Assembly (NCBI GenBank): GCA_002479245.1
Contig: DLMG01000196.1
Coordinates: 6,303 to 18,991 of the forward strand
Reading direction: 5' to 3'
Source: Verrucomicrobia subdivision 3 bacterium UBA7542
Lineage (GTDB): Bacteria > Verrucomicrobiota > Verrucomicrobiia > Limisphaerales > UBA11358
DNA length: 12,689 nt
Shown here: one piece after another, positions 1-12,689 of the stretch
Position numbering within the stretch: position 1 is the first letter of the stretch
Layout of the letters: each line of letters opens with the position of its first letter
Translations under genes and position numbers: made by a program
The notes under the pieces: generated by a model
The model's input: only the letters and a program-made list of their open reading frames with translations
Told to the model about the DNA's origin: nothing
Database searches by the model: none

Positions 1-29
1 TTTTTGCGCGCCTGGCTTTGCGGCAGCAT
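1..29 (-). CDS. 5' end of an unidentified gene after exbD (possibly TonB-like), cut by window edge
   Basis: An ATG on the minus strand lies 3 nt after the exbD stop codon and opens a frame (MLPQSQARK) that continues to the window edge. The same strand and tiny gap suggest the next gene of the same operon. In ExbB-ExbD operons the third gene is often a TonB-type energy transducer, whose N-terminus begins with a short basic cytoplasmic segment before a single membrane helix; a basic start is all that can be seen here. The TonB idea is therefore inference from position only. Confidence 0.35.
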
Positions 30-32
30 GGT

Positions 33-446
33 TTATTTCTGGTTGGCCGCCTCGGTGGCAAGATCCACCTTGGGAATATTCGCCTGCTGGCAGACATCCA
101 GCACGGCGCGGATCTGTTTATACTTGGTCTGGCTGTCGCCGCGCACGATGATGTTCAAGTCTGGATCGTCCATGCGCAGAGCAATCAGGGTTTGCAACAT
201 CTCGATCGCGGCCGTTTGCTTCTTGTTCAGATAAATGATCCCATCGGCCTGTACCGTAATATAATTGGCCTTGCGCGGCGGGTCCTTCAGACGCTTCGCC
301 GCCGTGGGCAGCTTCAAATCCAGGTCATTCACCGGCGGAATGGTGGTGATGATGAAGATGACCAGCAGCACGAACGCCAGGTCCAGCAGCGGAGTGATGT
401 TCAACTCCGTCAGTGAATGATGTGCCGTTTTTGAACACTTTTTCAT
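33..446 (-). CDS. exbD: ExbD/TolR-family proton-channel subunit
   Basis: This 137-residue inner-membrane protein is the ExbD/TolR partner of the ExbB proton channel, which turns proton-motive force into work on the outer membrane. It has a short cytoplasmic N-terminus, one membrane helix at about residues 18-38, and a periplasmic domain at about 45-137, the usual ExbD plan and length. The motif NITPLLDLAFVLLVIF matches the ExbD signature, and Asp22 sits where the proton-carrying Asp of the family lies. Its ATG overlaps the TGA of exbB (ATGA, 443-446), so translation is probably coupled. Another frame opens 3 nt after its stop. TolR is the alternative name, but no tolA, tolB or pal is visible, so ExbD is preferred. 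Confidence 0.93.
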   Translation of the reverse strand: MKKCSKTAHHSLTELNITPLLDLAFVLLVIFIITTIPPVNDLDLKLPTAAKRLKDPPRKANYITVQADGIIYLNKKQTAAIEMLQTLIALRMDDPDLNIIVRGDSQTKYKQIRAVLDVCQQANIPKVDLATEAANQK

Positions 447-1324
447 CGTTCAACCAGCGTGGGGGGTTCCTCGCTCTTCAGCGCGCCGACGATCCGGTCG
501 GCCAGCACTTCGTTGGCGTTACGGATTTCCTCGGCCAACGGGCGATGATCCACATAGACGTGCTCAATCTGGTTGGCGTAACGGCTGGCGAATCCGTCGA
601 GTTCCTGCGTGATGGCACGGATGGTGGTGACCATGAAGTTGTAGGCAAACATCGCCGGAATGGCCACGAGCAAACCTGTAACCGTGGCCACCAATGCCGC
701 CGCCACACCGGGCGCCATGGCCGTCAGGGTGGCCGCCCGGCTTTCGGCAATGCCCGCGAAGGTGGACATGACGCCCCAAACCGTGCCCAACAACCCGATG
801 AACGGCCCGCCGGCCACCGCCGTGGACAATACAATCATCCCCTTCTCCAATGCCATCGCCTCTCCACCGGAGGCCTCCTCCAGGATTACTTTCACCGCCT
901 CAAACGAGGCGATGCTGACCTTGGTCTCGGCGGACCGGGCAAGGTAATCGGTGTTGGTGTGTTCCCCGCCGTTTGGGGGAATGAACTTGGCGATGGCTTG
1001 TACCTGCACCGGGTTGTTTTTCAATTGATACGCCAGTTCGTCCGCGCCACGGATGTAAAGCTGGTAGGCGGGCGCGCCGTCGAATTCCTCGCCCTTGCGC
1101 TGGATATCCAGCGGGTCGCGCGTGGAGTTATAGGCGGCAAAGAATTTCTTGGTCGCCTTCCGCGCAATCATCAACTGGCGGAACTTGGTGATGATGATGG
1201 TCCAACTGAACAGCGACAGAACCAGCAGGGCGAGGACGGTGATCTTGCCTTCGGTGGTGGCATTCTGGATGGCATACACCGCCGCGTTGGCGGCGAACAT
1301 TGGATGGATAAACATGGGGGTCAT
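443..1324 (-). CDS. exbB: ExbB/TolQ/MotA-family proton-channel protein
   Basis: This 293-residue protein is the ExbB/TolQ channel subunit. It has three hydrophobic segments, at about residues 27-47, 165-190 and 205-228, with a large cytoplasmic region between the first and second, as in the family. The block GLLGTVWGVMSTFAGI (177-192), followed by APGVAAALVATVTGLLVAIP (204-223), is the diagnostic ExbB core; Thr181 and Thr216 correspond to the conserved channel-lining threonines. The ATG overlaps the TGA of the tpsA gene (ATGA, 1321-1324). No strong ribosome site is visible, which fits coupling to tpsA translation; an ATG three codons later is an alternative start. The odd point is the partner: ExbB genes usually sit with TonB-dependent receptors, not inside a two-partner-secretion operon. 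Confidence 0.95.
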   Translation of the reverse strand: MTPMFIHPMFAANAAVYAIQNATTEGKITVLALLVLSLFSWTIIITKFRQLMIARKATKKFFAAYNSTRDPLDIQRKGEEFDGAPAYQLYIRGADELAYQLKNNPVQVQAIAKFIPPNGGEHTNTDYLARSAETKVSIASFEAVKVILEEASGGEAMALEKGMIVLSTAVAGGPFIGLLGTVWGVMSTFAGIAESRAATLTAMAPGVAAALVATVTGLLVAIPAMFAYNFMVTTIRAITQELDGFASRYANQIEHVYVDHRPLAEEIRNANEVLADRIVGALKSEEPPTLVER

Positions 1325-4300
1325 AAATGGTTACTTGAGGTTTGGTTTTGGGATAAATGTTTCGGTGGCAACAAAACGGTCACGCGGCCGGCCTTCTGCA
1401 CTGTGGCCACTGCCTTGCCTTTTTTCTTCACGTCGTCATCGGTGGCAGTCGTGTCGTCATTTTTGGCGGGACTGGCGGAATTTTCACTGGCCATTCCCTG
1501 GCTGGCTGCATCCGCAGCCGTGCCTGCAGCCAAACTATTCTGGCCGCCGTTGACCTGGTCGTTTGAAAACAACGAAGCGTCACTCGTGTCGCCGGTGGCG
1601 TCAACGCCTTGGAGACCAATAATTTTGCTATCCCCAAGACTGGGCGCGGTGACATCGGCTTTGCCGCCCGCCACGAGATCGACATTGACTGTGTGATCGG
1701 CGGTTACATTTGAATCGCCTTGGCTAAAAATGGTTCCCGTGATGTTACCGGAAGCATCCATGGTTACCGTGCCGGCACCCAACACTCCCGATCCGGTGGC
1801 GGTTATATCCTGATTGTCGTATGTTTTCACTAGTGTACCTTCAGCCAGATTGAGGGCTGTAATGGGATTGCCGAAACCATCCGATGGTTGCAATTCATAA
1901 CCCGCAAAAACATCCACCACACTATTTTCAGGATTGCCATTGAGAGTCTGCTGCAAGTCCAGAGCGGCCTTCATGTTGCCGGTAAGCGCCAGATCAAACA
2001 TATTTGCCAGAGATTTATTGTTAAGCGGCAAACTAAAAAGAGTGGTCGAGTCGGGAAGTGGAGGCCCGTTCAAGAGCAGTTGCAGGATGCCACCTGCCGC
2101 GGCGTTGACCGAGCCTTTGGGAGCTTCAACCAGAATATTACCAGGCTGGGTGTACGAGACATCCATGATCCCGCTGCCCGGAATGGTTGATGACTCCGCA
2201 GTAACCGACTGGTCGGGATTAACCAGATAAGAACTGACACTCACAAACCCGGAACCGCCACTTCCCGCATTGATATTGCCATTCATGGACACCACGGTTA
2301 CGGAACCGCCGGGTGTCGTGGAACTGTCGTCCGGGCGTGTGTCATAGACTCCAATCCGGGAACCATTGACATTGATGTCCCCGTTGGCGTAAACAAAGAC
2401 ATTGCCCAAGTCCGTCGAATAAATGCCGCGAGCAGAAGCGGTATTGACGGAAAAATCCGCCGAGCCGGCATTGATATCTCCACCGGCGTTTATGGTGATA
2501 TTGCCGCCCTGCAAAGAGGCGATGGAACTGGAATACATGTCCAAATCTCCGACGAGATCGCCGGCAGTTTCTCCCTCGGAGTGGTTCCCGGTGGTGGTGA
2601 TGGTGATATCAGCCCCATGATCGAACACGCCTCCGTTGCCAAACAAACTGGCGAGTGGATAATTGCCGCGAACCGTGTAAAGCCCCACGCCCTCCGATTG
2701 AATCCCGGCGGTGGTTCCCAGGTCTATGGTCCGGGCCGTAATGTTGAATTGTCCACCGCCGCCAATGGTGTAACCGTAAGTGCCGTCAGGAGGCCCCGAA
2801 CCGGCAGGAAGCCCGCTATACGCGTTCTCTGCGTTATATTGAGCCAGCAGTGCTTGCGCGGTTGCGGAGGTCAGGACAGAAGCAGTAGTCGTTATTGGAT
2901 TACCATTGCTGTCGAATTGGGGAACGCCATTTTGGTAAACTTGGACCGTCAAATTTTGCAGCAGATTCAGAATACTGGCAATACTCACCCCGGAGATGTT
3001 CTGATAGGTCAGGACCCCGGTATTGGGATTATAATACAAACTCGTGGTCAGTGTGGCTGCCGAAATGGAAGTGCTGCCAATTGCGTTGTTCACTGCCTCT
3101 GAAAGATAAGCCATGTCCGGGGCTTGCACGCCCGTCTGAGTCAAATCAAGGGTAACGGTGGTGAAAGCGCCCCGGTTAATGATGTCGCCGCCCACTGTCA
3201 AGCTGCCATCCGTGGCCGAATTCAAAATACTGCTATCCTCCATGTTTTTCTCGGCGGTCAGACCGACATTGATGCTGGTTACGTCGTTGGCGGACAAGTT
3301 CATGCCTTGAAACCGGCAGTTGTACATGTTGCCAACCACATTGATTTGCGCCGCCTCGGGAGCGTCCAGAAACACCAAACTCATATCCCCCGAGATGTTC
3401 AGGACGATGGGGGTCGAAGCGTCCAGGTGGACCGGCGAGGCGGCATGATCGTTTACGCCAAAATTACCACTCGCTGTGTATTGACTAAGACCGCTGTCCG
3501 AGACGATTAGATTAAAAATTTGGGGGATTCCGCCAGAAGACGCCAGGTCGCCGACGAGCGAACCGCCGTCCGTGGTGTTGATGGTGAGGCTTCCCTGCGG
3601 TGAAGGGAATAAAATCAACTGATTAAATGGGGCGGTGCTGCCGCCCACCAATTCCACGCCACCAGCCCCCGCAGTGATATTCAAGATGGATGGATAAATG
3701 AATGGCACCTGAATGCCAGAAGGCCATGGCAGCACCGAGGGAGATGCCCCCAACTGCACCAGGTTTCCCGCGTTCAAATCAACATAGTCGCCAGGCGCGT
3801 AATTAAAATAGTGGTCGTAGGAGCGTCCGCCATTGATGTCAAAGTCACCATTGGGATTGCGGACCTCCTGGAGGTAGATGTTCTGCGCCGCATCCACCGT
3901 CCAGCCACCGCTGATCAGATTCAACGCCAGTTCATTGTCCGCCGTCCCGGCGCTGCCCGTGGAACTCGAATCCAAAACATAACTTTTACCATCCGTGACG
4001 GGGTTGCCATTGGCGTCTACAGGAATGCCGTTGACCATTTTCACCCCGGCGTAGATGGCACCCGTGCCATTGGCTACGAGATAATTGCCGGTCACATTGC
4101 CGCCCGCCACGATGGTCACATTCCCGGGTTGGGGGCCATAAGCACCGGAACCCGCCGTGACGTAATCAGCATTGTTGGGTGACTCCAGATTGCCGTCGTA
4201 ATAATAACCACCATTGCCGGGCAAGACACTGGTCACATTACCGCCCGCGATGAGTGTCACATTACCGCCCGCTTCGGTGCTGATGCCTCCCAAACCGTCA

Positions 4301-6219
4301 CTCAAATTATAAGCCGCGCTGAGGGTGTTCACACTGCCGATGCTGAAATAATAACCTTGCGCGTCGGATCCAGTGTCAATGTTACCCGCCAAAGCATGGG
4401 CGCTGATGCTGCCACCCCCCGTCGTGATCACGTACCCGGAACCGACCAGAATGTTCTGGCCAGCCGTCAGATTGATGTCGCCCGCCGCCGCTTGTATTGA
4501 ACCGCCAACGCCATCACCATCCAAACCGCCATTCAGGTAAATATTACCGACACCAAATTGAACCGTGTTGTTGGCATAATTATATCCGGCATCCAGCGTC
4601 ACCAACCCATTGTTTCCAACGGTGATTTGTGAGCCGTCTCCAAATTGAATGTCGCCGCCCGCCTGCCATGTGATGTTGCCGGCACTGGAGTTTATGGCGC
4701 CGGAACCAATTTGAATGCCATTGCCAGCCATCAGGTTGACCGAACCGGAAGCGGTTTGAATTGATCCGCTTCCAGCCTGACCATTGCCGCCGTTCAGATA
4801 AATATTGCCGGTGCCGGTCTGAATCGTACCGGTGTTGAAATTGTTCACACCGGCCATGAGTGTCACCGACCAATTGTTCGCGTCAGAGATTGAAGCCCCA
4901 TCTCCAAAAATGATGTTGCGTCCGGCCTCAAGCGTCAGTTGGCCGCTGGTCACACCACCGAAGTTCGCGCCAATGGTTCCGCTAAGGTCCCACGACGTGC
5001 CGCTGGAGAGCGTGATGTCATACATGGCCTGAAGAATGATCTGGGAAACTGCAAGATTGGCGAACGCACTGTTCACATTCAAATCCAGCGTGCTGCTGGA
5101 ATTGTTCCCGGCCAATACCGTGCCACTGCCGGCACTGCCGGAGCCGGACGTGTCCAAAATGATGTAACCCGGATCCAGCAACAATTTCCCTGCCGTCCAA
5201 CTCGCCTGCGCCCGAGCGTCAATGCTGGAGTTCAACGAGATGACGTTGGGTGCGCTGATTTCGACGTTGCCGCCGTTGCCGCCCTGTGAACCGCCGGTCA
5301 CGGAAATCTGGCTGCCGACGTTGTCGCTGAAAGTGTTGCCGGACTTGAGCGTCACATTGCCTCCAGCGCTCCCGCCCGCCGAGTCATCGCCGTTGGCACT
5401 GATTTGGGAATTGGCGCCGAGGTTTAATTGGTCGGAAGCGACAAGTTCGATGGTGCCGTTGACATCCTTCACCGAGTTGGCCTGGATAAAACCGTCTTGG
5501 TTTACCACCTTGGCATTCATGGCAATCGTGCCCCCATCAGCGACGAGCCGGCCTTCGTTGTCCACTGAACCGCTGGGCAGCGTGACCGCCATGCTCATGC
5601 CGCGGCCATCGGGACGATCGCTCAAGAGCACGGTCTGTCCCGCTGCAAGGCCGATGGTACCGCCGGGTGCCGTGATACTGCCGTGGTTTTCAATCTGGTT
5701 GGCGATCAAAAATGCCGAACCGCCCTGGCCGACGTTGATTTGACCGTAGTTGACGATGCTAGCGAGCGGGGGCGGGCCGTTGAACTCCCAACCGGCACCG
5801 GAATTTTGCGGGGGGATGTAATTCGCGGTGGAGACGACCAGCCCGGCGGCACTCACAAACGAGTTCGGGCCGAAATAAAAACCGGAGGAATTGAGCAGCA
5901 CCACGATGCCGTTGGCCTGGAGACTACCGTAAATCTGCGACGGATTCGCGTTGTTGATCTGGTTCCACACGATTGAGGTAGTGGAAGGTTCCTGAAAAAT
6001 TGTGGTCTCGCCAGCGGCAATGTTGAAACTCTGCCAATTGAGGACGGTGTTCTGCGAAGTCGTGGTGATGGTGAGTTGTGAACCGCTGCTGGTGGCGGTG
6101 GCGGAACCGCCGTGTACGGTCATGCTCGTTGGATTGGCCATTGCGCTCCCGGCCATATCGAGCATTAAAACCGCGGCAACCAACCGGCGGAACATGGGGT
6201 GGCGATACAGTGTGCGCAT
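1321..6219 (-). CDS. Two-partner secretion exoprotein TpsA (filamentous haemagglutinin family)
   Basis: This 1632-residue protein is a secreted TpsA, expected to leave through the TpsB encoded just upstream and to fold as a long right-handed beta-helix at the surface. A Sec signal peptide (residues 1-28) has an Arg-rich start, hydrophobic core and SAMA cleavage site. Residues 30-200 form the TPS (haemagglutination-activity) domain with NWQSFNIAAGETTIF (61-75) and NPSQIYGSL (92-100). The usual NPNGI-like motif is NSSGF (110-114). The rest is Gly/Asn/Ser/Thr-rich with many GGxITxxAGG-type turns and an internal duplication at 438-506 and 526-594. The tail has an Asp-rich patch, then a KKKGK patch (1598-1602) and GRVTVLLPP. 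The frame is open back to 6438, inside the upstream gene; I chose 6219 because AGGA lies 5 nt before it and a signal peptide follows at once. ATG at 6294, which would add 25 residues, is the alternative. The ligand or adhesion target is unknown. Confidence 0.93.
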   Translation of the reverse strand: MRTLYRHPMFRRLVAAVLMLDMAGSAMANPTSMTVHGGSATATSSGSQLTITTTSQNTVLNWQSFNIAAGETTIFQEPSTTSIVWNQINNANPSQIYGSLQANGIVVLLNSSGFYFGPNSFVSAAGLVVSTANYIPPQNSGAGWEFNGPPPLASIVNYGQINVGQGGSAFLIANQIENHGSITAPGGTIGLAAGQTVLLSDRPDGRGMSMAVTLPSGSVDNEGRLVADGGTIAMNAKVVNQDGFIQANSVKDVNGTIELVASDQLNLGANSQISANGDDSAGGSAGGNVTLKSGNTFSDNVGSQISVTGGSQGGNGGNVEISAPNVISLNSSIDARAQASWTAGKLLLDPGYIILDTSGSGSAGSGTVLAGNNSSSTLDLNVNSAFANLAVSQIILQAMYDITLSSGTSWDLSGTIGANFGGVTSGQLTLEAGRNIIFGDGASISDANNWSVTLMAGVNNFNTGTIQTGTGNIYLNGGNGQAGSGSIQTASGSVNLMAGNGIQIGSGAINSSAGNITWQAGGDIQFGDGSQITVGNNGLVTLDAGYNYANNTVQFGVGNIYLNGGLDGDGVGGSIQAAAGDINLTAGQNILVGSGYVITTGGGSISAHALAGNIDTGSDAQGYYFSIGSVNTLSAAYNLSDGLGGISTEAGGNVTLIAGGNVTSVLPGNGGYYYDGNLESPNNADYVTAGSGAYGPQPGNVTIVAGGNVTGNYLVANGTGAIYAGVKMVNGIPVDANGNPVTDGKSYVLDSSSTGSAGTADNELALNLISGGWTVDAAQNIYLQEVRNPNGDFDINGGRSYDHYFNYAPGDYVDLNAGNLVQLGASPSVLPWPSGIQVPFIYPSILNITAGAGGVELVGGSTAPFNQLILFPSPQGSLTINTTDGGSLVGDLASSGGIPQIFNLIVSDSGLSQYTASGNFGVNDHAASPVHLDASTPIVLNISGDMSLVFLDAPEAAQINVVGNMYNCRFQGMNLSANDVTSINVGLTAEKNMEDSSILNSATDGSLTVGGDIINRGAFTTVTLDLTQTGVQAPDMAYLSEAVNNAIGSTSISAATLTTSLYYNPNTGVLTYQNISGVSIASILNLLQNLTVQVYQNGVPQFDSNGNPITTTASVLTSATAQALLAQYNAENAYSGLPAGSGPPDGTYGYTIGGGGQFNITARTIDLGTTAGIQSEGVGLYTVRGNYPLASLFGNGGVFDHGADITITTTGNHSEGETAGDLVGDLDMYSSSIASLQGGNITINAGGDINAGSADFSVNTASARGIYSTDLGNVFVYANGDINVNGSRIGVYDTRPDDSSTTPGGSVTVVSMNGNINAGSGGSGFVSVSSYLVNPDQSVTAESSTIPGSGIMDVSYTQPGNILVEAPKGSVNAAAGGILQLLLNGPPLPDSTTLFSLPLNNKSLANMFDLALTGNMKAALDLQQTLNGNPENSVVDVFAGYELQPSDGFGNPITALNLAEGTLVKTYDNQDITATGSGVLGAGTVTMDASGNITGTIFSQGDSNVTADHTVNVDLVAGGKADVTAPSLGDSKIIGLQGVDATGDTSDASLFSNDQVNGGQNSLAAGTAADAASQGMASENSASPAKNDDTTATDDDVKKKGKAVATVQKAGRVTVLLPPKHLSQNQTSSNHL
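4438..4908 (-). repeat. Protein-level tandem duplication inside tpsA
   Basis: TpsA residues 438-506 and 526-594 repeat with an 88-residue period. Shared landmarks in order are FGDG, the identical GNIYLNGG, GSIQ followed by Ala-Ser/Ala-Ala, NL-AG and a closing GSG. The copies are well diverged at DNA level, so this is an old duplication, typical of growth of a beta-helix by repeat units. Confidence 0.7.
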
Positions 6220-6224
6220 AACAA

Positions 6225-6228
6225 TCCT
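6225..6228 (-). promoter_or_regulatory. Ribosome binding site deciding the tpsA start
   Basis: AGGA on the minus strand with a 5-nt spacer (TTGTT) to the ATG at 6219. It supports the start directly before the signal peptide over the in-frame ATG at 6294 and the open frame further upstream, which lack a comparable site. The 80-nt gap after the upstream stop codon (6220-6299) contains no other feature I can support. Confidence 0.6.
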
Positions 6229-6299
6229 AGTTTTTAAGTTTAGGGCAATCGCGTGCGACCGTACGTTACAAATAGGTGACATGTTGTTGGTCATGGTGT

Positions 6300-9200
6300 T
6301 TAGAATTGGGCACCAATGCCGAAATAGACGTGAACGCCGTCGGATTCCCCGGCGTGACTGATTAAGGGCCAGGCGACCGTCAATCGCCCGTCCATGTGAC
6401 TGCCGATATTGGCGGTCACAGCCCAACCCGCACCGCAAAATGATTCGTGGCTGTCACTGCCGGGCGATGGTTGGGCAAGCAAATAAATCCTGCCGTAATC
6501 CAGAAACACCGAGGCACGAACCCAGCATGGTTCGAGGTGTCCCTCGTTGCCGACCATGCCGATTTTCATGAGGGGCGTTTGTGGTTCAATGGAGAAACGC
6601 CAACCGGTGTCGCCATAGGCCTGGCCATCCTGATAGCCACGAACGCCCGCCGTACCTCCCATGGCATATTGTTCGTTGCTGATTAACGGACCATCGGCCC
6701 ACTGACCGTCGGCATGAAGTTTCACCGACCAGTCTTTGTAAATCGTCTGAATGCGGTTGGCTCCGAGTTGCAGCGTAACATAATGAGGGCGGGCATTTGT
6801 CGTATAAGCAACGCTGGAAAAGGAGTGGTCATGAATCGTCTTTGTGGTTGTAACTACATTCGTTTCAGTCGTTGTTATATTCGTTGTGGTTACTTGGGTG
6901 TTTTCCTCTGAAAAAACCGGGAGAAAATTGAAATTGGCTTGGGCGTTGAAAAAGGTCGTCCCCAAGGTATCGGGCATAGAGCCGTTCCAGCCAACATTCA
7001 GAGGGAAATATTCCACCGCCGTCGGCCGAACCGACTGAAGTGTGTAAAGGACATCGCCAAATTTATATGCCGAACCATTGTTGGTCGTGCTGGTCAACGC
7101 ATAAAAAATGTTAGCGTTTATGCTGTTGGCCTGATACTTTTTGTAATCTGCACCAAAAGAGAATGTGGAGGCCAGCTTGTCCAGGGCCGGCAAGGGCAGG
7201 GAGAATTTGAAACCCAGTCCCTCATTCAGAGTTACATTCTCACCGGCTGTCTGAGACCCGATGGCTTCCAGATTTGTCGAATTCCCGCTAGGAGTAGCGC
7301 CTATAATTACATTGGGTGACCCCATTTGAACGCCCGTGTCCGAGGTCGAACGACTGGCGTAGAGTGTCAGTTCCGGCCGCCCGGTTGGTGGGGGCACTTG
7401 GAACTGGTGGGTGATTTCGTTGTAACCGAAGCTGCCGGGGTTGGCGTCCACCTGTTGCTCCACCGAATTGTAACCGCCGAGCGGCAGGCGATAATATGCA
7501 CTGTAATTGGCAATCAACGGATTATCGAAGGGGGTGGCATAATACGGATCGCTGTTTTTAAGCTGCTCGGGCGTGAAGTTGTATTGGATGCCGACTTGAT
7601 GTTCGAGATCCCAAAGGTTGTCGTATTGGACGTTCAAATTCGCGCGCAAGTCGGGCGTGCCGGGCGTGCCCTGGTTGTTGAGTTCCAGCCGTGCGTGCAG
7701 GGGAAACTCGTCCTTGACCTTGAGCGTGAGTTCGCTGGTGTCCGGCTCCGGCCCGGGGCCGATGACGGGATAAATCTGACGGTCACGGCTGGCGTTGGCG
7801 TTGTCCAGTTCGCGCTGCAGGACTTGCGAATTGAGCAGTATATTCGTTTGCAAACTCGGCAGGGAGCGCATCACATTGTTGGAACTGTAGTAGCGGTTGC
7901 CGGTGACGTTGATGGCAGCAAGCCGGCCTTCAGTGACCTTCACTTTCACTGTGGCGTTGGTAAGTTTCTGCTGGGGCAGGCCGACGGACACGGCGACATA
8001 GCCGCGTTCGCGATACGCCTTCTGCAGTTCAACCATCGCCGCGCGGATCCCTTCAAAGCTGGTGTTGGTGCCGAAGGCGCCGTCCACGTTGGTGATGACC
8101 CGGGCCATGGCCTCCGGCGGCAGAACGGTATTGCCCGTGACCAGATATTTCTCCACGTCAAACCTCGGCCCGGCGTTCGTTGAAACCACGTGAACCCGGG
8201 TGTCGTTATCTTGGGCTTTCAACTCGGCCAGCTTCTGGAGCAGGACGGCGCGCGCCTGAGCCATCGCTTCAGGACCGGCGGGTGTCTTCGAACAGCTGAT
8301 AGCTGGAGCAACGGCATTGGTGGTGGCGGTCGTGGCCAGGGCCGATTGCGGCAACGCCGGTTCCGCCGCCGGCAAGCTTGAGCCAGCTTGTGCAGGTTGT
8401 GCATGGCTGCCGGAACTGACGTAATGTTTGCCAGACAACCAAATCTGGGGAGACGCCATCGGAAAAACGTTCATCGTAACCGTGCCGTTGGTGATTTGCT
8501 GCTGCGCGATTGTGATGCTCATCGTTGGATAGCCCTGTTTCCGATATTCCAATTGCAGGTCTGAGGCCGCTTTCACTATCTCGTCCAAACTGACGTTTGT
8601 GCCGGTGTATTTGGAAAAGATGTCCGCCAGAATGTTCGTGGAAAGCGATGTGTTGCTTTTGACTGCATAAGCCTGGACGTTAAAGCGAGGATCCGCGTTG
8701 CTCTCAGCCGTGGCTGTGGCATTGATGGTTGGAAGATTAGTCTGTGCCTGCACAGGTGAAATAAAGTTCAGGGCGAACAGGACGAACAAAACCGCGGCGC
8801 GAGTAGCGGATTTCGCGAGGCCGTTCCGGGGTGCCGACGGGCAATTTTTGCGCTGGTTCTGCTGGCGCCATTCGCTGGGAGTCACGCCGAAACGCTTTTT
8901 GAACATGACATTGAACAGGCCGAGATGCCGGTAACCGCTGTCATACGCGACGCTGATGATTTTGTCGTCTGAGTTGGTAAGCAACTGCCGCGCGTGCAGC
9001 AGCCGCAATTCAATCTGCCGCGCGCGGAACGGCACACCGAACTCCTCGCGGAACAGGCGGCTGAAATGCCGTTCGCTGCAATTGAGCTGCCCGGCCAGGT
9101 CGCGCAACGAGCATTGGGACAGTTCAGCCTCCGGCATCTGGCCGACCAGTTGCCGGAAACGCTCATGCAGCCGGCCGCCCTCGGCGGATTCCATCGCCGG

Positions 9201-9665
9201 TGCCGGCAGCAGACCGGTGATGGCGTTCGCCCAAAGTTGCAGCAGCCCGCAACGCATGGGCAGCCCCTCCCGCTGTGTTTGCTCCGTCAGCCGCGTGAAC
9301 CGTTGCCCCAGCGGCTCGCCGGCGGTGAAGATGGAAACCTGCGACGTCAGGTTGTTGGGAGTCACTTCGAGTTGATGCCATTCCGCGACCGTGAGCAGGC
9401 CGTTGAGGTACTGCGGCTGGACGCTGAAAAACTGCAATTTGAGCGGACCGAGCTGGCTGGCTCGCAACACCCCGTTGCTGCTGTTGCTCGTCAACAAGCC
9501 GTCCCCCACGGAAAGCTGGCGGGCAGCGGCACTCGGTTGCAGCCAGTAACCGACGCCCTCGGCTACCCGCACCATGAACCATTCATGATGGCGGGGAGTC
9601 CATTCGCCCGAAGGGCGCAAGGTCAGTTCCTGCAGCAGGAGATGTCGCTCAATGGTCACCGGCAC
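6300..9665 (-). CDS. AraC-type regulator fused to TpsB/FhaC-type outer-membrane transporter
   Basis: One 1121-codon frame holds two proteins that normally are separate. Residues 1-170 look like an AraC-type sensor domain. Residues 185-268 are a complete AraC double helix-turn-helix (RHFSRLFREEFG; YRHLGLFNVMFKKRFGVTP). A basic linker and a Sec-signal-like segment follow (288-307, VLFVLFALNFISPVQA before Gln308). Then come POTRA-like domains at about 327-403, 501-580 and 582-653, and a barrel at about 655-1121 with GGTAGVRGY (1003-1011, the loop-6 VRGY tip), VFLDYG (1053-1058) and a C-terminal Phe. FhaC relatives are about 550-600 residues with two POTRA domains; this part has an extra POTRA-like unit, a 97-residue Ala/Pro-rich linker and an enlarged barrel. 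The start is GTG; an in-frame TAG at 9687-9689 limits extension, and no clear ribosome site is seen. A separate tpsB could start at ATG 8906 (Met254), but without a good ribosome site. It is the partner of the downstream tpsA. Confidence 0.85.
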   Translation of the reverse strand: MPVTIERHLLLQELTLRPSGEWTPRHHEWFMVRVAEGVGYWLQPSAAARQLSVGDGLLTSNSSNGVLRASQLGPLKLQFFSVQPQYLNGLLTVAEWHQLEVTPNNLTSQVSIFTAGEPLGQRFTRLTEQTQREGLPMRCGLLQLWANAITGLLPAPAMESAEGGRLHERFRQLVGQMPEAELSQCSLRDLAGQLNCSERHFSRLFREEFGVPFRARQIELRLLHARQLLTNSDDKIISVAYDSGYRHLGLFNVMFKKRFGVTPSEWRQQNQRKNCPSAPRNGLAKSATRAAVLFVLFALNFISPVQAQTNLPTINATATAESNADPRFNVQAYAVKSNTSLSTNILADIFSKYTGTNVSLDEIVKAASDLQLEYRKQGYPTMSITIAQQQITNGTVTMNVFPMASPQIWLSGKHYVSSGSHAQPAQAGSSLPAAEPALPQSALATTATTNAVAPAISCSKTPAGPEAMAQARAVLLQKLAELKAQDNDTRVHVVSTNAGPRFDVEKYLVTGNTVLPPEAMARVITNVDGAFGTNTSFEGIRAAMVELQKAYRERGYVAVSVGLPQQKLTNATVKVKVTEGRLAAINVTGNRYYSSNNVMRSLPSLQTNILLNSQVLQRELDNANASRDRQIYPVIGPGPEPDTSELTLKVKDEFPLHARLELNNQGTPGTPDLRANLNVQYDNLWDLEHQVGIQYNFTPEQLKNSDPYYATPFDNPLIANYSAYYRLPLGGYNSVEQQVDANPGSFGYNEITHQFQVPPPTGRPELTLYASRSTSDTGVQMGSPNVIIGATPSGNSTNLEAIGSQTAGENVTLNEGLGFKFSLPLPALDKLASTFSFGADYKKYQANSINANIFYALTSTTNNGSAYKFGDVLYTLQSVRPTAVEYFPLNVGWNGSMPDTLGTTFFNAQANFNFLPVFSEENTQVTTTNITTTETNVVTTTKTIHDHSFSSVAYTTNARPHYVTLQLGANRIQTIYKDWSVKLHADGQWADGPLISNEQYAMGGTAGVRGYQDGQAYGDTGWRFSIEPQTPLMKIGMVGNEGHLEPCWVRASVFLDYGRIYLLAQPSPGSDSHESFCGAGWAVTANIGSHMDGRLTVAWPLISHAGESDGVHVYFGIGAQF
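7926..8687 (-). repeat. Duplicated POTRA-like module in the transporter, with linker
   Basis: Residues 327-403 (8687-8457) and 501-580 (8165-7926) of the fusion protein line up: DPRFNVQAY with GPRFDVEKY, SNTSL with GNTVL, a TNxSxxxI(V/R)xA segment, LQLEYRKQGYPTMSITIAQQ with LQKAYRERGYVAVSVGLPQQ, and (I/L)TNGTVTMNV with LTNATVKVKV. The copies are separated by about 97 residues rich in Ala, Pro, Ser and Thr (8456-8166). The second copy has the fuller POTRA_2 signature (GNTVLP, VTEG). Confidence 0.75.
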
Positions 9666-9693
9666 AAGACTGAAGACGACTCGTGACTATTGC

Positions 9694-9711
9694 GTGTCAA
9701 CCTTGCGACAA
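9694..9711 (-). promoter_or_regulatory. Direct repeat with 11-bp period upstream of the AraC-TpsB gene
   Basis: Read on the minus strand the site is TTGTCGC, four bases, TTGACAC: two related heptamers one helical turn apart, ending 28 bases before the GTG start. The layout resembles a Pho box and also the site 12190-12207 before the CHAD gene. It could equally be an operator for the gene's own AraC domain, or chance. Confidence 0.25.
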
Positions 9712-9736
9712 TTTTGAAACAATACATTTCATTTAT

Positions 9737-9756
9737 CGGACAAAAACGGTCAAAAG
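9737..9756. promoter_or_regulatory. Two tandem 10-bp repeats between divergent genes, candidate operator
   Basis: CGGACAAAAA is followed directly by CGGTCAAAAG (8 of 10 bases equal). AraC-family proteins often bind direct repeats on one helix face, and the region lies between the fusion gene and the divergent lipoprotein gene, so an operator is plausible. I could not find a convincing -35/-10 pair on either strand in 9666-9833. Confidence 0.3.
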
Positions 9757-9833
9757 AGACACTTGGCGGACTTCGGACGGCTGAAGTCTTCTTTACCAAT
9801 TGCCAAACAAGCCGTTTTGTTTAAATTGGATGC

Positions 9834-10328
9834 ATGGGGAAAACAATTGTAATTCTGTGTCTTTCCTTGTTTGCTGCCGGTTGCGCATCCAACCAGACAA
9901 CATCTGCCAAAGTATCTTCCAGCAACGTATTTTTTCTGGCCACGCCACCCCCGGATGGCACGCGTGTCGGATGGACTTCATTTAACGATCACCTGACCCG
10001 GCATTACGCTGACGATGCCATGGTGCATATGAGACAGGATGCGGCCGGAAGAGGCGCAAACGTGGTGGTCTTGCTGGGAGTTGATCCGCCCAACCCCACA
10101 GGCCGTTTCGGACAATTCGAAGTTTACGGTTATCTTGCCACGGTTTATGTCTGGGCAGACTTGTATTATTGCCCGGGTTTGACCAACTCTCCGGCCATGG
10201 AAATGCCGGATGATAAAACCCCGCTGGTCCAACTCGTCTCCGCCCGCTCCGCTCCATTATTCTCCACGTTGTTAACCACCACTGGCACCCGGGAGCAATT
10301 CGTCTCAACCGCCGAACAGTTGAAATAG
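9834..10328 (+). CDS. Small putative lipoprotein of unknown function
   Basis: This 164-residue protein has a lipoprotein-type signal: a short N-terminus with one Lys, a hydrophobic stretch (IVILCLSLFAA) and Cys17 in FAAGC. The -3 residue is Ala rather than the preferred Leu, so the lipobox is slightly atypical. No Asp follows the Cys, so outer-membrane sorting is possible. The mature part has no domain I can name; a helix-like segment ending in GRGANVVVLLG (about 61-71) resembles loosely the region in small RcsF/DUF4156-like lipoproteins, but this is only an impression. The gene stands alone on the plus strand, divergent from the TPS operon and convergent with sixA. The ribosome site is weak (TTGGA). 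It ends just before a strong hairpin, which supports a real transcript end. Confidence 0.75.
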   Translation: MGKTIVILCLSLFAAGCASNQTTSAKVSSSNVFFLATPPPDGTRVGWTSFNDHLTRHYADDAMVHMRQDAAGRGANVVVLLGVDPPNPTGRFGQFEVYGYLATVYVWADLYYCPGLTNSPAMEMPDDKTPLVQLVSARSAPLFSTLLTTTGTREQFVSTAEQLK

Positions 10329-10331
10329 AAG

Positions 10332-10361
10332 GGCGCTGGTGTCTGAACGTACACCAGCGCC
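10332..10361. terminator. Perfect 11-bp hairpin after the lipoprotein gene, possible terminator
   Basis: GGCGCTGGTGT and ACACCAGCGCC pair perfectly around an 8-nt loop, starting 3 nt after the stop codon. Neither strand shows a proper T-run afterwards, so it is not a classical intrinsic terminator. It may end or stabilise transcripts from the lipoprotein gene and from convergent sixA. Confidence 0.5.
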
Positions 10362-10590
10362 GGTGGGGACCATCTCGAACCAGCAGCGGTAGGAATGCCA
10401 ACTTGCGGGTTTACTAAATCACAGCCCGTTTCTTTCGTCAAAGTCGGGACGGAAACAAGCCGGTGACATTTTGGAAAACTACGAAGGCGCTACCGCCGCA
10501 AGAAAATTCTCGACCGGTTGCAACACGGCTTCGGGGGGATTTGATTCAGCGAATTTCGCTTCACGTCGGCTGACTTCAGCTTTGGAAACC
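10362..10590. other. Non-coding stretch with a possible coding remnant
   Basis: No complete gene is visible here. On the minus strand, 10590-10479 reads as 36 codons then a stop, with a protein-like composition (VSKAEVSRREAKF, then AVLQPVENFLAAV). It has no start of its own; its upstream side runs into the palindrome at 10591-10660. It could be the broken tail of a lost gene or a chance frame. Confidence 0.3.
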
Positions 10591-10660
10591 TGGTGGGGCG
10601 GGCGTCCCCGCGAGCCGTCAACAATTTGAGGCCCGGCTCGCCGGGAGTCTCGCCCCACCA
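10591..10660. repeat. 70-nt imperfect palindrome, REP/MITE-like
   Basis: The ends are TGGTGGGGCG and CGCCCCACCA, exact inverted copies. The arms continue inward with CCC and GCGAGCCG blocks; about 23 of 27 positions pair around a short AT-richer centre (CAACAATTTGA). It sits 11 bases after the sixA stop, in intergenic space, as expected of a dispersed palindromic element or a structured 3' end. Only one copy is in the window, so its repeat status in the genome is inferred. Confidence 0.6.
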
Positions 10661-10671
10661 AAAGGCCCCAG

Positions 10672-11175
10672 TCACGTCATCAATTCCATTTGCCGCGGCG
10701 TGAGCAGCCACACCAGTTTCGCACAACGGCCATACAACAGGAATTCCGCCTCCAATTTGCACAAACCGCCTTTTTTGAAATCAATTTCCAGGCTGGTATT
10801 GCCGGCAGCCAGCAGTGCAATCAGTTTGCCCAGGTACGGCTCGTGGCCGACCAGCAGGACGTTCTCCGGTTCGGGACGAAACTGGTTCAATTGTTGAATC
10901 AGCAACCGGGGATTGCCGCCGGGAGTCAAATCTTCGGAGAAGACCAGTTTTTTCCGCAATTTGAAGTTCTTGGCGATGATTTAAGCGGTCTGTTTTGTCC
11001 GCAGGAACGGGCTGGAGAGAATCAGGTCAAAAGAGAGATCCAATTCAGCCATCGCTTTGGCGGTGGTGCGCAGGCGGTTTTTCCCTTTGGCGGTGAGGGG
11101 CCGCTCGGAATCCGGTTCGAAACCGGCCACTCCCGGTTCAGCGGCGATGCCGTGGCGAAGCAGGTAGAGATTCAT
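10672..11175 (-). pseudogene. sixA: sixA-type phosphohistidine phosphatase interrupted by an in-frame stop
   Basis: SixA proteins are small histidine-phosphatase-superfamily enzymes that remove phosphate from phosphohistidine, for example on HPt domains. The N-terminal part begins MNLYLLRHGIAAEPG with the RHG motif (His8 expected to be phosphorylated) and runs to SSPFLRTKQTA. There a TAA (10981-10983) stops the frame. In the same frame the protein continues IIAKNFKLRKKL, LTPGGNP, VLLVGHEPYL (second catalytic His about residue 111) and KKGGLCKLE to LTPRQMELMT. The full length, 167 codons counting the TAA, fits the family. Relatives normally have Glu after QTA, so GAA to TAA, one base, explains the break. 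Neither half alone holds a full active site. The start overlaps the CHAD gene by 38 nt; AAAGG lies just before the ATG. A sequencing error or readthrough remains possible. Confidence 0.85.
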
Positions 11176-12103
11176 GAGCCTTTATTTTTCGCTTTTGGGT
11201 TGGTTGCCTGAGTCCGGATGGTGGCCAGAAACGCCGTAACCTGCCGGCCGCGTTTACATAGATTTGGATCAACATCTGGCGCCAGCGCACCAACTCTTTT
11301 TCCAACCGGCGGGCCGACGCGGCGTTGACTTCTTTCTTTTGCACGAATTTGTCCAACGCCGCCAGCAATACTTCCATGTCCTGGATGTCACCCATCATGC
11401 ACTGGTAAGCGCGCATGGCGCGGCGATGGTCCTCCGTGACGGCGGGCAGCAGGGGCGCCAGCGCCCCGACCATGTAACGGAAGTGTTTGAACGCAATCCG
11501 CGTGCGGTGGATGGACTTGGTGTCGTCGGCCCGCACGTGCCGGCAAAGTTGCGCGACCCGGGCAAACGCCTGGTTTATGGCGCGCTGGACAATCGCGAAA
11601 GCCCGTTCGCGGGGGATCCGTTTGTGCTGGAGCCGGATTTCCTTTTCAAATGCCGCCAGACACCGGCCCAGACGCTTCGTCTTGATATGTTTGACGGCTT
11701 TGCGTGTGGTCCGGGTGAAACGGGTCTTGCGGTCCCGCAGCCAGTCGTAAAACGCATGCGCGTCCGGAAAGGTGGCCGCCATCCGCCCCACGTAACCCAG
11801 TTGGACTTGCGTGTCGCGGAGCTGGTCGAAGGTGTCCAGGTGCCGCTTGAGTGCGCGGCGGACTTTCTTGATGTCACGTTCAGGGATGAACGCGCCGAGC
11901 AGTGCGATGGTTGAGAGGAGACGGCGGGTTTCCACCCGCACGTCATGCACCGCGTCTTCGGAGAACCGTTCCTGGCAGCGCTTCAGCCGTTTGCGATAAC
12001 GCAGCCACTGCGTGTGCAATGAATCGCCAAGATGTCTCAGCACATCGGCGGTTTGGACAGGTGCAATGTCTAACTGGCTTTGTCGGTGCATAACGTGATT
12101 CAT
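11138..12103 (-). CDS. CHAD domain protein
   Basis: CHAD (conserved histidine alpha-helical domain) proteins are helical and rich in conserved His, Arg and Lys; family members bind inorganic polyphosphate. This 321-residue cytoplasmic protein is strongly basic and shows the hallmarks: VHDVRVETRRL (52-62), LRDTQVQLG (95-103), IHRTRIAFKHFRYMVG (198-213) and MMGDIQDMEVL (236-246). These represent the two halves of the domain, so it is complete. No triphosphate-tunnel (CYTH) domain is fused. I chose ATG 12103; the codon before it is TTG and another ATG lies four codons on. No clear ribosome site is seen. The last dozen codons overlap the sixA start, so both genes are probably co-transcribed. A Pho-box-like repeat upstream would fit a role in phosphate storage, but that is inference. 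Confidence 0.9.
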   Translation of the reverse strand: MNHVMHRQSQLDIAPVQTADVLRHLGDSLHTQWLRYRKRLKRCQERFSEDAVHDVRVETRRLLSTIALLGAFIPERDIKKVRRALKRHLDTFDQLRDTQVQLGYVGRMAATFPDAHAFYDWLRDRKTRFTRTTRKAVKHIKTKRLGRCLAAFEKEIRLQHKRIPRERAFAIVQRAINQAFARVAQLCRHVRADDTKSIHRTRIAFKHFRYMVGALAPLLPAVTEDHRRAMRAYQCMMGDIQDMEVLLAALDKFVQKKEVNAASARRLEKELVRWRQMLIQIYVNAAGRLRRFWPPSGLRQPTQKRKIKAHESLPASPRHRR

Positions 12104-12485
12104 CAAATGCTTTGACTTGGAATGACTCCTCTCGTCGCTTTCAAAGAATCAAACCGCCCGCAGGGTAGGTTCACCTTTGCCGACGGAAAGTTACAATCAG
12201 GTGACAAATCTTGCCAGCGCGCAAATTCATGGCTTTTGGCCTTCGGCCCGCTTGATTCCAAATGGCCGCCACGTCTTTTTCGCTTGAGTATCCAGAGTGC
12301 TCCACGGCACGTCACCTGCTAACCACGATCTTGAGTCAACGTATCGCCAAACCCCTCGTCCAGCTCCCAGCCCCGGTAATTTTTATTCTGAGTCAATACG
12401 ACGTGGCGGTTGTCGGGATGCAATCATCAATTGCCTTGTCAAAATGAAATGATTTTTTCAAGATGCGCAGGAAGAAGAAAATATC
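12104..12485. other. Intergenic region between divergent genes
   Basis: About 380 bases with no gene I can support. It contains the repeat at 12190-12207, a small GGCC-TTC-GGCC hairpin near 12237-12248, two copies of TGAGTCAA about 57 bases apart (near 12332 and 12389), and TTGTCA at 12436-12441, which could be a plus-strand -35 but lacks a good -10. An eight-codon frame (MRRKKKIS, 12463-12489) near the right end overlaps the next candidate ORF by ATGA. Confidence 0.5.
12190..12207 (-). promoter_or_regulatory. Pho-box-like direct repeat upstream of the CHAD-sixA genes
   Basis: On the minus strand the site reads TTGTCAC-CTGA-TTGTAAC: two heptamers spaced by four bases, the layout of PhoB boxes (CTGTCAT repeats with an 11-bp period). 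It lies 87-104 bases before the CHAD start. A CHAD gene is a sensible PhoB target because polyphosphate stores phosphate. No clear -10 follows at the expected distance, so this is a candidate only. Confidence 0.35.
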
Positions 12486-12575
12486 ATGACGCTCAAACGG
12501 CTTCGAATCATCAAAAAGCACGTCGCTGCCAACGCCGAGGCCGGCCTTGCCACAGAAGCATCCGTAACGCCATGA
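12486..12575 (+). CDS. Candidate 29-residue basic small protein or leader peptide
   Basis: ATG to TGA encodes MTLKRLRIIKKHVAANAEAG and nine more residues, with a basic amphipathic first half. AGGAAGAAG lies upstream, but somewhat far (AGGA ends 13 bases before the ATG). It overlaps an eight-codon frame upstream and another ATG downstream by ATGA. It precedes the membrane-protein start at 12591. I do not recognise it; it may be a real small gene, a translational-coupling leader, or chance. Confidence 0.3.
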   Translation: MTLKRLRIIKKHVAANAEAGLATEASVTP

Positions 12576-12590
12576 AAAATCCTTTACCGT

Positions 12591-12689
12591 ATGAAACAAT
12601 ATTTATCTACAGTCCTCGCATTAGTGTGCACCGTGTTGGTCATATCTCTTATCGTGATGAAACGGAGTGATAATGCACAGCATGAAAAT
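12591..12689 (+). CDS. N-terminus of a membrane-anchored protein, cut by window edge
   Basis: The frame opens MKQYLSTVLALVCTVLVISL and continues IVMKRSDNAQHEN to the window edge, 33 codons with no stop. It is a clear signal-anchor or signal-peptide start: one Lys, about 19 hydrophobic residues, then a charged segment. No AxA cleavage site is evident, so an anchored protein with an exported body is more likely than a secreted one. The rest lies outside the window, so the function is unknown. A competing frame from ATG 12572 to a stop at 12670 lacks any membrane or domain character and is less likely. No strong ribosome site is visible. Confidence 0.65.
   Translation, partial: MKQYLSTVLALVCTVLVISLIVMKRSDNAQHEN

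Follow-up and report, generated by a model that had tools for sequence, protein, structure and literature searches.

How can a single reading frame encode both a transcription regulator and an outer-membrane transporter, and what would become of the two parts once the chain is made? The question is raised by a window of 12,689 nucleotides, the whole stretch of DNA analysed here, from the uncultured verrucomicrobial bacterium UBA7542. The araC::tpsB open reading frame (6300..9665, minus strand) encodes 1121 amino acids, with no internal stop codon. Many relatives start at the codon corresponding to the second GTG (9659), which is therefore probably the real start, giving a product of 1119 amino acids.

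Domain structure of the AraC-TpsB fusion

In one minus-strand chain, a complete AraC regulator is followed by a hydrophobic segment ending in VQA-QT and by a TpsB transporter with an additional POTRA domain. Pfam comparison of the fusion ORF identified HTH_18 (residues 190-269), two stretches of POTRA_2 (best 502-580) and two of ShlB (best 956-1062), in agreement with the first-pass annotation, made from the sequence, that both proteins share one frame. The full-length AlphaFold2 model reaches a mean pLDDT of only 57.9 and as such is too weak for a fold search.

The AraC-family half (8856..9659, minus strand) comprises a sensor and a double helix-turn-helix (HTH_18 at 8859-9098; 83.7 bits against a cut-off of 33.6), the latter being the C-terminal hallmark of AraC/XylS regulators. 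Its separate AlphaFold2 model (pLDDT 84.2) shows a complete fold, matching domains of ToxT, Rns, CsvR and AraC in the PDB, while the N-terminal cupin-like sensor matches the sensor structures of AraC, BgaR and ToxT; the regulator at the front was thus correctly read as complete. The dN/dS ratio of the HTH is 0.023 between the window and its relative L007, which is consistent with the predicted DNA binding and transcription control by this half. In six pairs, dN/dS lies below one in the AraC and TpsB halves alike, and purifying selection acts on both.

The TpsB half combines POTRA domains with an ShlB/Omp85-type barrel, both above the Pfam cut-offs, and matches the CdiB structure. The best POTRA_2 domain (residues 502-580) lies at 7926..8162 and the barrel part, whose start is approximate, at 6303..7652 (both minus strand), the latter delimited by the ShlB match at 956-1062 and the VRG motif, which is invariant in the alignment. 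An extra N-terminal POTRA is placed at 8460..8687 (minus strand; bounds approximate) from the two POTRA_2 stretches, the model and the coverage of relatives. It corresponds to strands and helices at 325-400 in the full-length model (block pLDDT 62-84) and is missing from shorter relatives of approximately 950 amino acids, whose query coverage is about 60%.

Recurrence of the fusion among related genomes

Among the 120 matches listed, out of 472 in all, 117 carry HTH_18 and POTRA_2 in one protein; the sequences of the three exceptions (P0059, P0063 and P0088) start only within the HTH or within TpsB, so these are apparently partial proteins. Intact one-frame fusions occur in ten family groups of one order, while an eleventh group shows a frame break. 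The recurrence in related genomes, for which the first-pass annotation had proposed a search for HTH_18 followed by POTRA_2/ShlB, shows that the fusion is no artefact. A sequencing or assembly error near 8740-8910 is ruled out by the same open frame in many independent assemblies, including P0132 on a contig of 4,639,047 bases, and no stop codon was seen at the junction in close relatives among the fusions listed. Across many families of a single order of uncultured Verrucomicrobiota, the regulator has thus remained in frame with the transporter of the outer membrane. No description of an AraC-TpsB fusion was found among the titles and opening abstract lines listed from the open-licence literature, outside which most subscription journals fall, in keeping with the annotator's knowing of none.

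Unfused AraC relatives also exist, and among the matches listed (120 of 430) no other passenger was found on this AraC part.

The junction segment and its possible processing

A signal-like or transmembrane segment (residues 288-307; 8745..8804, minus strand) joins the two halves, with a predicted cut site after VQA at 307/308, between the codons ending at 8745 and starting at 8744; both positions are those originally annotated, and the full-length model predicts a helix here at low confidence (282-300 in the 1119-residue numbering). The signal-peptidase-compatible motif [AVSTGIL]xA follows the hydrophobic core directly at 164 of the 167 distinct junctions against 55.6% of control windows, and xAQ at 128/167 against 4.0%, while the net charge is greater on the N side of the core in 165/167, an N-inside bias; the junctions come from related sequences and these counts are hence not independent. 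The first-pass interpretation is thus partly supported: the fusion is real and recurs, its internal segment resembles a signal and comes with a conserved cleavage motif and the charge bias, the fused loci share no internal start, and passenger-less AraC relatives with a membrane segment at the C-terminus occur.

We suggest that the gene may encode a polyprotein precursor belonging to a two-partner-secretion/TonB operon of the phosphate-starvation response. The AraC-family regulator at the front of the chain would fold in the cytoplasm, segment 288-307 would then enter the Sec machinery with the N-terminus in, and signal peptidase I would cut after VQA. The TpsB half would then travel to the outer membrane and export TpsA. 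As an internal export signal joins both parts, the AraC half may remain behind in the inner membrane when the exporter moves on, anchored at its C-terminus by the used signal segment, which an intramembrane protease might later trim. The anchored regulator would act on transcription of its own operon, in addition to a PhoB-type response at a tandem Pho box. Taken as a whole, this reading, in which we infer the processing, the membrane location of AraC, its target and signal, and the phosphate induction, falls a little short of an even chance. That the spent signal peptide of TpsB serves as the AraC anchor, leaving one tethered AraC for every TpsB exported, is a more tentative and somewhat unlikely proposal. 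If true, this by-product, made one for one, would let the cell count or sense export or monitor the condition of the TonB system, and intramembrane cleavage might act as the switch that releases the tethered regulator; outer-membrane export would then be coupled to transcription in a new way.

The same precursor and cut could also leave an anchor with no regulatory role, the fusion serving only to co-produce both proteins and the AraC half acting as an ordinary soluble regulator once freed by proteolysis, or its remnant being degraded. Many passenger-less AraC relatives keep the segment, but 67 of the 120 listed are without it, so the regulator can in general do without it, and these counts together with 14 label changes on the tree suggest that it was lost repeatedly from such proteins. 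However, a seven-row clade of passenger-less AraC retains it throughout, and in 13 such proteins, chosen for having the segment, it lies 14-23 residues behind the HTH, with tails that are 28% identical, compared with 74% for the AraC part. We consider a functionless anchor unlikely.

Alternatively, most TpsB could be translated from a separate start inside the frame, situated in the linker or towards the end of the HTH, giving two proteins from one frame. An in-frame ATG, GTG or TTG occurs between HTH and core in 31 of 40 distinct fused DNA loci. Among the matches listed, seven fused proteins have a second hydrophobic segment, directly preceded by Met in six, with P0049 similar by eye, and TpsB could start separately in those six. 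Nine of the 40 loci, however, lack any such codon, the candidate positions are not common to the fused loci, where no shared start near 8906 was found, and the HTH Met is as frequent in unfused relatives (20/29 loci; 82/103 proteins) as in fused ones (25/40). A Shine-Dalgarno-like word before this Met is absent in 25/25 cases, which is uninformative as only 3/37 gene starts have one. An internal start thus finds no support in these sequences as a general rule and is a quite improbable source of most TpsB.

Were the segment left uncut, a single polypeptide would span the whole envelope, its AraC part in the cytoplasm and its barrel in the outer membrane, with the chain between them crossing the inner membrane and the periplasm, and it could signal directly across these layers. 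Such a reach is conceivable because long low-confidence linkers flank the segment in the full-length model (269-281, 301-323 and 415-466), but a cleavage motif so far above control is hard to explain without cutting, which makes an intact chain a highly improbable outcome.

Operon organization and promoter element

The fusion gene heads an operon, araC::tpsB-tpsA-exbB-exbD-tonB-exbD, convergent to pst genes. The tpsA ORF (1321..6438, minus strand; ORF list and Pfam) encodes a TPS-domain exoprotein of 1705 amino acids, with its real start probably further in, at a predicted position of approximately 6219. It is followed on the minus strand by exbB (443..1324) and exbD (33..446), both identified by Pfam, and, beyond the window, by genes for a TonB_2 protein (L160 5604-6230, minus strand), which follows exbD, and a second ExbD (L160 5188-5607, minus strand). 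Among fused loci with enough sequence, tpsA adjoins the fusion in 37/39, providing the cognate exoprotein gene expected of a TpsB, and exbB and exbD are present in 24/26. The TpsA protein of the window and six relatives contain only TPS-type domains, apart from a DUF3739 match below its cut-off in one relative.

A promoter element of four direct repeats spaced at 11 bp (9682..9723, minus strand) lies 22 nt before GTG 9659. Pho boxes consist of 7-bp direct repeats separated by 4 bp, an 11-bp period (PMC4971064, accessible text), and the four half-sites share this layout. Promoters of pstS, porin and tpsB genes are also matched by a matrix for which only araC promoters served as the training set, and as such the element is probably a tandem Pho box, a reading that rests on motif sharing. 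The same four-repeat array precedes pstS in the same genome (27.1 bits) and in L163, as well as porin-type genes, while of the 15 regions upstream of pstS only 3 clearly exceed the 99% level of the control. The best PhoB-family score in the genome is 219.5 bits against a cut-off of 296.2, which only 2 of 14 control genomes reach.

The element might instead, or in addition, be an AraC operator. T is the third base of half-site 1 in 38/52 AraC-linked sites but in 0/12 pst/porin sites (Fisher 2.9e-6), a comparison of 64 related sites all chosen with the araC-trained matrix, with 12 of the 15 pstS regions left out for their low scores. The presence of the same array before pstS and porin-type genes, matched by the same matrix, argues against an operator role, which we regard as decidedly unlikely, and sets back the reading as a pure AraC operator. 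Since the conserved element resembles a Pho box, control by a PhoB-type response to phosphate has the better support, and AraC may provide a second input.

Comparison with known systems

Classical TpsB proteins (FhaC, ShlB and CdiB) likewise combine POTRA domains with an Omp85-type barrel, whereas only the protein described here has an AraC regulator and internal signal ahead of them and, in its long form, an extra POTRA. Its signal-like segment is internal, following 287 residues, rather than N-terminal, making the fusion an atypical TpsB. A bacterial precursor split at an internal signal is represented by the FbcH cytochrome b/c1 precursor of Bradyrhizobium, which, unlike AraC-TpsB, yields two respiratory subunits and no regulator. 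If the remnant tethers the regulator, one cleavage event would couple export to transcription, which would make this a very simple kind of envelope signalling.

Neither an ECF sigma factor nor a FecR-like anti-sigma factor was found among the Pfam matches of the window proteins scanned, and with its AraC-type regulator the locus differs from cell-surface signalling systems of the FecIRA/IutY type. IutY of P. putida (PMC9249621), in the accessible text, similarly joins, within one chain, a transcription protein in the cytoplasm to a periplasmic portion through one membrane segment, and is cut stepwise by Prc and RseP. It is, however, a sigma/anti-sigma fusion whose far end is not an outer-membrane transporter and whose cuts are signal-triggered, unlike those proposed here. 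The HCV core-E1 junction, as described in the available part of PMC5402940, resembles the proposed precursor in that the signal peptide of one protein forms the end of the cytoplasmic protein before it and, after cleavage by signal peptidase, serves as an anchor until signal-peptide peptidase releases it. As HCV is a eukaryotic virus and no transcription factor is involved, the likeness is one of topology only.

Among the closest known systems is the P. aeruginosa sigma-VreI (PUMA3) regulon, comprising pdtA and phdA-pdtB-exbB2-exbD2-tonB4-PA0696 (PMC4971064, PMC7035377, PMC5422565). According to the accessible text of these papers, it shares with the present locus TpsA/TpsB, ExbB, ExbD and TonB genes, a putative porin, Pho boxes and phosphate starvation, the pdtAB-exbB2D2-tonB4 genes, PdtB included, being set beside this locus on the basis of such descriptions. 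Control there lies with separate proteins, namely a sigma factor, an anti-sigma factor and PhoB, the same text mentioning no AraC or fusion, unlike the arrangement found here. Alongside the as yet uncharacterised TonB genes of the pdt locus in P. aeruginosa, a two-partner/TonB system from the Verrucomicrobiota is here placed in what is probably a response to phosphate starvation.

The AraC-TpsB fusion and its recurrence

The fusion ORF runs from 9665 to 6300 on the minus strand without interruption of frame and encodes 1,121 amino acids. A second GTG (9659) is the start codon in many relatives, and a product of 1,119 amino acids is therefore likelier. Pfam matches in this ORF comprise HTH_18 (residues 190-269), two stretches of POTRA_2 (best: residues 502-580) and ShlB (best: residues 956-1062). 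Matches to CdiB and to the POTRA of TpsB4 were obtained with the family profile. The protein belongs to the AraC family and, save for the position of its signal, also to the TpsB family. The hydrophobic segment ending in VQA|QT, which the first-pass annotation had placed at residues 288-307, is present there in the sequence. The AraC part alone gave a good structure model (mean pLDDT 84.2), with ToxT, Rns and CsvR as top whole-length PDB matches at a low overall TM-score (0.35-0.41), followed by isolated AraC-type sensor and DNA-binding domains with a higher target TM-score. The full-length model was poor (pLDDT 57.9) and was used solely for segment order.

The same annotation had proposed a search for HTH_18 joined to POTRA_2, and the fusion does recur in related genomes. 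Both domains occur on a single chain in 117/120 proteins among the matches listed from a protein search (472 matches), the other three appearing partial, and in 120/120 among those listed for query residues 1-300 (430 matches); one protein found with the latter query, P0132, sits on a 4,639,047-base contig. A scan of named genomes yielded 35 loci, 33 under titles that denote one or another form of Verrucomicrobiota (Verrucomicrobia, Limisphaerales, Pedosphaera) and the remaining two under 'bacterium' only. The fusion is found in 21 of these, including two interrupted by a contig end (L009 and L027) and one with a frame break inside AraC (L014, the same locus as L112), which may be real or an assembly error. 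Among the matches listed for a phylum-wide sample of 387 genomes, a list that omits weak matches, AraC and TpsB share one frame in two genomes, both from the window's own genus group. Within Limisphaerales, placed by NCBI in Verrucomicrobiia, 293 genomes were surveyed and 60 stretches fetched, and as these were picked for strong matches no rate of fusion can be derived. Intact one-frame fusions occur in ten family groups (f1, f86, f90, f91, f96, f106, f114, f117, f121 and f136), and a fusion locus with a frame break in f135.

Operon context

Among fused loci with enough sequence, the next gene is tpsA in 37/39, exbB plus exbD are present in 24/26 and two exbD genes in 22/26. In the window's own genome, further genes of the operon encode a TonB_2 protein and another ExbD, and the operon is directed toward pst genes, of which pstS, pstC and pstB score above the NCBIfam cut-offs; putative pstA and phoU genes were assigned only from reading and position. 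An ORF of 164 amino acids (9834-10328, plus strand), whose start is lipoprotein-like and which matches no Pfam or NCBIfam family, is divergent from the fusion and has the promoter region in common with it. A weak SixA-like fragment, under the cut-off, and a CHAD-domain protein can also be observed nearby (10672-12106, minus strand); CHAD domains bind polyphosphate. In seven loci (L024, L025, L030, L032, L033, L034 and L041), an unfused AraC gene and exbB share a strand and follow each other immediately, AraC first, without an intervening tpsB-tpsA pair, so that TonB-type genes, not TpsB, are its nearest partner.

Promoter element

A motif search of 28 araC upstream regions recovered a 38-column motif (29.9 bits), with six motif runs giving 19.4-29.9 bits versus 11.2-12.5 for controls. 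The element consists of four half-sites with 11-bp spacing. In leave-one-out scoring, 26/28 araC sites reached at least 19.7, the exceptions being L027 (1.6) and L022 (9.2). At a threshold of 14, a matrix scan of 1.48 Mb of partly overlapping loci also recovered 16 more araC sites, eight unfused tpsB sites, one pstS site and other places. When the first 60 loci were base-shuffled, no matrix site reached this threshold. Twenty of these additional or other places were inspected: one stands before pstS, nine before genes of porin type (Pfam confirmed Porin_5 in four, and five were assigned by likeness) and one each before tpsB, araC and exbB, the rest preceding unrelated or no clear ORFs. Porin-type genes with this element adjoin TPS or AraC-exbB loci (L030, L033, L034, L131, L041 and others). 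Among 15 pstS upstream regions of the genus, 11 score above the 95% control level, and only three (27.1, 31.1 and 18.8) clearly exceed the 99% level (7.5).

The published Pho box (PMC4971064) spans 22 bp and is built from two direct repeats of 7 bp, each accompanied by 4 A/T-rich bp. As this gives an 11-bp period like that of the element, we consider the latter a probable tandem Pho box. In half-site 1 of the element (which lies, for example, at window 9682-9723, minus strand), the third base is T in 38/52 AraC-linked sites versus 0/12 pst/porin sites, GTTxC being preferred in the former and GTCAC or GTAAC in the latter promoters, which leaves room for AraC binding at the element as well.

The junction

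Directly behind the hydrophobic core, [AVSTGIL]xA occurs in 164/167 distinct fused junctions versus 55.6% of 1,670 control windows, AxA in 95/167 versus 19.4%, and xAQ in 128/167 versus 4.0%, while the N side of the segment is the more positive in net charge in 165/167; the junctions are related sequences and these counts are not independent. The pattern fits signal peptidase I cleavage with a cytoplasmic AraC. An in-frame ATG, GTG or TTG lies between HTH and core, at differing positions, in 31/40 distinct fused DNA loci and is lacking in 9/40, for three of which counting began only at the end of the HTH match. A Met within the HTH is found in 25/40 fused loci, and also in 20/29 unfused loci and 82/103 unfused proteins, and is therefore no sign of an internal start. 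Seven fused proteins (P0015, P0019, P0036, P0038, P0041, P0047 and P0052) carry, beyond the first AQT site, another segment that is hydrophobic and signal-like, with a Met directly ahead of it in six of them. This segment is possibly a separate TpsB start or the remnant of an older one, and these seven proteins argue against a uniform junction picture. By eye, P0049 has a similar second segment. Our best account of the fusion is a precursor which signal peptidase would split into AraC and TpsB, in what would be a phosphate-starvation locus, with the AraC product retaining a membrane anchor after the split.

Evolution and selection

A quick AraC-domain tree (midpoint root, SH-aLRT support only, several long branches) comprised 136 rows, namely 69 fused ones, 20 unfused ones that end in a hydrophobic tail and 47 unfused ones that lack it, as representatives at 82% identity with 11 ambiguous rows left out. 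Fused rows occur in deep groups and all through the tree, with unfused rows interspersed, and the fused label requires 18 changes versus a shuffled mean of 45.9. The simplest reading, which is not a proof, is an ancient fusion from which TpsB was lost repeatedly. AraC and TpsB are separate same-strand genes in L139 and L134, and the gene is split in L150. The split of the L150 TpsB gene may be real or an assembly error. An AraC of a more distant group is divergent to unfused tpsB-tpsA pairs in L136, L148, L149, L151, L153, L154 and L156, and no AraC match lies within the fetched stretch of nine other operons (L122, L123, L124, L128, L129, L135, L141, L143 and L146).

Among 120 short AraC relatives listed (533 matches), 53 have a hydrophobic segment behind the HTH, some being truncated fusions, and 67 do not. 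In the tree, a starred clade of seven passenger-less rows, without TpsB in the same chain, has the segment in 7/7, and the enclosing 22-row clade has it in 14 rows and lacks it in eight. Thirteen passenger-less proteins, picked for having the segment, share a mean identity of 74% in their AraC parts and 28% in their tails, the segment starting 14-23 residues after the HTH match with positive charge ahead. These features speak for membrane location of AraC being of use in this group; the repeated absence of the segment in other passenger-less AraC proteins speaks against a general need for it.

Comparison of the window with L007 gave dN/dS values of 0.125 for the sensor and 0.023 for the HTH of AraC, 0.36 for the signal, 0.48 for the mature linker together with the extra POTRA, and 0.22 for the remaining TpsB, the 19-codon linker being saturated. 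In five further pairs, dN/dS was 0.08-0.16 over AraC, 0.25-0.67 over the junction and 0.04-0.22 over TpsB. Both halves look maintained as working proteins.

Comparison with known systems

The components are each of a known kind, and no description of their joining was found in the open-licence literature searched. As far as the available parts of these sources describe them, IutY is closest to the fusion in layout (PMC9249621) and pdt/PUMA3 resembles the fusion locus in setting (PMC7035377), while the putative porin PA0696 belongs to the P. aeruginosa locus much as porin-type genes lie next to the TPS and AraC-exbB loci here.
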